Made by a program: the position numbers and the translations under genes
Shown here: positions 1 through 64,000 of the stretch, in pieces
Numbering within the stretch: the stretch's first letter is position 1
Layout of the letters: the number at the start of each line of letters is the position of its first letter
The notes under the pieces: generated by a model
Told to the model about the DNA's origin: nothing
The model's input: the letters and a program-made list of their open reading frames with translations, nothing else
Databases searched by the model: none
Assembly (NCBI GenBank): GCA_023954855.1
Contig: JAGSGY010000002.1
Location: 124,001 to 188,000 of the forward strand
Reading direction: 5' to 3'
Source of the DNA: Pseudomonadota bacterium
Lineage (GTDB): Bacteria; Myxococcota_A; UBA796; GCA-2862545
Length of the DNA stretch: 64,000 bases

Positions 1-1123
1 CGCCGTTCTTGCTGCTGTCGCCGTAGCACTTGCCGATTCGCGGCATGTGAATCTGGAGGATGCGGTCGAGTGGACCGACGCTGTAGGCCACTGGGCGGCG
101 CGCCCGCTCTGCGTGGTTGCGAGCACCGACGGCGCGGGCACGCATGAAGTCGACCGTGTTCCGGTCCTGTGCCCCAATGCCACAGCGTGGCTCGGCGTAC
201 CGTTCGTCCTCCGCGACGATGCCCCCAAGGAACACGCGGTCCGCGCCGAGGGTGTCGAGCTCCATCAGCGCGCGTTCGAGGACGGGGAGGGGCAGGCTCG
301 GACTCGCGACGAGCGCCGCATCGAAGTGCTCACCCTCGTGGAGCCAACCCTTGAGCCCAGCGACCATCTTGCCTTCCCAGGCCTCGGCAGCGTCTCCAAT
401 GTCGGTCGGCTCAACAATGCAACCTTCGCCACCCAGGACGACGGACGGGGCTTCAAGCACGTGCTCCCGACAGGCTTCATGCTGCTCGCCCGGGCTGTAG
501 AGGTCTGCACAGTCCGCAGGCTCGTTGGGGTCCCAAGCACCCTCGGGACGCGTGGTGGGGTCGGTCAGGTCGCCGACGAGCTGCGGGCGGAAGTCGATCC
601 GGGCTTCGGGCCAGACGCGGTGTTCATCCTGACGGATGCGAAGCACGAGGGTGGGCTTGAGGTCGACCATCCAGCCGAGTTCGCCGCTCACCGTCCGCGG
701 AATGGACAGGGGGTGCGCCTCAGTGTCGGTGGCCCAGGTGACCTCGGTGATCCCCGACATGCCGAGGGTCGTCACCACCGCGCCGAGCCAGCCGTAGCCA
801 CCTGACTCGATCGGTAGCTTCACGATCGCGTGGTGCGGGACCTCGTGCATGAGGGCGCGCGCTACGGCGTCGTAGACGGGCGTGATCCGTCGCCCCTCGA
901 GTTCATCCGGGGAAGGCGGCCAGGATGACGCAGCGTCTTCGTTGACGAACAGCATGCCGCGCTCGACGTGTAGCACTACCGGGGCGGACTTTAGGGTCGG
1001 TGCGACGGCGACTTGCTCACGTTCCTGGTGCACCACCACGCCGCTTACGACCCGGTCTGCGGACTTCTTCTTGGCGCCGCATGCGGCGAGTAGAACCAGG
1101 ATCAGAGCGAGTCGGCCAGTCAT
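1..1123 (-). CDS. Lipoprotein with AgmX/PglI-type C-terminal segment (partial, runs off left edge)
   Basis: This reading frame has no stop inside the window; I read it by translating the minus strand from the ATG at 1121-1123. It gives about 374 residues before the edge. The N-terminus (MTGRLALILVLLAACG) is a lipoprotein signal with the lipobox LAAC, followed by a lysine patch, so the product should be a lipidated envelope protein. The last visible residues, around LDRILQIHMPRIGKCYG, resemble the start of the AgmX/PglI-type C-terminal domain, where a helix precedes a conserved Cys-Tyr pair. The middle holds several Cys and many acidic residues and matches nothing I recognise. The family is common in Myxococcota and has been tied to motility/envelope machinery there, but no function can be assigned here. 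The frame is convincing because it stays open for over 1.1 kb with coherent codon use; the C-terminus is missing. Confidence 0.78.
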   Translation of the reverse strand, partial: MTGRLALILVLLAACGAKKKSADRVVSGVVVHQEREQVAVAPTLKSAPVVLHVERGMLFVNEDAASSWPPSPDELEGRRITPVYDAVARALMHEVPHHAIVKLPIESGGYGWLGAVVTTLGMSGITEVTWATDTEAHPLSIPRTVSGELGWMVDLKPTLVLRIRQDEHRVWPEARIDFRPQLVGDLTDPTTRPEGAWDPNEPADCADLYSPGEQHEACREHVLEAPSVVLGGEGCIVEPTDIGDAAEAWEGKMVAGLKGWLHEGEHFDAALVASPSLPLPVLERALMELDTLGADRVFLGGIVAEDERYAEPRCGIGAQDRNTVDFMRARAVGARNHAERARRPVAYSVGPLDRILQIHMPRIGKCYGDSSKNG

Positions 1124-1291
1124 TCGATACCTCGAAGGGCGCGAGGGTATCAGACGCTGCCTCTGTTCAGACCCCTCGACTCAAACCCCGAGCTCCCGTC
1201 GACGCTTCCGCGCGCGCTCGTCAGCCTGTGGTGGGGCTTGTTGGAGTTCGGCACTGAGTGTGCATTTCTCGCCCCGCCGACCCGGAACCTC

Positions 1292-2191
1292 TCAACGGAT
1301 CGGCACACGCTTCCAGGCGCTCGCGAGTGTGAGACCGGTGAGGATGTGCCAGATGCCCCACCATGCGCAGATCACCGCCATTCCACCGAGGCCCTCGAAG
1401 AAGTTGAAGACCAGGATCAGCCCGAGCCCCGTGTTCTGAATGCCGACCTCGATTGAGAGGGCCCGTCTCTCGCCTTCGGTCAGCCCACCCAGCCGCGCGA
1501 CGCCGTAGCCAAGCATGTAGGCCAGGGTGTTCAATGCGAGCACGGGGAAGAAGACGGTCTGCACGTGCGCGAGGAAGTGGTCGAAGTTGGCTTGAAAGGC
1601 CGCGGCGACGAACACGCCAAAGAAGATCAGGGATCCATACTTGAAGATGGGGCGCAGTCGTTCGGCGACTCTTGGCAGCTTGGCCGCAATGGTCATTCCG
1701 AGGGTGATCGGCACAAACAGCAGCGTGCCCACGATGACGAGCATGGCGACCGGATCGACCTCGACGCTCTGAAACAGCGCGTGCGTACCGGGGTGCAGAG
1801 AGGCCCAAAACGCGAGGCTGATGGGCGTTGTGACGACGGCTCCCGCGGTGGTCACTGCGGTCATCGAGACGCTCACGCTGGTCTCGCCACCCGAGAGGTG
1901 GGTGAAGTAGTTCGAGAGGTTTCCGCCGGGGACGGATGCCACGAGCAGCATGCCCAGCGCAATCGAGGGCGTGGGGTCGAACAGGTAGACGAGCGCGAGT
2001 GCGAGTGCGGGAAGCAGCACCCATTGGGTGAACAGGCCGATGACCGGTGCCTTGGGCGAGCGAAACACGCGCTTGAAGTCGTCGATGGACAGATCCAGAG
2101 CCACACCGAACAGGATCAGGCCGAGGATGATGTTCAGCGTGCGAAGGCTCGCTGGGTCAAAGGCGAGGGAGACTTGGTCGATCGGGTGCAT
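1292..2191 (-). CDS. Bile acid:sodium symporter family (BASS/SBF) transporter
   Basis: A 299-residue, very hydrophobic protein with about nine or ten membrane segments. It fits the BASS/SBF family (PF01758) of sodium-coupled organic-anion transporters of the inner membrane. Family-like features include the early NIILGLILFGVALDLS stretch, the glycine/asparagine-rich SVPGGNLSNYFTHLSGG segment where sodium-site residues lie in this fold, and the late IEVGIQNTGLGL segment of the second inverted repeat. Length is normal for the family. It starts 12 bases downstream of the YcaQ-family gene on the same strand and probably shares its transcript. The substrate is unknown; known family substrates include bile acids, pyruvate and pantothenate precursors, and none can be chosen from sequence. 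Confidence 0.88.
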   Translation of the reverse strand: MHPIDQVSLAFDPASLRTLNIILGLILFGVALDLSIDDFKRVFRSPKAPVIGLFTQWVLLPALALALVYLFDPTPSIALGMLLVASVPGGNLSNYFTHLSGGETSVSVSMTAVTTAGAVVTTPISLAFWASLHPGTHALFQSVEVDPVAMLVIVGTLLFVPITLGMTIAAKLPRVAERLRPIFKYGSLIFFGVFVAAAFQANFDHFLAHVQTVFFPVLALNTLAYMLGYGVARLGGLTEGERRALSIEVGIQNTGLGLILVFNFFEGLGGMAVICAWWGIWHILTGLTLASAWKRVPIR

Positions 2192-2203
2192 CGGTGGAGG
2201 CTA

Positions 2204-3313
2204 TCACCGAGGGCGCCCGAGCCTCGCGAGCGTAGCGTCGAGACGACTTGAGTCCACGGCGGCGCCGTCTTCGACCCACTGTCGCTGGACTGTCGCAAGG
2301 CCGTCGACGGTAGCTCCCTCGATGCGCGCAACGAGCTCTCCATCCTGCAGGACTGGGCAGACGTACCAACCCCAGCGTCGCTTCTCCTTCGGCTTGTACA
2401 CCTCCCAGATGTACTCGAAGTCGAAGATGTGATGCACCAGCTTGCGATCCCAGAGCAGGGGGTCCAGGGGCCCAAGGATGCGCGTCTGACCGTCGTCTTC
2501 TGGATACTGGCGGTCCATGAACCCGCTTGGCGCGAGGTAGACCCGGCGCGAGCCTTCGACCTGCACTTGTTCGAGCAGACCCTCGTGAACCAACTGCTGG
2601 GGCAGTTCTGAGGTGCGCACATCCTTGAGCATCGACCAATGTGGGCCTGAGGCCGTCGAGAGAAGGCCAGCCGCTTCGACTCGCTCGAGAACCGCCCAGC
2701 GTGCGAAGGACTCCGGCGCCGGGAGGTGGGCGTGGACTGGAAGGGCGCGCGCGGGCAGATCCCAGAGTTTTCCGGCGCGCACTCGTCCCGACACGACGAT
2801 GCGGCACTGCGGCCAGAGCACGTCCAGAGCCAGGGAGGCGGCTTTACCGGTGCTCTTCCATCCAGACCAGTCCATGCGTTCGACGGCGCCTCGGTCAGTG
2901 AGGTCCCCTTTGGTCAGGGGACCGTGAGCGTCAACCTCTGCGAGGACGGCGGCGACGACTTCGGGGTCCAGTCGCCGCATGCGCTCCGATGAGCGCCACC
3001 AGGGGGTCTCCACTGCCTGGTCCCGATAAGCAGGGAAGGCGGATGCGGGAAGGATGCAGCGCTCTTTCGCGAAATGCTCGAAGGCATGTCCCGGGTAGAG
3101 GGCGTCATAGATCTGGCCGCGCTGCACGCCGTCCACGCGGGCGAGGAAGACCAGCTCGGCGTTTGTGCCGATCGCGTCCAGTGGATCGAGCTGAACGCAG
3201 CGCCGCTCCTCTAGAACCGCGCGGACGCCGCCTGGTCCGTGGTGACGAATGCTTCGAAGACCGAGCTGGCCGAGCATGTAGTGGCAGGCTTGTGCGCGGG
3301 AGAGGGTTCGCAT
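2204..3313 (-). CDS. YcaQ/AlkX-family winged-helix DNA glycosylase
   Basis: A 369-residue protein of the HTH_42/YcaQ family (PF06224), whose studied members unhook DNA interstrand crosslinks or excise bulky alkylated bases. The N-terminal region contains the family's catalytic-type triplet Q41-L42-D43 (QLD, the Q-Phi-D form associated with YcaQ/AlkX), within CVQLDPLDAIG. Several winged-helix units follow, and near the C-terminus there is an LGPLDPLLWDR segment typical of the family. Length is close to family norm. It is divergent from pyrB, with 115 bases between starts, and is the first gene of a two-gene unit with the BASS transporter. Activity on a specific lesion is inferred from the family only. 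Confidence 0.85.
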   Translation of the reverse strand: MRTLSRAQACHYMLGQLGLRSIRHHGPGGVRAVLEERRCVQLDPLDAIGTNAELVFLARVDGVQRGQIYDALYPGHAFEHFAKERCILPASAFPAYRDQAVETPWWRSSERMRRLDPEVVAAVLAEVDAHGPLTKGDLTDRGAVERMDWSGWKSTGKAASLALDVLWPQCRIVVSGRVRAGKLWDLPARALPVHAHLPAPESFARWAVLERVEAAGLLSTASGPHWSMLKDVRTSELPQQLVHEGLLEQVQVEGSRRVYLAPSGFMDRQYPEDDGQTRILGPLDPLLWDRKLVHHIFDFEYIWEVYKPKEKRRWGWYVCPVLQDGELVARIEGATVDGLATVQRQWVEDGAAVDSSRLDATLARLGRPR

Positions 3314-3428
3314 CGGTGCCGCGTATCGCCGAATGGTGTGGCCGTCGCCCGTCTTCGTAGCGGCTCAGCAACGGCCACTGTGCAGGTGCGCCACGCGCGT
3401 TAGGTCGCGGGTCTCCGGGGGAGGCTAG

Positions 3429-4343
3429 ATGCCGCTCGATTCCCGTCATCTCGTTGGACTTAGAGAGCTCTCGGGCTCCGAGATCTCGGCGATCCTCGAC
3501 GATGCAGCGCGACTGCGCGACCAGGTTCAGTCCGGCGGTCCGCTCAACGAGCTCACCGGCCACATCATCGCCCTGTTGTTCTTGGAGCCGTCGACCCGGA
3601 CCAAGTCGTCGTTCACGACAGCGGCGTACAAGCTGGGGGCCCAGGTCCTTCCCTTCGATGCGAAGACCTCGTCCACGACGAAGGGCGAGTCACTGCTCGA
3701 CACCGCTCGCACGGTGGTGGCTGCGGGGGCCGACGCGCTGGTCATTCGCCACAAGCGAGTGGGGTCGCCCCACTACCTGGCCGATCGCCTCCAGGTTCCC
3801 GTCATCAACGCTGGAGACGGCATTGATGAGCACCCCACGCAAGGCTTGCTCGACGCGCTGACACTCCGGGATGCACTGGGAACCCTCGAAGGGCGCACCA
3901 TCGCCATTGTCGGGGACATTCGCCACAGCCGCGTTGCCCGGTCCAACTGCCATGCCCTGCCGAAACTCGGAGCGAAGGTCCTGCTCGCTGGCCCGGGGAC
4001 GCTCTGCCCCCCCGAGATGGCGGCGCTCGGGGTCGAGGTTCGTCCTCGCATCGACGATGTGCTTGAAGAGGCGGATGCGGTGATGCTGCTGCGCATCCAG
4101 CGGGAGCGCATCGGTGGAGCCCTGCTTCCGAGCATCGCTGAGTACCGTCGCTACTACGGTCTCGACATGGCGCGGCTGGCGAAGAAGCCAGGGCTCGTTG
4201 TGCTGCATCCGGCGCCGATGAACCGCGGGGTCGAGGTGGCGCACGAAGTGGCCGACTCACATCAATCGCACGTGTTCCGGCAAATGGAGAACGGGGTGTT
4301 CGTACGCATGGCCGTCTACCGGCGCGCGCTGGGGGTCCGATGA
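3429..4343 (+). CDS. pyrB: Aspartate carbamoyltransferase catalytic chain
   Basis: A 304-residue protein that condenses carbamoyl phosphate with aspartate to carbamoyl-aspartate, the committed step of de novo pyrimidine synthesis. The carbamoyl-phosphate loop STRTKSSF follows LFLEP, the mobile-loop lysine lies in STTKGESLLDT, the HPTQGLLD motif is intact, and the C-terminal HPAPMNRGVE aspartate-site segment is present. Length is typical of the class used with an inactive dihydroorotase partner. Its stop overlaps the start of the next gene in an ATGA arrangement, implying translational coupling. No pyrI-like regulatory gene is nearby. The ATG start is supported by an upstream GGGGGAGG-like ribosome binding site. 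Confidence 0.95.
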   Translation: MPLDSRHLVGLRELSGSEISAILDDAARLRDQVQSGGPLNELTGHIIALLFLEPSTRTKSSFTTAAYKLGAQVLPFDAKTSSTTKGESLLDTARTVVAAGADALVIRHKRVGSPHYLADRLQVPVINAGDGIDEHPTQGLLDALTLRDALGTLEGRTIAIVGDIRHSRVARSNCHALPKLGAKVLLAGPGTLCPPEMAALGVEVRPRIDDVLEEADAVMLLRIQRERIGGALLPSIAEYRRYYGLDMARLAKKPGLVVLHPAPMNRGVEVAHEVADSHQSHVFRQMENGVFVRMAVYRRALGVR

Positions 4344-5449
4344 GTCGCGTGATTCGCAATGTCCGCGTTCTCGATCCCCGCACGGAACGCGATGAGCGGC
4401 TCGACGTCGAGGTCTCCGGTCATGGCGAGGTCGACGGAAGCGAGCTTGTGCTCTGTCCGGCCTTTGTCGATCTGGTGGCAGACCGGCGTGGCGATGCTGA
4501 CGACGCCGCGGCCGAGACAGGGGGGTTTGCAGCCTGCGTCGGCGAGCCTGTTGGGCGGCCCTGGCAAGTCCGCGACCAGATCGTGCCCGCAACGCCGATG
4601 CGACTCGCTTCAGCCCAGCTCACGGTCGATGGGCTCGGTGAAGAGCTCGCGGACATGGCGACCCTTGTCGATGCGGGGGCCCGCGCGCTGTCTGACGGGG
4701 GACGTCCGCTCCGGTCGACGCGAACGCTGCTGGCGGCTCTTGAATACGCGAGGGACCTGGGCGTGCCGGTGTTCTTGCGTCCATCGGACCCCGATCTCGA
4801 GGGCGCTGGGCTGATTCGCGCGGGTGCCCCGGCTGCCACTCTCGGGCTGCCCGGCGTACTCCCGGAGGCTGAGGTCCTCGGCATCTACCGGGCGGCAGCG
4901 CTGGCGAAGGCGTCCGGCTGTGCGGTACACCTGACCCACATCTGGTCGGCAGCTGGCGTCGAGGCCCTTCGTCGCGCCAAGGTCGACTTGCCAGCCCTCA
5001 CGGCATCGACCACCCCGCTGCACCTCACGCAACGGCCAGAACGACTGGCGGAGCTTCACTACGCCGGCTTCGCGCGAATTCACCCTCCGGTAGGGGATGC
5101 GCAAGACCGCGAAGCGCTCGCAGAGGCCGTTCGCGACGGCACGATCGATGCGGTGGCGTCACATCACCGCAGTGTGCTCCGTCATGAGCAGGACTGTGAG
5201 CTCGAGCTGGCTATCCCGGGCACGCGAACCCAGGAAGCGACCTTCGGCTTGGTGCACCGCGCGCTCGGCGATGTCGAGGCGACTGTGCGCGCGCTGGTCC
5301 AGGGGCCCCGGCATGTGCTGGGGGCGGTCGACGTGTCGAAGTGGGCCCTGCTCGAGCCCGACGCCGAATGGTCCGTCGCGGAGGGACCTTCCGCGCTGAG
5401 TGGCGAGCTGGTCAGGGGGCGCGTGCTGGAGTTGCTCGAGACCGTGTGA
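4340..5449 (+). CDS. Dihydroorotase homologue lacking metal ligands (PyrC'-like)
   Basis: A 369-residue amidohydrolase-fold protein coupled to pyrB by an ATGA overlap. It aligns by eye with dihydroorotases along its length (AFVD early, DGG in the middle, VHLTHI, a late QEATFGLVHRAL segment). The metal-binding HxHxR signature after the first strand is replaced by VADRR in FVDLVADRR. The usual Ala-Thr-Asp-His-Ala-Pro-His motif is ASHHRSV, so the catalytic Asp is Ser. The His/Asn segment on the preceding strand reads RPSDPD instead of a His-Cys/Ala-Glu-Asp form. Only the LTHI histidine seems kept. By analogy with the non-catalytic PyrC' of Pseudomonas-type ATCase complexes, it probably serves as a structural partner of PyrB. 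An active dihydroorotase would then be encoded elsewhere. Confidence 0.85.
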   Translation: MSRVIRNVRVLDPRTERDERLDVEVSGHGEVDGSELVLCPAFVDLVADRRGDADDAAAETGGFAACVGEPVGRPWQVRDQIVPATPMRLASAQLTVDGLGEELADMATLVDAGARALSDGGRPLRSTRTLLAALEYARDLGVPVFLRPSDPDLEGAGLIRAGAPAATLGLPGVLPEAEVLGIYRAAALAKASGCAVHLTHIWSAAGVEALRRAKVDLPALTASTTPLHLTQRPERLAELHYAGFARIHPPVGDAQDREALAEAVRDGTIDAVASHHRSVLRHEQDCELELAIPGTRTQEATFGLVHRALGDVEATVRALVQGPRHVLGAVDVSKWALLEPDAEWSVAEGPSALSGELVRGRVLELLETV

Positions 5450-5590
5450 GCCCTGGTTGCGCGGTCGTGATAGTGTGCGCCGACGTACGCAAATCACGAC
5501 GAGGCGAGCCCTCCGAACCACCGATTCCGACGCAGCGACTTTCGCTCCGGAGCCGGATGGCGGTCGGCGTCGGCCCGCAGGAGAACCTAC

Positions 5591-6067
5591 ATGCAGCGCA
5601 ACCCCGTCACTCCCGAGGGCTTCGCCCAGCTCGAGGCTGACTTGCTTCACCACAAGTCCGTGCTTCGCCCCGAGAACGTCCGCGACATCGAAGAGGCGCG
5701 CGCACACGGCGACATCTCTGAGAACGCCGAGTACGAAGCCGCGAAAGAGCGTCAGTCCATGATTGCCGGTCGCATCGCGCAGCTCGAGAACCTCGTTGCT
5801 GCGGCACAGATCGTCGACGTGAACAAGCTTCCGCGGGACGGTCGCGCCGTCTTCGGGACGACCGTGGTGCTTGAGAATGAGGATGGCGTCGAGCGCACCT
5901 GGCGCATCGTCGGCCAGTCCGAGACCGACGTCGCCGCTGGAAAGATCAGCTACCTGGCTCCGCTCGCGAAGGCGTGCCTCGGTAAGCGAGAGGGCGACGA
6001 GATCGTCGTTCCGGCCCCCGGCGGTTCCCAGCACTGGGAGATCGTCGAGGTCCGGTACGTCGGCTGA
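5591..6067 (+). CDS. greA: Transcription elongation factor GreA
   Basis: A 158-residue Gre factor that enters the RNA polymerase secondary channel and stimulates cleavage of backtracked transcripts. The N-terminal coiled coil carries the conserved tip GDISENAEYEAAKERQ with the acidic Asp and Glu residues that coordinate the second magnesium. The C-terminal FKBP-like domain follows and ends in a segment with SYLAPLAKACLGKREGDE. Length is exactly that of ordinary GreA. A purine-rich GCAGGAGA ribosome binding site precedes the ATG. The 141 bases upstream have no clear consensus promoter that I can defend. The RecG-like gene starts 9 bases after the stop, so the two are probably co-transcribed. 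Confidence 0.97.
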   Translation: MQRNPVTPEGFAQLEADLLHHKSVLRPENVRDIEEARAHGDISENAEYEAAKERQSMIAGRIAQLENLVAAAQIVDVNKLPRDGRAVFGTTVVLENEDGVERTWRIVGQSETDVAAGKISYLAPLAKACLGKREGDEIVVPAPGGSQHWEIVEVRYVG

Positions 6068-6076
6068 GGGGGCTTT

Positions 6077-8668
6077 ATGGACCCCACACCCGCCACCGAA
6101 TCCCCCGAAGAAGCGCCGGTCGAAGAGAAGGCCCCTGCGGCTCCTCTCCGACTGCAAGACCTCGACCGCTTTCTCACCCCCGTGCGTCGCACGCTGCGGT
6201 GGGGAACCGAACCCGGCCACGCACTCCGCTTTGTCGAGGGCACGTTCTCGCGCTGGCTTGAGCTCGCACTCGCTCTGGAGCTACCCGAGGCCGTGGCCGA
6301 GCCGATCCGAGAGATGCTCTCCCTTCTCGTGGGCGTCGACGCCATAGATGCGGATGAGCGCCAAGAAAGGCTCATTGCGATGGGCGTATTGCTCACCCGC
6401 CTCGATGCCTTCGTCGGTCTTCCGCTTCCTGGGGGTCCCAAGCTCGAGCGGCACAAGAAGCCGCGTGTGCGTCGAGGTCGTTCGGCCAAGGACGAGCCGA
6501 GTGCCGAGGGGGAGTCGTCGGCTCCCCGTGAGAGGAAGTCGCGTCGCCGCCGTGGCGGGCGATCCAAGAAGACTTCGGCGCCCGAGAAAGAGCCCGAGGT
6601 CGTCGTCGAGGTGGAGCTGCCCGAGTGGCAGCTGTCGGACGAGCCAAGGCCGCTGTCGGACGTGTTGGACCCCGATCTGGTGGAACCCATCGTGGCGGCC
6701 GGCATCACTGATCTCCACAGCCTGGTGCTCAGGCAGCCCGTGGACGTTGAGGTGGTCCGCCCGATCTTCGGCGCCGGAAGGCCTGTCGAACCGGGCCGAA
6801 GGGCTCTTGGCGGTCGGGTTCGCAGCCGCTGTACCCGCATCTCGCCTGACGGAACGCAGAGCACCGAGGTGGTGCTTCATGGCGCGGGCCCTGTTGTCGC
6901 CGTCTGGGACGGATGTCCACAGCGAGCTCTCGCGCGGCTTGCCATTGACTCCCGAGGCGTGCTTGTTGGGCGCTACGAAGGCGGCAAGCTCTTCGAGCCT
7001 GAAGTCGCTGTCGAGGACGGCAAGAAGTCGGCAAGGCTCGCCCGTTACGGCGTCCCAGGGCTGCCCGACCCGGTCATGCGCGAAGCGCTCGGTCAGGTCG
7101 CTCCGTACATCGACGTCCTTCGCGACCCCCTCCCGCGGCGAGTACTGCGCCCCGGTGGGCTACCAGAGCTCGGGGAGGCGCTGTCGGACATGCACTTCCG
7201 CGCGCATGCCAAGGACAGCGCCCGGCGGCGTCTCGCGTTCACTGAGGCGCTCGCGCTGTGGGTTGCTCGTGGCAAAGAGCGGTTCGCTGGAAGTCGGCGA
7301 CGCGGAATACCGCACACCGTTCACCATGCCCTCGTCGCCCGCATGGGCCAGTTCCTCGACTTCGACACCACTGACGAGCAGCAGCTCGTCCTCGAAGAGG
7401 TCAAGCGCGACCTCGCGAGTCCGCAGCCGATGCTGCGCCTGCTGACCGGTGACACCGGTGCCGGCAAGGGCGTGGTTGCACTGGCTGCTGCCATTCACGT
7501 CGCCGAGGGCAAAGGGCAGGTTCTCTTTGACCTCCCCGACGCGGTGTCCGCCGAGTACCGGTTCTTGTTCGCAGAGCCGATCTTGCGCGAGCTCGGGCTG
7601 GTCGCCCGCTTGATTCATGGCAAGCCCTCCCAGGGGCAGCGCGATGCGCTTCGTCGGGGCGAGGTGCACGTTCTGTTCGGGCACGGTCTGCTCGAGGCCG
7701 AGCTTGAGTTCCGGCGGCTTGGGTTGGTCGTCGGTCTCGAGCACGATGCTCCGGGAAGCACGGCGGCCAAGGTCCTCGAACGCAAGGCTCCCTTCCCGGA
7801 CACGCTCGTCATGTCGACGAGCCAGATTCCCGGCGAGTCCCTGTTCGCGCACTACGCCGAGCACGACCTCTCAGTGCTCCCCATGTCGAAGCGCGCGGAC
7901 ATGAACGTACAAGTTCTGCCCTCGTCGCAGCGCGCTGTGGCGTACGCGAGCGCAGCCTCCGCCCTCGAGAAGGGGCAGCAGGTCACGGTCATTTTCCCGC
8001 TCGTCGGCGGAGAGGATGCCCTCGAGCCTCGTGAGCTCGCCCGAGTGAAGTCCGCCCTCGAAGGGGACGCGTTTCCGGGCAGCCGCGTGGCGATGTTCCA
8101 CGGAAGCATGGCTCGTGATGAGCGTCATGCCATCTATGAGGACTTTCGGCGTCATCGCTACGATGTGCTCGTGTCGACGGGACCGTTCGAGATGGGGCCG
8201 CCAGTCTCCCGGGCGAGCGTGACCATTGTCGAGCAAGCAGACCGGATGGACCCCGTGCGCTTGCAGCGCGCCTGCCGCCATCTCTCCAAGTCGAGTGTCG
8301 AGTCGGTACGCGCCTTCTTCGTGACCGGTGATGTTCCAGATCCAGTGGGTGTGGTTCGCGCCGAGCGGGTAGCGTCCCGTGGCGATGAGCTTCAGCTGGT
8401 ACGGGAACTCCGCGAGGGCTCGCTTCCAGAGCCACCGTCGACGAGCTTCTTGGACATCCGTCGTGATCGCGAACTCGTGCTTGCGGCGCATCACCTCGTG
8501 CACGCGTCGGCTAGGAAGGACTCAACCTTGCGCCAGTCCCCGATTGGCGACGCGCTCGGCGACATCGAGTTGGTGTGGCGCATGCGGCATCCCGGCGAAT
8601 CGCTCGACCTTCCCTCGGGCAAGCCGGGGGCTCGCCGCCGTCGACGCCGTCGCAAGCGGAAGAGCTAG
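6077..8668 (+). CDS. RecG-like protein with degenerate helicase motifs
   Basis: An 863-residue protein whose C-terminal half follows RecG (SF2 helicase for stalled forks and branched DNA) segment by segment, but nearly every catalytic motif is altered. Walker A is GDTGAGKG at 458-465, with Gly replacing the Thr/Ser after Lys. The DEQH box is GLEH at 553-556. The TATPIP motif is STSQIP near 580-585. Motif V is STGPFEMGPPV near 700-710, lacking the EVGVDVP pattern. Motif VI is RLQRACRHL near 728-736 in place of QLRGRVGR. Extra features are a Lys/Arg-rich low-complexity insert at about 122-172 and a C-terminal RRRRRRRKRKS tail, both suited to nucleic-acid binding. I infer loss of ATP-driven unwinding but retained DNA or RNA binding. 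It is translated from an ATG with a GAGGGGG site and lies between greA and an SRPBCC gene. Confidence 0.8.
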   Translation: MDPTPATESPEEAPVEEKAPAAPLRLQDLDRFLTPVRRTLRWGTEPGHALRFVEGTFSRWLELALALELPEAVAEPIREMLSLLVGVDAIDADERQERLIAMGVLLTRLDAFVGLPLPGGPKLERHKKPRVRRGRSAKDEPSAEGESSAPRERKSRRRRGGRSKKTSAPEKEPEVVVEVELPEWQLSDEPRPLSDVLDPDLVEPIVAAGITDLHSLVLRQPVDVEVVRPIFGAGRPVEPGRRALGGRVRSRCTRISPDGTQSTEVVLHGAGPVVAVWDGCPQRALARLAIDSRGVLVGRYEGGKLFEPEVAVEDGKKSARLARYGVPGLPDPVMREALGQVAPYIDVLRDPLPRRVLRPGGLPELGEALSDMHFRAHAKDSARRRLAFTEALALWVARGKERFAGSRRRGIPHTVHHALVARMGQFLDFDTTDEQQLVLEEVKRDLASPQPMLRLLTGDTGAGKGVVALAAAIHVAEGKGQVLFDLPDAVSAEYRFLFAEPILRELGLVARLIHGKPSQGQRDALRRGEVHVLFGHGLLEAELEFRRLGLVVGLEHDAPGSTAAKVLERKAPFPDTLVMSTSQIPGESLFAHYAEHDLSVLPMSKRADMNVQVLPSSQRAVAYASAASALEKGQQVTVIFPLVGGEDALEPRELARVKSALEGDAFPGSRVAMFHGSMARDERHAIYEDFRRHRYDVLVSTGPFEMGPPVSRASVTIVEQADRMDPVRLQRACRHLSKSSVESVRAFFVTGDVPDPVGVVRAERVASRGDELQLVRELREGSLPEPPSTSFLDIRRDRELVLAAHHLVHASARKDSTLRQSPIGDALGDIELVWRMRHPGESLDLPSGKPGARRRRRRRKRKS

Positions 8669-8670
8669 TC

Positions 8671-9072
8671 GTGCGCTTCTCGGCGGAACGGCTTCTCTCA
8701 CCGAAGCCCGAGATAGTGCTCGCACTTCTGCACGACGTCGGCGCCTGGGGCTTTCTTCCGGGTTCCGACGAGGTACGCGCGAGCGACGCCGGAGGCGAGG
8801 TGCAGCTCGTGCTCCGTGGACCACGCCCCCTGACGGTGCGACTCGAGGTGCAGCGAACCGACGACGGCCTGCGCGCGTCCCTCATCGAGGGTGACCTGAA
8901 AAACCTTCGCGCGCGGTGCACCGTGGTGCCGGAAGGCGAGGGGAGTCGCGTCGCGCTCTCGCTCGAGCTCCAGTCCTTGCTACCGGTGCCGGGTTGCCTT
9001 GTAGCGGAGCTCGACGAGCACGTGCTCGGGCGTTGGCTAGACGGCCTGGCTGCCGGACTCGGCGACGCCTAG
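8671..9072 (+). CDS. SRPBCC (START-like) family protein
   Basis: A 133-residue protein read from the GTG at 8671, two bases after the RecG-like stop; longer versions would overlap that gene heavily and add an unrelated Ser/Pro-rich head. The pattern is that of the polyketide cyclase/CoQ-binding SRPBCC fold: an N-terminal strand with a PKPEIVLALLHDVGAWGFLPG helix-loop, alternating beta strands (VQLVLRG, LTVRLEV, LRASLIEGDLKNLRARC), and a long C-terminal amphipathic helix after LLPVPGCLV. Such proteins bind small hydrophobic ligands, but no ligand can be named. The adjacency suggests co-transcription with greA and the RecG-like gene. Its stop shares a CTAG palindrome with the stop of the convergent hydrolase gene. 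Confidence 0.75.
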   Translation: MRFSAERLLSPKPEIVLALLHDVGAWGFLPGSDEVRASDAGGEVQLVLRGPRPLTVRLEVQRTDDGLRASLIEGDLKNLRARCTVVPEGEGSRVALSLELQSLLPVPGCLVAELDEHVLGRWLDGLAAGLGDA

Positions 9073-9974
9073 CGGGCTGCGAGCGGCTCTGCTTCGGCGA
9101 GCAGGCCGTTCCGGGCGAGGAAGCGTTCGACGCGGCGATTGATCGTGTCGGGGTACTCGACGATGGCAGCGTGCGAGCCTTCCGCGAGAATGAACAGCTC
9201 TGAGAACGGCAGTAGCTCTGCCATCTTCTCGCTTCGGTGAAGCGGCGTAAACAGGTCGTTCTCGCCTGCGATGACCAACGTGGGCGCATCGCAGGTGGGG
9301 AGGAAGTCCGTAAGGTCGTGGTCCGCCATGAGCTCGCACATGCGCAGGAACACATGGGGGTCGAGGTGAACCATGTGGTCGAGGTAGTTCTCGAGGTCCC
9401 GACGCTGGCAGTAGTACTTGTCGACCAAGCCGGTTCCGCGTCCGACGGCGAACGAGAGCGGCGACGCGTAGATCGGACGCATCATCCGGGCCGTGTTGCG
9501 GCCTCCAATCTTCGCCACCGCGTTCAGGATTGAGAACGCCCGCCGGGAGTAGGGGCTGTCCATGAAGCTGTCGAGTGGGCGCGAGAAGGTGCCGAACATG
9601 GGGACGAGAGCGGCCACGCGCGCGGGCTGCTGCTTTGCGAACTCGAGGATGACCTGACAGCCCATCGAGTGGCCCATCAGGATCGCCGGTTCGCTGACAC
9701 CCGCCGTGTCGAGCACTAGCGCGAGGTCGCGCGCGTTTTGTTCCACGGAGAGGTCCGAGCCGCGAACGTCGGCCGGCGTTCCGGACAGTCCGTGTCCGCG
9801 GTAGTCCCAGACAATGACCCGAAAGTTCTTTCGGAAGTGGCGGACGACGTACTTGAAGAAGAAGGTCGAGACGCCCACGCCGTTGCAGCAGACGATCGGT
9901 GGCCCCTCGCCCACAGAGCGCCAGTAGAGCCCGAGTCCGTCGTCTGTTTGTGCGAAGCCGCTCTGGATCGTCAT
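9069..9974 (-). CDS. Alpha/beta-hydrolase
   Basis: A 301-residue alpha/beta-hydrolase. I chose the ATG at 9972-9974 (MTIQSGFAQ) because the upstream extension is Arg/Pro-rich and does not look like protein of this family. The nucleophile elbow is GHSMG, the acid is probably the Asp in AGENDLFTP, and the His is in EGSHAAIVEYPD; an oxyanion-type CCNGVGV loop takes the place of HG near residue 35. The WDYRGHGLSG segment is typical of esterase/haloperoxidase-like members. No signal peptide is visible, so it is probably cytoplasmic. It is the last gene of a four-gene minus-strand group with membrane proteins. Substrate unknown. Confidence 0.85.
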   Translation of the reverse strand: MTIQSGFAQTDDGLGLYWRSVGEGPPIVCCNGVGVSTFFFKYVVRHFRKNFRVIVWDYRGHGLSGTPADVRGSDLSVEQNARDLALVLDTAGVSEPAILMGHSMGCQVILEFAKQQPARVAALVPMFGTFSRPLDSFMDSPYSRRAFSILNAVAKIGGRNTARMMRPIYASPLSFAVGRGTGLVDKYYCQRRDLENYLDHMVHLDPHVFLRMCELMADHDLTDFLPTCDAPTLVIAGENDLFTPLHRSEKMAELLPFSELFILAEGSHAAIVEYPDTINRRVERFLARNGLLAEAEPLAAR

Positions 9975-10005
9975 GGACCGTCCCCGGGGTGTCTCACGTC
10001 GTCTA

Positions 10006-10788
10006 TCACGCCTCGGCAGGATTCTCGAAGATGGCCTGGTGCAGGCGTACCTTGAGCGACAGCCCAAACATGGGTCCGACAATCGGCACGTAGGCTGCGA
10101 CCATGCTGAGCAGGAACGCGACCACGGTCAGCACGCCGACTCCGCCTTTGTCTTCCCAGACGCGGCCAGCCGACGTCTTCATCGCCTCGATGGGGCTCTT
10201 GCCGCTGAGGGCGACCAACGAAGGCGCCCAGTAGAAGAGCCAGGCGGTGACCATGGCACCGATGTACAGCGCCAGGATGCCCAGCATCGACGACGCGACG
10301 AGAAGCAAGCCCACACCAATGATCTTCGGCAGGTCCTGGAACATCGTCGAGAACGCCGAGCCGAAACCGAGCTTGCCTTCGCCGCGATGGTGGTCTCGAA
10401 TGGCCCGCTCGAGGCTGGCTTGAATGGGCATCATGATCGAGACCAGCACAGCCATGAAGCCGAAGATGCTGATAAAGATGCCACCGAACATGATGATCAT
10501 CGCGAGAATGGGACCGGCGTCGCCGCCCACCGCGGTTCCGACTGCGATTCCGCCGAACATGAAGGCGGCCATGCCCCCGTAGAGCACGAAGATCGCGCCG
10601 AAGACGAGGACCATCGTCACGATGAAGAAGCCGAGGCCCGCGAGCGCGTAGTCGGCGATGTTCTCGGTGAAGTCCTCGAGGGTCTCGTTGAAGACGGTTC
10701 CGATCTCGGGGAGCTCACCCGGGGCAAGGGGGGCCTTTTCGAGGGCGGCAGGCTCCTCTCCGGGTGCCTGAAATGCGTCGTCACTCAT
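10006..10788 (-). CDS. Integral membrane protein of unknown function
   Basis: A 260-residue protein starting MSDDAFQ at 10788, coupled by ATGA overlap to the upstream DUF2752 gene. An acidic/proline-rich N-terminal tail of about 45 residues is followed by roughly six hydrophobic segments, including GLGFFIVTMVLVFGAIFVLYGG and IIGVGLLLVASSMLGILALYIGA. A short loop SGKSPIEAMKTSAGRVWEDKGG resembles the cytoplasmic amphipathic segment of glycerophosphodiester-phosphodiesterase-type membrane domains and other DUF975-like proteins with a SPxxAM.xS motif. No catalytic residues are evident. The job is unknown; its operon partners are a small membrane protein, a DUF2752 protein and a hydrolase. Confidence 0.8.
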   Translation of the reverse strand: MSDDAFQAPGEEPAALEKAPLAPGELPEIGTVFNETLEDFTENIADYALAGLGFFIVTMVLVFGAIFVLYGGMAAFMFGGIAVGTAVGGDAGPILAMIIMFGGIFISIFGFMAVLVSIMMPIQASLERAIRDHHRGEGKLGFGSAFSTMFQDLPKIIGVGLLLVASSMLGILALYIGAMVTAWLFYWAPSLVALSGKSPIEAMKTSAGRVWEDKGGVGVLTVVAFLLSMVAAYVPIVGPMFGLSLKVRLHQAIFENPAEA

Positions 10789-11153
10789 CCAACCTCCGAG
10801 GGTGGCGATGTGTCCTTGTGGGCAAGGAGCTGGGTGGCGTGGTGTACACGTCGGGCCGCGGCGATCGAAGCGATGAGTGCAGCCCAGGTCGCACCGTACA
10901 ACGGGAGGCCGGCACGGTTGTAGCTCCACGCATCAACAAGTCGCCCGCGGGGGATGGCGGTGAAGCTGCGAGTCAGCCCGCAGGTGTTGCAGGGGAGGCC
11001 TGCCTGCTTGCGTGGGCAAGCGGGGGTGAGCGCCACACGGCCTTGCTCGATCGCCTCTGGGCTGACGGCAATACTGGTGGCGACCACCGCGGCGAGCGGC
11101 GTGGCGATGAGCAACAGCACGGTGGTGAGGTACACCCCGATCAGTCGGCTCAA
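10785..11153 (-). CDS. DUF2752 family small membrane protein
   Basis: I place the start at the TTG at 11151-11153, which overlaps the stop of the upstream gene (TTGA), giving 122 residues; longer in-frame versions are Arg/His-rich shadow sequence. The protein opens with a membrane segment (SRLIGVYLTTVLLLIATPLAAVV). It then carries the DUF2752 signature: a Cys-Pro near mid-protein and the LPCNTCGLTRSF motif, where family members have a CPxCGxTR pattern. A second hydrophobic stretch follows (YGATWAALIASIAAA). The stop overlaps the next gene by ATGA. Function of the family is unknown. The non-ATG start is inferred from overlap geometry and motif position and could be wrong by a few residues. Confidence 0.7.
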   Translation of the reverse strand: MSRLIGVYLTTVLLLIATPLAAVVATSIAVSPEAIEQGRVALTPACPRKQAGLPCNTCGLTRSFTAIPRGRLVDAWSYNRAGLPLYGATWAALIASIAAARRVHHATQLLAHKDTSPPSEVG

Positions 11154-11509
11154 AACAGCTGTGCGACCAGTGACAAGAACAGCGTGACGATGGTGGGGCC
11201 ACAGGCGAAGGCGATGGCGATGAGGTCGAGAATGAGGGCGCCTGCCGCCATGCCTGCGCCCATCTTGGCCTTGCCGGCCTGTTCCTCGGAGATCTCTTCG
11301 TTGCGCGCAGTGACGACGCCAAAGCCGAGTGCACCGACGCTCAGGAGCATTGACAGCGAGGCGACGACAGCGGCGGCCATTCCGATGAGGCCGCAGCAAA
11401 AGGACAGAAGCCCGCCGAAGGCCGAGAGGAGAAGGGCGACGGCCGCTACGCCTAGTGCGCCGGCACCGACCATCTGGGCCGTTGAACCGGCGGTGTTCTC
11501 CTCTTCCAT
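11150..11509 (-). CDS. Small four-helix membrane protein
   Basis: A 119-residue protein from the ATG at 11507-11509 (MEEENTAG), which has a GGGGG run just upstream; an ATG nine codons earlier is possible. After a short acidic head there are hydrophobic segments around AGALGVAAVALLLSAFGGLLSFCCGLIG, MAAAVVASLSMLLSVGALGFGVV and AGALILDLIAIAFACGPTIVTLFLSLV, separated by a charged loop ARNEEISEEQAGKAKMG. The overall look is of a DUF4190-like small membrane protein. It is the first gene of the four-gene minus-strand group and lies just beyond the tRNA terminator, so it needs its own promoter in the roughly 40-base gap or within the terminator. I do not recognise a function. Confidence 0.65.
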   Translation of the reverse strand: MEEENTAGSTAQMVGAGALGVAAVALLLSAFGGLLSFCCGLIGMAAAVVASLSMLLSVGALGFGVVTARNEEISEEQAGKAKMGAGMAAGALILDLIAIAFACGPTIVTLFLSLVAQLF

Positions 11510-11547
11510 GTCGCCCCCAAGACGTTCACGGACCATACACCAGGCAC

Positions 11548-11584
11548 AAAAAAACGGCCCCTCGGAGTTGCCGAAGAGCCGTTT
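11548..11584 (-). terminator. Rho-independent terminator after tRNA-Ala
   Basis: Read on the minus strand, the arm AAACGGC and its complement GCCGTTT enclose a further paired segment CTTCGG/CCGAGG with a CAACT loop, giving a nearly continuous stem of about 14 pairs with G-T wobbles. The 3' arm runs into seven T residues. It begins six bases past the CCA end of the tRNA, so it ends that transcript and separates it from the membrane-protein operon. Confidence 0.9.
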
Positions 11585-11589
11585 CTAGA

Positions 11590-11665
11590 TGGTGGAGAAT
11601 AGGGGATTCGAACCCCTGACCTCAGCAATGCGAATGCTGCGCTCTCCCAACTGAGCTAATCCCCC
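11590..11665 (-). tRNA. tRNA-Ala (anticodon CGC)
   Basis: A 76-base cloverleaf with the 3' CCA encoded. The acceptor stem GGGGGAT pairs with ATTCTCC and contains the G3-U70 wobble that marks alanine tRNAs. The D arm is GCTCAGTTGGGAGAGC. The anticodon arm is CAGCA-TTCGCAT-TGCTG with anticodon CGC, reading GCG. The T arm is AGGGGTTCGAATCCCCT. GCG is a favoured alanine codon in GC-rich genomes. A strong terminator follows immediately and a possible promoter lies just upstream. Confidence 0.97.
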
Positions 11666-11674
11666 AGCCCGCGC

Positions 11675-11702
11675 GATGTAACACCATGCACGGATCGGGC
11701 AA
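11675..11702 (-). promoter_or_regulatory. Possible promoter of tRNA-Ala
   Basis: On the minus strand TTGCCC is followed after 16 bases by TACATC, placing a start only a few bases before the tRNA 5' end, which is the usual geometry for tRNA genes. The -10 match is weak, so this is tentative. Confidence 0.4.
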
Positions 11703-11708
11703 GGGCGA

Positions 11709-12530
11709 TCAGTCGAGTCCCCGAGCCTCGAGGTCGGCTTCATCGAGGCCCAGGAAGTGGCCGACCTCGTGGAGCACCGTAATCTGCAGTTCCTCGATGA
11801 GGCGGTCCCGATCGAGCGCGATCCGCTCAAGATTGCGTCTGAACAGCACGATGGTGGCGGGCAGCTGTACGAAGGGGCTGTCGCTCGACCGCTCGGTCAG
11901 CGAGGTGCCCGAGAAGTACCCGAGCAATTCGGCCGGCGAGACAGGAGGCTCGAAAGACCCGCAGGTCTCGGCGTCAGGCAGCTCATCGAGGATGATCGCG
12001 ACATTCTCGAGGTAGGAGCGAATCGAGGGGTGCACGGCTTGAAGCGCCTGCAGAACCGTGGCTTCGACGAGTGCATCGTCCATGGGGATGGGCGGAGGGT
12101 AGCCCTCGGGGTCGAGGCGATAGGCTTTGCGATAGTCCCGGGCGGCACCGGCATCGTCGCCGCGTCGCTCACGGAGCAGCGCACGACAGTAGTAGCCTTC
12201 GGGTTGCTCTGGGTCGGCCCGTATCGAGCGAAGCACGGCGCGTCGGGCCTCTTCAAAGCGGAGCTGGTCATAGAGCACCACTGCAAGGCCACTCCAGGAC
12301 GGTGAGTGGCTGGCCTCGATGCGCAGAACGGTGCGGTAGTGCTGCTCGGCTTCCCCGTACTCCCGCAGATCGCGAAAGGCGTCCGCGGTCAGGAAGTGCG
12401 CGCTAGGATTCTCGGGGTCGACCTGCAGGACGACCGAACAGAGGCCAAGCGCTTGTTCTGGGTCTCCGCGCTCAAGCGCCATCTCGGCAGCATCGAGATG
12501 CTGCTCAAGCGTGGCTTCGGGCGAGGTCAT
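11709..12530 (-). CDS. TPR protein fused to a zincin-type metallopeptidase domain
   Basis: A 273-residue protein without a signal peptide. Residues 1 to about 145 form four tetratricopeptide-like helix pairs (LDAAEMALERGDPEQAL, AHFLTADAFRDLREYGEAEQHY, LAVVLYDQLRFEEARRAV, YYCRALLRERRGDDAGAARDY). The C-terminal half resembles the PF06262 putative metallopeptidase (minimal zincin) family and ends with the zinc-binding helix HEVGH at 254-258 followed by FLGLDEADL, the usual HExxHxxGxxE/D ending of that family. Its start overlaps the stop of the J-like membrane protein by ATGA, so the two are translationally coupled and share a promoter. The TPR part could present a substrate or partner from the upstream chaperone-like proteins; that is inference. 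Confidence 0.85.
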   Translation of the reverse strand: MTSPEATLEQHLDAAEMALERGDPEQALGLCSVVLQVDPENPSAHFLTADAFRDLREYGEAEQHYRTVLRIEASHSPSWSGLAVVLYDQLRFEEARRAVLRSIRADPEQPEGYYCRALLRERRGDDAGAARDYRKAYRLDPEGYPPPIPMDDALVEATVLQALQAVHPSIRSYLENVAIILDELPDAETCGSFEPPVSPAELLGYFSGTSLTERSSDSPFVQLPATIVLFRRNLERIALDRDRLIEELQITVLHEVGHFLGLDEADLEARGLD

Positions 12531-14230
12531 AGCGTGACTTTGTAGTCGTAGCGGACCGTCGCGTAGTCGCCCTCTTCGAGCGGGTGTACGTAAACGGCCG
12601 CGGCCTGTCGGGTCAGGCAGGTGCGCACGCGGGGATTCGAGATCCCGTCTCCGTCCATCTCGACGCCCTGGGCGCGTCCGCTCTGGCGGATGTGGATACG
12701 CACGGTGCCGCTCAGTGTCTTGCCGGGCTCGGCAACGGCTCCAATACAGTCGTCCATCGACTTACTGCGTGGCTTCATCACGCGCTGTACGACGTCTTGC
12801 TCGAGGGTGCCCTGAATCATGTCGCCGGAGGGACGGAAGTCCATGGGCTCGGTCAGTTCGAGGACCACCGGCACTTCGAGGGGCTGATCCGGAGGGATTT
12901 CGATGTCGCGTTCGTAGGTGCGGAAGTTCCGCTGCGAGACGCGCAGTTTCGCCCGCCCAGATGGCGGATTCGGCACGAACACCGCACTGCCGTCTCCCAT
13001 CGACACGCCGTTGAGCAGGACGTCATCGGCTGACGGGTCGATCTGAATGGTCAGACCCGGCGGGCCGCCAGACTTGATGGTCGTCATGGAGCCCACAGCG
13101 AGGGCGACGGCGACTGTAACTAGCGTAAGGACGGCAATGCCCACCGTGAGCGGGGAGAAGCGACGCCGGTGGGCTTCGTACACGATCTGAGCGCGATCAC
13201 CGCGCTCGGTAACGATGTGAATCGCCGCGGTGGCCTCGGCCTCTTCGAACTCGGGGAGCAGGGTGACCTTGAGCACCTGCTCTTGATTCGTGGCAATCAG
13301 GTGGGCTGGCTCGACCTTGAGCCACTGCGGGGCCGTGCTGGTCACGAAGCCACTCATCGGGATCGCGGTACGCAGACGGATCTGGTCGGCGACAGGCCCC
13401 TTGCCAACGCCGAAGTCGCGCACCGGCTCGCCGAAGATCTCGAGACGAGGGCCGACACCCGCTGCCTGCGGGCCGCCTTGACGCTGGCGAACGGGCGGAG
13501 CGGTGGGCGCGTGCTTCGGCGCAGGTCCAGTGTGGCGAGCCGCTGCTGGCGGCGCCGTGGCGCCGGTGGAAATGTCGTAGGCCTCACGCGTTCGGGGGTC
13601 GCCAAGCACCCGCCAAGCCTGGTCAGCTGCCTCCATCATTGTCCGGGCGGCAGCGGGCTCTGGGGTGGCCTTCGCGTCGCGATACGCTTCGCGGTAGGCG
13701 TCGTAGATGATGTCGCGCGGCGCCTCTTGTCGCACACCGAGCACCGCGTAGTGATTAGAGTCCTTCTCGGCGTCGGAGAGCTCGGGAAGGGGTGCTGCAA
13801 CCCCCAGCTCGGTGCTCAGGCGGTCGAGTGCCTCCTGAAAGGTCTGCTCGCTGATGCCGAGTTCGGTCGCCTGGTGGGAGAGGAAGCTCACCTGCTCCTG
13901 ATTGAGTCGTCCGCCCTTCAGCACACCCTTGATGGTCATCTCGAGGACTGGGAGGTGCTCGGATTCCTGCCGACGTCGCACATCGTCGAGGTAGGCCAGG
14001 GGCTGAGTGAGGACGGTATCCAGCGCGCCGAAGTTCTTGATGAGGAACAGGGCCTGCGTCTTGTACTTGGGGTTGCTCTGCATCCCCTGCATATACTTCC
14101 GCTTCTCGCGAAGCTTGGCACGCACTTCATCGCTCGTGGCTGACTCTTCGAGTCCCAAGTACTCAAAGAGGTTGCCGGCTCCAACGAGCCCAGCAAACTT
14201 GTGAGCCAGCTCCAGGTTCTTCTTGCTCAT
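12527..14230 (-). CDS. Membrane protein: two HPD-less J-like domains, PEGA-like and AgmX/PglI-type domains
   Basis: A 567-residue protein from the ATG at 14228-14230, supported by an AGGAG site. A J-like helix bundle at about 19-88 (NLFEYLGLEESATSDEV...) and a clearer J-like domain at about 159-220 (HYAVLGVRQEAPRDIIYDAY ... AWRVLGDPRTREAYD) both lack the catalytic HPD; the second has RDAKA at that place. An Ala/Pro linker, a beta-sandwich-like domain (262-355), one membrane helix (359-384), a PEGA-like repeat (393-460, DDVLLNGVSMGDG) and an AgmX/PglI-like end (470-567, with two Cys and RIHIRQSGRAQGVEM) follow. The J-like part should be cytoplasmic and the rest periplasmic. It overlaps the TPR-peptidase start. 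Hsp70 relatives lie immediately upstream, so a scaffold or receptor role is plausible, but stimulation of ATP hydrolysis is doubtful without HPD. Confidence 0.82.
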   Translation of the reverse strand: MSKKNLELAHKFAGLVGAGNLFEYLGLEESATSDEVRAKLREKRKYMQGMQSNPKYKTQALFLIKNFGALDTVLTQPLAYLDDVRRRQESEHLPVLEMTIKGVLKGGRLNQEQVSFLSHQATELGISEQTFQEALDRLSTELGVAAPLPELSDAEKDSNHYAVLGVRQEAPRDIIYDAYREAYRDAKATPEPAAARTMMEAADQAWRVLGDPRTREAYDISTGATAPPAAARHTGPAPKHAPTAPPVRQRQGGPQAAGVGPRLEIFGEPVRDFGVGKGPVADQIRLRTAIPMSGFVTSTAPQWLKVEPAHLIATNQEQVLKVTLLPEFEEAEATAAIHIVTERGDRAQIVYEAHRRRFSPLTVGIAVLTLVTVAVALAVGSMTTIKSGGPPGLTIQIDPSADDVLLNGVSMGDGSAVFVPNPPSGRAKLRVSQRNFRTYERDIEIPPDQPLEVPVVLELTEPMDFRPSGDMIQGTLEQDVVQRVMKPRSKSMDDCIGAVAEPGKTLSGTVRIHIRQSGRAQGVEMDGDGISNPRVRTCLTRQAAAVYVHPLEEGDYATVRYDYKVTL

Positions 14231-14252
14231 CCGGCTCCTGCGAGGCCTTCGG

Positions 14253-14281
14253 GTTGTACCCTTGCCAGCCCGCCGGGTCAA
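14253..14281 (-). promoter_or_regulatory. Sigma-70-type promoter for the J-like/peptidase pair
   Basis: On the minus strand TTGACC, a 17-base spacer, then TACAAC. The predicted start lies about 16 bases before the ATG at 14230, leaving room for the AGGAG site at 14235-14239. This separates the pair from the upstream Hsp70 operon. Confidence 0.7.
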
Positions 14282-14409
14282 CGCCAGGCGAGCGCGTCAC
14301 CGAAAAGAGCACGAGATCCCGCTGCACAGGCGGAGTTCGGGCTACCACGCAGTGAGAGTGGGGACTGACGAGTATGCCTTAGGGTGGAGCCGCAGACGCC
14401 GTATTGGGG

Positions 14410-16122
14410 CTAATCGACCGCCATGCGGCGGTTGTGATCGCGTGCCGAGCTGACCTGGTCGCTGGTCATGCCACCCTGGAACTGGATCTGTGCCTCTTTC
14501 TCTTTGCCTGTCTCGACGTCAATGACGCGGACCTGGAGAATCTGGTCGACGCCATAGCTGTAGATCACTTCGATCGGCGTTCCGCGAGGGCGCGGGGGCA
14601 AGCCCGTAAGCTCGACCTTGCCGATGACCGTGACTTCGTCGCGGCGGCTTCCGACGCCTTCGGTGACTTCGACACGGACTGCCGTCATGTTCTCGTAGGC
14701 ATACGCGAAGCGTCCCTTGTAGCGGTGCGGGACGCGGGTGCCAGCGGGAATGAGCTCCACGACACGCTCTTCGCGGTTGCGGTCGAGCACGACGATGCCG
14801 AGAGGGTGGGTCGTCGCATCTTCGATGGTGACGCCCGGGAGGCCGTACTGTTCGGGCTCGGGGGCCGCTGCGCCGCCGCCGGCGACTCGTGAGCCACCGT
14901 AGGCCAAGCCAATCGCCGCGGCCTTTGGACGGCCCGAGTCGGCCACGGGCTCCGGAGCCTTGACGGGGGCGGGGGCCTTGCGCTCGGCGCGCTTGACTTC
15001 CTTCGCTCGACTCACCATCTGCTGGCGCTGTGCGAGCAGGGCGGGGTGGTTCGGGCGATGGCGGAAGACGCCAGCGAGAGCGGCGCCGAGCGAGACGCAC
15101 TCATCGGGGTTGACGCCCTCGGCGGCCGGCTTGCCAGCCAGTCCCTCGAGCAGGTCGCGAATCATCGGCATGCGGGTGGAGCCGCCGACGAGCAACACGT
15201 CGTCGAGGTCTTCCCAGCGCAGCCGCGCCTTCTCGAGAACGATGTTCGCAGTGTCCTCGCACTGATCGACGAGGTCCTGAGTCAGCTCTACGAACTGGTC
15301 CCGCGTGACCGGAACGACCATTCGCTGTCCGCGGTAGTTCACCGGGATGACGGCGCGCTCTTTGCTCGAGAGGCTGATCTTGGCATTCAGGCAGCGCTCG
15401 TAGAGCTCCTGGTAGGGGGCGGCGTCGTCGCGCGGGTCGAGCTGGAACTTCTCGTAGAACTGCTCGGCGACGTGATTGAGGAGCCGGTCGTCCCAGTCCT
15501 TGCCGCCGAGCTCGGCGTTTCCATCCGACGAGATCGTGGTCAGGCGCGTGCCTCTGATCTCCATGACTGTGACGTCGAAGGTGCCGCCACCAAGGTCGAA
15601 GACGAGCAGCTTGCGCTTGCCGCCGATGCGGTCAAGGCCGTAGGCGATGGCAGCAGCGGTGGGCTCGTTGATGATCGAGAGCACATTGAGCCCAGCGATT
15701 TGGCCAGCCTCGGCCGTCGCGCCTCTCTGTGCGGAGTTGAAGTAGGCAGGGACCGTGACGACGGCGTCCTTCACTTCAAAGCCGAGCAGTTCCTCGGCGT
15801 CCTCTTTCAGCTTGCGCAGGATCAGTGCGCTGATTTCCTGCGGGGTGTAGTCGCGACCGAAGAAGTCGAGGGTGAAGTGCTCTTCTCCCATGTGGCGCTT
15901 GATGAACCGCACAACGTTGTGCGGGTCGATCACCACCATCTTCACGGCCTCTTCGCCGACGATGCACGCATCCTCGTCGTAGAAATGCACGACTGAGGGC
16001 GTGGTCTGATAGCCCTCTGCATTGGTGACGATCTCGGGCTTTCCGTATCGGTTGACGTGGGCCATTGCGGAAAACGTCGTACCGAGGTCGATCCCGAGGA
16101 CGATTTCGTCGTCCTGCGCCAT
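14410..16122 (-). CDS. Hsp70-family protein lacking the lid domain
   Basis: A 570-residue Hsp70 relative. The nucleotide-binding domain (about 1-355) keeps phosphate-1 (GIDLGTTFSAM), the YFNSAQRGAT segment, INEPTAAAIAYGL, phosphate-2 (FDLGGGTFDV) and the adenosine motif (LLVGGSTRMPM), so ATP binding and hydrolysis are likely. The usual short hydrophobic interdomain linker is replaced by a long basic, Ala/Pro-rich linker (about 356-425). A substrate-binding beta domain follows (about 430-560, TTHPLGIVV ... VELTGLPPRPRG). The alpha-helical lid and EEVD-like tail of true DnaK are absent. It is the last gene of a three-gene operon after the Hsp70-VWA and GrpE-like genes. It is not the housekeeping DnaK, because linker and lid differ; client specificity is unknown. 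Confidence 0.9.
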   Translation of the reverse strand: MAQDDEIVLGIDLGTTFSAMAHVNRYGKPEIVTNAEGYQTTPSVVHFYDEDACIVGEEAVKMVVIDPHNVVRFIKRHMGEEHFTLDFFGRDYTPQEISALILRKLKEDAEELLGFEVKDAVVTVPAYFNSAQRGATAEAGQIAGLNVLSIINEPTAAAIAYGLDRIGGKRKLLVFDLGGGTFDVTVMEIRGTRLTTISSDGNAELGGKDWDDRLLNHVAEQFYEKFQLDPRDDAAPYQELYERCLNAKISLSSKERAVIPVNYRGQRMVVPVTRDQFVELTQDLVDQCEDTANIVLEKARLRWEDLDDVLLVGGSTRMPMIRDLLEGLAGKPAAEGVNPDECVSLGAALAGVFRHRPNHPALLAQRQQMVSRAKEVKRAERKAPAPVKAPEPVADSGRPKAAAIGLAYGGSRVAGGGAAAPEPEQYGLPGVTIEDATTHPLGIVVLDRNREERVVELIPAGTRVPHRYKGRFAYAYENMTAVRVEVTEGVGSRRDEVTVIGKVELTGLPPRPRGTPIEVIYSYGVDQILQVRVIDVETGKEKEAQIQFQGGMTSDQVSSARDHNRRMAVD

Positions 16123-16158
16123 GTCTTCTCCGAGGGGGAAGGGGAGTCGAGCGGATAG

Positions 16159-16650
16159 CTAGCTGCGGCGGCCGCCGCCGGTCTTTCGGGAAATGATGAC
16201 CTCTTCCGCACGCAGAATACGTCCTGCGCGGGTGAAGCCTCGCTTGAGCACCTGCTTGATCTTGTAGTCCTCATCCTCGTTGTCGGTGGGCTCGACCTTG
16301 ACGGCCTTATGGAGCTTGCGATCGAACGTGTCGAGGGCTTCCGCGGGGTTGACGTCGCGGCGGTACAGGATCTCGAGGAACTCGTCGATCAGGTACTGGA
16401 AAGAGTCAGCAATCACGTCTGGAGACATGTCCTGTTTGACCATGCTCTCCTGAAACCAGTTCAGGCTGTCGTAGAACAACAGCAGGTCGAGAAGCAGGGG
16501 CTTCTGCGCCTGGAACAGGAAGTCGTCCTTGTACTGACGCAGCTCTTCGTAGAGCTGGTCAAAGGCCTTCTCTTTGGTCTGGTCTGCTTGGAGGCGGTCG
16601 GCCACCATGCGCTGAATGTCGCCAACTTGAGTCGCGAGATCGTCTGCCAT
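16159..16650 (-). CDS. GrpE-like nucleotide exchange factor
   Basis: A 163-residue protein with a mostly helical, charged N-terminal half (coiled-coil-like, QLYEELRQYKDDFLFQ...) and a C-terminal segment DEDYKIKQVLKRGFTRAGRILRAEEVIISRK. That segment matches the GrpE beta domain, where a GY.L..RVLRPA.V.V pattern contacts Hsp70. It is shorter than many GrpE proteins, with only a short tail after the beta domain. It sits between two Hsp70-family genes (14 bases after the Hsp70-VWA stop, 36 bases before the lidless Hsp70), so it is likely a dedicated ADP/ATP exchange factor for one or both. General similarity is low, so the housekeeping grpE is probably elsewhere. Confidence 0.82.
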   Translation of the reverse strand: MADDLATQVGDIQRMVADRLQADQTKEKAFDQLYEELRQYKDDFLFQAQKPLLLDLLLFYDSLNWFQESMVKQDMSPDVIADSFQYLIDEFLEILYRRDVNPAEALDTFDRKLHKAVKVEPTDNEDEDYKIKQVLKRGFTRAGRILRAEEVIISRKTGGGRRS

Positions 16651-16663
16651 GTGGGCTCCTTAC

Positions 16664-18664
16664 CTAGCCGGCGAGTTCGGTCGCAAGGTTGATGAAGGTG
16701 CCCTCGAGGTCGAGGGACTCACCGCAGAAGTGGTAGTCGGCGGGGCGGCTGGCCAGGGAACTCAGGAATTCCTGGTCGACCTGGGGGCCAACGCCAATCG
16801 TGATGATTCGCGCACCCGAGGTACGCAGGCGGTGGATCTCCGACATGGTCCCATCGGGGTCGTCTGGATGTCCGTCGGTCATGACCACGAATACTCGCTG
16901 CACACCGGCACGAGGCCGGAGCAGGTCGCGACCGTCGTGCAGGCCGTCGGACAGCGGCGTCGAGCCAATCGGGGTGAGCTCATCGATGGCGCGCTCGAGG
17001 CGTCCCATGTCGGCCGTCGGCGTGGTCTTCACGCCGCCCGGGAACGCGACGACCGCAATCTGGCGGTTCGGGACCGACAACGTGCGCTCGGCGAAGGACA
17101 GAGCGGCTCGCTTCGCGGCCTCGATGTTCGGGCCGTACATGGAGCCGGAGCAATCCATGATGAGGGCGACTTGCATCGGAGCGCGATTGAGCGCGAGGTC
17201 TTCGAGGGTGACGTTTCCGCCGGCAAGTCGGTGCGGCAGGATCTGTCCGGTAGACAGGTCCATGGCCTCGACTTCCACGATGCCGTTCGCGTTGTAGCGG
17301 TAGGTCACCGACAAGCGGCTCTCTGCTGCCATGCGAGCGGGAATTCCGTAGAACTCGAAGTGACCGAGGACCGTGCACAGCAGCGGGTCCTTGTTCTCGC
17401 CCTGAACCAACCACAGGTCCATGGTCGTCTGACCGTCATGGGTGGTCGAGTAGTTGTCGCGCGTCTTCTCTGCGGGAATACGCGTGTTCTTCGGGATGAT
17501 CTTCGAGTTCGCGAGGTTCGACTCGCGGTACACGACCATGCCCAGCGAGTGGGAGGTGACGTCGTGAGTGCGGATGTCGACCGGTGACGCCTCGCCCGCG
17601 AGAGCAGCGGATTCGATGGCGGCCTGAAGGGCGGCACCGAGGGCCACGGCCTCATCGGGGTTGATGTCGGTGGCCGGCTCCTGCGTGAAGAACTCCTTCA
17701 GCATGTCGCGGACCATCGGCATGCGGGTCGAGCCGCCTGCCAGCAGCACCGTATCGACGGTGGCCGGATCCGTTTGGCTGTCGGTCAGCACTTCGCGGGT
17801 GAGGGCGCGGGTGCGGTCCACAAGGTCCGCTGTCAGTTCGTTGAACTGCTCCCTCGTCACGGCCAGACGCAGAACCTTGTTCTGGTAGTCGTGGAAGATG
17901 TTGACCTTGGGGCGGCGCGTGAGGCTGATCTTGGCACTCACGCACTTCTGACGAAGGTCGTGGTAGGAGGCGAGATCCTCGAGCGGGTCGAGTCCGTGCT
18001 TCTCCTTGAAGGCGTTGGCTGCGAATTCGATCAGGCGATCGTCCCAGTCCTTACCGCCGAGGAGGTGGTCACCGGAGGTCGCCGTGACGTTGATCTCGTT
18101 GCCCTCGATATCGACCAAGGTCACATCGAAGGTGCCACCGCCGAGGTCGTAGACGAGAACGCGCTTGTTCTCGCCGACATGATTGAGGCCATAGGCGAAG
18201 GCCGCTGCGGTCGGCTCGTTGATGAGCTTGAGGACCTGCAGGCCCGCCATCTCACCGGCTCGCAGGGTGGCGCGCCGCTGGATGTCGTTGAAGTAGGCCG
18301 GAACGGTGATGACCGCCTGATCCACTCGGTTGCCCAAGCGCAGCTCGGCATCGTGCTTCAGCTTGCCGAGAATGAAGCTCGACAGCGTCTCGGGGTCGTA
18401 GCTACGCCCCCGGTACTCGAACGAGAAGCCGTCGTCGTGGCCGATGTGGCGCTTGACGAACTCAACAACTTGTTCGGGGTACACAACTGCCGCTTGCTTT
18501 GCGTAGTTGCCGATAATGACGTCGTCACCTTCGAAAAGGATAACTGACGGAGTAATTCGGTCGCCTTCCGCGTTCGGAAGCAGCTCGGGGACGCCGTGCT
18601 GGTTTACGTAGGCGATCGCGGAGAAGGTGGTACCCAGGTCGATACCCACCGCGCGGGTCGTCAT
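16664..18664 (-). CDS. Hsp70 fused to a von Willebrand factor A domain
   Basis: A 666-residue fusion. Residues 1 to about 375 are an Hsp70 ATPase domain with GIDLGTTFSAI, YFNDIQRRAT, INEPTAAAFAYGL, YDLGGGTFDV and LLAGGSTRMPM. About 380-490 is a substrate-binding beta domain (SHSLGMVVY ... FEFYGIPAR). From about 497 to the end the helical lid is replaced by a VWA domain with a complete metal-ion-dependent adhesion site: DCSGS at 504-508, the Thr in IGSTPLSDG, and the Asp in VVMTDGHPDD. VWA domains bind protein partners through the metal, so this may be an Hsp70 that recruits a fixed partner instead of closing a lid. No signal peptide is visible. It is the first gene of the operon with GrpE-like and lidless Hsp70 genes. 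Confidence 0.92.
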   Translation of the reverse strand: MTTRAVGIDLGTTFSAIAYVNQHGVPELLPNAEGDRITPSVILFEGDDVIIGNYAKQAAVVYPEQVVEFVKRHIGHDDGFSFEYRGRSYDPETLSSFILGKLKHDAELRLGNRVDQAVITVPAYFNDIQRRATLRAGEMAGLQVLKLINEPTAAAFAYGLNHVGENKRVLVYDLGGGTFDVTLVDIEGNEINVTATSGDHLLGGKDWDDRLIEFAANAFKEKHGLDPLEDLASYHDLRQKCVSAKISLTRRPKVNIFHDYQNKVLRLAVTREQFNELTADLVDRTRALTREVLTDSQTDPATVDTVLLAGGSTRMPMVRDMLKEFFTQEPATDINPDEAVALGAALQAAIESAALAGEASPVDIRTHDVTSHSLGMVVYRESNLANSKIIPKNTRIPAEKTRDNYSTTHDGQTTMDLWLVQGENKDPLLCTVLGHFEFYGIPARMAAESRLSVTYRYNANGIVEVEAMDLSTGQILPHRLAGGNVTLEDLALNRAPMQVALIMDCSGSMYGPNIEAAKRAALSFAERTLSVPNRQIAVVAFPGGVKTTPTADMGRLERAIDELTPIGSTPLSDGLHDGRDLLRPRAGVQRVFVVMTDGHPDDPDGTMSEIHRLRTSGARIITIGVGPQVDQEFLSSLASRPADYHFCGESLDLEGTFINLATELAG

Positions 18665-18728
18665 CTCCAGGCCTCGTGGTCATAGGGCTAAGTTGGCGAG
18701 GCCACCATGGGACTCGCGGAACGGCCGG

Positions 18729-18757
18729 AGTATAGCGAAGTGCCGATGACGGACCAA
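18729..18757 (-). promoter_or_regulatory. Possible promoter of the Hsp70-VWA operon
   Basis: On the minus strand TTGGTC, a 17-base spacer, then TATACT (five of six -10 bases). It lies at the 5' end of the divergent maf gene and predicts a leader of nearly 60 bases before the ATG at 18664. Confidence 0.55.
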
Positions 18758-19348
18758 CACGACATGCCTGACCTCATCCTCGCGTCGACCAGTCGCTGGC
18801 GTCGACAACTGCTCACAGACGTGGGCCTCAACGTCCAAACGGAGGCTCCTGGCGTCGATGAGCGCGCATTTGATGCGCCCGGTCCGGTGGAGCTTGCGAG
18901 TCTTCTGGCGCGCAAAAAGGCTGAGGCCGTCGCGGCGCGTCACAGTGGCGCGGTGGTGCTTGGCGCGGATCAGGTGGTCTGGGATGGACTTGAAGTCTTC
19001 GGAAAGCCGGTCGATCCACAAGACCATTTCGATCGCCTGTGCGCGATGCGCGGGCGCAGCCACGAACTAGTGACCGCTGTCTGCATGTTGGGGCCCGATC
19101 TCGACGAGGCTTTTGTAGAGCGCACCCGGATGTTCGTGCGTGGGGACCTCAGCGATGAGGAGATCCGCCGGTACGTACAGATGGGGGAGGGCAGTGGTTG
19201 CGCAGGGGGCTACGCTGTCGAGGCTCACGGGTTGTTCCTGTTCGAGAAGGTCGAGGGAGACTGGCACAACGTGATCGGGCTTCCATTGATGCGCGTGCTC
19301 GATGTGCTGCGCCGACGTGGCTGGCGCTATGGTGTGCCGCATGCCTGA
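18746..19348 (+). CDS. maf: Maf-family nucleoside triphosphate pyrophosphatase
   Basis: A 200-residue house-cleaning pyrophosphatase of the Maf/HAM1-like fold, removing modified or non-canonical NTPs. The N-terminal LILASTSRWRRQLL corresponds to the LASxSPRR phosphate-binding motif. GADQVVWDGLEVFGKP matches the ADTVV...GKP segment with Gln replacing Thr. The GRSHELVTAVCM and GCAGGYAVEAHG segments are in place. I use the ATG at 18746; an ATG six codons later (MPDLILAS) is equally compatible with the family, and an earlier ATG at 18707 is less likely. The gene overlaps the downstream uracil-DNA glycosylase by eight bases. Divergent from the Hsp70-VWA operon. Confidence 0.88.
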   Translation: MTDQHDMPDLILASTSRWRRQLLTDVGLNVQTEAPGVDERAFDAPGPVELASLLARKKAEAVAARHSGAVVLGADQVVWDGLEVFGKPVDPQDHFDRLCAMRGRSHELVTAVCMLGPDLDEAFVERTRMFVRGDLSDEEIRRYVQMGEGSGCAGGYAVEAHGLFLFEKVEGDWHNVIGLPLMRVLDVLRRRGWRYGVPHA

Positions 19349-20153
19349 CACCCTCGCCGACCTCCGTGCTCTCGTCGCAGATGTACGCGCCGCTCTCGAA
19401 GATGAGGCGCTGCGCGGGGTCGTTGCGGAATTCTCTGACGAAGCGCCGCCCGAGGCTGTGGCCGTCGAGGCTTCCCCTCGGCGGGCTACTCGGCCTGCTG
19501 TAGGTGGATCGTGGGCCAAGCTCGCCGATCGCGCGCGAGAGAAGGCAGACACCTCTGTCCCGGTCGGAGCAGAGGGCCTGCAGCTGATTCGCGACGAACT
19601 CGGTGACTGCCGGCGCTGCAATCTATGCACCGGACGCAGCCACATCGTGTTTGGGGTCGGTGACCCGTCGGCCGACCTGGTGATCGTCGGCGAGGCGCCC
19701 GGCTACCACGAGGATCGGCGGGGAGAGCCTTTCGTCGGGCCCGCGGGCGAGATGCTCGACAAGATGCTCGCGAATGTGCTCGGCCTTGACCGAGAAGAGG
19801 TCCACATCCTCAACGTGGTGAAGTGCAAGCCCCCCGAGAATCGCAATCCGCTTCCGGACGAAGTCGGCGCCTGCCTGCCTTTCCTGCATCGTCAGATCGC
19901 CGCGATTCAGCCGAAGGTCATCTTGGTCGTGGGCACGGTGGCACTCAAGGCTCTGCTGGACCCGTCTGGGGGGATCACGCGCCATCGTGGACAGTGGGGC
20001 ACCCTCGATGGGGTGCCAGTGATGTCCACCTTTCATCCGGCCTACTTGCTCCGGAACCCCGAGGGAAAGCGGCACACCTTCGCGGACCTGAAGGCACTCG
20101 GAAAGCGGTATGACGAGCTCGGTGGCCGTCGAACGCGACCGAGCCCCTTCTAG
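19341..20153 (+). CDS. Family 4 uracil-DNA glycosylase (iron-sulfur type)
   Basis: A 270-residue protein that removes uracil from DNA. An N-terminal helical, Ala/Arg-rich extension of about 75 residues precedes the catalytic domain. Iron-sulfur ligands are visible as CRRCNLC after ELGD, with further Cys in VVKCKPP and in DEVGAC. The active-site GEAPGYHEDRRGEPFVGPAG and the C-terminal STFHPAYLLR motif are typical of family 4/UDGa. The start ATG at 19341 overlaps the maf stop, consistent with co-transcription of two genome/nucleotide-sanitation enzymes. Length is larger than the minimal family because of the N-terminal extension. Confidence 0.93.
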   Translation: MPDTLADLRALVADVRAALEDEALRGVVAEFSDEAPPEAVAVEASPRRATRPAVGGSWAKLADRAREKADTSVPVGAEGLQLIRDELGDCRRCNLCTGRSHIVFGVGDPSADLVIVGEAPGYHEDRRGEPFVGPAGEMLDKMLANVLGLDREEVHILNVVKCKPPENRNPLPDEVGACLPFLHRQIAAIQPKVILVVGTVALKALLDPSGGITRHRGQWGTLDGVPVMSTFHPAYLLRNPEGKRHTFADLKALGKRYDELGGRRTRPSPF

Positions 20154-20196
20154 CTTTCTCGTCGAAATCGAGGGACGCAGCTCCCCTCAAAGTCGT

Positions 20197-20235
20197 CCGG
20201 AGTCGGACGGCGCGATATCTGCGCGGACTCCGGAG
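20197..20235 (+). promoter_or_regulatory. Hairpin covering the ribosome binding site of the S1-domain gene
   Basis: A perfect 8-base inverted repeat, CCGGAGTC at 20197-20204 and GACTCCGG at 20226-20233, encloses 21 bases that include CGC/GCG pairs. The 3' arm overlaps the GGAG ribosome binding site (20232-20235) of the gene starting at 20244. The folded RNA would partly hide that site, a layout expected for translational control. Confidence 0.6.
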
Positions 20236-20243
20236 AAACCCGA

Positions 20244-21500
20244 ATGTCCCAACGCAAGACCCGCCTTCGCAAGCTCGGTGAGGCAGACGCCGCCTCAGAG
20301 GCCGTCGAGGCCGAGGCGCCCGCTGTCGAAGCGGCCCCCGTGGCACCCGCCCCCAAGAAGGAGCGCGCACGCTTCGAAGAAGAGGGGCTCCTAGCCATCG
20401 CAGGCATGGACTTGGGCGAGCTGGCTCGCTTGATGGATGGCGGAACGGCGCGACTCAAGACCGGCGAGAAAGTCAAGGGACGCGTCACCCGTGTCAGCCG
20501 TGAGTACGCGTTTGTCGACGTGGGGCAAAAGGCTGAGGCGACGCTCGATACCCGGGACCTCGGTGGTGCTGGCGTCGGCGATATGGTCGAGGCTTTCGTG
20601 ATGGACGTGGGTGACGACTACGTCCGGCTGTCGAGGACGCTCCGCGGGAACACCGCGGCCGCGTTCCTCGCTGAAGCTGAGAGCACGGGTCTTCCCGTCG
20701 AGGGCGAGGTCAAGGGCACCAACCCGGGTGGGTTGATCGTGAAGATTGGCTCGGTCCGTGGCTTCTGCCCGGCTTCCCAAGCTGGACCTCGGGGCGTGAA
20801 CCTCGAGAGTCTCGTCGGGCGCACGCTGCAGTTCCAGGTCACCGATGCATCTGGCAACGAGCCGGTCCTCTCGCGTCGTGCCCTCATGGAAGCGGACATC
20901 GCCGTTCGTGAGGAAGCCTTCTATGCGAACGTCGAGCCTGGCCAGCGCTTCACAGGCGTGGTGGTGTCGACGCAGGACTTTGGCGCTTTTGTCGATATCG
21001 ATGGCGTGCAGGGCTTGGTCCACCGGAGCGAACTCTCTTACGACCGGCAGCTCTCCCCGTCGCAGGTCGTGACGGTCGGCCAAGAACTCGAGGTGGTCGT
21101 GCTCGACGTCGATCGCGTAGCACGCAAGCTCTCGCTGTCCTCAAAGGACGCCGCGGGCTCGCCGTGGACCAAGGTCGGCACCGAGTTCCTCGTCGGTGGC
21201 GTCTACGACGGCAAGGTCACGGGCACCGCGGAGTTTGGTGTCTTCGTGCAGATCTCGCCCGGACTTCAGGGACTCCTTCACAAGTCGCGCAACCCGGGCG
21301 CGAGCCTTCGTAGCGGTCAGGATGTGAAGGTTCGCCTCGACGGTATCGACGTCGAACGCAAGCGCCTCGAGCTCTCACACCCCGATCACGAGGGCGGGGC
21401 GACCGCAGCCGTCGCACCCTCGGTTCCTCGCGGACAGGGCGGGAACTTCGGGACCTTCGGCGATCTGCTCGGTGGGTTGAATCTCAAGAAGAGCGAATGA
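20244..21500 (+). CDS. Protein with four S1 RNA-binding domains
   Basis: A 418-residue cytoplasmic RNA-binding protein. After a basic/Ala-rich head (about 1-65) come four S1-type OB folds at roughly 70-135 (GEKVKGRVTRVSREYAFVDVG), 150-212 (VEGEVKGTNPGGLIVKIG), 232-298 (GQRFTGVVVSTQDFGAFVDI) and 318-375 (GGVYDGKVTGTAEFGVFVQI). A Gly-rich tail follows. It is shorter than six-domain ribosomal protein S1 and is more likely an S1-like regulator or ribosome-associated factor; many myxobacteria-like genomes carry such 30S S1-like proteins. Its stop overlaps queA by ATGA. A hairpin covers its ribosome binding site, which could allow autoregulation, as for rpsA. Confidence 0.9.
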   Translation: MSQRKTRLRKLGEADAASEAVEAEAPAVEAAPVAPAPKKERARFEEEGLLAIAGMDLGELARLMDGGTARLKTGEKVKGRVTRVSREYAFVDVGQKAEATLDTRDLGGAGVGDMVEAFVMDVGDDYVRLSRTLRGNTAAAFLAEAESTGLPVEGEVKGTNPGGLIVKIGSVRGFCPASQAGPRGVNLESLVGRTLQFQVTDASGNEPVLSRRALMEADIAVREEAFYANVEPGQRFTGVVVSTQDFGAFVDIDGVQGLVHRSELSYDRQLSPSQVVTVGQELEVVVLDVDRVARKLSLSSKDAAGSPWTKVGTEFLVGGVYDGKVTGTAEFGVFVQISPGLQGLLHKSRNPGASLRSGQDVKVRLDGIDVERKRLELSHPDHEGGATAAVAPSVPRGQGGNFGTFGDLLGGLNLKKSE

Positions 21501-22519
21501 TCGATCTCGGCGATTGGGACTTCGAGCTACCACCCGAGGCGATCGCTCGCAGGCCAAGCTCTGAACGAACCGGCTCGAGGCTCCTCTGCCTTCCCAAAGA
21601 GGGTGGAGAGCTTCGACACGGCGACTTTTCGGAGCTGCCCAGCCTGCTGCGAGAAGGGGACCTTCTCGTTGGCAACGACACCCGTGTCATGGCCGCCCGC
21701 TTGGCTGCACGGCGACACACGGGCGGCAAGGTCGAGCTGCTGGTGCTCAGCTTCGACGGCGATCAGGCCGTTGCGCTCGGCCGCAACCTACGGCGCGTCA
21801 AAGCCGGCGATGTGCTGACACTCGACGGCGGCGGCGAGGTTCGCGTCGAAGAGCTGTTTGGCGATGGGCGAGTGCGGGTGTCCTTCTCCTCCGACCCCGT
21901 CGCAATCATGGACGCACAGGGGCGCATGCCTCTTCCGCCGTACATGAATCGAGACGCGGATGCCGAGGACCGCGAGCGCTACCAGACGGTCTACGCGGGC
22001 CCGCTCGGGGCGGCAGCTGCACCGACGGCGGGATTGCACTTCGATGCCGCCATGATCGACACCCTCGACAAGGTGGGTGTGGGCTTTGCGCGGGTCACCC
22101 TTCACGTGGGACTCGGTACCTTCAAGCCGCTCGAGGAGCGTCAGCTCCAGACGAAACAGCTCCACTCAGAGCGATACGCGATTCCCGAACTCACCGCCGC
22201 GCGGATTGCCGAGACGCGTGCGAGGGGAGGGCGAGTCATCGCAGTCGGCACGACGACCACCCGCGCTCTTCAGGCGTCGACTCCAGCCGGGGCGACCGCC
22301 CCACAGCCAGGCGCCGGCAGCACCGAACTCTTCCTCTCGCCGCCGGATCGCCTGCACGCGATCGACGGCCTGATCACCAACTTTCACCTCCCTAAGAGCA
22401 GCTTGCTGATGCTCGTGGCCTGCTTGGTCGGCCGCGAACGTCTTCTCTCGACCTATCGAGAAGCGATCCGCGAGGGATACCGGTTCTACTCCTATGGCGA
22501 CGCAATGCTCATCCTTTGA
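21497..22519 (+). CDS. queA: S-adenosylmethionine:tRNA ribosyltransferase-isomerase
   Basis: A 340-residue enzyme that transfers and rearranges the ribosyl part of SAM onto preQ1-tRNA to make epoxyqueuosine. Family segments present are DFELPPEAIARRPSSERTGSRL, GDLLVGNDTRVMAARL, YAGPLGAAAAPTAGLHFD, FARVTLHVGLGTFKP and LITNFHLPKSSLLMLV. Length is normal. Coupled to the S1-domain gene by ATGA and overlapping tgt by 26 bases, so the two queuosine enzymes are translated in tandem. Unlike in many bacteria, the order is queA then tgt then yajC-secDF with no interruption. Confidence 0.97.
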   Translation: MIDLGDWDFELPPEAIARRPSSERTGSRLLCLPKEGGELRHGDFSELPSLLREGDLLVGNDTRVMAARLAARRHTGGKVELLVLSFDGDQAVALGRNLRRVKAGDVLTLDGGGEVRVEELFGDGRVRVSFSSDPVAIMDAQGRMPLPPYMNRDADAEDRERYQTVYAGPLGAAAAPTAGLHFDAAMIDTLDKVGVGFARVTLHVGLGTFKPLEERQLQTKQLHSERYAIPELTAARIAETRARGGRVIAVGTTTTRALQASTPAGATAPQPGAGSTELFLSPPDRLHAIDGLITNFHLPKSSLLMLVACLVGRERLLSTYREAIREGYRFYSYGDAMLIL

Positions 22520-23627
22520 GCTGAAGGCTACCTGCGGCAGTGCTCGCGCAGGTGTGCTTTCGCTCACGCACGGCGATGTACCCACCCCGTGCTTCATGCC
22601 GGTCGGCACGCGTGCGTCTGTCCGCGGCCTGATGCCTAAGGAACTGCGTGAGGCCGGCGCCTCGATGGTGCTCGCGAACACCTACCACCTGTGGGATTTG
22701 CTCGGTCATGAGGAGATCAAGGCGCTGGGGGGGCTGCACACATTCATGGGCTGGGATGGGCCTATCCTCACGGACTCTGGCGGGTACCAGGTCTTTTCCT
22801 TCAAGGGATATGTGAAGGTTTCGGAGGAGGGCGTTCGCTTCGCCTCGCCGCGCAACGGCGACCGCAAGTTCCTCACGCCAGAGCTTGCGGTGGAGATCCA
22901 AGAGGCGTTCGGCGTCGACATCGCGATGGCCTTCGACGAGTGCATCGAGTGGCCTGCTGACCGCGACCGGGTGGCTCGTTCGACGGAGCGGACGACTCGC
23001 TGGCTGAACCGGTGCTTGGCTGCGCGGGAGCATGCGGAACGCACCGCACTGTTCGGCATCGTCCAGGGGGGGATGGAGGCTGATCTGCGCGTGGAGCATG
23101 CGCAGGAACTCACTGCCATGGATCTCGATGGCTACGCGATTGGGGGCCTCTCCGTCGGTGAGGGACACGATGAGATGCTCGCCATGGTCGAGGTTGCCGC
23201 CCCCGCGCTGCCGGCCGACAAACCTCGCTACCTCATGGGGGTCGGGCTTCCGCGAGACCTGGTCGAGAACGTGCTCCGTGGTGTGGACATGTTCGACTGC
23301 GTGATTCCGACGCGCTCGGGCCGCCACGCGGGCGCATTCACGGCCTCGGGTCGCCGGAACCTGAAGAACGCGCGCTACAAGGATGATCCGAGGCCCCTCG
23401 AGGAGGGCTGCCCGTGTCCGGCATGCATGCAGTTTTCCCGTGCGTACCTGCGACATCTGGTCGTGTGCAGCGAGCCGCTCGTCAAGCGGCTGATTTCTGC
23501 ACACAATTTGACGTACTACTTGGGCCTGATGAAGCGCCTTCGCGTCGCCATCCTCGCTCAGGACGCGGTCGCGCTCGAAGCGCTGCGGATCGAGTCACAC
23601 AGGGCGTCGGTGCCGGCCAAGGACTAA
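22494..23627 (+). CDS. tgt: tRNA-guanine transglycosylase
   Basis: A 377-residue enzyme exchanging guanine-34 for preQ1 in tRNAs with GUN anticodons. The catalytic aspartates lie in ILTDSGGYQVFS and in MFDCVIPTRSGRHA; GIVQGGMEADLR and AIGGLSVGE form the base pocket. The zinc site is CPCPACMQFSRAYLRHL followed by the distal His. The first 26 bases overlap queA; the ATG is preceded by a weak site inside queA. Followed by 145 non-coding bases before yajC. Confidence 0.97.
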   Translation: MATQCSSFELKATCGSARAGVLSLTHGDVPTPCFMPVGTRASVRGLMPKELREAGASMVLANTYHLWDLLGHEEIKALGGLHTFMGWDGPILTDSGGYQVFSFKGYVKVSEEGVRFASPRNGDRKFLTPELAVEIQEAFGVDIAMAFDECIEWPADRDRVARSTERTTRWLNRCLAAREHAERTALFGIVQGGMEADLRVEHAQELTAMDLDGYAIGGLSVGEGHDEMLAMVEVAAPALPADKPRYLMGVGLPRDLVENVLRGVDMFDCVIPTRSGRHAGAFTASGRRNLKNARYKDDPRPLEEGCPCPACMQFSRAYLRHLVVCSEPLVKRLISAHNLTYYLGLMKRLRVAILAQDAVALEALRIESHRASVPAKD

Positions 23628-23772
23628 CCGGCGGCCGCTCGGACATCAGGGCATTGTTGCAGTCGCTGGCCCCAGGTGGCCCCACCGTATAAGCCGGGCC
23701 GTCCACTGGACCCCTTGACTGCGGGGCTCTGGTGCTTTTCTTCGACCGCATCCCGTTCTAGGAGACCCCATC

Positions 23773-24114
23773 ATGCCGTATCTCGGCGTGTCTCTTCCCC
23801 TCGTCGCGCAAGCGTCGGGCGCCGCCGCGCAGGGCTCGTTCTCGAGCACCATCCTGCTCTTCGGTGTCATCGGCGCCATCTGGTACTTCCTCTTGATCCG
23901 CCCTCAGGTGCAGGAACAGAAGGACCACAAGGCCATGCTTGCAGGACTCGTGAAGGGCGACATGGTGGTCGCACGTGGCGGCCTCATCGTGAAGGTCGTC
24001 GAGGTCAAGCAGGATGAACTCCTGGTCGATCTTGGAAATACGAAGGCCCGTCTCGAGAAGTCCTCGGTCACCCGCAAGTGGGTTCCGGGCGACGCGCAGA
24101 CGAAGGAGGCCTAG
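23773..24114 (+). CDS. yajC: Sec translocon accessory subunit YajC
   Basis: A 113-residue inner-membrane protein associated with SecDF. One membrane segment (STILLFGVIGAIWYFLLIRPQ) is followed by the family's QEQKDHKAMLAGLVKGDMVVARGGLIVKV cytoplasmic domain. Ribosome binding site AGGAG precedes the ATG. The stop TAG overlaps the GTG start of secD (TAGTG). The 145 bases upstream contain a TTGACT that might be a -35 element, but no convincing -10. Confidence 0.95.
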   Translation: MPYLGVSLPLVAQASGAAAQGSFSSTILLFGVIGAIWYFLLIRPQVQEQKDHKAMLAGLVKGDMVVARGGLIVKVVEVKQDELLVDLGNTKARLEKSSVTRKWVPGDAQTKEA

Positions 24115-26417
24115 TGGAAGGCAACTACCTTTTTCGCGTTCTGGGCATCCTCGCCCTGTTCCTTGGGTCGACGTGGGTCTTGCTCCCTACGATCCTGCAG
24201 GCCGATGTTCAGTCGCAGCTCGCCGAGTCGGCCGCAGCGGTCGACACGCCGCTCTCCGAGGGTGATGCGCTCAACGTGCTCTTCGAGGCCGATGACCCGG
24301 CTTCGGTGATCGACGCTTTCGAGGACCGCCTTGAAGCCCTCGAGGTCGCCGTAGACGCCGTCTACGTCAAGGACGAAAAGGTCGCGGTTCGGGTCACCCC
24401 CGGTACGACCTTCGACCAGGCCGAGGCGGCTCTCAAGGCTGCGCCCGCGACGGTGCACGCGCTTGTGGCCCAGGCCGAGGCTCTTCCCGAAGTGCTCGAA
24501 GGCTCCGCTCTCGCGGCGGACTTCGTGGGCAAGCCGGTCCAGGGACTCGCGCTGACCCTCACGCCCGTGACCCGTGGCTCCGGACTCGCCGTCGAAGGCG
24601 ACACCTCGGTGTTCGGCGAGGAGGGGCCCCGCTGGGTTGCTCTGGCTGTCGACGGCACGATTGCCGCGGTCGCCGAAGTGGCTGCGGACGGCGCGCTCAG
24701 CACGCACGGCCTCACCCTCCCGCAGGCACGCATCGTGTTGCCGGCGCTCGGTGCTCCCGTTGTTCGCTACGTCGCTCCTTCAGTCGTCGAGATTGACGAG
24801 ACGGTGGCCACGGTTGAGAGCAACGTCCCCGTCTGGCTTCAGGGTTCGCTCCCCGCCACGAAGCTTAACTTGGGCCTCGACCTTCAGGGCGGCATCGACC
24901 TGACGCTTCAGGTCGAGCTCGAAGAAGCCGTGCTCGCGAAGGTCGCGCGCGACTTGGCCTACTTCAAAGACATGGCCGAAGAAGAAGGACTCGTCGTCGA
25001 GAGCGCCAAGCCCGATGCCGTCCTTCCGAACATCCACGTCACCTCCAACGCGTCGCTCTCCGATGTGCAGGCCTTCTTCGCGAAGCGCATGTCCGACTAC
25101 GCGTACTCCGAGACCGAGGGCACGACCCACACCTTCGCCATTCGCGAAGAAGTCAGCATGGAAGTCTCCAAGCAGGCGGTCGAGCAGGTGCTCGAGACGC
25201 TTCGCAACCGTGTCGACGCCACGGGTGTGAAGGAGCCTTCCATCGTGAAGAAGGGCGGCGGGCGTATCAACGTCCAGCTTCCCGGTGCCGTCGATGCGCA
25301 GGCTGCGGTCGAGGCGCTTGGCACCACCGCAATGCTTCAGTTCCGCTTGGTTGACGAGGACTTCGACCAAATCGAGCTCGCCAAGATGATTGCCGACGCC
25401 GAGCGTGACTTGCCACCCGAGCAGTACGCAGACGACGAGGTTCTCAACCGCTACTTCTGGCGCAGCGGTCGCCTGCCCGATGAGCGCTGGGTGCTCTGGG
25501 AGTACAGCTCCACGGCGGGTGAGGACGGCAAGGTCGTCAAGGTTCGCGAGACCGCTCACGTGGTCAAGGAAGTTGCGCTCACCGGTGGCGAAGTCAACGA
25601 CGCTTCCGTCGCTTGGGACCCGAACACGCAGTTCCCCTACGTCGCGCTTGAGTTCAAGCCTCGCGGCGCCACCGACTTCTGCACCCTGACGCGCGAGAAC
25701 GTCGGCAAGCGCTTCGCCATCGTGCTCGATGAAGAAGTTCGCTCCGCGCCGACGATTCGCGACCAGATCTGTGGCGGTCGCGCCTCCATCGAGATGGGTG
25801 CCGCCCTCGACGCGCTGCAGGATGCAAACACGCTCTCACTGGTGCTCCGCACAGGCTCGCTGACCGCTCCTGTGTCGATTGGTCAGGTTCGCCAGGTCGG
25901 ACCGACCCTCGGCGCGGATGCCATTCGCGCGGGCACCTACGGAACGGGCATCGGCGCCACCCTGGTGCTGTTGTTCATGCTCCTCTGGTACCGGGTCCCC
26001 GGGATGCTCGCGAACGTGGCGCTGTTCCTCAACGTGTTTCTCGTCTTCGCCTTCCTGGCGCTGTTCGGCGCCACGTTGACGCTTCCCGGCATCGCCGGCG
26101 TCGCGCTCACCGTCGGTATGGCTGTGGACGCGAACATCATCATCTACGAACGCATCCGTGAGGAACTCCGCCTGGGGGTCCATGCACGCAAGGCTGTGGA
26201 TGCCGGCTTCGAGAAGGCCACCTGGGCCGTCCTCGACGCCAACATCACGACGGCCATCGCCGGCGTGGTTCTGTACAGCTACGGCTCGGGCCCCATCAAG
26301 GGCTTCGCGGTCACGCTGCTCATCGGAATCATCACGACGCTCATCACGGCGTTGTTCGTGAACCGTACCTTCCTGGAGCTTGCGACGCGTCGCTCCTCCG
26401 CCACGTTGCGATTCTGA
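24114..26417 (+). CDS. secD: Protein translocase subunit SecD
   Basis: A 767-residue membrane protein that with SecF uses the proton-motive force to complete Sec export. I chose the GTG at 24114, which overlaps the yajC stop and follows an AAGGAGG site. There is an N-terminal helix (LFRVLGILALFLGSTWVLLPT) and a large periplasmic part with LNLGLDLQGGIDLTLQV and the repeated ferredoxin-like segments. Five membrane helices at the C-terminus carry GVALTVGMAVDANIIIYERIREE and TTAIAGVVLYSYGSGPIKGFA. The periplasmic region is longer than in E. coli, with an added N-terminal stretch of about 200 residues before the first conserved domain. Followed by secF after 7 bases. Confidence 0.95.
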   Translation: MEGNYLFRVLGILALFLGSTWVLLPTILQADVQSQLAESAAAVDTPLSEGDALNVLFEADDPASVIDAFEDRLEALEVAVDAVYVKDEKVAVRVTPGTTFDQAEAALKAAPATVHALVAQAEALPEVLEGSALAADFVGKPVQGLALTLTPVTRGSGLAVEGDTSVFGEEGPRWVALAVDGTIAAVAEVAADGALSTHGLTLPQARIVLPALGAPVVRYVAPSVVEIDETVATVESNVPVWLQGSLPATKLNLGLDLQGGIDLTLQVELEEAVLAKVARDLAYFKDMAEEEGLVVESAKPDAVLPNIHVTSNASLSDVQAFFAKRMSDYAYSETEGTTHTFAIREEVSMEVSKQAVEQVLETLRNRVDATGVKEPSIVKKGGGRINVQLPGAVDAQAAVEALGTTAMLQFRLVDEDFDQIELAKMIADAERDLPPEQYADDEVLNRYFWRSGRLPDERWVLWEYSSTAGEDGKVVKVRETAHVVKEVALTGGEVNDASVAWDPNTQFPYVALEFKPRGATDFCTLTRENVGKRFAIVLDEEVRSAPTIRDQICGGRASIEMGAALDALQDANTLSLVLRTGSLTAPVSIGQVRQVGPTLGADAIRAGTYGTGIGATLVLLFMLLWYRVPGMLANVALFLNVFLVFAFLALFGATLTLPGIAGVALTVGMAVDANIIIYERIREELRLGVHARKAVDAGFEKATWAVLDANITTAIAGVVLYSYGSGPIKGFAVTLLIGIITTLITALFVNRTFLELATRRSSATLRF

Positions 26418-26424
26418 GGCCGCC

Positions 26425-27684
26425 ATGCAGTTTCTGAAAGACATGCTGACGGACACCAAGATTAACTTCGTCGCGATGCGGCGAGGCGCTGGCTACTTGT
26501 CCGGCGTGATGGTCGTGGCCGCGTGGCTGGTGTTCTTCCTCGTGGGGCCCAATTGGGGCATCGACTTCACGGGCGGAACCGAGATGCATCTCGGCTTCAC
26601 CGAGTCGACCGAGATCGCCGAGGTCCGCTCCGCACTGCGCACCCTGGGGCTGTCTGACGACAGCGTTCAGCAGGTGGGCGCGGCCGAGGACAACCAGTTC
26701 ACGATTCGAATCCAAGACGCGACCTTCGGCGCAGATGCGCTGATGGACGGCGTGCTCGAGCGGGTCGAAGAGAAGCGTGGAGGCGAGTGGCTTCAGCCTG
26801 AGCGCACCCGTTTCGACGCCGAAGTCGGCGCACGGATGGTGATCTACTACACCGGCGAAGAGCTCCCGCTCTCTGAGATCAAGGCTGATCTCGACGACGT
26901 CGAGGGCATCGGAACCGTCGAGGCCGGCCGTGAGGAGAACGAGATTGTCATCCGCTTCTCTGGCTTGTCTGAGCAGATTAAGAAGGAGCTGTCGGCTGCG
27001 TTGAACGGCAAGGAGTTCGAGGTTCTCGCGCTCGACGCTGTTGGGCCCAAGGTCGGAGACGAACTCAAGCGCAGTGGCTTCATCTCGGTCGCGGCCACTC
27101 TCGGTCTCGTCCTGCTGTACGTGGCCTTCCGCTTCGACATCGGCTTCGCGCCGGGCGCCATCGTGGCCTTGTTCCACGACGTGTCTGTCACCGTGGGCAT
27201 CTTCGTGCTGATGCAGCGTGAGTTCAACCTACCGATGATCGGCGCCCTGCTGACCATCGTCGGCTACTCGCTCAACGACACCATCGTCATCTATGACCGC
27301 ATCCGAGAGAATATGGACCGCTACAGCCGTAGCGATCTGGGCGAGCTCATCAACGTCTCGATCAACGAGACCTTGGCACGTACCCTCGCGACCTCGCTCA
27401 CGACGGCCATGGCGATCACTGCCTTCCTGTTCCTTGGCGGGCCGGTCATCCAGAACTTCGCTCTCGCGATGCTGCTCGGCATTCTCTTTGGTACCTACTC
27501 CACGATCTTCGTGGCCTCGCCGATGATCCTCTTCATGGAGGACGTGAAGCCGCACCTGGCCAAGATGCTCGCGGGAAGCAGTCCTGAGCCGGAAGACGGC
27601 GAAGAGGGAGACCTCTCGGACATGTCTGAGAGCGAGAAGCGTCGTCGTGAGCGCCGCGCGAGCGAGCAGCCGACGCGCTCGTAG
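26425..27684 (+). CDS. secF: Protein translocase subunit SecF
   Basis: A 419-residue partner of SecD. Start ATG at 26425 (MQFLKDMLTDTKINF), the usual SecF opening. Membrane helices flank a periplasmic domain (GIDFTGGTEMHLGF); the C-terminal block includes GALLTIVGYSLNDTIVIYDRIRENM and ETLARTLATSLTTAMAITAFLFLGG, typical of SecF. The C-terminus carries a charged, acidic-then-basic tail of about 40 residues (EDGEEGDLSDMSESEK) not seen in short SecF proteins. It is the last clear gene of the queA-tgt-yajC-secD-secF run. Confidence 0.95.
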   Translation: MQFLKDMLTDTKINFVAMRRGAGYLSGVMVVAAWLVFFLVGPNWGIDFTGGTEMHLGFTESTEIAEVRSALRTLGLSDDSVQQVGAAEDNQFTIRIQDATFGADALMDGVLERVEEKRGGEWLQPERTRFDAEVGARMVIYYTGEELPLSEIKADLDDVEGIGTVEAGREENEIVIRFSGLSEQIKKELSAALNGKEFEVLALDAVGPKVGDELKRSGFISVAATLGLVLLYVAFRFDIGFAPGAIVALFHDVSVTVGIFVLMQREFNLPMIGALLTIVGYSLNDTIVIYDRIRENMDRYSRSDLGELINVSINETLARTLATSLTTAMAITAFLFLGGPVIQNFALAMLLGILFGTYSTIFVASPMILFMEDVKPHLAKMLAGSSPEPEDGEEGDLSDMSESEKRRRERRASEQPTRS

Positions 27685-27776
27685 ACCTGCGAGGTTTCGA
27701 GCAGCCTGCTAGGGTGGCTCGGAATCGTCGCCTCCCGGTAGGGGTTACCGCCGGGCAGAAGCGATGGAGGAACTGC

Positions 27777-28412
27777 ATGCTCCTGTGGCTCATGACAACA
27801 GCATTCGCCGGGCACGTCTACGTCAACGGTGTGAACGTCGACGCCTTGCGCGACGCCACCTTTGAAGGCGCGACCGTGACTCTCGACGCTGACGGAAACG
27901 TCCACATCGATGCGCCCGGGTACAAGATCGAGGTTGTGAATCCGGATGGCACGGCACCGCCGCCGGCCGTTCCTACGCCCACGCCCGCTCCGGTGGCGAC
28001 GGCCCCAGTGCCGGCACCCGCCACCCATGCTCCTCCGCCACCACAGCCGGTGACCACAGCTCCACCTCCAGCCTCGGATGTTCCAACGGGCAAATGGTGG
28101 CTGCTGACGGAAGACAACGGGTCCGTGGGGCACACGGTCCATGTCTTCGTGAATGGCGTGAAGGTGACCGTCCTTCAGTCTGGTGCCGAGCCTTTCATTC
28201 TCGACGTCGGACCTTGGCTTCACAAAGGACCGAATGTGGTCGAGGTGAAGTCCAACTCGGCCGATGCCGGTGGCGGCGCGATGTACGTCTACCTGGGACT
28301 CGGCGGCAACGACCAGGGCACCATCGTGATGGATGCACCCTCCGTGCAGTTCGGCCTCGGGCCGAGCCGCCAGGGGCCCCACAGCCGCACCTACCAAGTC
28401 TCCGTACCCTGA
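27777..28412 (+). CDS. Exported proline-rich protein of unknown function
   Basis: A 211-residue protein from the ATG at 27777, preceded by GGAGG. A very short signal peptide (MLLWLMTTAFA, cleavage before GHVY) is followed by a small PEGA-like beta segment (VYVNGVNVDALRDATFEGATVTLD). Then comes a Pro/Ala/Thr-rich linker of about 50 residues and a C-terminal beta domain (VHVFVNGVKVTVLQSGAEPFILDV ... NVVEVKSNS) that looks like a second copy of the same VFVNG fold. I recognise no named family. It lies 92 bases after secF and could be periplasmic or surface-associated. Confidence 0.72.
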   Translation: MLLWLMTTAFAGHVYVNGVNVDALRDATFEGATVTLDADGNVHIDAPGYKIEVVNPDGTAPPPAVPTPTPAPVATAPVPAPATHAPPPPQPVTTAPPPASDVPTGKWWLLTEDNGSVGHTVHVFVNGVKVTVLQSGAEPFILDVGPWLHKGPNVVEVKSNSADAGGGAMYVYLGLGGNDQGTIVMDAPSVQFGLGPSRQGPHSRTYQVSVP

Positions 28413-28612
28413 TGCGCCGCTGGCGCTGACGATCCCCCCCGCGATCCCCCGTTGGGATCCGGAATGGCTCTGGATCGGCGTTCCGACACGCTCTACAGCC
28501 GTGCTTCTTGCCGGCATTCCCGCTCTCTACCCAGTGCATGCGCTGGCTCACGCTAGAGTGGACCTGCCGCTCCTGACGGCATCCCTCCCCATCTCCCTCC
28601 CCCAAGTGCCCT

Positions 28613-29974
28613 ATGACCGAGCTCGGACCGGAAACGTCTGCTGATCGCACCTACGTCATTGACACCAACGTGCTGCTCTACGACCCGCGCTCGCTGTTCG
28701 TGTTTCATGAGCACGACGTGGTGATCCCGATCACGGTCATCGAGGAAGTCGACAAGTTCAAGAAGGACCTGAACGAGACGGGCCGCAACGCACGGCAGAT
28801 CTCGAGAAACCTCGATGAACTCCGCGGGAAGGGCTCGCTGAGCAAGGGCGTTCCGCTTCCCGGCGGAGGGCGTATCTTCGTCGACCACACGTCGAACGAC
28901 AGCAGCATCGCCATCACCTGGGGCGCAGAGAACAACGACAACCGGATCCTACGGACCTGCGTGCGCCTGGATGCACAGAGCCCCGGAAAGATCGTTCTGG
29001 TCACGCGCGACACCAACATGCGTCTCAAGTGCGACGCGCTGGGTGTGGCTGCCGAAGACTATGAACACGCTCACATCGATATCGACGAGCAGTACACCGG
29101 CTGGGTCGAGCGCACCGTGCCGCCCGCTTGGATCGACGACTTCTACCAGTCTGGCGAAGGCAGGCTCGATCCCGAGTTGTTCGTCGGGCTGCACGCGCAA
29201 CAGTTTGTGTTGCTCACCGCCGAGGGCAACCCGTCGAAGACGGCGCTGGGTCGCATCGACATTCGCAAGGAGCGTGTGCGGATGGTCGGCCGGCACAAAG
29301 AGGGCGTCTGGGGCATCTTTGCCCGCAACAAGGAGCAGCTGTTCGCGCTGGACCTGCTACTCGACGACAGCCTGTCGCTGGTCACCCTCAACGGCGTAGC
29401 GGGCACCGGAAAGACCCTGATGGCCATCGCCGCAGGGCTCAAGAAAGTTGCGGATGAGCGCATCTACACGAAGATGCTCGTCTCGCGGCCGATCTTCCCC
29501 ATGGGCCGGGACATGGGCTTCTTGCCCGGCGACATCGAGCAGAAGCTGAACCCGTGGATGAAGCCGATTTACGACAGCCTCGAGTTCCTGATGTCCACGC
29601 AGCTCGATGGCCGCGGCGGACGGCAGTCTTCTGCGGAGCCCCAGTACCAGCAGCTTCTCGACCAGCGCATGATTGAAGTCGAGCCGCTGACCTACATCCG
29701 CGGACGGTCGATTCCGCGGCAGCTCCTGATCGTCGATGAGGCGCAGAACCTCACGCCGCACGAGGTCAAGACCGTGCTCACCCGCGCAGGTGAGGGCACC
29801 AAGGTTGTGCTGACAGGGGACCCGAACCAGATCGACAACCCGTACGTCGATGCCCTGTCGAACGGCCTGACCTACACCGTCGAGCGCTTCAAGGATGCGG
29901 CCATCGCAGGCCACGTCACCCTTCGCAAGGGTGAGCGCTCCGAGCTCGCCGAGCTTGCTGCCGAGTTGCTCTGA
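28613..29974 (+). CDS. PIN-PhoH family ATPase (PhoH2/YlaK-like)
   Basis: A 453-residue fusion of an N-terminal PIN RNase domain (about 10-150: VIDTNVLLYDP, PITVIEEVDKFK, VTRDTNMRLKC) with a C-terminal PhoH ATPase. The ATPase has P-loop GVAGTGKTLMAIAAGL, Walker B LLIVDEAQNLTPHEVKT and the GDPNQIDNPYVD segment. PhoH2-type proteins are ATP-dependent RNA-unwinding ribonucleases. The PIN acidic residues appear kept (Asp in VIDTN, Glu in EEVD, Asp in TRDTN). Its stop overlaps rlmB as TGATG. The preceding 200 bases contain no gene. Confidence 0.93.
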   Translation: MTELGPETSADRTYVIDTNVLLYDPRSLFVFHEHDVVIPITVIEEVDKFKKDLNETGRNARQISRNLDELRGKGSLSKGVPLPGGGRIFVDHTSNDSSIAITWGAENNDNRILRTCVRLDAQSPGKIVLVTRDTNMRLKCDALGVAAEDYEHAHIDIDEQYTGWVERTVPPAWIDDFYQSGEGRLDPELFVGLHAQQFVLLTAEGNPSKTALGRIDIRKERVRMVGRHKEGVWGIFARNKEQLFALDLLLDDSLSLVTLNGVAGTGKTLMAIAAGLKKVADERIYTKMLVSRPIFPMGRDMGFLPGDIEQKLNPWMKPIYDSLEFLMSTQLDGRGGRQSSAEPQYQQLLDQRMIEVEPLTYIRGRSIPRQLLIVDEAQNLTPHEVKTVLTRAGEGTKVVLTGDPNQIDNPYVDALSNGLTYTVERFKDAAIAGHVTLRKGERSELAELAAELL

Positions 29975-30702
29975 TGGACCAGGTCGAAGGCCGAAACCCC
30001 GTGATCGAGGCGCTGCAGCGCAAGAAGCGACGCGTCATCAAGGTCATGATGGATCGAGGGGCGAAGCCCGACCGGCGCGTACTACGCATCAAGGAGCTGT
30101 GCGACGAGGGCGGAGTGCGCTTTGAGGTCGTCGACCGACGTCGCCTGGATGAGATGGCGAAGGGCCGCGTTCACAACGGGGTCATCGCGCTTGCCGAGCC
30201 TTTGCCGACGCAGACTACGAAGGGTCTGATCAACGACCTGTTCGATGCCGGGCAGGAGCCTTTCCTCATTCTCGCGGATGCCATTCAGTACGAGCACAAC
30301 CTCGGCGCCATCTTGCGCAGCGGCTTGGGCTTCGGCGTGAACGGTGTGATCATCCCCACGCGGCGCGGCACCGCGGTTTCGCCTGTGGTGCAGCGCGTCG
30401 CCATGGGAGCGGCCGAGGAAATTCCCGTGGTGCGGGAGTCGATGCACTCGGCGCTCAAGCACATCAAGAAGGCGGGCATTCGCGTCATTGGCGCAGACAT
30501 GGGTGGCAAGCCAGCGCATGAGCTGAACATGGGCGGACCCCTCGCGATCGTGATGGGGTCTGAGGGGCGCGGCCTCTCGTCCTCGCTGCGTGACCGGTGT
30601 GATGAGATCGTCTCGATACCGCTTGCGGGAGGACTCGAGAGCCTGAACGTCTCGGTGGCCGCGGCCATCATGATGTACGAGCGCTTTCGCCAGTCGATCT
30701 AG
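29974..30702 (+). CDS. rlmB: 23S rRNA 2'-O-ribose methyltransferase, SpoU family
   Basis: A 242-residue TrmH/RlmB-type methyltransferase. An N-terminal L30e-like substrate-binding domain (VEGRNPVIEALQRKKRRVIKVMM ...) precedes the SPOUT knot domain with NLGAILRSGLGFGVNGVI (motif 1), IVMGSEGRGLSSSLRDRCD (motif 2) and SIPLAGGLESLNVSVAAAIMMYE (motif 3), whose Asn and Glu/Ser residues bind SAM. The start overlaps the PhoH-like stop. Target assignment (23S G2251) is by family; other SpoU targets are possible. Convergent with the glutamate-cysteine ligase gene, 20 bases away. Confidence 0.88.
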   Translation: MDQVEGRNPVIEALQRKKRRVIKVMMDRGAKPDRRVLRIKELCDEGGVRFEVVDRRRLDEMAKGRVHNGVIALAEPLPTQTTKGLINDLFDAGQEPFLILADAIQYEHNLGAILRSGLGFGVNGVIIPTRRGTAVSPVVQRVAMGAAEEIPVVRESMHSALKHIKKAGIRVIGADMGGKPAHELNMGGPLAIVMGSEGRGLSSSLRDRCDEIVSIPLAGGLESLNVSVAAAIMMYERFRQSI

Positions 30703-30722
30703 CCGAGTCGCTCGCTCGGGCG

Positions 30723-32033
30723 CTACTCGAACAAGCAGGTGTCGAGGAATGCCTCGGGTCGCGGATCGCGCTGGAAGGCGGTGACCACGGCCGTGGCTGG
30801 GCTCTCCCCGGCCTCAACTAGGGTCTCGAGAGGCTTCAGGAAGTGGCGGTCACCGGGGTCGCAGCGACTCAGGCCCTCGCCAGCGGCTTGCACGACTTCC
30901 TGTGCCCATTCAGACAGGCGCCGTCCGCCAATCTCGCCGGCGAGACCGTCTTTGCAGGCGACAGCGAAGCGCTCGTCGTTCGTCCCGGCGCGGGCGAAGC
31001 GCTCAGCGATGTCGAGGGTCTGGTCGAGGGTCTTGTTGCAGTAGAACAGGCCCTTGAAGAACGCGGCGAAGGCCAGTCCGAGGGGGAAGGGCACACAGTC
31101 CGCTCCGCGAATCTCGATGTTCTTCTTGATCCGGACCTCGGGAAACACGCTCGTCAGGTGTAGATCCCAGTCGGCGCGGGTCGGGAACGTGCCGTCGATG
31201 CCGTTCTCCATCCACGAGCGGAAGGTCTCACCGGTGCCGAACAGCCAGCGACCCTCGTGCTGACGGAACAGCAGGGGAACGTCGATGAGGTAGTCGACCC
31301 ACCGTGCGTAGGAGAAGTCCATCGCCGCAGGCGGGAAGCCCGTACGGTCGGGGTCGGTCTGGGTCCAGACGTGGCCGCGGAAGCTGGCGTAGCCCGTGTT
31401 CTTTCCCGCCACGATGGGGGAGTTGGCGAACATCGCCGTGGTCAGCGGGCCGAGCTTGACCCCGATGCCGACCTTGTTCGCACAGTCCTCTTCAGTCGCG
31501 AAGTCGAACGATGCCTGAACTGCGCAGGTGCCTTTCATCATGTGGTGGGCCAGGTCACCCTGTGCCGCTAGGGCTTTGCGCATCACGGCGTAGCGGCCCT
31601 TCGGCATCCACCCGATCTCGGGAATCGGTGCGTAGGGCGTGTGTCCGAGGGCGATCTGGCGAACGCCGGTGCCATCGAGGGCGCGGGAGACCTGATCGGT
31701 GAAGGTCTGCGCCTCGACCTCGAGGTCGTGAATCGACACGAAAGGACTCCCGGAGAGCTCGAACTGGCCACCGGGCTCAAGGGTCACCGACGACATCGGT
31801 CGGGTGAGCGCGATGAGATGGCCTTCTTCGCGGTAGGGCTCCCAGCCGTTCTCTCCGATCAGGCGGTTGAGAAGCCAGTGGATGCCGGGTTCGCCATCGT
31901 AGGCGATGGGACGACCATCTCGCTTGAGCAGATGCCGCTCGAACTCGCCGCCAATCAGCCAATCCTCGCGAGGCGTCGCGTAGGTCGGGTATTCCGCCAG
32001 GAGGAGCTCCCGGCTCAGGGTCTTTTCGTGCAT
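30723..32033 (-). CDS. gshA: Glutamate-cysteine ligase, plant/proteobacterial GCS2-like type
   Basis: A 437-residue enzyme joining glutamate and cysteine in the first step of glutathione synthesis. I use the ATG at 32031-32033 (MHEKTLSRELL); the frame runs on upstream, but that part is His/Arg/Asp-rich and overlaps the divergent thioredoxin gene. The middle carries the family pattern WMPKGRYAVMRK, MMKGTCAVQASFDF, LTTAMFANSPIVAGKNTGYASFRGHVWTQTD and DPDRTGFPP, typical of the plant-type enzyme found in many alpha- and deltaproteobacteria. No glutathione synthetase gene is in the window. It is convergent with rlmB. Confidence 0.9.
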   Translation of the reverse strand: MHEKTLSRELLLAEYPTYATPREDWLIGGEFERHLLKRDGRPIAYDGEPGIHWLLNRLIGENGWEPYREEGHLIALTRPMSSVTLEPGGQFELSGSPFVSIHDLEVEAQTFTDQVSRALDGTGVRQIALGHTPYAPIPEIGWMPKGRYAVMRKALAAQGDLAHHMMKGTCAVQASFDFATEEDCANKVGIGVKLGPLTTAMFANSPIVAGKNTGYASFRGHVWTQTDPDRTGFPPAAMDFSYARWVDYLIDVPLLFRQHEGRWLFGTGETFRSWMENGIDGTFPTRADWDLHLTSVFPEVRIKKNIEIRGADCVPFPLGLAFAAFFKGLFYCNKTLDQTLDIAERFARAGTNDERFAVACKDGLAGEIGGRRLSEWAQEVVQAAGEGLSRCDPGDRHFLKPLETLVEAGESPATAVVTAFQRDPRPEAFLDTCLFE

Positions 32034-32138
32034 GCGGCCATCTATCCCAAACCACGTCTCGTGCGATGCGACAGCATGTTCTTCATGTGTCGCGGCTTGG
32101 CGATCGGTTGGATAGATTGCCTGTCCAAGGATCGCTTC

Positions 32139-32726
32139 ATGCTCCGAAATGCTCTGCTTCTTCTCTTCGTCGCTGGCTGCGTGCCCGAACTTACGGGTAC
32201 CGCGGTGGAGCCGTACGTCTGGGAGGCCCAGACCAACACGTGGGAGAACAACGAGCCTCCCGCCGAACTCGTTGGCGATGGCTTCTACGTTGGCGAGGTC
32301 CCCGATGACTTCCGGCTCCTCGATCAGCACGGCGACACCGTCTCCCTGTGGCAGTTCTATGGAAGCGTCGTCATCGTGGACATCTCGACGATGTGGTGTG
32401 CTCCTTGCCGTGCTCTGGCCGAGACCACCGAGGAGGTCCAGAACGAATACGCCAAAGACGGCGTCGTGTACGTGACCATTCTTGCCGAGAACGTCGAGAA
32501 CGAGCCGCCGAGCCATGAGGACCTGAACAGCTGGGCCGATGCATACGGCATCGTATCCTCACCGGTCGTGGCCGATCCCGAGGGCGAGTGGTCCTCGGCA
32601 TCGGTCCAGAACGGCAACTACCCAGTGCTGCTCGTCCTTGACCGAGAGCTTGTCGTGCAAGAGCGCGTCAACCCACCGGATGACCCGGCTCTGAAAGCCG
32701 CGCTCGACCGGGTGCTCGGCCACTGA
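32139..32726 (+). CDS. Thioredoxin-like lipoprotein (TlpA/ResA type)
   Basis: A 195-residue lipoprotein: MLRNALLLLFVAGC gives a lipobox (VAGC). An acidic/Trp-rich linker is followed by a thioredoxin fold with DDFRLLDQHGDTVSLWQF and the redox motif WCAPC, and a cis-Pro segment NYPVLLVLD, fitting extracytoplasmic TlpA/ResA-type reductases or thiol carriers. The start is the ATG at 32139; the longer upstream frame lies antisense to the ligase gene. Divergent from the ligase and convergent with the parvulin lipoprotein, whose stop begins 4 bases later. Targets unknown. Confidence 0.9.
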   Translation: MLRNALLLLFVAGCVPELTGTAVEPYVWEAQTNTWENNEPPAELVGDGFYVGEVPDDFRLLDQHGDTVSLWQFYGSVVIVDISTMWCAPCRALAETTEEVQNEYAKDGVVYVTILAENVENEPPSHEDLNSWADAYGIVSSPVVADPEGEWSSASVQNGNYPVLLVLDRELVVQERVNPPDDPALKAALDRVLGH

Positions 32727-32730
32727 CCGA

Positions 32731-33510
32731 CTACTCGAGGCGGCGGATCAGGTGCACTCCGTAGGGGGTAGTGACGCTATGGCTGGTCTCGCCGGCGGAT
32801 AGGGCGAAGGCGACCTCTTCGAATGCAGGCAGCATCTGCCCTCGACCAAAGCCTCTGAGGTGCCCGCCATTCTCTGCCGAGGGGTCTTCGGAGAGCTCCC
32901 TCGCGACTGCGTCGAAGCTCTCTCCCGCGTCGAGTCGCTCTGCTGCGAGGGCGATGATGGCTCGGGCTTCTTCCACCGTGCGGGTGGCAGTGGACTCATG
33001 TGCACCCGCGTAGCCGACCACGATGTGCTGAGCTTCGACATGCTCGACCACGTCGCGTCGAATCACGTGCCACCCAAATGCGGTCTGGGCGACGGTGTAC
33101 TCGCCGGGCTCGATACCCGCGACGGCGCTTTCGAACTCGGGCATCATCGTGCCGGTCAGGTAGGTGCCGACGCGGCCTCCTCGGGCCGCCGAGGGGCTGT
33201 CGGAATGGGTCTTGGCGAGCTCCGTGAAGTCCGAACCTGCCTTGAGCTGCTCGTACAACTCACCAGCGAGTTTCTGGGCTTCGGCCTCTGACCTGCCGAA
33301 GGACTCGGGCGCTCTCGCCGCACCTGCGTATGCCAGCACGATGTGTGAGGCGGCGTATCGGGCATCGGTCGCCGCACCTGGCGAGGGCCAGAGTGCAGTG
33401 GGTTCGGCGGGTGCCTCTTCCACGACATTGGATGCGGGGGCTGGGGCGCTGGGTTCGGGTGAGCCGCAGGCCATCGCAAGGAAGATGAGGCAGATACGCA
33501 TGCCATGCAC
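32731..33510 (-). CDS. Lipoprotein with two parvulin-type peptidyl-prolyl isomerase domains
   Basis: A 259-residue protein. A lipoprotein signal (MRICLIFLAMACGS, lipobox AMAC), then an Ala/Pro/Glu linker, then two rotamase domains at about 52-150 (ASHIVLAYAGA ... FTELAKTHSDSPSAARGGRVGTYLTGTMMPEF) and 157-259 (AQHIVVGYAGA ... FDAVARELSEDPSAENGGHLRGFGRGQMLPAF). Both have the parvulin SxxxSAxxGGxxGxxxxGxMxPxF signature and end in GWHVIRR or GVHLIRR. This resembles tandem PPIases of the periplasm such as SurA, but without the SurA chaperone domain. Two ATGs lie three codons apart; the first has a GGGG site at the better distance. Divergent from the trypsin-like protease with only 24 bases between starts. 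Confidence 0.9.
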   Translation of the reverse strand: MHGMRICLIFLAMACGSPEPSAPAPASNVVEEAPAEPTALWPSPGAATDARYAASHIVLAYAGAARAPESFGRSEAEAQKLAGELYEQLKAGSDFTELAKTHSDSPSAARGGRVGTYLTGTMMPEFESAVAGIEPGEYTVAQTAFGWHVIRRDVVEHVEAQHIVVGYAGAHESTATRTVEEARAIIALAAERLDAGESFDAVARELSEDPSAENGGHLRGFGRGQMLPAFEEVAFALSAGETSHSVTTPYGVHLIRRLE

Positions 33511-33534
33511 TAACCCCGCGACACGGCACCGGGT

Positions 33535-34608
33535 ATGCTGCGAACCATGCTCTGGTTTGCGCTCACTGCCGCCCTCGCCCAGCCCCTCGCCGACCCAGAA
33601 GGGGAGCCTTCGGGCGCAGGTCTCGAACAGACCCTACTGATCACCACCGGCGCGTCGGTCTGCTCTGGGGTCTACCTAGGCGAAGGCCGGGTGCTCACGG
33701 CGTACCACTGCATTGCAGGAGGAGGGCGGTCGAAGGTCGCCCGCCAGGACGGCACCTTTGCGATCGGCCGAGTGACCCACGCGAGCGTTCGCGATGACCT
33801 GGCCATTCTCGCCGTCGATTTCGTCGGCGAAGGGGCTGTGTTGGCGTCGGCGGCACCCTCGGTGGGCGACGTGGTCCGCACGATCGGGCACCCTTACGCC
33901 GCACAGGCTCCCGGCGGGTTTCTGTATGGAACGCTCCGCTACAGCCTGTCGCAGGGCGTCGTTGCAGCGGTGGGGCCGGTTGCCATCCAGACCACAGCGC
34001 CGGTCAATCCCGGCAACTCCGGTGGACCTGTCTTCGACAGCGAGGGTGAGGTCGTTGGAGTGGTCTCGCGGCGCCTTCGCGGAGACGGGCTTGGCTTTGC
34101 CACTCGCGTCGAACGGGTTCATGAGCTGCTCGAGAGCGGCCGCTCGGCCTCCCCAATCGGCGGGACCTTCGGACTGAATGCGACCGCTGCCGCGTGGAGC
34201 GGGCCGGCGGGTACCCTCGCGGTCGGTGGATTCGCGTACGCTTCGTTTCGCGACCGGGTCGTGTTGTCGGCGAGCGCTGCATTGCCACTCGCCCCTCGCT
34301 GGGACTCGGTGCAGTTTGGCGAGATTGCCTGGGTTCAGACGGAGGCCCACTTCGCCGTGCGTCAGCGGGTGTTCCGCGGGCGGTTCACCGCGCATCTCGA
34401 TGCGTATGGCGGTGTGGGCGAAGTAGTCACCATGACCGGTGACCGCGACACCCTTCGGCGCAGGCGCTCGAGTGCGGTTGCGCCGCTTGCAGGCGCTCGC
34501 ATCGGCTTTGGCAGTATCGTGCTCGATGCCGCCTGGGTCTTCGCAGAAGAACCGGCTGTCCGAGGCCAGATGCGGTTCACCTGGCCTGGAAAGCTGTGGA
34601 TCTTCTGA
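33535..34608 (+). CDS. Secreted trypsin-like serine protease with C-terminal beta-rich domain
   Basis: A 357-residue exported protein. The signal peptide is MLWFALTAALAQP (an ATG four codons earlier is also possible). The trypsin fold (about 28-205) has the triad residues in LTAYHC, DDLAIL and NPGNSGGPV. A Cys just before GVYLG and the Cys in AYHC could form the Cys/His-loop disulfide. From about 215 the sequence is alternating beta (GTLAVGGFAYASF, VVLSASAALPL, AHFAVRQRVF, FTAHLDAYGGV, VLDAAWVFA, MRFTWPGKLWIF) and ends in Phe, as many outer-membrane barrels do. A surface-anchored protease is possible; that tail could equally be a soluble beta domain. The stop abuts the convergent pckA stop. 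Confidence 0.85.
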   Translation: MLRTMLWFALTAALAQPLADPEGEPSGAGLEQTLLITTGASVCSGVYLGEGRVLTAYHCIAGGGRSKVARQDGTFAIGRVTHASVRDDLAILAVDFVGEGAVLASAAPSVGDVVRTIGHPYAAQAPGGFLYGTLRYSLSQGVVAAVGPVAIQTTAPVNPGNSGGPVFDSEGEVVGVVSRRLRGDGLGFATRVERVHELLESGRSASPIGGTFGLNATAAAWSGPAGTLAVGGFAYASFRDRVVLSASAALPLAPRWDSVQFGEIAWVQTEAHFAVRQRVFRGRFTAHLDAYGGVGEVVTMTGDRDTLRRRRSSAVAPLAGARIGFGSIVLDAAWVFAEEPAVRGQMRFTWPGKLWIF

Positions 34609-36402
34609 CTAGGCCTCCGGGGCCACCGCTTCGATGATCTTCGGGTCGACGCCAAAGCGCCCAAGGAAGGCCCGGCGCTCGGCGTGGCGGGTAGCCACCT
34701 CGGCGGCGTACACGTCGGCGTCGTAGGCCTGCTTCGGGTTCAGGATCTCGGCGGGGACGAGCTCGAGAAGGTGCGCGTTCTCGGGAGCGTCGATGTCGAC
34801 GATGTCGTACCCGAAGTCGTTGTCGCGCTTCCAGACCACGTGATCTGCGAAGAGGGCCTCGAGCATCGCGCTGCTGTGGCGGATCTTCACCTTGTGACCC
34901 TTGCCTTCCTTGACGGAGGCGGCGTCGCCGGCGACGTAGCCGGTGTTCATGAGCCAGGTCGTGATGGCTCCCGTCGAGGCGAGGAGCTCGGCGAAGCGCG
35001 TGGCCTGCAGGCCATGCTCGAGAGGGAAGAAGGGCTGGGTGAAGGGCGAGCGAATGCGGCCGCGCTCCTTGCCTGCAGCGGAGGTCTTCGTGGTCTCGCC
35101 GAGCATGAAGTAGCCGGCGGCCTGCTCAGGGCTCGCGAAGCGAACCAGACCCGGCGTAATCGCGAGCTCACCCTCGTCGCGGTTGAGCATGCCCATCGAG
35201 CGAACCGGCGGAATATCGTAGAGGTCCGCCGCATCTGGGATCGAGGAGAGCGGGATGATTGAGCGCCCGTTTCCGGTCCACTGCACGAAGTCCCAGCCGT
35301 CGAGAGGCAGGCCGTTCTCGTCGAGGGTATCCGCGGGGTCGATGTCGCCGGTGATGTAGCGATCGAGGTTTGCCGGGTCGGCACCCGTCAGGATCAGCGT
35401 CTCGCGATGCACGCCAGCCTCGGCCGGAGTGATGCCGATCTTGAAGAAGTCGACGTCGCCCTCGCCATCCTGGTAGGCGTTCTCGAGCCAGGCCACTTCC
35501 GTAACGGAACCGTGGTAGATCGCGGGCTCGGCCTTCTCGGTCAGCCCGAAGGTCTTCGCGAAGCAGCCGTTCTCGGTCACGGACAGCTCACCGTGGGGCC
35601 AGAGCGTGACCATGTCGTCCTGCACTGGCTTCACGCCTTCGCCCTGGTGCGAGAAGGTGGTCGTGGTCTTTCCTGTGCCCGATAGGCCCAGGATCGCGAC
35701 GGTGAGGCGATCATTGGCGAGCAGGACTTCCTTCGCGCCCGCGTGCAGGGTGAGTCCACCCGCGGCGTAGCTATCGGCGCACAGCATGCGCAGCGCGGCC
35801 TTCTTGGACTCGCCGAAGTAGTCGGGACCCATGATGTACGTCACGCGGTTCTCGAGGTCGGCGAAGATGCGCTGTCCGCCGGGGGCGTCAGGGGCGAAGT
35901 TCGGGGTGTACACCACGCGGAACTGCGCGTTGAAGGCGCCGGAGCTGTCATCCTCGACGGCACTACGGGGGAACGAGAGTACCGACTGCATGCCGGCGAT
36001 GTTCGCCCCTTCGAGGGTGTAGAGCCACTGCACGCCGACGGCGCGCGGACCCACACCGAGGTAGCCCTGGACCTCGAGCATCTCGCCTTTCTCGCGAATG
36101 TAGGCGCGCTGCGCTTCGATGAAGGGGGCGACCTCTGCGCGGCTGATCGTCTTGTGCGAGTAGCCCTCGGGGCTGTCGTCGGTGATCACGAAGGTGAACT
36201 TGGCCATCCGGGCCTTGTTTCGGCTCACCTTGTTGAGGCTTCCCCAGGACGTCTTCAAGATCGCCGGAGTGTTCGTCTCGGCGAGAGCCTTGAGATCGGC
36301 CTGTTCGAGGTTCGTGCGGAACGGGACGGCGTAGTCGAGCCAGCCGGGACGCTCCACAGAGAGGGGACGGACGGGGGTGCTGGACTGCGGTTCGCTGTGC
36401 AT
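34609..36402 (-). CDS. pckA: ATP-dependent phosphoenolpyruvate carboxykinase
   Basis: A 597-residue enzyme converting oxaloacetate and ATP to phosphoenolpyruvate, the gluconeogenic entry point. Start ATG at 36400-36402 with a GAGG site. Visible motifs are the P-loop GLSGTGKTTTTF, the HAGAKEVLLAND segment before it, the DDMVTLW metal segment, ENGCFAKTFGL, the Arg/Lys-rich substrate loop, and the C-terminal FTQPFFPLEHGLQATRFAELL block. The protein is longer than E. coli PckA, with an N-terminal extension and insertions. The 101 bases between its start and the upstream lipoprotein stop probably hold its promoter; I cannot identify it. Confidence 0.93.
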   Translation of the reverse strand: MHSEPQSSTPVRPLSVERPGWLDYAVPFRTNLEQADLKALAETNTPAILKTSWGSLNKVSRNKARMAKFTFVITDDSPEGYSHKTISRAEVAPFIEAQRAYIREKGEMLEVQGYLGVGPRAVGVQWLYTLEGANIAGMQSVLSFPRSAVEDDSSGAFNAQFRVVYTPNFAPDAPGGQRIFADLENRVTYIMGPDYFGESKKAALRMLCADSYAAGGLTLHAGAKEVLLANDRLTVAILGLSGTGKTTTTFSHQGEGVKPVQDDMVTLWPHGELSVTENGCFAKTFGLTEKAEPAIYHGSVTEVAWLENAYQDGEGDVDFFKIGITPAEAGVHRETLILTGADPANLDRYITGDIDPADTLDENGLPLDGWDFVQWTGNGRSIIPLSSIPDAADLYDIPPVRSMGMLNRDEGELAITPGLVRFASPEQAAGYFMLGETTKTSAAGKERGRIRSPFTQPFFPLEHGLQATRFAELLASTGAITTWLMNTGYVAGDAASVKEGKGHKVKIRHSSAMLEALFADHVVWKRDNDFGYDIVDIDAPENAHLLELVPAEILNPKQAYDADVYAAEVATRHAERRAFLGRFGVDPKIIEAVAPEA

Positions 36403-36503
36403 AGGGGACCTCAGGGATGGCGCGACTCGTAACGCGGGTAGGCGTGGGCCCCAACAGGCATGGCGGGTGTTTTCCTGCCTGTTGCACAACGGTGAGGGCT
36501 ATG

Positions 36504-37247
36504 TCATCGCGCGGGTCCAGACTGGCTTATCGCGCGTCGGCTAATCGCCGCCGCGAGCTCCGACATGGCCTTTCCGAACAGGATGTTGAGCCGGCTTCGC
36601 GTGGACTCTCCAGGCCGGGCGTTCGTCGCTGTCTCGGCCTGCTGCCCGTATTCGGTGGACTCGACGCAGCCCCCAGAAGTGCAGTACGCCATGGACGCTC
36701 GGGCATACCCGACGAGCGGGGCAGCGCTGTGCTCCCGCACTGTGCGTGTTTGGACTTGGTTCCCCCACGATGAGATCGGGTAGGTCCAGCGCTTGGAGAC
36801 CAGGAATCCGGAGCCATAGCCGTGATCGAGGCGTACCCAGAGCAGCGCGCCCTGACTGGGCTCGGCGGGGGTCTCGCCGCAGCTTCCACTGACCTCCACC
36901 GATGCGAAGTGGCCGGAGCGCGACAGCCCGACGCGGAGGGACTCAGCTAAGAGAACGGCGGGACGGGTTCCATCGCCGGCGTCGTCCCCGGGAGCGATGG
37001 GAGCCAACCCGATGTCGCGGGTGATCACGGATCCACGGTGGTGGGTGAACTCATACACATCGGCGAAGGTCCAGCCGGCCGTGCCTGCGATGCGCCCGCG
37101 TCGCTCTGGTTGTGCTCGGACATCGACGGGCACACAGATCGTGAGGTCGGGGCCCACGGTTGCCTGCTTTCCCAAGGTTGGTGGAGCGATGATGCCCTTG
37201 GTCGTGCAGCCTGCGGTCAGCACAGCGATGGCGAGCCAGCGAGTCAT
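36504..37247 (-). CDS. Lipoprotein of unknown function (last of three coupled envelope genes)
   Basis: A 247-residue protein with a lipoprotein signal (MTRWLAIAVLTAGC, lipobox TAGC). The body has alternating strands and several Gly-rich turns (TICVPVDVRAQPERRGRIAG), a possible amphipathic helix (LLAESLRVGLSRSGHFASVEV) and a Cys-rich AYCTSGGCVES segment near the C-terminus. The start overlaps the upstream gene by ATGA. I recognise no family; the pattern of an LPS-assembly or secretion accessory lipoprotein is possible but not supported beyond general form. Confidence 0.78.
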   Translation of the reverse strand: MTRWLAIAVLTAGCTTKGIIAPPTLGKQATVGPDLTICVPVDVRAQPERRGRIAGTAGWTFADVYEFTHHRGSVITRDIGLAPIAPGDDAGDGTRPAVLLAESLRVGLSRSGHFASVEVSGSCGETPAEPSQGALLWVRLDHGYGSGFLVSKRWTYPISSWGNQVQTRTVREHSAAPLVGYARASMAYCTSGGCVESTEYGQQAETATNARPGESTRSRLNILFGKAMSELAAAISRRAISQSGPAR

Positions 37248-37789
37248 TGGACTTCTCCGGCGAGGGCGACGGTCTCGGCTGCAAGCCCCTTGCCGATCCG
37301 GGCGAGCATCTCATCGGCACTGTTCCCGCAGGACTCTTCGGTGATCGTGAACCGAATTCGGCGCTGTCCCGACGCATGAAAACTCACGAGGGCTTCGACG
37401 AAGGCGTACTCCCCGGCGGCCACCGCGCCCATGCGAACGGGGTAGCACCCCGTGTAGAGGCGCTCGATCACGACAGTCACGGGAATGCGGGCGCCAGCGT
37501 TGCCCCCTACGGCTCCGTGAAAGGCGTCGTTTAGCGTGGTGGGGACCTGCTGCTCGAGGACGTCAGAGCGCAAGATCTGCCGGGCAGCGGTGAACTCGAC
37601 GGCGATGGGGTCGGGTGCGACAGACCGCAACGAGGGAATGCCAAACCCGGATGGAAGGCGGCCGGCAGGGGCGATCGGTGATGGCTCAGCGAGATCCGCC
37701 TCCGTCATCGGGTAGGGCACCGCTGGCGCATGCGCGAGGTGCACACCTACGCAGCCGGTGAGGGCGAGGAAGAGGAGGCTAGAACGCAC
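37244..37789 (-). CDS. Lipoprotein of unknown function (second of three coupled envelope genes)
   Basis: A 181-residue protein starting at the GTG at 37787-37789, which lies 11 bases inside the upstream gene; longer ATG versions would cover that gene almost entirely. Signal VRSSLLFLALTGCVG has the lipobox LTGC. The mature part has a Pro-rich linker, then AVEFTAARQILRSDVLEQQV, a beta region VTVVIERLYTGCYPVRMGAVAAGEYAFVEALVSF and a C-terminal helix. It shares with the downstream lipoprotein the layout of a Cys-containing beta domain followed by a helix. Overlaps the next gene by ATGA. Function unknown. Confidence 0.75.
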   Translation of the reverse strand: MRSSLLFLALTGCVGVHLAHAPAVPYPMTEADLAEPSPIAPAGRLPSGFGIPSLRSVAPDPIAVEFTAARQILRSDVLEQQVPTTLNDAFHGAVGGNAGARIPVTVVIERLYTGCYPVRMGAVAAGEYAFVEALVSFHASGQRRIRFTITEESCGNSADEMLARIGKGLAAETVALAGEVQ

Positions 37790-38246
37790 GGACGACGACT
37801 CCAAGCTCTGCAGACAGTCCCGCCGTTCCCGCGAGTCCACGTAGGCGAATCGCAAAGCGCCCATCGTGGACGGGGCTGATGTCCCCGCCGATCCCAATCT
37901 GGACGGCACTGAAGTCGAGTACCGGGGTGCGAAGCAGGAAGTCGAGATTCCAGATGTGCTGGAGTGAAAACGCTCGCCAGTTCCAAGTGAGGACCGGGCC
38001 ATGGGCCAGGGCCTGTGGTGTCGCACCGACGCCGACCGCGAAGGTGTTGCCGAAGCGAACCTCGGCCAGAACGATGCCGGTGGGCTCGCCAGAGTTGTTC
38101 ACTCCGCCGAGCACCGAGAGGTCCAAGTGCGGAAGGAACAGTGGGTCAGAGTGGTAGCTGTTGAGCCGTGACCGATCGGGGGGCGGAAGCGGAGGCAAGG
38201 CGTCGGGTACGGGCTGCGCGAGTGCTGTCGCGAGCAGGATCCACAT
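37779..38246 (-). CDS. Small exported beta-rich protein, possibly an outer-membrane barrel
   Basis: A 155-residue protein with a signal peptide (MWILLATALAQPVPDA), a Pro-rich start, and repeated short amphipathic strands (HLDLSVLGGVN, GIVLAEVRFGNTFAVGVGA, PVLTWNWRAFSL, FSAVQIGIGGDISP, RFAIRLRGLAGTAG, SAELGVVVRAF). It ends in Phe, consistent with an eight-stranded outer-membrane barrel. First of the three coupled envelope genes. The upstream hairpin (38267-38290) isolates it from the lipoprotein at 38312. Function not recognised. Confidence 0.78.
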   Translation of the reverse strand: MWILLATALAQPVPDALPPLPPPDRSRLNSYHSDPLFLPHLDLSVLGGVNNSGEPTGIVLAEVRFGNTFAVGVGATPQALAHGPVLTWNWRAFSLQHIWNLDFLLRTPVLDFSAVQIGIGGDISPVHDGRFAIRLRGLAGTAGLSAELGVVVRAF

Positions 38247-38266
38247 CGTGTCTTCCCCAAAGAGAG

Positions 38267-38290
38267 AGCGCCCAGCCGAGGCTGAGCGCT
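38267..38290 (-). terminator. Probable transcription terminator hairpin
   Basis: AGCGC and GCGCT flank CAGCC/GGCTG with one mismatch, a strong stem of about ten pairs with a tiny loop. On the minus strand it is followed by CTCTCTTTGG, a partial T-rich run. It sits between the lipoprotein at 38312-39211 and the next minus-strand gene. Confidence 0.55.
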
Positions 38291-38311
38291 GCTCGAGTCA
38301 AAGGACCGCGT

Positions 38312-39211
38312 CTAGTCGAGGGCCTTGACGTCGAAGAAGTGCACCTCGAAGGGCAGGATCATCGCGATCTCGCGGCCAGAGTCGGACGTGGCGATAGACT
38401 CGGAGGGCGTGGGCGTCGGAAGCGAAGAGCTGAGCTCGCCGGTCGCGCCGGAGAAGGTCATCAGCTCGCCGCTGCCATTGCCGTGAGCCACCATGACGGC
38501 GGCGTTTCCGGCGAGCACGTCGAGGTCGACGACGTCGCCACTGAGCTCGACCGACCAGCGCTCGGTGCCGTCGAGGCTGAAGGCGGACAGGGTTGATCCG
38601 CTCGCGGTGTACGCGGCGTTCTCGAGCTCATCGAGGGCCACGTGCGAGGCGGCGCCGAGGTTGTGCCGATCACCGCTCTGCGAGACCAGGAAGCCCTCGG
38701 CGTTCGCGGCGACCGCGACGACGTCGAGGTTACCGGAGGTCGCGACTTCGGCGCCGACACAGGCGTCGTCAGAGATGCGCACGTCGGATGCGTTGGCGGT
38801 GTGGAAGGTCAGGTTGCAGCCCTGGAAGGCGTCGAGGGTGGCGGTGCCACCAGCGGTGAAGCCAGCGTCCTGCAGGCTCGGCGCGAGAACGTCGGGCTCC
38901 CAGCTGTCGTTGCCCATGCCGGGAACGTAGAAGGCCACGCCCATCGAGTTGGCCACGAGTGCCTCGCCGTCGTGCGCGTCGACCACCTGGTCATCCTCGT
39001 CGACGACATCGACGTCCTCTTCGATGTTGCCCGTCTCGGGGTCGATCGCGCAGGTGACGCCGGACATGCCCGTCTGTGCGCTGTCATCGTCGGTGTAGGC
39101 GATGCCTCGAGCGTCGACGCTGAGGTCGGCGGTGTGCTCGAAAGCCAGGTCGCCAGGCGTACAGCCCGTGGTGGCGAGGAGCGCGAGAGAGGTGAGGAAA
39201 GCGGTACGCAT
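38312..39211 (-). CDS. Lipoprotein with propeller-like repeats
   Basis: A 299-residue protein from the ATG at 39209-39211, with an AGGAG site. Lipoprotein signal MRTAFLTSLALLATTGC (lipobox TTGC). The mature chain is acidic, with a Asp-rich stretch EEDVDVVDEDDQVVDAHDGE. Repeated short blades such as NLDVVAVAANAEGFLVSQSG, HVALDELENAAYTASGSTLSAFSLDG and VVDLDVLAGNAAVMVAHGNG resemble a WD40/PQQ-like beta propeller. The gene is isolated: a hairpin follows it and a possible sigma-54 element precedes it. No function assigned. Confidence 0.8.
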   Translation of the reverse strand: MRTAFLTSLALLATTGCTPGDLAFEHTADLSVDARGIAYTDDDSAQTGMSGVTCAIDPETGNIEEDVDVVDEDDQVVDAHDGEALVANSMGVAFYVPGMGNDSWEPDVLAPSLQDAGFTAGGTATLDAFQGCNLTFHTANASDVRISDDACVGAEVATSGNLDVVAVAANAEGFLVSQSGDRHNLGAASHVALDELENAAYTASGSTLSAFSLDGTERWSVELSGDVVDLDVLAGNAAVMVAHGNGSGELMTFSGATGELSSSLPTPTPSESIATSDSGREIAMILPFEVHFFDVKALD

Positions 39212-39238
39212 GGGAACTCCTGAGTTCACGACAGCACT

Positions 39239-39254
39239 TGCAGGCATCATGCCA
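39239..39254 (-). promoter_or_regulatory. Possible sigma-54 promoter
   Basis: On the minus strand TGGCATGATGCCTGCA has GG and GC separated by ten bases, the -24/-12 layout of sigma-54 promoters, and places a start about 17 bases before the lipoprotein ATG. The same bases form a palindrome (GGCAT-G-ATGCC), so a chance match or an operator is possible. Confidence 0.35.
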
Positions 39255-39432
39255 AGCTCATGGGGGCGGTGGCAAGCTGAATTGTGTCTTGGCGGGACAA
39301 GACGCGCCCCACATCCACGACATTCATGTCCCGGCATCGATTTCTTGTCGCTTACGCCGAATTTCAAGTGGAGCATCGGCGATCATCGGGGGCCGCGGGG
39401 GCTCGGGGAGCAGGACCGGTTACGCCGCGGTC

Positions 39433-40017
39433 ATGGAACGACGTCTACTCGCAGCAGCTCTTGTCCTCGGCCTTGGTGTGGCCGTTCTCCTCGGAATTCG
39501 TGGAGGCCCGGCATCGGACCCAGGGGAGGAGGTGGATCGTCTGGTGGCCGAGGCCCGGGTGCTCTTCGAGGAGAAGGCCGACATCGATGGCACTCTGGCC
39601 CTGCTTGACCAGGCCATCGTCCTGAAGCCTGACATGCACGTGCTCTACCAGCGAAAGGGCGAGGTTTTGAGCACGGCCCGCCGTGATGAAGATGCCCTGA
39701 TCGTCCTCGAGAAGGCCCTCGAGATGGACCGAGAAGACTGGGAGTCGTATCGGTTGCTGATGACCGTCTGGAGCCGCACGGACATGTGTGCCAAGGCCAC
39801 CGAAGAGGTCGAGGACTACCTAGAACGCCACCCAGAGCACGCTAAGGCGTACTACGCGCGAGGCTTCTGCCACTACAAGGAGAAGCGCTGGGACGAGGCC
39901 TTTGCCGATGTGACGCGTGCCTGCGAGCTGGGACATCAGCCGGGCTGCGACATGGCAGAGAAGCGGGGTAGGCCCGCCAAGGTGCTCTCGGTCGAGCGGA
40001 AGTCCGTGCCCGAGTGA
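39433..40017 (+). CDS. TPR protein with N-terminal membrane anchor
   Basis: A 194-residue protein from the ATG at 39433 (MERRLLAAALVLGLGVAVLLG); earlier in-frame ATGs add an unlikely His/Arg-rich head. An N-terminal hydrophobic segment (signal anchor) is followed by about four TPR-like helix pairs (EEVDRLVAEARVLFEEKADIDGTLALLDQAI, LYQRKGEVLSTARRDEDALIVLEKAL, SYRLLMTVWSRTDMCAKATEEVEDYL, AYYARGFCHYKEKRWDEAFADV). Probably periplasmic and part of a protein assembly. Convergent with the thiolase gene 28 bases away. The 221-base divergent region before it holds no gene. Confidence 0.82.
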   Translation: MERRLLAAALVLGLGVAVLLGIRGGPASDPGEEVDRLVAEARVLFEEKADIDGTLALLDQAIVLKPDMHVLYQRKGEVLSTARRDEDALIVLEKALEMDREDWESYRLLMTVWSRTDMCAKATEEVEDYLERHPEHAKAYYARGFCHYKEKRWDEAFADVTRACELGHQPGCDMAEKRGRPAKVLSVERKSVPE

Positions 40018-40045
40018 CGCCGAAACGCCACTCGGGACCCGGGTA

Positions 40046-41242
40046 CTAGACAGCCTCAACGATGACGGCGATGCCCTGACCGCCGCCGATGCAGGCGGAG
40101 GCCATTCCATACTTCTCGCCGCGGCGACGCAGCTCATGGATGATCGTGGCCGTGATGCGGGCCCCGGACGCGCCGAGCGGGTGCGCCTGTGCGATCGCGC
40201 CACCGTTCACGTTGGTGATGCTGCGGTCGAGTCCGAGTTCGCGCTCGACGGCGATGTACTGCGGTGCGAAGGCTTCGTTGACTTCGACGAGCGCCATGTC
40301 GTCGAGGCCGAGGCCTGAGGTCTCGAAGGCGCGACGCGCAGCGGGTGCGGGTCCGATGCCCATCTTCGTCGGGTCGCAACCCGCCACGCCCCAGCCCACG
40401 AGCTTGGCGATCGGCGTGAGGCCACGCGCCTCGGCCCAGGCAGCGTCAGCGACGACGAGGGAAGCGGCGCCATCACCGATGCCCGAGGCGTTGCCGGCGG
40501 TGACCAGGCCATTTTTCTTGAACACAGGGCGGAGCTTGCCGAGGGCCTCGAGACTCGCCGCACGGGGGTGCTCGTCGACCTTGAACTCGACGGTGCCCTT
40601 GCGGCTCTTCAGCTCGAGGGGGACGATCTCGTCGTCGAAGCGGCCAGCCTCCTGGGCTTCGGCCCAGCGGGTCTGCGACAGCAGTGCGTACTCGTCGGCG
40701 TCTTCGCGGCTGATCTTGTACTGCTCGGCGAGGTTCTCGGCGGTCATCGCCATGGGGAGCGAGGTGTACGAGTCGGTCAGGCACTCCCAGAGGGTGTCGA
40801 CCATCTTAGGGGCGCGCCCGAAGCGAGCTGCGCCATCGCGGAGTCCGTAGGTGGCGTGAGGCGCCTGGGACATCGACTCAGTGCCGCCGCAGAGCACGGC
40901 GTTCGCCTGGCCAGTCAGGATCTGCTCAGCGGCGCTGATCACGGACTGGAAGCCCGAGCCACAGAGGCGGTTGAGCGTGAGGGCGGGGACGTGGTCCGGC
41001 GTGCCCGCGCGCAAGCCAACGTGGCGAGCCAGGTAGATGGCATCCGAGGCGGTCTGGAGCACGTTGCCGTAAATCACGTGGTCGACGTCGGCGGCAGTGA
41101 TGCCCGCGCGCTCGAGGGCGGCCGTGGCGGTCGGCACGGCGAGGTCGGTCGCCGAGAGGCCCTTGAGCGAACCCGAGAAGGTGCCAAAAGCGGTGCGAAC
41201 GCCGGAGAGGATCACGATCTCGCGGGATCGAATGTCGAGCAT
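40046..41242 (-). CDS. Acetyl-CoA acetyltransferase (thiolase)
   Basis: A 398-residue thiolase. Nucleophile Cys in NRLCGSGFQS, the NEAFAPQ and GGAIAQAHPLGASGAR blocks with the catalytic His, and the second Cys in SACIGGGQG are all present. In the biosynthetic direction it condenses two acetyl-CoA to acetoacetyl-CoA, the feed step of the mevalonate route, whose other genes are just upstream on the same strand. It is the last gene of that run, 15 bases after the isopropylmalate dehydrogenase-family gene. A degradative beta-ketothiolase role cannot be excluded. Confidence 0.93.
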   Translation of the reverse strand: MLDIRSREIVILSGVRTAFGTFSGSLKGLSATDLAVPTATAALERAGITAADVDHVIYGNVLQTASDAIYLARHVGLRAGTPDHVPALTLNRLCGSGFQSVISAAEQILTGQANAVLCGGTESMSQAPHATYGLRDGAARFGRAPKMVDTLWECLTDSYTSLPMAMTAENLAEQYKISREDADEYALLSQTRWAEAQEAGRFDDEIVPLELKSRKGTVEFKVDEHPRAASLEALGKLRPVFKKNGLVTAGNASGIGDGAASLVVADAAWAEARGLTPIAKLVGWGVAGCDPTKMGIGPAPAARRAFETSGLGLDDMALVEVNEAFAPQYIAVERELGLDRSITNVNGGAIAQAHPLGASGARITATIIHELRRRGEKYGMASACIGGGQGIAVIVEAV

Positions 41243-41257
41243 AAGAACTCCAGGTCT

Positions 41258-42316
41258 TTAGGAAAGGAAAGCGATGACGGCGTCGGTCACGGCGTCGGTG
41301 GTCATCGACCCTCCGAGTTCGCGGGTGACGTGGCCGTGGGTGAGGCAGTGCGAGACGGCGTCCTTGAGCTGGCCGTGCAGCTCCGGATAGCCAAGGTGCT
41401 CGAGCATCATGCCGAGGGAGAGGACCGTTGCGAGGGGGTTCGCGATGCCCTGACCCGCGATGTCGGGGGCCGAGCCGTGCACGGGCTCGAACAGGGAGAC
41501 GCGACCCGGATGGATGTTGCCGCTCGCGGCGAGGCCGATTCCACCCTGGAGCTGCGCCCCGAGGTCGGTGACGATGTCGCCGAACAGGTTGTTCGTGACG
41601 ATCACCTCAAAGCGCTCTGGCACGCGAACGAGCTCCATGCAGAGCACGTCGACGTAGAGGTGCCAGGCGCGGATGTGCGGGTACTCGGCGGCCACTTCCT
41701 TGAAGGTGCGCTGCCAGAGGTCGTGCCCGTGGCGCATGGCGTTGGCCTTGTCGGACATGCAGACCGAGCTCTTGCCGGCACTGTCGGCGTAGGCGAACGC
41801 GGCACGAATGATTCGCTCGACGCCCTTGCGGGTGTTCATCTCGGCCTCGATGGCCACCTCGTCAGGCGTGTCGCGCTTGAACTGGCCGCCGATGCCCGTG
41901 TACAGGCCCTCGGTGTTCTCGCGGAACACCATGATGTCGATGTCCTCGGGGCCCTTGTCCTTGAGCGGACAGTAGCGGGAGTCCAGCAGCTTGATGGGCC
42001 GCAAGTTGATGAACAGGTCGAGCTGAAAGCGCGAGCCCAGCAGGATGTCCTTCGCGTGCACGTTGGACGGGACGCGTGGGTCGCCGAGTGCGCCGAGGAA
42101 GATGGCTCCGAACTCCTCGCGGAAGCGCTCCATCAACTCGGCCGGCATGGTCGTGCCGTCGCGAAGGTAGCGCTCTGCACCGAGGTCGAAGGTCTCGCGC
42201 TCGATGCTCAAGCCGTGCTTGGCTTCGAGGTGATCGAGCACGCGCAGGGCCGCCGGAACAACCTCCTGGCCGATGCCGTCTCCGGGGATGATCGCGATCT
42301 TCTGGATGGGCTTCAT
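41258..42316 (-). CDS. Isocitrate/isopropylmalate dehydrogenase-family enzyme
   Basis: A 352-residue enzyme from the ATG at 42314-42316 (MKPIQKIAIIPGDGIG). It has the family motifs IPGDGIGQEV, LGALGDPRVP, the Arg-rich loop before YCPLKD, FRENTEGLYTGIGG, the Lys in SDKANAMRHG, DIVTDLGAQLQGGIGLAASGNI and FEPVHGSAPDIAGQG. The FRENTEGLY form and sequence around it fit 3-isopropylmalate dehydrogenase or the tartrate/related branch; substrate cannot be fixed by eye. Sixty bases separate it from fni, so it may join the mevalonate run or have its own promoter. No leuC/leuD nearby. Confidence 0.85.
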   Translation of the reverse strand: MKPIQKIAIIPGDGIGQEVVPAALRVLDHLEAKHGLSIERETFDLGAERYLRDGTTMPAELMERFREEFGAIFLGALGDPRVPSNVHAKDILLGSRFQLDLFINLRPIKLLDSRYCPLKDKGPEDIDIMVFRENTEGLYTGIGGQFKRDTPDEVAIEAEMNTRKGVERIIRAAFAYADSAGKSSVCMSDKANAMRHGHDLWQRTFKEVAAEYPHIRAWHLYVDVLCMELVRVPERFEVIVTNNLFGDIVTDLGAQLQGGIGLAASGNIHPGRVSLFEPVHGSAPDIAGQGIANPLATVLSLGMMLEHLGYPELHGQLKDAVSHCLTHGHVTRELGGSMTTDAVTDAVIAFLS

Positions 42317-42375
42317 TCGGGGCTCCGTGCCGCGGAGGGAAAGGCGCCTCGTGTAACCCATCTCTGCCCGGTCGT

Positions 42376-43443
42376 TCAGCCCAGTAGACGGCCCTGCAGC
42401 GTGGTGCCGGCGGGAACCCAGCGGCGAAGGGCGTCACCCACCACGAGCGGCCGCTTCTGAAGCTCGGCCGGTGTGCGGGCGCCGGCGAGCAACAGCGCGA
42501 TGCGGATCTCCATCGCAGTGCGTTCAGCCTGTGCCGACGCGGCCTCGCGACCGCCCTCGTTCCAAGAGATCAGGAAAGGGCGGGCCATGCCGCCTGCGGT
42601 GGCGCCAAGGGCGATGGCCTTCGCGATGTCGAGGCCGTGGCGCACGCCTCCGGTTGCGATGATGCCCAAACCAAGGTCAGAGAGCTGGGCTACCGATGCC
42701 GCGGTTGGAATGCCCCAGTCCCAGAACAGTTCTCCGAGTTCCCGAGTCCGAGCCTTGGCGCGAAGGGTCTCCACGCCGACCCAGGACGTTCCGCCGGCAC
42801 CCGAAGTGTCCACCCAGCGAATGCCGATGTCGCTCACGCGCTGCCCGACGGAGCGCGACAAACCGCAGCCGGTCTCTTTGACGATGACGGGGATGTCGAG
42901 GGCTTCATGGATGCGAGCGATGGTCTCGAGCCCCCCACTGAAGTCGTCATCGCCCTCGGGCTGCACGACTTCCATGGCGGGGTTCAGGTGAATGCACAGG
43001 GCGTTGCAGTCGGCCGTACCCACCATGTCGACGATGGCTTGAGTGGAGGCCTCGCGTGCTTGAACAATGCCGAGGTTGCCGAACAGCAGCGCCGTAGGGG
43101 CCACGTCACGCACGAGGTACCCGGTGGTGTCCCCATCTTCGAGCAGTGGCCGCATCGAGCCGAAGCCGAAGCCGATTCCGTGCTCCTCTGCGACCGAGGC
43201 GAGGTCCTTGTTCACGGCCACGGCGCGGTCGGTACCGCCGGTCATCGCCGCAATGACGATAGGAGCGCGCAGGCTTTGACCGGCGAGGGCGGTGCTGAGG
43301 TCTACGCCGTCTACCGCGAGCTCGGGGAGTGCGTCGTGTACGAGATCCATGGCGTCGAAGAGCGTGGTCTTCTGCTGAAAGGCGACGTCGTCGGTCGCAC
43401 AGAGATCGAGATGGTCGGCCTTGCGCGATGCATGGGTGGTCAT
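42376..43443 (-). CDS. fni: Type 2 isopentenyl-diphosphate isomerase
   Basis: A 355-residue FMN- and NADPH-dependent enzyme interconverting IPP and DMAPP. The N-terminal RKADHL is the family phosphate-binding start. MTGGTDRAVAVNKDLA, GFGFGSMRP, the catalytic-region HLNPAMEVVQPEGDDDF, TGCGLSRSV, DTSGAGGTSW and the FMN phosphate loop ATGGVRHGLDIAKAIALGA are present. The start overlaps the phosphomevalonate kinase stop by ATGA. It is the terminal isoprenoid-forming step of the operon. Confidence 0.95.
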   Translation of the reverse strand: MTTHASRKADHLDLCATDDVAFQQKTTLFDAMDLVHDALPELAVDGVDLSTALAGQSLRAPIVIAAMTGGTDRAVAVNKDLASVAEEHGIGFGFGSMRPLLEDGDTTGYLVRDVAPTALLFGNLGIVQAREASTQAIVDMVGTADCNALCIHLNPAMEVVQPEGDDDFSGGLETIARIHEALDIPVIVKETGCGLSRSVGQRVSDIGIRWVDTSGAGGTSWVGVETLRAKARTRELGELFWDWGIPTAASVAQLSDLGLGIIATGGVRHGLDIAKAIALGATAGGMARPFLISWNEGGREAASAQAERTAMEIRIALLLAGARTPAELQKRPLVVGDALRRWVPAGTTLQGRLLG

Positions 43444-44315
43444 GCTCTCTCCTCGAGGGGAACTTCAGAGACGCCCGGGGCGATGCGAATGGGTATCACC
43501 CGAAATCCGGCCCGGGCCACGGCGAGGCGGAAGTCGCGGTTGCGCTCTGGGTCGGGAAGCAGAGCAATGACGCAGTCTCCACCGCCGGCTCCACTCGGCT
43601 TCGCTGCGCCGTCGTGGGCTTGGGCGAGCGCGACGATGTGGTCGATAGCCGGGGTTTGGTAGGCGACTCCAGCGGACGCGCTCATCGAGGTGAGCACGTG
43701 CCAGGCGGCATCGAGCATCTGAATCGGGTTGTGCGCGAAGGCCTCGACGATCTCGTTGCTCACATCGACAAAGGCCTGCCGATTGCCCGTCCACGCGCGG
43801 TAAGCCTGCACTCTTGGACCCGTCTTCGCGGATGAACCTGTCCAGATGACCACGGGTGAGGGGACGCCCTGAACTTCGGTGTGCCCAGTGGGTGCGAAGC
43901 GCAAGACGCCTCCGAAGGACGAAGCCGCGACATCGATGCCCGAGCCGGAACCTTGCACCTGGTGGTGCGTCTCGAATGCCTCGGCGAAGACCCGGGCTCG
44001 GTCCAGGGGGGCGCCCTGCAGGGCGTGTTTCGCAGCTGTTGCGACCACCGTTGCTGCGGCGCTTCCGCCGAATCCGGCCTTGGTCTCGGTGGCCACGGGG
44101 TTGTGGTCGGCAAAGCGGTACAGGGACGCAGGCGCACCGCGCAGGGCCGCTCGCACGAAGCTGTCGTCCCCCGGGGTCTCGATCTCGAGCCTGGGAGCGC
44201 TGTCGACGTCGACCTTTACGCCTCGATTGACCGCCGCGACAAGGGCAGCGCCTCCATTGAGGACGGCGTACTCACCGACGAGGACGAGCTTGCCCGGGGC
44301 GACGAATCGCCTCAA
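43440..44315 (-). CDS. Phosphomevalonate kinase (GHMP family)
   Basis: A 291-residue GHMP kinase. PGKLVLVGEYAVLNGGAAL is the family's N-terminal pattern, GFGGSAAATVVATA is the ATP-binding P-loop-like motif 2, and PSGAGGGDCVIAL is motif 3. Position between mvaD and fni, and the EYAVLNGG opening, support phosphomevalonate kinase (mevalonate-5-P to 5-PP). It is shorter than animal or yeast enzymes and typical of the compact bacterial type. ATGA overlaps join it to both neighbours. Other GHMP activities are less likely given context. Confidence 0.82.
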   Translation of the reverse strand: MRRFVAPGKLVLVGEYAVLNGGAALVAAVNRGVKVDVDSAPRLEIETPGDDSFVRAALRGAPASLYRFADHNPVATETKAGFGGSAAATVVATAAKHALQGAPLDRARVFAEAFETHHQVQGSGSGIDVAASSFGGVLRFAPTGHTEVQGVPSPVVIWTGSSAKTGPRVQAYRAWTGNRQAFVDVSNEIVEAFAHNPIQMLDAAWHVLTSMSASAGVAYQTPAIDHIVALAQAHDGAAKPSGAGGGDCVIALLPDPERNRDFRLAVARAGFRVIPIRIAPGVSEVPLEERA

Positions 44316-45271
44316 CGGGTCACCTGTGGCGCGGGGCCAGGCAGCAGGACCTCGACGCGCGAGACATGGGCCGAGAGGGCGGACTGGACCGCTTCAACGT
44401 CGGCGCGATTGCAGAGCACCTTGACGTTCGGGCCCGCGTCCATCGTCAGGTAGGCCTCGACGCCCTTGCTGCGCAGTTGCTCGACGGCGTGAATGCACGC
44501 CATCGTCGCGGGCTTCCAGTAGTTCACGCTCGGCCGCGCGGTGTGCATCGTGGCGTGCATCTTGAACGTGGAGGACTCCATGGCCTCGCCGAGGGTGGTG
44601 AGGTTGCGCTCGCGGACCGCTCTCTCTGCGGTGTCGACGTCCGCTTCGGAGGTGGCCAGCCATTCCGCGTAGTAGGGCGAAGTGGCCCGGGTCCGCTCCA
44701 TGGCCACGGTGCTTCCGATCGGCTTTTTGCCGGCTGCGACCACCGCGACGAGCATCGCGAGGTCCCAGTGGTCCTGCGGGGCGAGCGGGCTTCCGTGGGA
44801 GTCGGTTCCGTCGGCGAGGCTGCCCTTGCGCCAGGTGACGAAGCCGCCCCAAAGCGAGCGGCACGCCGAACCGGAGCCTTGGCGGGCGAGTACAGACAGC
44901 TGCTCGGTGGTGTGGTCTGCGCCGGAAGCGGCTGAGGCTGCCAGCGTCAGAGCGGCGAATCCAGATGCGCTCGAAGCGAGCCCAGCGCCCGTGGGAAACG
45001 AGTTGTCGGTGTCGATGGCGACAGGCGGACGCGCTGGGTCGAGTCGGTCTAGAAAACTGAGGGCGCGGGTGGCGAACCCGTCTGGAGCGGCCTCACCGCC
45101 GACGCGGACCACGTCGGCAGGTGCCCCCCAAGTGACGGTGGTCTCGGTCCAGAACCGATCCAAAGTCAGGGACAGAGAGGACACCGCAGGGAGGTTGAGC
45201 TGAGTGTCTCGCTTTCCCCAGTACTTGATCAGCGCGATGTTCGCGTGGGCACGGGCGGTTGCGCGGCTCAT
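44312..45271 (-). CDS. mvaD: Diphosphomevalonate decarboxylase
   Basis: A 319-residue GHMP-fold enzyme producing IPP from mevalonate-5-diphosphate with ATP and release of CO2. The start RATARAHANIALIKYWGKRD is the hallmark of the family, SSLSLTLD and the AGLASSASGFAALT phosphate-binding loop follow, and the GSACRSLWGGFVTW and TMDAGPNVKVLC segments are conserved; the catalytic Asp lies in the last. ATGA overlap with the mevalonate kinase and phosphomevalonate kinase genes. Confidence 0.95.
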   Translation of the reverse strand: MSRATARAHANIALIKYWGKRDTQLNLPAVSSLSLTLDRFWTETTVTWGAPADVVRVGGEAAPDGFATRALSFLDRLDPARPPVAIDTDNSFPTGAGLASSASGFAALTLAASAASGADHTTEQLSVLARQGSGSACRSLWGGFVTWRKGSLADGTDSHGSPLAPQDHWDLAMLVAVVAAGKKPIGSTVAMERTRATSPYYAEWLATSEADVDTAERAVRERNLTTLGEAMESSTFKMHATMHTARPSVNYWKPATMACIHAVEQLRSKGVEAYLTMDAGPNVKVLCNRADVEAVQSALSAHVSRVEVLLPGPAPQVTR

Positions 45272-46122
45272 ACGAGGACTCCTGGACGAACGAGATGGGC
45301 GCGGATGTCTTGCTCAGCCGCGGCGCGAAGGAGGGGACCCGGGTCGTCGACGAGCGCGAGCACGATGCCCCCGCCCCCGGCCCCAGACATTTTTGCGCCA
45401 AGCGCGCCATGGGCAAGGGCCAGCTCGACAAGTGCATTCAGGCGAGGGGTGCTCACGCCTAGCTCCACGAGCAGGCGGTGGTTCTCGGTGAGGAGGGGGC
45501 CGAGGCGTTCGGGCTGATCGAGGACGGCTTCAGCTTGGCTCACTAGCCGCCCGATGCGGGCGAGGACCTCGGCGTTGTCCGGATGGCGCTCGCGAACGCC
45601 AGCCACCAGCTCGGCGGTGTTGCCCGCGGTTCCGCTCTCGAGCACGACGGCGCGCCAGTTAGGGGCGGGAAGGCGCTCGAAGCGGGCGGGTGGGCCGCGG
45701 TGAAAGCGGATCACACCGCCATTCGCGGCCACCGTGTTGTCGAGTCCCGAAGGCGTCCCGTGAAACACCTTCTCGAGCTCGAGCGATCGCTCGAACACTT
45801 CCTCGTTGGTGAGCTCGACGCTCTCGAACGCGGCGGCAGCGCGCACCAGTGCGACCGAGAGTGCCGCAGAGCTCCCCATGCCGCAGCCAATGGGGACCTC
45901 GCTGTCTACCTCGACTGCAAGGCCACTCTCTGGGAGGGCAGCGCGGATGGCCTCGACCAGACGCGCATCGCAGGGGCGTGACACCACCTGGGTGGGGCCC
46001 TCGGCTGGGGTGAGCCGAACGGTGGTGCCGAGGTTTAGGCCCATCGCGAGAGCTGGGTACCCGTAGACCACGGCATGCTCGCCCACCAGGATGACCTTCC
46101 CAGCTGCGCGTCCGGTGGTCAC
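45268..46122 (-). CDS. mvk: Mevalonate kinase
   Basis: A 284-residue GHMP kinase phosphorylating mevalonate. AAGKVILVGEHAVVYGYPALAMGLNLG is the characteristic mevalonate-kinase start with its HAVVYG motif; PIGCGMGSSAALSVA is the nucleotide loop; FHGTPSGLDNTVAANGG holds the active-site Asp region; MSGAGGGGIVLALVDD is motif 3. Coupled by ATGA to the HMG-CoA reductase and mvaD genes. Length matches compact bacterial/archaeal forms. Confidence 0.94.
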   Translation of the reverse strand: MTTGRAAGKVILVGEHAVVYGYPALAMGLNLGTTVRLTPAEGPTQVVSRPCDARLVEAIRAALPESGLAVEVDSEVPIGCGMGSSAALSVALVRAAAAFESVELTNEEVFERSLELEKVFHGTPSGLDNTVAANGGVIRFHRGPPARFERLPAPNWRAVVLESGTAGNTAELVAGVRERHPDNAEVLARIGRLVSQAEAVLDQPERLGPLLTENHRLLVELGVSTPRLNALVELALAHGALGAKMSGAGGGGIVLALVDDPGPLLRAAAEQDIRAHLVRPGVLV

Positions 46123-47435
46123 GCCGTTCTACGCTCTGCGAGAAGCTCGGTCGCGCGGTGCACGCTGTAGTCCTTCTCGTCGCAGAGGCGGTCGCAGATC
46201 CACTGGACCTCGTCACCCCGCGCGCCTGCGGACGCAGCGACGGTCCGCGCGTGCATGCGCATGTGGCCGGCTTGAATGCCCACGGTCGACAGGGCCCGCA
46301 AGGCGCCCATGTTCTGCGCCAGTCCCACGGCGGCCGCCACGGCCGAGAGGTCGCGGGCGGTGGTCGCTCCGAGCATGCGCAGATTGCTGCGGACAGTGGG
46401 GTGGACGCGAATGGAGCCGCCGACCGTGCCGAACTGCAGAGGCAGCTCGATCTCGCCGACCAGGTTGCCCGCCTTGTTGACCCGCCACGTGGTCATGGGC
46501 CGGTAGACGCCATCGCGCGCGCACCATGCATGGGCTCCGGCCTCGATGGCACGCCAGTCATTGCCTGTTGCAAGGGCCACCGCGTCGATACCGTTCATCA
46601 CGCCCTTGTTGTGGGTGGCGGCTCGGTAAGGGTCTGCCCAAGAGAAGCGCCAGGCACTGGCCATGCGCTGTGCGACCACCTCTCCGGGCATGTCTGCGGT
46701 GCCAAGCACGTCTGGACGCAACACTACGCGGGCACGGGACCGCCGCTTGTCGGCGAGGTTTGAGAGAATCTTCAGCCCAACGCCCTCTCCGGTGACGCGC
46801 TCGATGTGGGGCGCAAGTCGCTCCGTGAGGGTGTTCACCATGTTTGCGCCCATGGCGTCGACGCAGTCGAGCAGTAGGTGCAGCACGATCATCTCTTCGC
46901 GCGGAAAGCCAGGCTCGTCGTAGGTGCGACGGTGAATCTCGAAGCCGCGATAACCACCGCCTCTTGGTACGAGACGAGGGTGGACCTCGGCGGCGATGGC
47001 ATCGATCTCGGCGCGTGCCTCTTCGAGCTTCTGGACGGTCTGCTCGGGCTTAGCGACGTCGACGATCTGAAGCTGGCCAATCATCACGCTGGCGTCAGAC
47101 TCGGCGGTGAAGCCACCGCAGTCCCTCGCGAGCCGAGCCATATTCGAGACCGCCGCAACAACCGAGGGCTCCTCAACGACCATCGGAACGAGACGGTCTT
47201 CGCCGTTGATGTGGAAGTTCACGGCGACGGCGTTGGGTAGAGCGAAGGTCGAGATGACGTTCTCGACCATCAGGTTCGCGTCCCTGACTGTGAGTCCATG
47301 ACCGCGATAGACAGCGGCGTCATCGTCGTCGACGGCTCTGTGCGCCTCGAGTCTCGCGAGGCGCTCATCAGGGGCGAGGCGATAGAACCCGGGGATGCGG
47401 GAGCTTGGCCTGCCGTCGGAATCGGAGCTTGGCAT
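46119..47435 (-). CDS. mvaA: HMG-CoA reductase, class II
   Basis: A 438-residue reductase making mevalonate from HMG-CoA. Catalytic residues sit in MVENVISTFALPNAVAVNF (Glu), HNKGVMNGIDAVALATGNDWRAIEAGAHAW (Lys and Asp) and HMRMHARTVAA (His). Overall it follows the Pseudomonas mevalonii-type class II enzyme, not the membrane-bound class I type. It starts at the ATG at 47433-47435 and is the first gene of the four-kinase/isomerase run, with an ATGA overlap to mevalonate kinase. The acyl-CoA synthetase gene ends 83 bases upstream; no clear promoter is seen in the gap. HMG-CoA synthase is absent from the window. Confidence 0.95.
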   Translation of the reverse strand: MPSSDSDGRPSSRIPGFYRLAPDERLARLEAHRAVDDDDAAVYRGHGLTVRDANLMVENVISTFALPNAVAVNFHINGEDRLVPMVVEEPSVVAAVSNMARLARDCGGFTAESDASVMIGQLQIVDVAKPEQTVQKLEEARAEIDAIAAEVHPRLVPRGGGYRGFEIHRRTYDEPGFPREEMIVLHLLLDCVDAMGANMVNTLTERLAPHIERVTGEGVGLKILSNLADKRRSRARVVLRPDVLGTADMPGEVVAQRMASAWRFSWADPYRAATHNKGVMNGIDAVALATGNDWRAIEAGAHAWCARDGVYRPMTTWRVNKAGNLVGEIELPLQFGTVGGSIRVHPTVRSNLRMLGATTARDLSAVAAAVGLAQNMGALRALSTVGIQAGHMRMHARTVAASAGARGDEVQWICDRLCDEKDYSVHRATELLAERRTA

Positions 47436-47518
47436 GGTGCTTCGGGGACGATGGTGGTCCGTGCCGAGGGCGCAGTCGCGCGTTCTATCCCAGTGGGGGC
47501 ACGCCGACCAGAGGGCGC

Positions 47519-49348
47519 CTAAGCGATCGGCCGGTCGTACAGGTCGTCGATGAGTTCGGCGTAGCGCGACTCGATCTCGCCGCGCTTCACCTTCAACGAC
47601 GGCGTGAGAAGCCCCGATGCGACGGTGGCGGGCTCGGGCAGGACGGCAAAGCGCTTGATGGTCTCGAACGAGGGCAGGGTCCGATTGACCGCGTCAATGT
47701 CCCGCTGAATGGCGTCGAGAAGGTCCGCGTGACGTGAGAGAGCCACCAGGGACAGGGGCAGGTTCCGCTCGGTGGCAAAGCGGTGCGCGGCTTCTTCATC
47801 GAGGCTGACCAGTGCCACGCAGTAGGGGCGTCTGTCGCCGTGAACGAGCACCTGCCCGACCAGTGGAGCCCGTGCCTTCAGGAGTTCGGCGAAATGGGCC
47901 GGTGCGATGTTCTTGCCTCCCGCCGTGACGATGATCTCCTTCTTGCGGTCGGTGATCACCACGTGGCCCGTGGGCAAGACGTGACCCACGTCGCCAGTCG
48001 CCAGCCAGCCGTCGCCGGGTAGCGACGCTGCCGACTCTTTCGGGAGGTTGTGGTAGCCCCGCATGACGCCGCGACTGCGGAGCAGGATCTCGCCGTCGTC
48101 TGCGATGCGGACTTCGCACCCGGGTAGAGGCTTGCCAACTGAACCGAACTTGAAGCTGTCGGGGCGGTTCACGCATGAGGCAGCCGCGGACTCGGTGAGT
48201 CCATAGCCTTCGAGAATCAGCAGCCCGAGGGCATGGAAGAACTCGGCCAGCTCCTTCGAGAGGGGGGCGCCGCCCGAGATGAAGAACCGGATGCGGCCGC
48301 CGAAGTGCTGTCGAATGCGACGGAACACGAGGCGCTCAGCCATTCGGTGCTGGGCGCGCAGACGAATAGACACGGGCTCGCCGGCTCGCTCTAGGGCGCT
48401 GACGCGCTTGCCAATGTCGAGGGCCCAGTTGAAGAGGCGAACCGCCGCGAATCCCCGCCGCTCGATGCGGGCGATGATGTTCGCGTGCGCCTTCTCGAAG
48501 AAGCGCGGCACGGCCGCGACGAAGGTCGGCGAGGTCTGGGTGAGGTGCTTTGCGACCTGGTCTGCGTCGCCATCGACGACCGTGGGCACGCCCAGGCGAA
48601 TCGTGGTGACCTCGAGGACCTTGGCGAAGACATGGGCCAGGGGCAGGAACAGAAACTGCTTGTCGACCGGCGTCATCAGGCGGAGTGCATCGATGGCCTC
48701 TGCCTCGTAGACCCAGGCGTCGTGGGTCAGCATGACGCCCTTCGGGACTCCGGTGGTGCCCGAGGTGTAGATCAGGCTTGCGAGGTGGTCCTTCTCGATT
48801 CCTTGGGTGCGGGACCGATAGGCCTCTGGCTTGGCTTCCGCGAACGCCGCACCCTTGAGGCGAAGGTCATGGAGCGACAGCACAGCATCCCCGTCTCCCT
48901 CGCCGTCAAAGACGACAATGGTCTTCAGCTTGGGCAGCTTGTCGCGGATCGAGTTCAGCTTGTCGACTTGTCCCCAGGTGCTGCAGAAGGCGAGGACGGA
49001 CTCGCTGTCCGCCAGGATGTGGGCGGATTCATCTGCGGTCGATGCCGGGTACAACGTCGTTGTGGCGGCGCCGGCGCAGAGAATAGCGAGGTCCGCGAGG
49101 ATCCACTCAACACGCGTCTCGGAGAGCAACGCGCATCGCTCTTCGGGCTTGATTCCGAGCGCGAGCAGCCCGTTGGCGATCTCGCGGGACGCCTCGCCGG
49201 CCTGTTCCCAGGACATCTCCCGCCAGGCGGCGCCGAGTCGGTAGTGAAATGCGGTCTCACGTGGGGTCGAGCCAATGCGGTGGTGCCACATGTCCACCAC
49301 GGACTCAAAGGAAGATGCGCCGAGGCGGGGCTCAAAGCTCTTCACCAC
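47519..49348 (-). CDS. Long-chain acyl-CoA synthetase (AMP-forming)
   Basis: A 609-residue adenylate-forming ligase of the long-chain fatty acid type. The AMP-binding motif YTSGTTGVPKGVMLTHD, FFISGGAPLSKELAEFF, EGYGLTESAAA and the DGWLATGDVGHVLPTGHVVITDRKKEIIVTAGGKNIAP block are all present, and the C-terminal Lys lies in TPSLKVKRGE. It starts at GTG directly after the MscS stop (TAAGTG), so translation is probably coupled. Precise chain length unknown. It lies between a transport operon and the mevalonate operon. Confidence 0.93.
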   Translation of the reverse strand: MVKSFEPRLGASSFESVVDMWHHRIGSTPRETAFHYRLGAAWREMSWEQAGEASREIANGLLALGIKPEERCALLSETRVEWILADLAILCAGAATTTLYPASTADESAHILADSESVLAFCSTWGQVDKLNSIRDKLPKLKTIVVFDGEGDGDAVLSLHDLRLKGAAFAEAKPEAYRSRTQGIEKDHLASLIYTSGTTGVPKGVMLTHDAWVYEAEAIDALRLMTPVDKQFLFLPLAHVFAKVLEVTTIRLGVPTVVDGDADQVAKHLTQTSPTFVAAVPRFFEKAHANIIARIERRGFAAVRLFNWALDIGKRVSALERAGEPVSIRLRAQHRMAERLVFRRIRQHFGGRIRFFISGGAPLSKELAEFFHALGLLILEGYGLTESAAASCVNRPDSFKFGSVGKPLPGCEVRIADDGEILLRSRGVMRGYHNLPKESAASLPGDGWLATGDVGHVLPTGHVVITDRKKEIIVTAGGKNIAPAHFAELLKARAPLVGQVLVHGDRRPYCVALVSLDEEAAHRFATERNLPLSLVALSRHADLLDAIQRDIDAVNRTLPSFETIKRFAVLPEPATVASGLLTPSLKVKRGEIESRYAELIDDLYDRPIA

Positions 49349-50110
49349 TTAGACCTCTGCGTGCGCGGTAGTTGCCAGGGCAATCCGCGATTTCTTGAGG
49401 CCGGCGAGTGCGGCCCGAAGACCGGCTGAACGCGATGCACCATAGTGCTCGTTCAGGGACCACCCGCTTGCGCGAACCTGCACGCCGTAGGGCAGAACGT
49501 CGACGACGGTGAACGAGGGTGCGGGCTCTGCGAGAATGCCGGGCTGGGCCGTCAGCGAGGCCAGCAAGATCTCTTCGACCTTGTCGAGGTTCGCCTTTCC
49601 GTCGACAACCAGAGCGAGATCGACGCGACGCTGCCCGTTGGCGGAGAAGTTGGTGATGGTGCTGTTCAGGACCTGAGTGTTCGGCGCGATGACGAAGAGA
49701 CCGTTCGCAGTCTTCATCAGCGTATGGAACAGCGTCATCTCTTCGATCGTGCCGACCTTGCCCGCAATCTCGACCAGCTCACCAGCTCGGTAGGGCTGGG
49801 TCGAGAGCAGTACAGCACCAGCTGCCACATTGGACAGGCTTCCGCGAATCGCAAGGCCGATGGCGAGAGTCGCAGCACCGAGCACGGCAACGGCGCTGGT
49901 GAGGTCGACGCCGAGGTGCCGCAGAGCGGCGAGAACAGCGAAGATCAGGAAGAGGGGACGGACCCAGCTGACCAGCAACCGCCGAACAAGCGGGTCGAGG
50001 TCGGTGCGCGTCATCCAGCTACGGGCGACACCGGTTGCCCAGGACCCCAGGAACGAGCCGACCGCGACGATGGCGGCAGCTTGAACCAGCATCCAGAGCA
50101 GGTCGCCCAT
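49349..50110 (-). CDS. MscS-family mechanosensitive channel
   Basis: A 253-residue inner-membrane protein. Three predicted membrane helices, with the pore-lining third helix in TSAVAVLGAATLAIGLAIRGSLSNVAAGAVLLSTQPYRAGELVEIAG, are followed by the beta domain (VGTIEEMTLFHTLMKTANGLFVIAPNTQVLNSTITNFSANGQRR), and a small C-terminal alpha/beta part. This is a compact MscS homologue that opens on membrane tension. Two bases separate it from the OppC-like permease stop, and the acyl-CoA synthetase begins directly after it. Confidence 0.9.
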   Translation of the reverse strand: MGDLLWMLVQAAAIVAVGSFLGSWATGVARSWMTRTDLDPLVRRLLVSWVRPLFLIFAVLAALRHLGVDLTSAVAVLGAATLAIGLAIRGSLSNVAAGAVLLSTQPYRAGELVEIAGKVGTIEEMTLFHTLMKTANGLFVIAPNTQVLNSTITNFSANGQRRVDLALVVDGKANLDKVEEILLASLTAQPGILAEPAPSFTVVDVLPYGVQVRASGWSLNEHYGASRSAGLRAALAGLKKSRIALATTAHAEV

Positions 50111-50112
50111 GA

Positions 50113-51309
50113 CTACTTCGTGCCCCGGAGCTTGGGATCGAGTGCGTCGCGCAGGCCGTCACCGAGCAAGTTGAAGCTCATGACTGCCATGACGATGCAC
50201 AGACCCGGAAACACGGTGAGCGGCGCTGACTGACGAAGGTACTCGCGGCCGTCGTTGACCAATGTTCCCCAAGTGGACGTCGGCGGGGCGACACCCAGTC
50301 CCAGGAAGGACAGACCGGCTTCGGCCAGCATCGTGCCACCGATCGCAAGCGAGCAGTACACGATGACGGGCGCGAGTGCGTTCGGCACCAGGTGGCGGAA
50401 CACGATGCGCGTCGAGCCGTAGCCCAGAGCACGTGCCGCCTGGATGAAGTCCTGCTGCTTGAGCGAGAGGACTTGCGAGCGCACGATGCGCGACACGCCC
50501 ATCCAGCCGGTGAGGCCGAGGATGACGACGATCAGGAAGATACTCTTCACGCCCTGAACGCGGAACATGCCGACGATGGCGAGCAGAAGAACGAGTCGTG
50601 GAAGCGACAAGAGCATGTCGACGAACCACATCAGGCCGCGGTCCACCCACGCTCCGAAGTAGCCAGCGACGGCGCCCACAGCGGTGCCGATCGAGGCAGC
50701 GATGCCGAAGGCGATGAAGCCGATGGAGAGCGAGATGCGTCCGCCGTACAGAAGGCGCGAGAAGAAGTCGCGTCCGTACACGTCGGTACCGAGCAGGAAC
50801 GCGTCGGGAGCGCCCGTGAGGTAGGCCCACGGTGCAGGTGCGAGCAGCTTCGTGCCTACGCCAACATCATCCGGGTCGAAGGGCGCGATGAGCGGCGTCA
50901 TCAGCGTGACGCCAATCATCAGAACGACGCCGAACAGACCGATCATGCCGGTCCGGTTGCGGGTGAACTCGCGGATGAACAGGTTGTAGTTCGAGTTGCG
51001 CTCGAGTTCGGACAGCACCTTGGGCTGGACAAGGCGGTGTGCGGTCCAGAACTGTGCGGCGGCGATGCCGAACAGTGAGAGCACAGCCACGATGGGGTGG
51101 ATCGGAATGCCGCCCCAGGTATCGAAGGCGATGACTCGTGGCAGGTCGGGAATACCGAGCACGGCGACGATCAGCATCGCGTCGACGCTGAGCATGCCGA
51201 CGCCGGTGACGACGTTTCCGGTGAGCAGGTGGCCGAGGCCAGGAAGCACGTAGCCAGCCTTAGCGACGGCAGGTGCCTCTTGGGCTTCACGCTGGACGAT
51301 TGCAGTCAT
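50113..51309 (-). CDS. Oligopeptide-type ABC transporter permease, second permease (DppC/OppC-like)
   Basis: A 398-residue permease. The C-terminal 270 residues match OppC/DppC with the characteristic ARALGYGSTRIVFRHLVPNALAPVIVYC coupling loop and the LGLGVAPPTSTWGTLVNDGREYL segment. About 105 extra residues at the N-terminus contain two hydrophobic segments (AGYVLPGLGHLLTGNVVTGVG and GMLSVDAMLIVAVLG; a third around GGIPIHPIVAVLSLFGIAA), unusual for the family, whose LPGLGH..TGN start resembles TM2-type modules. It follows the first permease by 9 bases. Confidence 0.93.
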   Translation of the reverse strand: MTAIVQREAQEAPAVAKAGYVLPGLGHLLTGNVVTGVGMLSVDAMLIVAVLGIPDLPRVIAFDTWGGIPIHPIVAVLSLFGIAAAQFWTAHRLVQPKVLSELERNSNYNLFIREFTRNRTGMIGLFGVVLMIGVTLMTPLIAPFDPDDVGVGTKLLAPAPWAYLTGAPDAFLLGTDVYGRDFFSRLLYGGRISLSIGFIAFGIAASIGTAVGAVAGYFGAWVDRGLMWFVDMLLSLPRLVLLLAIVGMFRVQGVKSIFLIVVILGLTGWMGVSRIVRSQVLSLKQQDFIQAARALGYGSTRIVFRHLVPNALAPVIVYCSLAIGGTMLAEAGLSFLGLGVAPPTSTWGTLVNDGREYLRQSAPLTVFPGLCIVMAVMSFNLLGDGLRDALDPKLRGTK

Positions 51310-51318
51310 AACGGACCC

Positions 51319-52287
51319 TCAGTCGTACTTGATGCGTGGGTCGACGAGCGCGTACGCAATGTCGGCCAACAGGTTCCCAGTGACGACCACCAGGGTGAAG
51401 ACGAAGAAGCATCCGATGACGACCGGAGTGTCCTGCGAGAAGATGGCGCTCACGATGAGGCGGCCCATTCCCGGCCAGGCGAAGATCGTCTCAATGAGGA
51501 CCGAGCCCGAGAACAGGAAGGGGAGCGAGAGGCCCAAGAGCGTCACGATGGGCAGCATGGCGTTCCGAATCACGTGCTTGCTCACGACCTGCCTCTCGGG
51601 CAGCCCCTTGGCTCTCGCGGTTCGGACGAAGTCTTGCCGGATGACCTCGAGCACGGAGCTACGCATGTATCGAGCGGCTCCGGCTGCGGAGGCGACGCCC
51701 ATGGCCACACCCGGAAGGATGATGTGCAATAGGCTGTCCTGGATCTTCTCAGGCGTGGACATGAACTCGTACATGACGGGGTCGTGCATGCCCGATGTCG
51801 GCAGCAGCTCCCACTTCAGCGTGAAGTACAGCTGAAGCATGAGGGCGAGCCAGAACGACGGCATCGAGTAGAAGAAGAGCGACACGATGCTCGCGCCCGA
51901 GTCGACGACTGTGCCGTGCTTCACGCCCTGAATCGTTCCGAGGGCGACGCCCACCGGGTAGATGATCAGCAGGGTGACGACGGAGAGGATGAGGGTGTTG
52001 GGCAGCGCCTCGCCAATGAGCGTCGTGACCGCCTCGCCGTGGGCGATGCTGGTGCCGAAGTCGAGAACTGCGAGGTTCTTGAGCAGAAGCAGGTAGCGGA
52101 ACCACGCGGGCTTATCGAGGCCGTACTTCGCGACAATCTTCTCCCGGACCTCAGGGGTCGTCTCGGGGGTGAAGAACTTGTCGGCCACGTCGCCGGGCGA
52201 GAGCTCGATGAGGATGAAGATCAGCGTGATGACGCCAATCAGCAGCGGCAGCACGAGAACGAGCTTTCGCAGCAGGTACTTCAGCAA
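51319..52287 (-). CDS. Oligopeptide-type ABC transporter permease, first permease (DppB/OppB-like)
   Basis: A 322-residue inner-membrane permease with six predicted helices. The family start MLKYLLRKLVLVLPLLIGVITLIFILIELSPGD and the coupling-loop sequence ARAKGLPERQVVSKHVIRNAMLPIVTLLG are diagnostic. AWPGMGRLIVSAIFSQDTPVVIG is near the end. It pairs with the OppC-like permease and the binding protein 39 bases upstream. Importer ATPases (DppD/DppF) are not in the window and must be elsewhere or shared. Confidence 0.95.
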   Translation of the reverse strand: MLKYLLRKLVLVLPLLIGVITLIFILIELSPGDVADKFFTPETTPEVREKIVAKYGLDKPAWFRYLLLLKNLAVLDFGTSIAHGEAVTTLIGEALPNTLILSVVTLLIIYPVGVALGTIQGVKHGTVVDSGASIVSLFFYSMPSFWLALMLQLYFTLKWELLPTSGMHDPVMYEFMSTPEKIQDSLLHIILPGVAMGVASAAGAARYMRSSVLEVIRQDFVRTARAKGLPERQVVSKHVIRNAMLPIVTLLGLSLPFLFSGSVLIETIFAWPGMGRLIVSAIFSQDTPVVIGCFFVFTLVVVTGNLLADIAYALVDPRIKYD

Positions 52288-52326
52288 GAGGGACTCCTCG
52301 AGGCGAGTGCCTCGCGGGGTGGAGGA

Positions 52327-54057
52327 TCAGCGCTCGTACTTGATCTTGTCGGCGGGGACGGACCATTCGTGCAGGTTGCCGAAGGGCGACAGCACATTGA
52401 TGGTCGTGTCCTCGAAGCGACTGTCGACGGCGATGACCTCGTCCATCCACCAGAGGAAGGTGTAGGGCTGGTCGTCGTAGATGACCTGCTGCATCTCGCG
52501 CCAGATCGGGGCGGACTCCTCGGGCACGGGCGTGTGCAGGCCCTTCTCGATCAGCTCGTCTGCCTTCGGGTTCGAGTAGCTGACGAAGTTGAACTCGTAC
52601 CGCTTCTCGACGCAGTTGTCGGTGACCTCGTCATTGCAGTTCGGGGTATCGCCGTTGACGCTCTGGGGGTCGATGCCGCGAACCACGTCGGAGTGCCAGA
52701 TGGTGCTCGGGTCGACGAACAGGCCCGCGGACCAGCCCGACAGTGCAGCGTCGTAGTCCTTCTTACGAAGGTTCTCGAAGAAGCTATTCGCAGCGAGCTG
52801 CTCGATGTTGACTTCGACACCGGCCTGCTTCAGGTAGTCCTGAATGAAGACCGAGGCCTTGGCGCGACGCGGGTTGCCATTGTTGGTCGTGAGCGTGAAC
52901 GACAGCTTCTTGCCGTCTTTGTCGACGAAGCCGTCGCCGTCCGTGTCGGTCCAGCCGGCCTCGGCGAGCAGGGTCTTGGCCTGTTCGACGTTGTACGGCA
53001 GCGGCTGGATGTCGTCGTTGTGCACGCCGCAGAGTGCCGGGGTGATGGTGCCGGTCGAGCGCTTGCCGTAGACCTCACCGCTCTCGGAGGTGAGCAGCTG
53101 GCCCATCATGTGGTCGATGTCCATCGCGGTCGTGAGTGCACGACGCACCTTGGCATCCTTGAACAGGTCGTTCTGCTGGTTCCAGGCGATGTAGTCCATG
53201 GAGCGCCAGCCACGACGCACGAGGCGAAGGTTGGGGTGCTCTTTGGCGAGACGGTCGACGTCTTCGAACTGTACAGACTGCATCAGGTCGATCGTGCCCT
53301 TCTCGAGCTCGATGAGGCGAGTGGCGTACTCGGGAATGACGCGGAGGATGACGCGGTTGAGCTTCGGCTTGTACTCGTCTGGGCCGGTGAAGTTCCAGTT
53401 GGGCTCGAGCACCATGCGCTGGCCAGCTTCGTGCTTGGCAAGCTTCCACGAACCCGACGGCATCGGGCTCTTGCCGAAGGCGTGCTTGCGCAACGAGCCG
53501 CGGTCAGCCTCACCGAGCAGGTGCTCCGGTAGGGCGGGCAGCGCGGTGATGTGCGACATCTGCGTGTCGCGGTCGTAGGCGTGCGTGAAGTGGAACTCAA
53601 GATGGGTGTCGTCGATGACGACCGGGAACTTGCCTTCGATGCCGTGCTGCACGTACGAAATGCGCGGGCTGGCGACGTCGGGGTCGCGGACGAGGTCGTA
53701 GGAGAACGCGATGTCCTTCGCGGTCATCGGCGTGCCGTCTTCCCAGGTGATGTCCTCACGCAGGGTGAGCTTGATGACGGTGCCATCGTCCGACCATTCC
53801 CAATCCGTTGCGAGCGCGGGAATCTTCTTCAGTGAGCAGTCGAAGCCGCTGTCGATCGTGCCGAAGTACACAGCACCTTCGACGTAGGAATCGGCGGCAC
53901 TCTGCGACACGATCGGGATCAGATTGTCCATGTCTTCTTGGACGGCGATCACCAAGGTGCCGGACGTCTCCCATGCCTTGGTCGCGCCCTCCGTGGGGCC
54001 GGATTCACCGGTACAGCCGGCAGTGGCGAGCAGGGCGAGAAGGGACAGGGTGCGCAT
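52327..54057 (-). CDS. ABC transporter peptide-binding lipoprotein (SBP_bac_5)
   Basis: A 576-residue family 5 extracellular solute-binding protein. MRTLSLLALLATAGC is a lipoprotein signal (lipobox TAGC). The family opening TLVIAVQEDMDNLIP, the ITWEDGTPMTAKDIAFSYDLVRDP block and the DGDGFVDKDGKKLSFTL segment, a Gly/Asp-rich calcium-like loop, are present. It would deliver peptides or nickel-like ligands to the DppBC-like pair; no ligand can be chosen. It is the first gene of the transport operon, 92 bases from prmC. Confidence 0.93.
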   Translation of the reverse strand: MRTLSLLALLATAGCTGESGPTEGATKAWETSGTLVIAVQEDMDNLIPIVSQSAADSYVEGAVYFGTIDSGFDCSLKKIPALATDWEWSDDGTVIKLTLREDITWEDGTPMTAKDIAFSYDLVRDPDVASPRISYVQHGIEGKFPVVIDDTHLEFHFTHAYDRDTQMSHITALPALPEHLLGEADRGSLRKHAFGKSPMPSGSWKLAKHEAGQRMVLEPNWNFTGPDEYKPKLNRVILRVIPEYATRLIELEKGTIDLMQSVQFEDVDRLAKEHPNLRLVRRGWRSMDYIAWNQQNDLFKDAKVRRALTTAMDIDHMMGQLLTSESGEVYGKRSTGTITPALCGVHNDDIQPLPYNVEQAKTLLAEAGWTDTDGDGFVDKDGKKLSFTLTTNNGNPRRAKASVFIQDYLKQAGVEVNIEQLAANSFFENLRKKDYDAALSGWSAGLFVDPSTIWHSDVVRGIDPQSVNGDTPNCNDEVTDNCVEKRYEFNFVSYSNPKADELIEKGLHTPVPEESAPIWREMQQVIYDDQPYTFLWWMDEVIAVDSRFEDTTINVLSPFGNLHEWSVPADKIKYER

Positions 54058-54149
54058 CGAGCCTCCGAAGACGGGGTGCGGCAGATAGTAAGCCGGCGGG
54101 TATGTACCTTTGGGGGACGGCTACGGCAAACGCCTGATGGCGGCCAGCC

Positions 54150-55004
54150 TCAGCTTGGCTTGTGTCCTGCGACAACTCGGACCACGCCGCCGAGATCATT
54201 CGCGGTGGTCACATCGACCAAACCGAGCTCCAACATGAGGCGCTTGATGTGCGGGGCCTGGCGGATGCCGACCTCGACCAGCACGCCCTTTCGGGCTCGT
54301 TCGACCGCCGTTGGAAGCAGCTGCTGGTACACCGCGAGTCCATCGCGCCCACCGTCCAGCGCACCCTTCGGCTCCCACTGAGACACCTCGGGCTCACACT
54401 CCGTCAGGTCTTTGCTCGGAATGTAGGGGGGATTGCTCACCACCCAATCAATGACGCGGTTGGGCGGAATGGGATCGAGCAAGTTGCCCTTGAGTACGGC
54501 GACGCGTTTCTCGAGGCCGAGGGCGGCGACGTTGGCTCGGGTACACGCGAGGGGGGCATCGGCAATGTCGATGGAGAACACCCGGGCGTTCTCGCGAGCG
54601 GTAGCCACCGCCAACCCGATAGCGCCCGAACCGCAGCCGACATCTGCGATGTAGACGGGATCGGTCTCGCCCTCTGGGATTCGTGCCAGGACTTCGTCGA
54701 CCAAGGTCTCGGTGTCCGGCCGCGGTACGAGCACGCCGGGTGTCACCTGCAGTTCAAGGGCGTGAAAACCAACGGTTCCGAGGATCCAAGCGAGGGGCTC
54801 GCGTTTTCCTCGTCGCGCGACCAGGGGTCTGAGAAGCGCCAGCTCCTCATCGGACATCGGTCGATCGTGCTGCAGGTAGATCTGCAGACGCTGGATCTCG
54901 AGGGCGTGGGCGAGCAGCTGCTCGGCCTCATACCTGGGGCTGGGAATGCCCCGGCTACGCAAGTAGCCCTCGGTCCGCGTCAGCACGTCGACGAGTGGGA
55001 TCAC
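54150..55004 (-). CDS. prmC: Peptide chain release factor N5-glutamine methyltransferase
   Basis: A 284-residue SAM-dependent methyltransferase that methylates the GGQ glutamine of release factors. N-terminal helical bundle ([28 protein letters not shown]), the SAM-binding [18 protein letters not shown] and the catalytic NPPYIP motif in [14 protein letters not shown] are all present. ATGA overlap with prfA, its substrate protein, is the classic arrangement. Length normal. Confidence 0.96.
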
Positions 55005-56080
55005 GCGTGTTCCTCGAGGAGGGTCGCCTGGTGGGCAGCCATCAAGGCGTCGGTGACCTCTTGGAGGTCTCCACTCATGATGTTGTCGAGCTTGTAGAGC
55101 GTGAGGCCGATGCGGTGATCGGTCAGGCGGCTCTGCGGGAAGTTGTAGGTGCGAATACGCTCGGAACGGTCACCGCTTCCGACCTGAGCTTTTCGGGCCG
55201 CAGCTTCTTCTGCGTGCTTCTCGGCTTCCATGCGCTCGAGCAGGCGAGCCTTCATGACGCGCATCGCCTTGTCCTTGTTCTTCAGCTGGCTCTTCTCGTC
55301 CTGGCACTGCACGATCAGGCCGGTCGGGATGTGAAGAATGCGGACTGCAGAGTCGGTGGTGTTGACCGACTGCCCACCAGGGCCACCTGCGCGCATCGTG
55401 TCGATGCGAAGGTCCTTCTGGTCGATCTTGAGTTCGACTTCGTCGGGCTCCGGCAGCACGGCAACTGTCGCCGCAGAGGTGTGGATGCGGCCTTGGGACT
55501 CGGTCGCGGGCACGCGTTGAACGCGGTGAACGCCGGACTCGAAGCGAAGTCGAGAGTACGCAGAGTCCCCGGAGACCGATGCGATGATCTCCTTGAAGCC
55601 GCCGGAGCCGCCGCCGACCGTGACGCCGGAAGACGACATGATCTCGAAGCGGAGGCCCTGTCGCTCGCCGAAGCGCTGGTACATGCGGAACAGGTCGCCG
55701 GCGAAGAGCGCGGCCTCGTCTCCACCCGTACCCGCGCGGATCTCAAGCAAGATGGGACGGCCTTCGTAGGGATCCTTCGGCAGGAGCAGCAGCCGCAGCT
55801 TCTCACGAAGCTTCGGAAGCTCATCCTCAAGTTCATTGATTTCGGCTTTCGCGAGCTCTCGCATCTCGGCGTCATCGGCCTCAGCGAGGAGTTCCTTGGA
55901 CTCGGCGATCCCGGCCTCGGTCTCTTGGTACTCCCGCCAGCAGTCGATAATGCCGGTCAGATGGGAGTGCTCACGACTGAGGTCCCGCATCTTCTTCGCG
56001 TTCGAGAGGACGGCGGGGTCCATGAGGGCGCGGTCGAGTTCTTCGAGGCGCTGAGCGAGTGATTCGAGACGATCAAACAT
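55001..56080 (-). CDS. prfA: Peptide chain release factor 1
   Basis: A 359-residue release factor reading UAA and UAG. The GGQ catalytic loop is [18 protein letters not shown], and the codon-recognition motif is PAT in [10 protein letters not shown], as in RF1. The ATG at 56078-56080 directly follows a T-run and hairpin, with no Shine-Dalgarno sequence. A GTG ten codons upstream (56110) lies inside the hairpin, so the true start is either leaderless or unusual. ATGA overlap with prmC at the other end. Confidence 0.95.
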
Positions 56081-56119
56081 AAAAAACCCGGGAGTGCGTG
56101 GTTGCGGCACACCCCGGGT
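56081..56119 (-). terminator. Terminator-like hairpin directly before prfA
   Basis: ACCCGGG (56086-56092) and CCCGGGT (56113-56119) are perfect complements, extended by GTGC/GCAC. On the minus strand the stem runs into TTTTTT and then immediately the prfA ATG. It should end transcription coming from rpmE2, or act as an attenuator. Confidence 0.75.
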
Positions 56120-56125
56120 GGGTTC

Positions 56126-56194
56126 GCCGGGAAGATCCCGGCTCTGAACGGACCCTCGGTGAGGGTCGCGTGCATGCGCCGCAGGGAGCGGCGC
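56126..56194 (-). repeat. Three evenly spaced 7-bp hairpins between rpmE2 and prfA
   Basis: Perfect inverted repeats GCCGGGA/TCCCGGC (56126-56142), GACCCTC/GAGGGTC (56151-56167) and GCGCCGC/GCGGCGC (56176-56194) have loops of 3, 3 and 5 bases, and their first bases are exactly 25 apart. The stems differ in sequence, so they are structural, not copied repeats. They lead into the terminator-like hairpin before prfA. Confidence 0.7.
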
Positions 56195-56197
56195 GAA

Positions 56198-56482
56198 CTA
56201 CTCTTCAGCTTCGGCGGTCGGGGCCTCGTGGCCCTCTTCGCGCTGGAAGCCGTACTTCTGGTAGAACTTCTCGACGCGACCGGCGGAGTCGAGGATCTTC
56301 TGAGTGCCCGTGTAGAACGGATGCGACTCGGAGCTGATGTCGATGACGATGAGTGGGTACTCTTCGCCCTCGAACGTCGTGGTCTTGTCCGTCTGGGCGC
56401 AGGACCCGGTGAGGAACTCGAAGTCGCAGGAGACGTCGCGGAAGACGACCTGACGGTAATCGGGGTGGATATCGGCCTTCAT
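56198..56482 (-). CDS. rpmE2: Ribosomal protein L31, type B
   Basis: A 94-residue ribosomal protein. [28 protein letters not shown] and [26 protein letters not shown] are the type B (zinc-independent) pattern; the type A Cys-x-x-Cys zinc pair is absent. The C-terminus is extended with an acidic tail ([13 protein letters not shown]). An AGGAG site precedes the ATG. It sits in the usual rho-rpmE-prfA-prmC order. Type B paralogues are often controlled by zinc availability, and twin palindromes lie upstream. Confidence 0.95.
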
Positions 56483-56527
56483 CAGAACTCCTCACATCGG
56501 CGCCTCTAGGGACGCTGGGATGCGTAC

Positions 56528-56562
56528 GCGCCGTGGGCGCAAAATCTAGGCGCCGTTGGCGC
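56528..56562. promoter_or_regulatory. Twin palindromes upstream of rpmE2
   Basis: GCGCC-GTG-GGCGC (56528-56540) and GCGCC-GTT-GGCGC (56550-56562) are near-identical palindromes, each followed by AA on the plus strand, with centres 22 bases apart, about two helical turns. They lie in the 117-base gap between the rho homologue and rpmE2. They could be a dimeric repressor operator, or weak hairpins ending the rho-homologue transcript. Confidence 0.5.
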
Positions 56563-56599
56563 AATCGAAGCTGCACGCATGTCGCGCGCAAGACGGAGC

Positions 56600-57820
56600 C
56601 TATTGGCCCGTTGCAGCCACGCTGTCAAGGGTGCGGGTGAGCGCGACGACGGCAGCGCCGTCCTCCACGGAGTCACCGGTAAGGGAAGCACGCCAGCGAG
56701 CACGCTCGGCAGTGCCTTCTGGGCCGACCAGTCTCTCGCCGCGGCGAGTGCCGGAGCGGTGTACGTCGAGAGGGGGGCGAATGCCGCGATCGGCGAGGTC
56801 GCGGCTGAGCGTCGCTTCCCAGTTCACGACGTCGCGCAAGTCCTCGAGTTGTGCCTGGTCGACACGGTTGCCCGGATCGCCGCTCACGACGCCAATCACG
56901 GTGAGGGATCCGCCTTCCTCGAGCGCGCGTGCGGCACCCATGTACCGGCGAATGCGATGCAGGGATGAGGCATCGACCCCTCCGCCCATTTCGCGTCCCG
57001 AGCCCGGAAGCTCGGCCATGCAGGCGCGCAGGAGGCGGGTCAGGCTGTCGACGATCAGAACCACGTCGTCGCCGCGCTCGACCATGCGCCGGGCCCGCTC
57101 GAACACGATGTCGGCCACCTGAATGTGGTGCCCCGGTTGCTCATCGAACGGGGTCGCGATGACCTCGGCCTTGGTCGACCGACGCCACTCTTGAATCTCT
57201 TCGGGCCGCTCATCGATGAGCAACACGGTGACCTCGAGATCCTCGTCGGTCGTGAGGACGTCGGCGATGCGCCGCAGAAGGTCCACTCTGCCCGTGCGGG
57301 AGGGTGCGACGAGGATCCCGCGCTGGCCGAGTCCCATCGGGGCCGCCATGTCGAGGGGCCGCAGGTGCGAGTCCTTGTCGAGTGGAATGCGGTCGTCGGG
57401 GTAGATCGCCGTGAGAGCGTCGAAGCTCGGCGGTTCGATTCCCGGGGGATCGCCGTTGACGCTCTCGACCCGCAGCAGGGCCGTGTAGCGTTCGCCCTCC
57501 TTGGGTGGACGCACATGGCCAAGTACGGTGTCGCCCGTCTTCAGCTTGAAGCGGCGGATCTGGCTCTGGGAGACGTAGATGTCTCCGCTACCCGGCAGGT
57601 AGTTGTCTTCCGGGGAACGAAGGAAGCCGAAGCCTTCGCCGTGAACCTCGAGGACCCCGCGTCCGAGCTGAACGTTGGCAGCCTTGGCACGCGTCTGGGC
57701 GATCGCGAAGATCAGATCGCTGCGACGCATGGCTTCGGGATCAGCGATGCCGGCCTGGCGGGCCTCAGCGATGAGCTGGGCAGCGTCGGCATCCTGGAGG
57801 TTCTCGAGCTCGAGCGACAT
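56600..57820 (-). CDS. rho: Transcription termination factor Rho homologue with altered P-loop
   Basis: A 406-residue protein following Rho end to end: an N-terminal helical domain, a cold-shock RNA-binding domain (GRGVLEVHGEGFGFLRSPEDNYLPG ... RPPKEGERY) and the RecA-like motor. The catalytic Glu region LLIDERPEEIQEW, Walker B-type VLIVDSLTRLLRA, the GGGVDASSLHR Q-loop and the SGTRRGERLV arginine finger are retained. Walker A, however, is APSRTGRV at 172-179, with Arg for the essential Lys and Val for Thr. The R-loop Lys-Gly-Thr-Gly segment reads RDVVNW. The motor may be unable to hydrolyse ATP. It lies in rho's normal place beside rpmE2 and prfA. Either another Rho exists or this lineage's Rho works differently. 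Confidence 0.9.
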   Translation of the reverse strand: MSLELENLQDADAAQLIAEARQAGIADPEAMRRSDLIFAIAQTRAKAANVQLGRGVLEVHGEGFGFLRSPEDNYLPGSGDIYVSQSQIRRFKLKTGDTVLGHVRPPKEGERYTALLRVESVNGDPPGIEPPSFDALTAIYPDDRIPLDKDSHLRPLDMAAPMGLGQRGILVAPSRTGRVDLLRRIADVLTTDEDLEVTVLLIDERPEEIQEWRRSTKAEVIATPFDEQPGHHIQVADIVFERARRMVERGDDVVLIVDSLTRLLRACMAELPGSGREMGGGVDASSLHRIRRYMGAARALEEGGSLTVIGVVSGDPGNRVDQAQLEDLRDVVNWEATLSRDLADRGIRPPLDVHRSGTRRGERLVGPEGTAERARWRASLTGDSVEDGAAVVALTRTLDSVAATGQ

Positions 57821-57843
57821 GGAATTCCCGGGGAGGGAGGAGG

Positions 57844-57925
57844 GGAACCGGTGGGCGGTTCCGCGGGGGCGCGCGCAGTCTCGCGCGGCTGGTATGGCCT
57901 GTCAAGGCGCAGCTGGCAGAGCTGC
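57844..57925 (-). promoter_or_regulatory. Structured leader of the rho homologue (three hairpins)
   Basis: Perfect stems GGAACCG/CGGTTCC (57844-57862), CGCGCG/CGCGCG (57870-57887) and GCAGCT/AGCTGC (57909-57925) follow one another in the 152-base gap before the gene. Rho genes are commonly autoregulated through their leader; whether this leader terminates early is unknown. Confidence 0.5.
57877..57905 (-). promoter_or_regulatory. Possible proximal promoter of the rho homologue
   Basis: On the minus strand a perfect -35 TTGACA, a 17-base spacer, and a poor -10 GAGACT. It lies inside the leader hairpins, so it would bypass part of them. Confidence 0.35.
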
Positions 57926-57935
57926 TCCCCTCCTG

Positions 57936-57964
57936 ATCATACACCGTGGGCGTGCTGCCCGAAA
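57936..57964 (-). promoter_or_regulatory. Possible distal promoter of the rho homologue
   Basis: On the minus strand TTTCGG, a 17-base spacer, then TATGAT (five of six -10 bases). It sits between the ligA stop and the leader hairpins, giving a leader of about 110 bases. Confidence 0.45.
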
Positions 57965-57973
57965 GTGCAGAAG

Positions 57974-60410
<2,437 letters not shown>

Positions 60411-60522
60411 AGATGTCGCGCTTCACCGCCTCCGGGGCGGGCTGTGGGCAAATGAGATAGAGGCCGACGTCGAGGTGCGACGTGCGGCTGGATTGCGTGT
60501 CGCGGGCCTCATCAGGAATCCC

Positions 60523-62724
60523 ATGCGCAGCCTCTGCCCCGCTATCCTTCTGCTCGCTTCCTGTGGTGGAGCGCCCTCCGAGGCGCCGCCGGCTCCAGCC
60601 GAGGCTGAGATCCGTCCCAACGTTGTCTTCGTGACCTTGGACACGGTCCGCGTCGATCGGATTGGCGCCTACGGGTACGACAAAGCGGCGACGCCGACGC
60701 TCGATGCGCTTGCGGCGAAGGGCCAGCGCTTTGACCGCGCGTTCAGCCCCTTTCCGCTGACCATTCCGAGTCACTCATCGATGATGACGGGCCTGTACCC
60801 ACCCCAGCACGGCGTCCGCGACAATGGCGACAACGTGCTCGAAGAGGACTTCGTCACGCTGGCTGAGTCGCTGAAGTCCGCGGGCTACGACACCGCAGGT
60901 TCGGTGGCCGCCTTCGTGACCTCGCGGCAGTGGGGCTTTAACCAGGGCTTTGATGCCTACTTTGACGATGTTCCTCGGGCAGATGATTTCTGGCACGCCT
61001 CCCGTCGCGGCGAGGTTGTCGTCGATGACCTGATCGGCTGGCTCGAGACCCGCGAGAGCGAGGCACCTGCGTTCGTGTGGGCTCACCTCTACGACGCGCA
61101 CATGCCGTTCGAGCCGCCCTCGCCGTACAAGGAGGCGCACGAAGGACGTCCGTATGACGGCGAGATCGCCTACGTCGACGACCAGCTGGCCCGGCTCGTC
61201 AAGGCCTTCGAGGGTGAGAAGACCATCTTCGTGGTGGCCGCGGACCACGGCGAGGGACTGGGTGAGCACTTCGAGATGACGCACGGGCTCTTCGTGTTCA
61301 ACAGCACCCAGCATGTGCCGATGGTCATCTCGGGCCACGGCATTCCTGCCGAGGTGGTCTCGCAGCCGGTGTCGCTGGTCGACATCATGCCGACGATTCT
61401 CGATCACGTGGGCGTTGAGATCCCCGAGGGCCTCGCTGGGCGACCTGTGCCGAGCGACGAAGAGCGGCCGGTGTACATGGAGAGCTGGCAGCTCGCAAAC
61501 CGGTATGGACTCGCGCCTCATGTGGCGGTGGTCTCGGGGGATGACAAGTTCTTTGATCTGCCCCAGCCCGAACTCTACGCGCTCACCGCCGACCACGGCG
61601 AGTCGAAGAACCGGGCCGAGAACGAAGCCGATCGGGCGACCGAGATGAAGGCGATCATGGACTCCTTCGGCTTCGAAGCGCCAAGTGGTGATCAAGCGGC
61701 GCTGTCGAGCGAGGTCAGTGAGGAGCTCGCGGCGCTTGGCTACGTCGTTGGCGCGCGTCCAGACAAGCCGATCGAGGACCTGCCAGATCCAAAGGAACAC
61801 CTGCACTTGATTCGCGAGATGCAGAAGACCGATCGCCGGATGAGCGCGGATCCGGAAGACGCTCTGAAGGTCCTTCGCGAGCTCGGCGGGACGTATCCCG
61901 AGATCGTCGAGGTGAAGGTCCAGCTTTGCCACGCGCTGATGGCGGGCGGACACGTGGACGAGGCCGAGAAGGTCGTTCGTGAGGCGCTCAAACAGCAAGA
62001 CTCGCCGCAGCTCAGTCTTGTGCTGTCGACGGTGCTGTTGGCGCAGGCCAACTACGATGATGCCGCCGTGGTCCTCATGGCTTTGAAAGAGGAGCGGACC
62101 TTCTCGCCGCGCTTTCGGGTTCGCCTTCTTCAGACCCTGTTCGCGGCGGACCGGGCCGATGAGGCGGAGCCCATCGCAGCAGAGTTCATGCGCGAGTACC
62201 CCACTGACCTAGAGGTTCCCGGTGTGTTGGGGGTCTACCTTGCTCGGTCTGGGCGTGAGGCCGAGGGCCTACCCCACCTCGAGCGGGCGGTGAAGGGGGA
62301 CCGGGTTCCCGGTGACGTCGCCTTCGTGCTTGGTATGCACGCGGCAGCACAGAAAAACCGGCCGGAGGCCATTCGCTACTTCGAGCTCGAGGTCGAAAAC
62401 CATCCCTTCAACGAGCGCTCTCGCCGCCTACTCGCGACCTACGCGATGGAGGATGGCAACTGGGATGCTTGGTTCAAGCACGCTGCGGAGCTTGTCCGCA
62501 TCGTTCCGCGGGACCCCCGTGCCCACGAGGCGCAGGTCCAGGCACTCTTCAACCTTGGCCGCTATGACGAGGCGCGCATCGCAATGACTGGCGCCTTGGC
62601 GCTGGCTCCGGGTGACGCGAAGCTGGTGCTGCTCGATGCGAACCTACTCGCGAAGGAAGGGAAGCGCGACGAGGGCTTGGCGCGCTTCGAGGAGGCCAAG
62701 AAACTCGCAGCGGAGGCCAAATGA
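60523..62724 (+). CDS. Sulfatase-like lipoprotein hydrolase with C-terminal TPRs
   Basis: A 733-residue lipoprotein from the ATG at 60523 (MRSLCPAILLLASC, lipobox LASC). Residues about 30-430 are an alkaline-phosphatase/sulfatase superfamily domain: FVTLDTVRVDRIGAYG metal site, TIPSHSSMMTGLYP at the nucleophile loop, and DHGEGLGEHFEMTHG as distal metal ligands. The nucleophile position is Thr80, not the Cys/Ser that becomes formylglycine in sulfatases, and the paired Arg is His. This fits the Thr-nucleophile branch, such as phosphoethanolamine transferases and phosphodiesterases. The rest (about 470-733) is TPR-like. ATGA overlap with the next TPR gene. Confidence 0.88.
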   Translation: MRSLCPAILLLASCGGAPSEAPPAPAEAEIRPNVVFVTLDTVRVDRIGAYGYDKAATPTLDALAAKGQRFDRAFSPFPLTIPSHSSMMTGLYPPQHGVRDNGDNVLEEDFVTLAESLKSAGYDTAGSVAAFVTSRQWGFNQGFDAYFDDVPRADDFWHASRRGEVVVDDLIGWLETRESEAPAFVWAHLYDAHMPFEPPSPYKEAHEGRPYDGEIAYVDDQLARLVKAFEGEKTIFVVAADHGEGLGEHFEMTHGLFVFNSTQHVPMVISGHGIPAEVVSQPVSLVDIMPTILDHVGVEIPEGLAGRPVPSDEERPVYMESWQLANRYGLAPHVAVVSGDDKFFDLPQPELYALTADHGESKNRAENEADRATEMKAIMDSFGFEAPSGDQAALSSEVSEELAALGYVVGARPDKPIEDLPDPKEHLHLIREMQKTDRRMSADPEDALKVLRELGGTYPEIVEVKVQLCHALMAGGHVDEAEKVVREALKQQDSPQLSLVLSTVLLAQANYDDAAVVLMALKEERTFSPRFRVRLLQTLFAADRADEAEPIAAEFMREYPTDLEVPGVLGVYLARSGREAEGLPHLERAVKGDRVPGDVAFVLGMHAAAQKNRPEAIRYFELEVENHPFNERSRRLLATYAMEDGNWDAWFKHAAELVRIVPRDPRAHEAQVQALFNLGRYDEARIAMTGALALAPGDAKLVLLDANLLAKEGKRDEGLARFEEAKKLAAEAK

Positions 62725-63716
62725 TTGCCGCGGCTCTCGCTCTGAGCCTCGCGCTTGCCGGCCCTGCTGCCGAAGACGCGGAAGCTCTTGAGGGCATGCT
62801 CGGCGCCGAGCGCTTTCGCGCGGTCTCCCAGCTGATGCACGATCGCCTAGAGGTGGCACCCGACGACACCTATGCGCTCGCCTATCTCGGGCGCTCGCTG
62901 GCTGGCTTGGGCCGGTGCTACCACGCTCGCCCGGCGCTCGAGAGAGCGCGAAAGGGGCCGGGCTGGCACGCTGGCGCCGCAATTGCCGAGGGGATCTGCG
63001 CTGAGCGTCGTGGCGACTACACCGTTGCCGTAGCGGCCCTTGAGGAAGCGGTGTTCCTGGCCCCCGAGAAGTCCAGAGCATGGTACTGGCTGGCGCGAAC
63101 GGCTGCGCACACGGGCGACTCCGCCACCATGGACCGCGCACTCGATGAGATTTGGGCCCATGAGCGGGGACCGAACATGCACTCTTTGGCCGAGGCTTGG
63201 ATCGCGTTTGAGCACGACGGAGACGTGACACTCGCATTGGCTGCGGTCGACGACTCGCTTGCGAGTCACCCCCGGAACGCCGCCCGTGCGGAGCGGGGAA
63301 TCATCGAGGCGAGGGAATGGCTTCGCGTCGGCGCACCCGTACTTGCAGTCGAGGCTCTCGAGCAGTCCTGGCGTGGTCGCAGCACCGACGTTCGACTGCA
63401 CGGCTGGCTGGCTGAGTCCCTCCGCCGCACGGGCGCGGCTGATCGGAGCGCAGCCCTCTGGCGTGGAAACCTGCTGTCGCGCAGTCAGCATCCCGAGGTT
63501 CGGATTCTTCGTGCGCGCTGGGCGGCCGATGCGGGCGAGTTTGCGGAGGCCCATCGCATGCTTGAGCTCACGGAGGGTGAGGAGCAGCCGCTCTGGCTGT
63601 TGAGCCGGTGGTACCTCGCCCGTGCAGAGGGCAAGCCCGAGGCTGAGTGGCTCGAGCGCTACGAGGCCGTTCGCGGCGGTTCAGACGTGGACCCCGAGGC
63701 GCTACTTCCGCTCTAG
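62721..63716 (+). CDS. Exported TPR protein
   Basis: A 331-residue protein with a signal peptide (MIAAALALSLALAGPAAE). The rest is a run of TPR-like helix pairs (EALEGMLGAERFRAVSQL, AYLGRSLAGLGRCYHARPALERA, AAIAEGICAERRGDYTVAVAALEEA, AWYWLARTAAHTGDSATMDRAL, AAVDDSLASHPRNAARAERGII and later ones). It overlaps the sulfatase-like gene by ATGA and probably binds the same TPR-bearing partner set in the periplasm. Convergent with the right-edge gene; the stops are three bases apart. Function not recognised. Confidence 0.82.
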   Translation: MIAAALALSLALAGPAAEDAEALEGMLGAERFRAVSQLMHDRLEVAPDDTYALAYLGRSLAGLGRCYHARPALERARKGPGWHAGAAIAEGICAERRGDYTVAVAALEEAVFLAPEKSRAWYWLARTAAHTGDSATMDRALDEIWAHERGPNMHSLAEAWIAFEHDGDVTLALAAVDDSLASHPRNAARAERGIIEAREWLRVGAPVLAVEALEQSWRGRSTDVRLHGWLAESLRRTGAADRSAALWRGNLLSRSQHPEVRILRARWAADAGEFAEAHRMLELTEGEEQPLWLLSRWYLARAEGKPEAEWLERYEAVRGGSDVDPEALLPL

Positions 63717-63719
63717 GCC

Positions 63720-64000
63720 CTATTGGTACGAGAAATACCCAATCGGCACCCGCCAGGTGACACGCCCAGTGTTTGGATCCCAGCTCATGTCGTCGCTGAA
63801 CGCCCACGCGTACCAGCCGTTGTACTGGTCCCCATCGTTGACGAAGAACATGACGGCGGGGAAGCTGACCTGGTCGCCCTGGTAGGCCGCGGTGTAGCCG
63901 AGGGCCTCTGGGAAGTTCCAGACGCCGCGGTAGTTCGGGTTGCTGGTGTCCGTGAAGTCGTACCAGGTCTCGCACTCGGGCCCGACGTGAGACAGATGCG
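63720..64000 (-). CDS. Aromatic-rich exported protein, C-terminal fragment (runs off right edge)
   Basis: I obtained this by translating the minus strand up to the TAG at 63720-63722; the start lies beyond the window. The 93 visible codons read as a Tyr/Trp/Asp/Asn-rich beta protein (ETWYDFTDTSNPNYRGVWNF, GWYAWAFSDDMSWDPNTGRV, ending VPIGYFSYQ). The composition and many aromatic turns suggest an extracellular or carbohydrate-binding-like domain, but no family is recognised. The long frame and coherent composition support a real gene. Confidence 0.65.
   Translation of the reverse strand, partial: HLSHVGPECETWYDFTDTSNPNYRGVWNFPEALGYTAAYQGDQVSFPAVMFFVNDGDQYNGWYAWAFSDDMSWDPNTGRVTWRVPIGYFSYQ

Follow-up and report, generated by a model that had tools for sequence, protein, structure and literature searches.

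The only Rho of an uncultured deltaproteobacterium is probably an RNA-binding derivative without a motor

The rho gene in the window, by which we mean the whole 64,000-nucleotide stretch of DNA analysed here, encodes the only Rho of its genome (G000), and comparison of its sequence indicates that the product is quite probably a motorless RNA-binding derivative of Rho by descent. A non-motor RNA-binding derivative had been named as one option in a preliminary description of this DNA, and it was the option that fitted best with a sole copy, an eroded motor, an intact OB fold and purifying selection.

The gene showed the domain set, the sequence similarity and the locus (rho-rpmE-prfA-prmC) by which the Rho family is recognised. 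The Pfam domains Rho_N, Rho_RNA_bind and ATP-synt_ab were detected, in an architecture of an N-terminal helix bundle followed by the OB-fold RNA-binding domain and the ATPase domain. The profile searches gave an E value of 5e-120 with NF006886, exceeding its cut-off, and a score of 394 bits with TIGR00767, under the cut-off of 509 bits. Residues 4-368 matched solved Rho structures (E 5e-99), and an AlphaFold monomer computed from five input sequences had a low pLDDT of 54. The gene order ligA-rho-rpmE-prfA-prmC (Table 1) verified the neighbours of what had been recognised earlier as the positional rho. NusG was also present with an ordinary score in a profile-level look.

Table 1. Positions of the rho gene, its neighbours and its sequence motifs in the window
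Feature	Position	Strand	Basis
rho (406 aa plus stop), only copy in the genome, altered in the motor	56600..57820	(-)	ORF and profile searches
ligA, adjoining rho on the upstream side	57974..60133	(-)	
rpmE (L31), adjoining rho on the downstream side	56198..56482	(-)	
prfA (RF1)	55001..56110	(-)	
prmC	54150..55004	(-)	
Intact OB fold with the primary RNA-binding site, codons 48-126 (GFGFLRS, DIYVS, PPKEGERY)	57443..57679	(-)	Alignment
Altered Walker A APSRTGRV, codons 172-179	57284..57307	(-)	Alignment to E. coli Rho; identical in G001/L095
rho segment between Walker A and Walker B	57197..57217	(-)	Alignment
Walker B VLIVDSLTRLL, codons 254-264, Asp retained	57029..57061	(-)	Alignment
Q-loop region LPGSGREMGGGVDAS, codons 271-285; K283, V284, L285, T286 substituted	56966..57010	(-)	Alignment
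True R-loop GDPGNRVDQ, then AQLEDLRDVVNW (its end is the R-loop of the preliminary description), codons 314-334	56819..56881	(-)	Alignment

Residues were numbered as in E. coli Rho, with a reference sequence that agreed with the PDB chains matched in the structure search. In Rho, Lys184 is the Walker A lysine, E211 the catalytic glutamate, R212 the arginine valve and Lys326 the R-loop lysine (PMC8828861). The alignment paired AGKT of the E. coli Walker A with TGRV of the window Rho, corresponding to K184R and T185V, and the canonical Walker A typical of the class was ASPRTGKT or SPPRTGKT. The preliminary description was thus right that APSRTGRV has lost the essential Lys and Thr; the Thr, T185, is the Mg ligand. 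R353 was replaced by Gly. The OB fold, Walker B (D265), the catalytic Glu (E211) and the arginine finger (R366) were retained as had been reported, together with the arginine valve R212. The Q-loop, reported as kept too, was so only in part, as GGVDA was retained and residues 283-286 were substituted. The stretch RDVVNW, formerly assigned as the R-loop, was found to pair with K336-M341 of the E. coli protein (KGTGNM), another conserved stretch of the motor domain, which follows the R-loop; the true R-loop is DPGNRV, which pairs with DTGSKM (E. coli 322-327) and retains a basic residue at position 326. All seven residues of the OB primary RNA-binding site (F62, F64, R66, D78, Y80, E108 and Y110), the RNA contacts of E. 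coli Rho, were present.

From what is established for P-loop NTPases, the loss of both Walker A residues makes it very unlikely that the window Rho hydrolyses ATP or translocates, and RNA binding by its OB fold is likely since all the contact residues are retained. At the mild end, the protein may still bind nucleotide or hydrolyse it very slowly, because E211, R212, D265 and R366 remain.

The genome G000 was 97% complete in 178 contigs, and both protein and family searches detected no further Rho in it, giving just weak matches of other ATPases. A second, active Rho had been suggested in the preliminary description, along with a search for another rho with a GKT P-loop and a comparison with close relatives. 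As the 97% complete genome has no other Rho, this suggestion was rejected; in the order, likewise, nothing was found besides the single canonical Rho of the genus g18. A canonical copy could still lie in the unassembled sequence, carrying out termination and leaving the window copy as a paralogue, but this is very improbable, as the canonical Rho of g18 is itself a single Rho at the same locus, and 26 of the 27 good-quality genomes of the order have a Rho, which is the altered form in all besides g18.

Sequencing error at Walker A was rejected as a cause, because a separately assembled congener, the public MAG M1803 (SBGP01000066, L095; G001), carries the identical APSRTGRV. The data come from MAGs only, and an assembly error or a pseudogene might be considered on this ground; with 88% protein identity between the two Rho proteins over the whole length and a dN/dS of 0.087 between their genes, however, such an explanation is hardly conceivable. 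As the comparison with relatives shows, the genus is fixed for the Walker A change, which continues through the order with further erosion.

The survey of the order covered 63 genomes, with a Rho match counted at E <= 1e-30, and Rho was present in 58 of them; the assemblies of the relatives were largely fragmented. A canonical motor was found in the order in g18 only, represented by two genomes (G024, above the cut-off, and G033, split over two contigs), with APPRAGKT as Walker A. The remaining Rho proteins of the order scored approximately 130-463 bits, compared with approximately 640-730 bits for full-length canonical Rho proteins of the class and phylum, and almost every genome had one Rho under the cut-off. 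Canonical Rho was the rule in the sister families of the class. When residue retention was read from 47 motor-altered sequences (including G108, from another lineage), the Walker A Lys was retained in 6% and the Thr in 23%, R353 in 2% and K283 in 6%; the retention was 30% for the R-loop consensus sites, 27% for E. coli positions 331-350 and 45% for the Q-loop, and approximately 90% for the OB fold. Across the order E211, R212 and D265 were mostly retained and R366 was often lost. The identity to E. coli Rho in the ATPase domain fell from approximately 72% in canonical proteins to approximately 35-45% in altered ones, and that in the OB fold was mostly 40-52 of 71 positions in altered proteins versus 43-58 in canonical relatives.

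The P-loops of the order ranged from GRV, GRT and GRS down to no P-loop. GKS or GKT was retained in three genomes of family f2 and GKH in one of f1, in which other motor residues were gone. An unusual but active ATPase, with the Arg of GRV in place of the Walker A Lys and a slow motor, would agree with the recurrence of RTGRV in much of f1 and with the four residues E211, R212, D265 and R366 shared by the window Rho and G001. We regard it as quite improbable, since the Mg ligand T185 has become Val, R353 has become Gly and the Q-loop is altered, and since the rho of sister lineages, with its gene context unchanged, encodes no P-loop any more (GRAGVA, STDRL, GADVL).

The altered rho genes were full-length and had no internal stops. 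Between G000 and G001, the dN/dS of the ATPase domain was 0.074 and that of the OB fold 0.04-0.05; among ten pairs of close relatives within the order, the ranges were 0.06-0.23 and 0.016-0.095, respectively, all of these figures being approximate because dS was high in several pairs. In canonical pairs, both domains evolved at like rates, with dN/dS mostly below 0.09. The constraint on the altered ATPase domain is thus relaxed relative to that of a working Rho, but far from gone. The low dN/dS of this domain indicates that the altered genes are working genes, and since its constraint is relaxed yet far from gone, the domain probably retains some role, probably in keeping the shape of the protein or its partners.

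In one genome of the window's family (G002, 97% complete), rho had been lost precisely from the locus, which read ligA, 167 bp, rpmE, prfA and prmC (L109:8807-8974), and two profile searches found no Rho in that genome. The Rho protein is therefore dispensable in at least one lineage. This loss, together with the absence of Rho from many genomes of the phylum and the very long branches of G007, G032 and G037, would agree with a Rho on its way out, whose motor was the first part to decay once termination had become intrinsic and whose remainder is a relic. Such a course is unlikely, though less so than the other alternatives, given that the genes in the ten close pairs are full-length and free of stops with both domains under strong purifying selection, that the OB residues are intact, and that the synteny of the locus is conserved across six families. 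A dN/dS close to 1, as decay would produce, was not observed.

In the phylogenetic analysis, the OB part of g18 Rho grouped with those of motor-altered genera of family f5 (support 100/97), and the ATPase part was canonical. This grouping suggests that the f5 ancestor still had the motor and that its loss inside f5 was independent of the losses in other families. As an alternative to such vertical descent with repeated losses, the ATPase domain of g18 may have been replaced by recombination, and because the rho trees contain long branches, the number of motor losses is not fixed.

Altered Rho proteins were also detected outside the order. The sole Rho of G108 (family f25, L080) had GRT in Walker A and lacked most of the Q-loop. 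Four genomes of family f30 (L242-L245; G265, G250, G140 and G256) had one divergent Rho each with an intact OB fold; E211 was replaced by Leu or Val, and GKT or GKS was retained in three, the fourth having no P-loop. That the motor was lost repeatedly in the phylum, in several lineages of the order as well as in f25 and f30, with the RNA-binding protein kept as a motorless regulatory class, is a proposal on which we are evenly balanced. The GKT or GKS motifs in these few relatives of f2 and f30 and the dispensability of rho in G002 were counted against the motorless reading.

Other arrangements of Rho were seen in the phylum. Among the 285 genomes at least 90% complete, 105 had no Rho match at E <= 1e-30, including members of f14, f15, f19 and f21, and the Rho RNA-binding profile gave no match in the twelve of these Rho-less genomes that were tested. 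Seven f16 genomes (G077, G082, G086, G090, G098, G105 and G109) had a canonical Rho plus a shorter Rho-like match (profile approximately 127-414), which, unlike the window Rho, comprised the ATPase part only. The canonical-type Rho of L081 (G066) lay in a frame region of 730 codons with three matches that repeat the C-terminal part of the profile (2-338, 332-396 and 327-414), and this pattern suggests an insertion with a duplicated C-terminal segment.

Termination signals were then compared among genomes with altered, absent and canonical Rho. A first, cruder detector of intrinsic terminators showed no difference. A second detector, which scored a strong hairpin plus U-tract at gene ends against dinucleotide shuffles, found six of eight convergent ends in E. 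coli as a control. Strong terminator-like ends numbered 21 of 222 in genomes with altered Rho (5.7 in shuffles) and 6 of 150 in two canonical relatives (5.0 in shuffles, no excess); the clearest excess was in the rho-less G002, 13 of 83 (1.5 in shuffles). Of three energy thresholds examined, the excess was clear at the strictest only, and with simple home-made gene calls the comparison is exploratory. In the head-to-head comparison with canonical genomes, the difference was significant for G002 (p 0.0045) and non-significant for altered Rho (Fisher p = 0.065). Most gene ends had no recognisable terminator in any of the genomes compared. The enrichment is modest, and the pattern fits a shift away from Rho. 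Coding-strand purine bias as a sign of lost Rho, an idea taken from PMC13323073, did not separate the groups in matched genes, as the values of 0.503 for altered and 0.513 for canonical Rho had overlapping ranges and canonical g18 gave 0.498. The coding-strand purine content was lowest in G002 (0.471), the sole outlier.

According to the motorless reading, the window Rho would still fold like Rho and grip pyrimidine-rich nascent mRNA with its OB folds, without hydrolysing ATP or pulling RNA through the ring. RNA polymerase would not be stripped off by translocation of the altered protein, which would instead be a passive tether on RNA, and perhaps on the polymerase too, serving for example to shield untranslated mRNA or to set pausing. 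Termination would be taken over by intrinsic terminators and other routes, and that by Rho translocation would be gone.

Rho is one of the core proteins of bacteria, and a form of it without a motor would be unexpected. The window protein shares with canonical Rho (E. coli; TIGR00767) the locus, the domain order, the OB-fold RNA site, Walker B, the catalytic Glu and the arginine valve, and differs in the lost Walker A Lys and Thr, R353 and Q-loop residues; order-wide, the whole translocation apparatus is eroded. According to PMC8828861, conservation of the ATPase residues is high among divergent Rho factors. Weak motor output occurs naturally in Mycobacterium tuberculosis Rho, whose R-loop Lys326 is replaced; unlike the window Rho, it has kept its catalytic residues as well as its Walker motifs (PMC8828861) and is an ATP-dependent motor (PMC4499133). 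The short paralogue Rho2 (NF041509) is likewise divergent, but as a named paralogue it is an additional copy, whereas the window Rho is a sole copy with a retained OB fold and falls far under the NF041509 cut-off. Rho-less bacteria such as cyanobacteria and some Bacilli likewise live without a Rho motor (PMC13289151, PMC13323073), but through absence of the gene, whereas in the window's order, except in G002, it is kept under selection without a motor. No description of a natural motorless or inactive Rho was found in the literature searched, with the NAR 2024 survey of Rho diversity (gkae582), the main one on this subject, lying outside that search, and priority is uncertain.

Because the motor parts are lost and the RNA-gripping domain is under strong selection, the single Rho of this order of uncultured deltaproteobacteria probably binds RNA without pulling it. 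This raises the question of how these bacteria end their transcripts. An only Rho that lacks motor residues and is yet under selection would be a natural split of the RNA-binding role from the motor role, and may serve as an experiment of nature on how far Rho biology, such as recruitment to RNA and to the polymerase, can do without translocation.
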